Below are positions 1-6,643 of a stretch of DNA of 6,643 nucleotides, in pieces. The position numbers and the translations under genes were made by a program. Below the pieces are notes generated by a model. That model did not search any database, was not told where the DNA came from, and was given only the letters and a program-made list of their open reading frames with translations. Position 1 is the first letter of the stretch. Each line of letters starts with the position of its first letter. The DNA is from Candidatus Latescibacterota bacterium (GTDB lineage: Bacteria > Latescibacterota > UBA2968 > UBA8231), in contig JAJDTN010000239.1 in the NCBI GenBank assembly GCA_022827165.1, positions 1-6,643 of the forward strand. The letters are read 5' to 3'.

Positions 1-817
1 AGTCGAGCAGGTCCCGGTCCTCCATGCCGAGCAGGGCCTGGCGGACGCGGTCGGTGAAGCCTTCCCCGTAGCGGGCGTCCACGTCGCCGCGGATCGACCA
101 GTTGTAGTCGGGGTAGGTCGGCGTGCGCCAGATGACGCGCACCTTGCTGGTGTCGACGATCCCGGCGGCGATCTCCTTCTCCCAGACCTTGTAGTTCAGA
201 GCGCCCGCCTGGTAGGCCCCGGACTGCACCAGGGCCAGGGTCTTGGAGTGGTCGCCGCTGAAGCCGACGCGCTCGAAGACCTCGGCCGGGGGCTTGCCGA
301 AGTGCCGGCGGATGAAGTACTCCGGCATCAGCCGGCCCGAGGTCGATCCCTTGGAGCCGAAGGTGAAGGTCTTGCCCGAGATGCCGGCGGGGAAGGCCGC
401 CTCGGCATCCTCGCCGCTGCAGGTGCAGGCCTTCTTCTCCCGCAGGCCGGTGCTGGCGTGGGCGATGAAGTAGGTGACGAACTCCACGTCTTCCTCGCCC
501 TGGGCGATCGCCTGCGAGCCGGGCACGCCGCGGCGCGCCTGCACGCCGGAGAGGCCTCCGAACCAGGCCAGCTGGACCTCGCCGTTCTTGAAGGCCGAGA
601 CCGAGGCGGCGTAGGACTTGACCGGCACGTACTCCACGGAGACGCCGAGCGTCGAGCCCAGGTACACGGCGACCTTGTCGAATCGCTCCTTGAGTCTCGC
701 CGTGTCCTGGTCGGGGATCGCGGTGAAGCGGAAGAGACTCTCGGCGGCGCCCGCCGGGATCGCGAGGGAAAGCAGGGTCAGGGAAAGCACGGTGAGGGAC
801 GGAATCGAGCGTATCAT
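1..817 (-). CDS. Periplasmic binding protein of a putative selenium-oxyanion (selenate-type) ABC transporter, 3' end cut off by window edge
   Basis: The visible 272 residues form a PhnD-like phosphate/phosphonate-family solute-binding protein. Residues 1-24 look like a Sec signal peptide (basic MIR, hydrophobic LTVLSLTLLSLAIP, then PAGAA cleavage region), so the mature protein should be periplasmic. Family landmarks are FTAIPDQD (31-38), NGEVQLAWFGG (78-88), TFGSKGSTSGRLMPEYF (152-168) and a GALNYKVWEK stretch (205-214). The branch with GSKGSTSGRLMP is, as I recall, the one annotated as putative selenate ABC transporter binding protein because it is commonly next to selD. The adjacent selD here agrees. 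The ATG at 815-817 is preceded by GAGAGGAG about 11 nt upstream. It lies 94 bp downstream of selD on the same strand, so it is probably co-transcribed. An unusual CxC pair (C131, C133) sits between residues 125 and 140. Substrate is inferred, not shown; phosphonate or phosphite remain possible. The C-terminus and the permease/ATPase genes lie beyond the left edge. Confidence 0.87.
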   Translation of the reverse strand, partial: MIRSIPSLTVLSLTLLSLAIPAGAAESLFRFTAIPDQDTARLKERFDKVAVYLGSTLGVSVEYVPVKSYAASVSAFKNGEVQLAWFGGLSGVQARRGVPGSQAIAQGEEDVEFVTYFIAHASTGLREKKACTCSGEDAEAAFPAGISGKTFTFGSKGSTSGRLMPEYFIRRHFGKPPAEVFERVGFSGDHSKTLALVQSGAYQAGALNYKVWEKEIAAGIVDTSKVRVIWRTPTYPDYNWSIRGDVDARYGEGFTDRVRQALLGMEDRDLLD

Positions 818-840
818 GCTTTGCTGCGCTCCTCTCTCAG

Positions 841-867
841 TGGACGTGGATGATGGACGATGGACGA
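841..867. repeat. Short imperfect tandem TGGACGA repeat in the selD-to-transporter gap
   Basis: Four head-to-tail units, TGGACG, TGGATGA, TGGACGA and TGGACGA, fill the space just upstream of the Shine-Dalgarno sequence of the binding-protein gene. On the transcribed strand this reads as repeats of TCGTCCA. It may be simple slippage-prone sequence; no function is evident. Confidence 0.5.
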
Positions 868-871
868 GGGT

Positions 872-885
872 GCCGCCGCGGCGGC
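872..885. repeat. 14-bp perfect GC palindrome between selD and the binding-protein gene
   Basis: GCCGCCGCGGCGGC is its own reverse complement and is flanked by GGGT and GCCC, so in RNA it could form a compact GC hairpin 26 nt after the selD stop. No U-run follows on the transcribed (minus) strand. It might be an intercistronic processing or partial termination structure, or chance in GC-rich DNA. Confidence 0.35.
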
Positions 886-911
886 GCCCGGAGCGGGAAG
901 ATCCGGAGCCT

Positions 912-1967
912 TCAACTGAAGACCAGGTGCACCTCCCCCTCCTTGGGCCCGACCCGGCCGACGACCGCCGAGGCCGCGGCCCCGGCATCGACCAGGGCGC
1001 CGACGGCTTCGGGCGCCTGATCCGCCGGCAGGGCGGCCAGCAGTCCGCCGCTGGTCTGCGGATCGACGGCCAGGGCGCGCCACTCCTCCGGCAGCTCCGC
1101 GGCGAACCGGGTGGAGGCCTCGACGAGCTCGCGGTTGGCCCGGTTGACGCCGGTGGACACGCCCCGCCGGTACATGTCGAGGGCCTCGTCGTACACCGGC
1201 ACGGCGCCGGCGTCGACATGCAGTGCCGCTCCCGAGCCGCTGGCCATCTCGAAGGCGTGGCCCGCCAGGCCGAAGCCGGTCACGTCGGTGGCGGCGTGGA
1301 CCTCGAAGCCGGCCAGGACCTCGGCGGCGGCCCGGTTCAGCGTCGTCAGCGACTCGACGCAGGCCGCCAGGGCCCCGGCCGAGACCCAGCCCTTCAGGTT
1401 GCCGTTGAAGAGCACGCCGCTGCCGATCGGCTTGGTCAGCACGAGGGCGTCTCCGGGGCGCGCGCCGACGTTGCGCCAGTAGCGCTCCGGGTGCACGAGC
1501 CCGGTGACGGAAAGGCCGAACTTGGGTTCCTCGTCATCCGTGGTATGCCCCCCGGCGAGCACGGCGCCGGCTTCCAGGACCTTCTCGCGGGCGCCGGCGA
1601 CGATGCCGGCCAGCACCTCGGGGCCGAGGACATCCCCCGGGAAGCCCAGCAGGTTCAGCGCCGCCAGGGGGCGGCCGCCCATGGCGTAGACGTCGCTCAG
1701 GGAGTTGGCCGCGGCGATCCGGCCGAAGAGCACGGGATCGTCGACCGGCGGCGTGATGATGTCCGCCGTGAGCACGAGGGCGCGTTCGTCGTCGAGCCGG
1801 TACACGGCCGCGTCGTCACTCGTCTCGAAGCCGACGAGGAGGTCCGGATCGACCTGCTCCGGGAGCCCTTCCAGCAGCCTGGCGAGTCCGACCGGACTCA
1901 CTTTCGCCGCTCAGCCGCAGGTCCGGGCCAGGCTCGTGAGTGTCTTGTCCTTGTCGGTCAGCGCCAT
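912..1967 (-). CDS. selD: Selenocysteine-containing selenophosphate synthetase (SelD/SenC), UGA decoded at residue 19
   Basis: Makes selenophosphate from selenide and ATP in the cytoplasm, the activated selenium donor for selenocysteine tRNA and, here, for selenosugar synthesis. The full frame is 351 residues from the ATG at 1965-1967 (GAGG five nt upstream). It contains one internal TGA (1911-1913) giving TCGUAAKVSP. This aligns with the E. coli GCGCKISP active site: Sec19 falls on catalytic Cys17 and Lys22 on catalytic Lys20. Downstream motifs are intact: DDAAVY (51-56), TADI with a probable metal-binding Asp69, GRIAAANSLSDVYAMGG (82-98), AGGHT (138-142), TDVTGFGLAGH (217-227) and VDPQTSGG (281-288). 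A frame starting at the GTG just after the TGA (1899-1901) would lack the catalytic residue, so that shorter call is almost certainly wrong. It is divergent from senA and upstream of the binding-protein gene. In sen clusters the SelD homologue is called senC; it could serve both selenoneine and selenoprotein synthesis. Confidence 0.95.
1874..1913 (-). promoter_or_regulatory. Bacterial SECIS element directing Sec insertion at the selD UGA
   Basis: Directly after the UGA (1911-1913) the mRNA can fold into a two-part hairpin. The lower stem pairs GCGGC (1906-1910) with GCTGC (1874-1878). A small internal loop follows, then an 8-bp upper stem of GTGAGTCC (1894-1901) with GGACTCGC (1882-1889), including one G-U pair, capped by the four-base loop GGTC (1890-1893). 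The apical loop begins 17 nt after the UGA and starts with GG. Known bacterial SECIS elements have the apical loop some 16-37 nt from UGA and a G among the first loop bases, which SelB recognises. The hairpin lies inside coding sequence. Folding was done by eye, not computed. Confidence 0.8.
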
Positions 1968-1995
1968 TGCGTCCTCAGGTCCGTTGGTGAAGCGC

Positions 1996-2037
1996 CGGAA
2001 CCTACTGATCCCCCGCGGGGGAGGCAAAGCGGTTCCG
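1996..2037 (-). promoter_or_regulatory. Nested inverted repeat in the selD 5' leader
   Basis: An outer 7-bp perfect stem (CGGAACC at 1996-2002 with GGTTCCG at 2031-2037) encloses an inner GC hairpin around the palindrome CCCCCGCGGGGG (2010-2021). It ends about 29 nt before the selD ATG, so if selD is transcribed from further upstream it would be a structured leader. It also lies upstream of senA on the other strand, so a DNA operator is possible. No U-run follows on either strand, which argues against a classic terminator. Function unknown. Confidence 0.45.
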
Positions 2038-2038
2038 C

Positions 2039-2068
2039 CGCGAGGCCTGTCTTCGCGAGGCCTATCTT
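2039..2068. repeat. 15-bp tandem repeat in the selD-senA divergent promoter region
   Basis: CGCGAGGCCTGTCTT is followed immediately by CGCGAGGCCTATCTT, two 15-bp copies differing at one base. They end 30 bp before the senA start codon. The spacing is about one and a half helical turns, and each copy contains the palindrome AGGCCT. This could be a tandem operator for the shared region or a recent slippage duplication. I see no convincing -35/-10 pair for either divergent gene here. Confidence 0.5.
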
Positions 2069-2098
2069 ATTGAGACAACGCAAGCCGAAAGGGAGACC

Positions 2099-3415
2099 AT
2101 GCCCGAACACCGAATCCTCGACGTCGTCACCCGCCAAGAGCTGGCCCGCTGGGTCCGGGACGCCCGGCAGCGCACCCTGGAGCTGGTCTCGGACCTCACC
2201 GACGAGCAGCTCCTCGGCCCGCAGCTGGCCATCGTCAACCCTGGGGTCTGGGAGATCGGCCACCATGCCTGGTTCCAGTCCCGGTGGGTGTTGCGCCACG
2301 CCGGCGGCCAGCCCCCCGTGCGCGACGACGAGGACGCCCTCTACGACTCGATCGCCATCGCCCACGACCGGCGCTGGGACCTGCCGCTGCCGTCGCGGGA
2401 CGGGACCCTGGCCTACGTGCAAGAGGTCCTCGACCGCACCGAGAGACTGCTGCTGGCCGACCCGCCCGACGACGGCGTGATCTTCCACGCCCTCTACTCC
2501 GTGCTGCACGAGGACATGCACACCGAGGCCCTCACGTACACCCGGCAGACCCACGGCTGGCCGGCGCCCCCGTTGGGCGTGCCCCGCTCCGACGAGGGCA
2601 TCGGCGGCGGCGACCTGGAGGGAGATGTCGAGATCCCCGGCGGCCCCTGCCGCCTCGGCTCCGAGCGCGGCGAGCCCTTCGTCTTCGACAACGAGAAGTG
2701 GGCCCATCCCGTGGAGCTGACGGCCTTCCGCATCGACCGCGCCGCCGTCTCCCAGGGGCGGTTCGCCGAGTTCGTCGACGACGGCGGCTACGCCGACGAG
2801 CGCCTGTGGAGCGAGCAGGGCCGGGCCTGGCTCGCCGAGACGGGGGCCGGGCACCCCTGCTACTGGCGCCGGGGGGACGGCGGCTGGGAGCGCCGCCACT
2901 TCGACGGCTGGCAACCCCTCGAGCCGCACCGCCCGGTGATCCACGTCAACTGGTTCGAGGCCGACGCCTGGTGCCGCTGGGCCGGCCGCCGGCTGCCCAC
3001 CGAGGCGGAGTGGGAGGCCGCCGCCGTGGCCGAGCCCGCTGCCGGCGGCGGGCTTTCGGGGAGCCGCCGCCCCTACCCCTGGGGCGGCGCGCCGCCCTCC
3101 CCGGAGAGGGCCAACCTCGACTGGAGGGCCATGGGCACGGTCGACGTGGGCGGCCTGCCGGAGGGCGACAGCCCCTGGGGCTGCCGCCAGATGATCGGCA
3201 ACGTCTGGGAGTGGACGAGCACCGTCTTCGGCCCCTTCCCCGGCTTCGAGCCGGACCCCTACAAGGAGTACTCCGAGCCCTGCTTCGACACCCGCAGGGT
3301 CATGCGCGGCGGCTGCTGGACCACCCGGTCGCGCCTGATCCGCACGGGGTACCGCAACTTCCAGACCCCCGACCGGCGCGACGTCCTCACCGGCTTCCGC
3401 ACCTGCGCCGCGTGA
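2099..3415 (+). CDS. senA: SenA, selenoneine synthase (EgtB/SUMF1-family non-haem iron enzyme)
   Basis: Predicted to form the C-Se bond between hercynine and a selenosugar on the way to selenoneine. The 438-residue protein has the EgtB architecture. An N-terminal DinB-like helical domain (about 10-160) carries the iron ligands: H55/H56 in WEIGHHAWFQ, and HEDMHTE, an HxxxHxE motif with H137, H141 and E143. A C-terminal FGE-sulfatase domain (about 170-438) has HVNWFEADAWC (292-302), RLPTEAEWE (308-316), GNVWEWT (377-383) and RGGCW (413-417), ending in TGFRTCAA. Where mycobacterial EgtB has, from memory, Asp after GGSWAT to hold gamma-glutamylcysteine, this protein has Arg420, consistent with a different chalcogen donor. 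A glycosyltransferase 10 bp downstream and selD next door are the diagnostic sen context (Kayrouz et al. 2022). GGGAG lies 3 nt before the ATG. On sequence alone, an EgtB-like sulfoxide synthase is the alternative. Hercynine supply (egtD) is not in the window. Confidence 0.9.
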   Translation: MPEHRILDVVTRQELARWVRDARQRTLELVSDLTDEQLLGPQLAIVNPGVWEIGHHAWFQSRWVLRHAGGQPPVRDDEDALYDSIAIAHDRRWDLPLPSRDGTLAYVQEVLDRTERLLLADPPDDGVIFHALYSVLHEDMHTEALTYTRQTHGWPAPPLGVPRSDEGIGGGDLEGDVEIPGGPCRLGSERGEPFVFDNEKWAHPVELTAFRIDRAAVSQGRFAEFVDDGGYADERLWSEQGRAWLAETGAGHPCYWRRGDGGWERRHFDGWQPLEPHRPVIHVNWFEADAWCRWAGRRLPTEAEWEAAAVAEPAAGGGLSGSRRPYPWGGAPPSPERANLDWRAMGTVDVGGLPEGDSPWGCRQMIGNVWEWTSTVFGPFPGFEPDPYKEYSEPCFDTRRVMRGGCWTTRSRLIRTGYRNFQTPDRRDVLTGFRTCAA

Positions 3416-3425
3416 GTCCCGGGCC

Positions 3426-4415
3426 TTGCGAGTCCTGATCGTCACCCCGGCGCCCCCCGGGTCGCGCTCCGGCAACCGGGTGACGGCCCTGCGCTGGGCC
3501 CGCCTCCTGCGCGGCCTCGGGCACGAGACGCTCATCGCCACCGCCTTCGCGCGGCAGCGCTGCGACCTGATGGTCGCCCTCCACGCCCGGCGCAGCCGCG
3601 ACTCCATCCTGCGCTTCCGCCGGCGGCGGCCCGAGGGGCCGCTGGTCCTGGCCCTGACCGGCACCGATCTCTACGGCGACATCCGCACCGACGCCGGGGC
3701 CCGCGACAGCCTCGAGCGCGCCGACCGGCTGATCGTGCTGCAGGAGGCCGGCGCGGCGGAGCTTCCCGAGCGGCTGCGGGCGCGGGCGCGGGTCATCGTG
3801 CAGTCCCTGCCGGTTCCGCGGCGGGCCTCCCGGCCGGTGCAGGGCGCCTTCCGGGTCTGCGTCCTCGGTCATCTGCGGCCGGTGAAGGACCCGCTGAGGA
3901 CGGCGGCGGCCTCTCGGCGGCTGCCGCCTGCGTCGAGGATCCGCGTCGTCCAGGCCGGCGGCGCCCTCGAGGAGGACCTGGCCGTCCGCGCCCGGCGCGA
4001 GGAGGACCGCAACGAGCGCTATCGCTGGCTGGGAGAGCTGCCCCGCTGGCAGGCCCTGCGGCTGCTGGGGCGCAGCCACCTGCTGGCCCTGACCTCGCGC
4101 ATGGAGGGCGGGGCCAACGTCGTCTGCGAGGCCCTGGCCCTGGGGGTGCCCGTGGTCTCCTCGGAGATCTCCGGCTCCATCGGCCTGCTGGGTCCCGGCT
4201 ACCCCGGGTACTTCCCCGTTGGCGACACCGGGGCCCTGGCCGCCCTGCTGTCCCGCGCCGAGACCGACGCCGCCTTCTACGAGCGGCTGCGGCAGGCCTG
4301 CCGCGAGCGCGCCTCCCTCGTCGATCCCGAGCGGGAGAGCGAGGCCTGGAGCGACCTGCTGGCGGAGCTGAGCGGTGGGAACCGGGCCGCCGGGGGCGAG
4401 CCTTGCCGCCCCTGA
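3426..4415 (+). CDS. senB: SenB, selenosugar synthase (GT-B glycosyltransferase-like)
   Basis: Predicted to use selenophosphate and a UDP-sugar to make a selenosugar, the selenium donor for SenA. The 329-residue protein starts MRVLIVTPAPPGSRSGNR, a typical GT-B N-terminal strand and glycine-rich loop, followed by ALRWARLLRGLGHE (21-34). CDLMVALHARRS (46-57) and ALTGTDLYGDIRTD (76-89) are the segments I recognise from this glycosyltransferase family. The C-terminal domain begins near VCVLGHLRPVKDP (144-156) and carries the nucleotide-sugar motif EGGANVVCE, an EX7E pattern with E227 and E235, then GVPVVSSEISGSIGLLG (240-256). The start is TTG at 3426-3428, 10 bp after the senA stop with no clear Shine-Dalgarno sequence, so it is probably translationally coupled to senA. 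No membrane segment is seen; cytoplasmic. The assignment leans on the senA and selD neighbours, since many GT-B enzymes share this fold. Confidence 0.9.
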   Translation: MRVLIVTPAPPGSRSGNRVTALRWARLLRGLGHETLIATAFARQRCDLMVALHARRSRDSILRFRRRRPEGPLVLALTGTDLYGDIRTDAGARDSLERADRLIVLQEAGAAELPERLRARARVIVQSLPVPRRASRPVQGAFRVCVLGHLRPVKDPLRTAAASRRLPPASRIRVVQAGGALEEDLAVRARREEDRNERYRWLGELPRWQALRLLGRSHLLALTSRMEGGANVVCEALALGVPVVSSEISGSIGLLGPGYPGYFPVGDTGALAALLSRAETDAAFYERLRQACRERASLVDPERESEAWSDLLAELSGGNRAAGGEPCRP

Positions 4416-4431
4416 CAGCCGCCGTTATACT
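4403..4431 (+). promoter_or_regulatory. Sigma70-like promoter for the alpha/beta hydrolase unit
   Basis: TTGCCG (4403-4408, four of six matches to TTGACA) and TATACT (4426-4431, five of six to TATAAT) are separated by an ideal 17 bp. The -35 overlaps the last codons of senB. Transcription would start near 4438, about 25 nt before the ATG at 4463. In such GC-rich surroundings the TATACT hexamer stands out. It suggests that the hydrolase can be expressed separately from senAB. Confidence 0.6.
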
Positions 4432-4462
4432 GCCGCGCACACCGGAGAGAAGTCCTGACGCC

Positions 4463-5494
4463 ATGGACTCCCATCTCGGCACCGACCCGCAGCTCCCGGT
4501 CTCGCCTGCGCCCATCCTGAACGCCTCGGCCCGGCCCGCCTCCCCGGCGGCCGACTCGCCTTCCGTCGTCGTCGGCGAGGACGAAGGCCGCCAAGTCCGC
4601 ATGGCCTATTCGGAGCACGGGGATCCCGGCGCATCCCTGCACCTGGTCCTCCTCCACGGCCTCTTCGATCACAAGGGCACCTGGTCCGCTCTGGCACCCC
4701 GCCTGGCCGAGGCGGGGTACCATGTCGTCGCCCCCGACCTCGTCGGCTTCGGCCGCAGCAGCAAGCCCGAGTTCCGCTCCTGGCCCGCCTCCCGGCGATA
4801 CGGCGCCGAGGCCCAGGTCGGATTCGTCCGCGCCTTCGTCGAGGGCCTCGGCCTCGACGAGGTGGTCCTTGCGGGGAACTCCTTCGGCGGCGGGGTCTTC
4901 CTGCGCAGCCTGTGCACCCCGTGGCCCGGCGGACCCCGGGTGCGGGGCCTGGTGCTGGAGAGCGCCTCGGGCTACCCCCAGGCCCGGCCCCCCTACATCC
5001 GGCTGCTGGGCGACCTGCCCGGCCGGCTGCTGCTCAACCGGCGGGTCCTCGGCATCGGTCTGGGCACCGGCCTGGCGCGGGTCGTAGTGCGATCGACTTT
5101 CCGGCGCGTCTTCCACGACCCCGGCAAGATCCCGGAAGAGCTGGTGGACGAGGCCGTCGCCATCCTGCGGGGGCCGAACACGGTGTACGCCTACCAGGCG
5201 GCGGCGCGCAACCTGGTCCCCGGCGACATCGCCCGCTTCACCGACGCCTACCGGGAGATCGACGTGCCCACCCTCGTCCTGTGGGGTGCCGAGGACCGCA
5301 TCGTGCCCGCCCGGTTCGCGGCCCTCTTCGAAGCCGAGTTGCCGGACGCCGAGCTGCACGTCTTCGACGAGTGCGGCCACGCGCCCCATCTCGAGTACCC
5401 GGACGAGACGGCCCGGCTCATCGGCGACTGGACCCGGCGCCGCCTCACGGAAGAACCGAATCGCGCCTTGCCCGCGGGACGGGACCGGCCATGA
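4463..5494 (+). CDS. Alpha/beta hydrolase-fold enzyme, substrate unknown
   Basis: A 343-residue protein with a complete alpha/beta hydrolase core. HGLFDHKGTW (65-74) is the oxyanion-hole region. PDLVGFGRSSKP (91-102) follows strand 4. GNSFGG (138-143) is the nucleophile elbow with Ser140. LWGAEDRIVP (273-282) supplies Asp278, and CGHAPHLEYP (304-313) supplies His306. A cap region lies at about 170-260. The first 35 residues are Ala/Pro/Ser-rich and lie outside the fold; they do not look like a signal peptide. I chose the ATG at 4463, rather than an in-frame TTG at 4403, because the TTG lies in the -35 box of the predicted promoter and inside senB. The GGAGAG upstream is rather far (about 15 nt), so a start slightly different from this is possible. 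It overlaps the next gene by ATGA. Such proteins include esterases, haloperoxidase-like and C-C hydrolases; no specific reaction can be assigned. Confidence 0.88.
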   Translation: MDSHLGTDPQLPVSPAPILNASARPASPAADSPSVVVGEDEGRQVRMAYSEHGDPGASLHLVLLHGLFDHKGTWSALAPRLAEAGYHVVAPDLVGFGRSSKPEFRSWPASRRYGAEAQVGFVRAFVEGLGLDEVVLAGNSFGGGVFLRSLCTPWPGGPRVRGLVLESASGYPQARPPYIRLLGDLPGRLLLNRRVLGIGLGTGLARVVVRSTFRRVFHDPGKIPEELVDEAVAILRGPNTVYAYQAAARNLVPGDIARFTDAYREIDVPTLVLWGAEDRIVPARFAALFEAELPDAELHVFDECGHAPHLEYPDETARLIGDWTRRRLTEEPNRALPAGRDRP

Positions 5495-5874
5495 CGGACG
5501 GGAACATCGGCGCCGACGGCGCCCGCTTCCGCCTCTTCTTCGGCGTCCTCTTCCTGGTCTTCGCCCTCGGCCTGATGGCCCTGCTCACCGTGACCGGCGT
5601 GCCCCTGGCCCTGCGCCTGGTGGTCTTCGTACCGCTCTGGATCGGCACTTTCACCATGGCCGAGTCCCGGTCCCGCGTCTGCGTCCTCAACGCCGCCCGC
5701 GGCGTCTGCTCCACCGAGTCCGGCACGCAGCGCATCGAGGACGACGAGCGGCGGCTGGCGCTCGTGCGGCGCGCCTGGAGAGTGCCTCTCCACTCCGTGC
5801 TTTTCGCGGTGGTCCTGACCGTCTTCCTGGTGGCTGTCTCGGCGTGGCTGCCCTGGAGGACCCCGGCCGGCTGA
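5491..5874 (+). CDS. Small three-helix membrane protein, uncharacterised
   Basis: A 127-residue protein whose ATG overlaps the stop of the hydrolase gene (ATGA), so the two are probably translationally coupled. Hydrophobic segments lie at about 13-34 and 37-54, forming a hairpin, and at about 100-121. The middle, roughly 57-98, is a soluble loop with two cysteines, CVLNAARGVC (C64 and C73), and a charged stretch IEDDERRLALVRRAWR (82-97). I do not recognise the family. The paired cysteines and highly charged loop could be a metal or redox site, but nothing in the sequence proves it. Coupling to the hydrolase suggests a membrane partner for that enzyme. Its stop lies in a hairpin shared with the convergent gene. 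Confidence 0.75.
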   Translation: MTDGNIGADGARFRLFFGVLFLVFALGLMALLTVTGVPLALRLVVFVPLWIGTFTMAESRSRVCVLNAARGVCSTESGTQRIEDDERRLALVRRAWRVPLHSVLFAVVLTVFLVAVSAWLPWRTPAG

Positions 5875-5889
5875 AGGCTCAGCCGCCGG
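5863..5889. terminator. Bidirectional hairpin between convergent genes, possible terminator
   Basis: CGGCTGA (5868-5874), loop AGGC, TCAGCCG (5879-5885) form a perfect 7-bp stem. It is extended by CCGG (5863-5866) with CCGG (5886-5889) past a single bulged C. The stop codon of the plus-strand membrane protein and that of the minus-strand gene are the two arms. No T-run follows on either strand, so intrinsic termination would be of the U-poor type seen in some GC-rich bacteria. Its selection as part of the coding ends cannot be excluded. Confidence 0.45.
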
Positions 5890-6328
5890 TCCCCAGGCCT
5901 TCGGCGAAGACCACGAGGAGCGCCACCAGCAGCACCGCCCGCAAGGTCCAGCCGGCGGTGCGGACCCAGCTGGTGGCCACCAGCCGGTTGACCTTGCCCT
6001 CGTCGTAGCCCCCCGCCAGGGCCCGGTGGAGGGGCCGCTGCACCCTGAGGGTGGAGAGCCAGAGCACGCCGAGGACGACGGCGTTCAACAGCATCGGCGG
6101 CTCACCGACCACTTCCGGGGGATCCAGGGCCAGCCACACGCCGGTGATCAGCTCGAAGAGCATCACCGGCGTCACCACCAGGCTCGAGCGCCGCGCGTGC
6201 CCTCTCTCGTACTCCTGGAACCGCGTCATGCCCACCCGGTGCATGAGCGGGTAGTGGACGATCTGCACGAACCAGGCGATGGCGGTCATGTACACGGTCG
6301 CCGCCGCGTGCAGCATGAGCAGGATCAT
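5879..6328 (-). CDS. Four-helix integral membrane protein, uncharacterised
   Basis: A 149-residue hydrophobic protein with likely membrane helices at about 2-27, 48-68, 77-97 and 123-143, and no cleavable signal peptide. The first helix ends in WFVQIVHYPLM (19-29), followed by FQEYERGHARRSSLVV (37-52). The histidines H25, H30 and H44 near the membrane surface, and E59 in MLFELITGVW, are the sort of polar residues that might be functional. I recall similar small membrane proteins annotated as hypothetical in several bacterial phyla, but cannot name a family with confidence. Its ATG overlaps the stop of the upstream deacetylase-family gene (ATGA), indicating one transcript with coupled translation. 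It ends 4 bp from the convergent plus-strand gene. Confidence 0.8.
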   Translation of the reverse strand: MILLMLHAAATVYMTAIAWFVQIVHYPLMHRVGMTRFQEYERGHARRSSLVVTPVMLFELITGVWLALDPPEVVGEPPMLLNAVVLGVLWLSTLRVQRPLHRALAGGYDEGKVNRLVATSWVRTAGWTLRAVLLVALLVVFAEGLGTGG

Positions 6329-6643
6329 GCCGCTCCTCCGTAGACCCGGCGGGCCTCGCGATGGGCCACGGCGTGGAGGTCGGCCGTCTCCTCGGGGGAG
6401 GAGGCATAGCCGCCCGACATCACCAGAAGCAGGGCGGCCCCCGACGCCCGGGCGGCGCGCAGCACCGCGCGGTCCCTCCGGTGGAGGCCGCCGCGGCTGA
6501 GGGACAGGCGGCCGTAGCGGTCGCCGGCCACCGGGTCGACCCCGGCGAGGTAGACGATCAGGTCCGGCCGGCCGCCGCGGAGCACTTCCGGCAGGGCCGC
6601 CGTCAGGCGCTCGAGATAGTCGTCGTCGCCGGTGCCGTCGGGC
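6325..6643 (-). CDS. Histone deacetylase-family (AcuC/HDAC-like) amidohydrolase, N-terminal part beyond window
   Basis: Only the last 105 or so residues are present; the frame is open to the right edge. The fragment shows the C-terminal part of the arginase/deacetylase fold. GTGDDDYLERL precedes an amphipathic helix. PDLIVYLAGVDPVAGD contains the Asp that is the second zinc ligand in this superfamily. GRLSLSRGGLHRRD is the conserved segment after it, and LLLVMSGGYA holds the catalytic Tyr of the GGGY-type motif. Bacterial members deacetylate acetylated lysines, polyamines or acetoin-utilisation targets; the substrate here cannot be told. No internal ATG is needed as a start: the GTG at 6583-6585 only marks an internal codon, because the coding match continues upstream of it. 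The stop overlaps the start of the following membrane protein gene by ATGA. Confidence 0.88.
   Translation of the reverse strand, partial: PDGTGDDDYLERLTAALPEVLRGGRPDLIVYLAGVDPVAGDRYGRLSLSRGGLHRRDRAVLRAARASGAALLLVMSGGYASSPEETADLHAVAHREARRVYGGAA

Follow-up and report, generated by a model that had tools for sequence, protein, structure and literature searches.

Selenophosphate synthetases (SelD) with selenocysteine (Sec) at the catalytic position form a well-described family found in many bacteria; the earlier note on this DNA had likewise called the phenomenon established. The A. aeolicus enzyme (2yye) is one that we take to carry Sec naturally, while the SenC of Variovorax paradoxus presumably has Cys at the site. 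An older model, as given in the available text of PMC1794560, has Sec-containing SelD sustaining the Sec trait for itself and selenouridine, and Ndh-SelD fusions are also known (available text of PMC2398784). In the described selenoneine pathway SenC provides selenophosphate, SenB makes a selenosugar from it and SenA completes selenoneine (PMC9814287); the same SenC-SenB-SenA pathway is described in the available part of PMC10891094.

We analysed a window of 6,643 nucleotides (the whole stretch of DNA presented here), with the following features.

912..1967, minus strand: selD/senC, selenophosphate synthetase (TIGR00476) of 351 aa with predicted Sec at residue 19; terminal stop TGA at 912-914
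1911..1913, minus strand: in-frame UGA, predicted to be read as Sec19, counterpart of catalytic Cys17 in E. coli SelD (translation with TGA=U, alignment)
1883..1900, minus strand: SECIS-like hairpin, stem 1894-1900 with 1883-1889 and apical loop GGUC at 1890-1893; support modest
1973..1976, minus strand: GAGG, possible ribosome-binding site (from the sequence) 5 nt upstream of the selD ATG at 1967
2..817, minus strand: putative selenate-type ABC transporter substrate-binding protein (SBP), cut by the window end (TIGR04553, 336 bits, cut-off 250)
2099..3415, plus strand: senA, selenoneine synthase, divergent from selD (NF041186, 507.3 bits, cut-off 420)
3426..4415, plus strand: senB, Se-glycosyltransferase (selenosugar synthase; TIGR04348, 406.2 bits, cut-off 300), with Cys at residue 145

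Elsewhere in the window, a fragment of the histone-deacetylase family is cut by the window end (6325-6642, minus strand), and for two further stretches, 5491-5874 and 5879-6328, neither Pfam nor NCBIfam gave a family match at E<=0.001.

The earlier note had presented selD as a selenoprotein gene, and this is still the best reading of it, but the account was incomplete, having overlooked the selenoneine (sen) cluster in which the gene lies. From the first conventional start past the TGA (GTG 1899-1901) the frame does run on upstream for 22 codons, as claimed there, across that one TGA and up to an ATG (1965-1967) preceded by GAGG; translated with TGA as U it yields 351 residues with a single internal TGA, at codon 19, and scores 359.3 bits against TIGR00476 (curated cut-off 125). 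The proposal that TCG-U-AAKVSP is the SelD active site, with Sec on Cys17 and the catalytic Lys kept, agrees with our alignment to E. coli SelD (3u0o), which pairs U19 with Cys17 and K22 with Lys20; the window protein was also aligned to 2yye, and the same TGA recurs in related loci. With described Sec-containing SelDs it shares the Sec/Cys site, the catalytic Lys, the AIRS domains and a hairpin after the UGA, and we found no difference in the protein itself. It has the SelD domain in common with the Ndh-SelD fusions but is single-domain. What sets it apart from known Sec-containing SelDs is a neighbourhood of selenoneine genes.

That neighbourhood resembles the V. paradoxus sen cluster in having SenA, SenB and an adjoining SelD homologue, and differs from it in that selD is divergent from senAB, a selenate-type SBP gene lies behind it and SenC has a predicted Sec. 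The ATGs of selD and senA lie head to head, 131 nt apart, senB comes after senA, the SBP gene comes after selD, and the window SenB matches the SenB chains 8jjq and 8fbx. Within the genome collection the nearest locus is L001, from a genome titled Gemmatimonadaceae bacterium COS4_bin_9, with SelD 95% and SenB 89% identical; its gene order and strands are the same: SBP minus, SelD minus, SenA plus, SenB plus. With senA and senB as neighbours, the window selD is most plausibly the senC gene of a selenoneine cluster. We are highly confident that it encodes a Sec-containing selenophosphate synthetase that acts as SenC and probably also feeds Sec-tRNA synthesis. SelB and tRNA-Sec would decode UGA 1911-1913 as Sec, with the hairpin that follows it as the guide. 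In the enzyme, which converts selenide and ATP to selenophosphate, Sec19 and Lys22 would be part of the active-site loop; SenB would then make the selenosugar and SenA would place selenium onto hercynine, so that the selD product would work as SenC and the cluster would make selenoneine. Since only one SelD was found in the nearest genome (G001, that of L001), a single Sec-containing SelD probably supplies selenoneine and Sec-tRNA synthesis alike, its own Sec included.

A different reading of the same arrangement is that a housekeeping Sec-containing SelD merely adjoins senAB without serving selenoneine, which we regard as improbable. In its favour, most TGA-containing SelD genomes of the phylum of G001 lack SenB, SelD was not detected in the fetched stretch of 66 of 80 SenB loci, and of the 14 loci that do have SelD, SenA appears in the stretch in nine and is missing from it in five. 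Against it, 13 of those 14 loci have selD no more than about 300 nt from senA or senB, in several gene orders, and the single SelD found in G001 leaves the SenB of that genome without another known source of selenophosphate. Two plasmid sen loci, examined for contrast with a Cys-containing SenC, have no annotated selD in the stretch, in a plasmid gene table that is incomplete.

The window SelD could instead begin at GTG 1901, past the UGA, as a SelD-like product that lacks the catalytic residue. This is how the databases annotate it: all 18 relatives inspected start after the UGA and thereby drop the active site, as the earlier note had foreseen for default annotation, and query coverage is at most 93% in each of the best 120 of 7997 database relatives of SelD. 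Such starts are what gene callers give, since they read UGA as a stop. Against the downstream start, between the ATG and the TGA the 18 codons of the window and L001 comprise 14 identical, four synonymous and no nonsynonymous pairs, whereas the 12 codons upstream of the ATG (compared without gaps) comprise none identical, one synonymous and 11 nonsynonymous; the stretch above the UGA is therefore coding. Nine loci at 60-95% identity moreover retain TLTSLA(K/R)TCG-TGA-AAK, and coding conservation is present in relatives on both sides of the UGA. We accordingly give the downstream start very little credence.

Of 80 SenB loci fetched, 14 yielded a SelD, and each of these 14 has TGA as its codon 19, as does the window. 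SelD is present in 43 of 48 senB genomes, and in 38 of those 43 it contains TGA, at codon 19 in 38/38 (the match in G023 is a fragment below the cut-off). In the other five, every SelD frame is TGA-free and 741-756 aa long, two with Cys at the Sec site and three that fall outside the alignment there; an ordinary-length TGA-free SelD was found in none of the 48 senB genomes searched. Six of the 48 genomes contain a fusion-length frame free of TGA, which is the sole SelD in five, and the 741-756 aa frames fit the length of known oxidoreductase fusions. The phylum of G001, represented by 64 genomes and taking in loci titled Latescibacteria or Latescibacterota (G004, G009), has SelD in 47, with TGA at codon 19 in 40, Cys in six and one fragment that is unreadable at that point. 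A sequencing error or gene decay, in an organism whose true codon is TGC or TGT, would require only a single-base change from Cys, and TGC or TGT is indeed what the six Cys-containing SelDs of this phylum carry there; the same TGA in independent genomes (14/14 sen loci, 40/47 SelD-bearing genomes of the phylum) excludes a sequencing error in practice and makes this explanation hardly credible.

SenB occurs in five of the 64 genomes, all within the 40 with TGA-containing SelD, and SelB, at the threshold used, in 44, of which 37 have TGA-containing SelD. The idea that Sec in SelD is special to sen clusters was not supported: TGA-containing SelD prevails in this phylum with or without SenB and, being its norm, is no mark of sen clusters. 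The six Cys-containing SelDs (L230-L235, in G099, G103, G102, G101, G056 and G100) have a TGC or TGT codon within this TGA-SelD phylum; five share the context AKRAG-C-AAK, SelB is present in their genomes, and a Sec-to-Cys change is possible.

Evidence for the Sec machinery comes from the genomes of relatives rather than the window's own: 15 genomes behind SenB loci, namely the 14 with SelD in the locus and that of L004. Matches to selB and selA exceed the cut-offs in 15/15 each, and tRNA-Sec exceeds the gathering score in 14/15, under a model that scores other tRNAs too (above cut-off in five of 14 control genomes). Because of this lack of specificity, the tRNA-Sec of G001 was examined directly with ARAGORN, which places a tRNA-SeC with anticodon tca within about 3.5 kb of selB and selA on one contig (C105). 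The genome G021 has two SelB and two SelA matches. At the thresholds used, no SelB match was found in five draft genomes with TGA-containing SelD (G078, G090, G109, G023, G030), which we take for putative draft gaps. Across the 94 senB genomes searched, SelB is above cut-off in 87, and selenoneine genes and Sec decoding thus co-occur in this sample. That TGA is a sense codon organism-wide (code 4 or 25) would accommodate one in-frame TGA within a conserved gene, but selD, senA and senB all terminate at TGA (912-914, 3413-3415, 4413-4415) and the 15 relatives' genomes have selB and selA, which leaves this reading with next to no plausibility. On the reading frame, its conservation, the gene neighbourhood and the machinery in a relative, all drawn from sequence, we infer that Sec is inserted at the UGA and that the SelD is active; the protein very probably contains selenocysteine read from the in-frame stop codon.

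The hairpin after the UGA has a seven-pair stem and a GGUC loop, with 17 nt between UGA and loop. It is more stable than dinucleotide shuffles (z -3.0, for a stretch with two extra upstream bases) and takes 12th place in fold stability among 336 stretches of the gene. Its advantage over synonymous recodings is slight (p 0.048 in the window); the latter test gave p<0.05 in eight of 33 distinct SelDs and z<0 in 28 of 33. In a set of ten sequences that has the window among them, 97.1% of pair cells are preserved and one pair is changed on both sides, with covariation that does not rise above shuffles (67 of 500 attain the score). The terminal UGA of selD also precedes a G+C-rich hairpin (-21.2 kcal/mol, against -23.9 at the internal UGA), and an Rfam scan of the window returned three matches, every one under its gathering score. 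The hairpin is compatible with a bacterial SECIS without amounting to strong proof, and with its support thus modest the case for Sec rests on conservation, the active-site alignment and the machinery.

In-frame TGA codons were also found in SenB of other genomes, in 14 of 140 distinct frames (2/5, 5/15, 3/30 and 3/56 by phylum search, plus L077), whereas none has an internal TAA or TAG; SenA showed no in-frame TGA in 55 matches, duplicates included. Five Poribacteria genomes have TGA at residue 145 in window numbering (L005, identical with L112 of G122, and L011, L022, L034 and L122), a position at which 100 of the 140 distinct SenBs, the window's own among them, have Cys. It lies nine residues before the Lys aligned with K158 of V. 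paradoxus SenB, a protein that itself has Val at the aligned position. These five SenBs are 67-89% identical, with synonymous codon changes outnumbering nonsynonymous ones in every pair, and each is the one SenB match in its genome. The residue-145 SenB is a candidate Sec-containing Se-glycosyltransferase. Two Acidobacteria SenBs (L020, L127) have TGA at residue 4, where 30 of 139 have Cys. The remaining TGAs, at residues 130/131 (L004, L050, L166, L187), 171 (L015, L077) and 27 (L188), are not at Cys sites.

A canonical SECIS was not found in general after the SenB UGAs, one of the 14 (L050) reaching p<0.05 against synonymous recoding; by eye, a CCGCC/GGCGG stem whose loop contains GGUUC can be seen in L020 and L127. 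A GTG follows TGA-145 in four of the five Poribacteria, which makes a restart past the UGA thinkable, with the GTA of L122 against it. The genomes of the first 11 TGA-SenB cases all have selB (11/11), and the three Planctomycetota TGA-SenB genomes, in which selA alone was searched, have selA (3/3); no selA match was found in G122 and no SelD match in G026 (L020). A link between SenB TGAs and SelB was set aside as uninformative, SelB being nearly everywhere in senB genomes (87/94). In L022 and L034, senA, TGA-containing selD and TGA-containing senB are consecutive, which puts two adjacent candidate selenoprotein genes in each sen cluster. Taken as sequences, the SenB TGAs suggest a putative selenoprotein family that has not been described and has no clear SECIS. 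The literature search, covering titles and abstract openings, found no paper announcing Sec in SenC or SenB, nor did that search or the available part of a review yield a report of in-frame TGA or Sec in SenB.

Sec in SelD is a known phenomenon and ordinary in kind; its adjacency to selenoneine genes is less expected, and novelty lies more with the SenB lead, which is as yet unproven. Reading the frame through the UGA corrects a mis-annotation by which the inspected database copies of SelD lose their active site. It would also tie Sec decoding to selenoneine, a trait left unweighed in the available text of the older Sec-SelD model (PMC1794560), and an in-frame UGA in SenB would, if proven, bring a glycosyltransferase among the selenoproteins. 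On balance we favour the view that many bacteria run a selenoneine pathway of selenoproteins, with Sec in SenC throughout the senB genomes examined that have a SelD of non-fusion length, and Sec in SenB in place of either the conserved Cys that precedes the catalytic Lys by nine residues (five Poribacteria) or a frequent Cys at residue 4 (two Acidobacteria). If this is true, selenium supply would gate SenC and SenB, and hence the flux into selenoneine.
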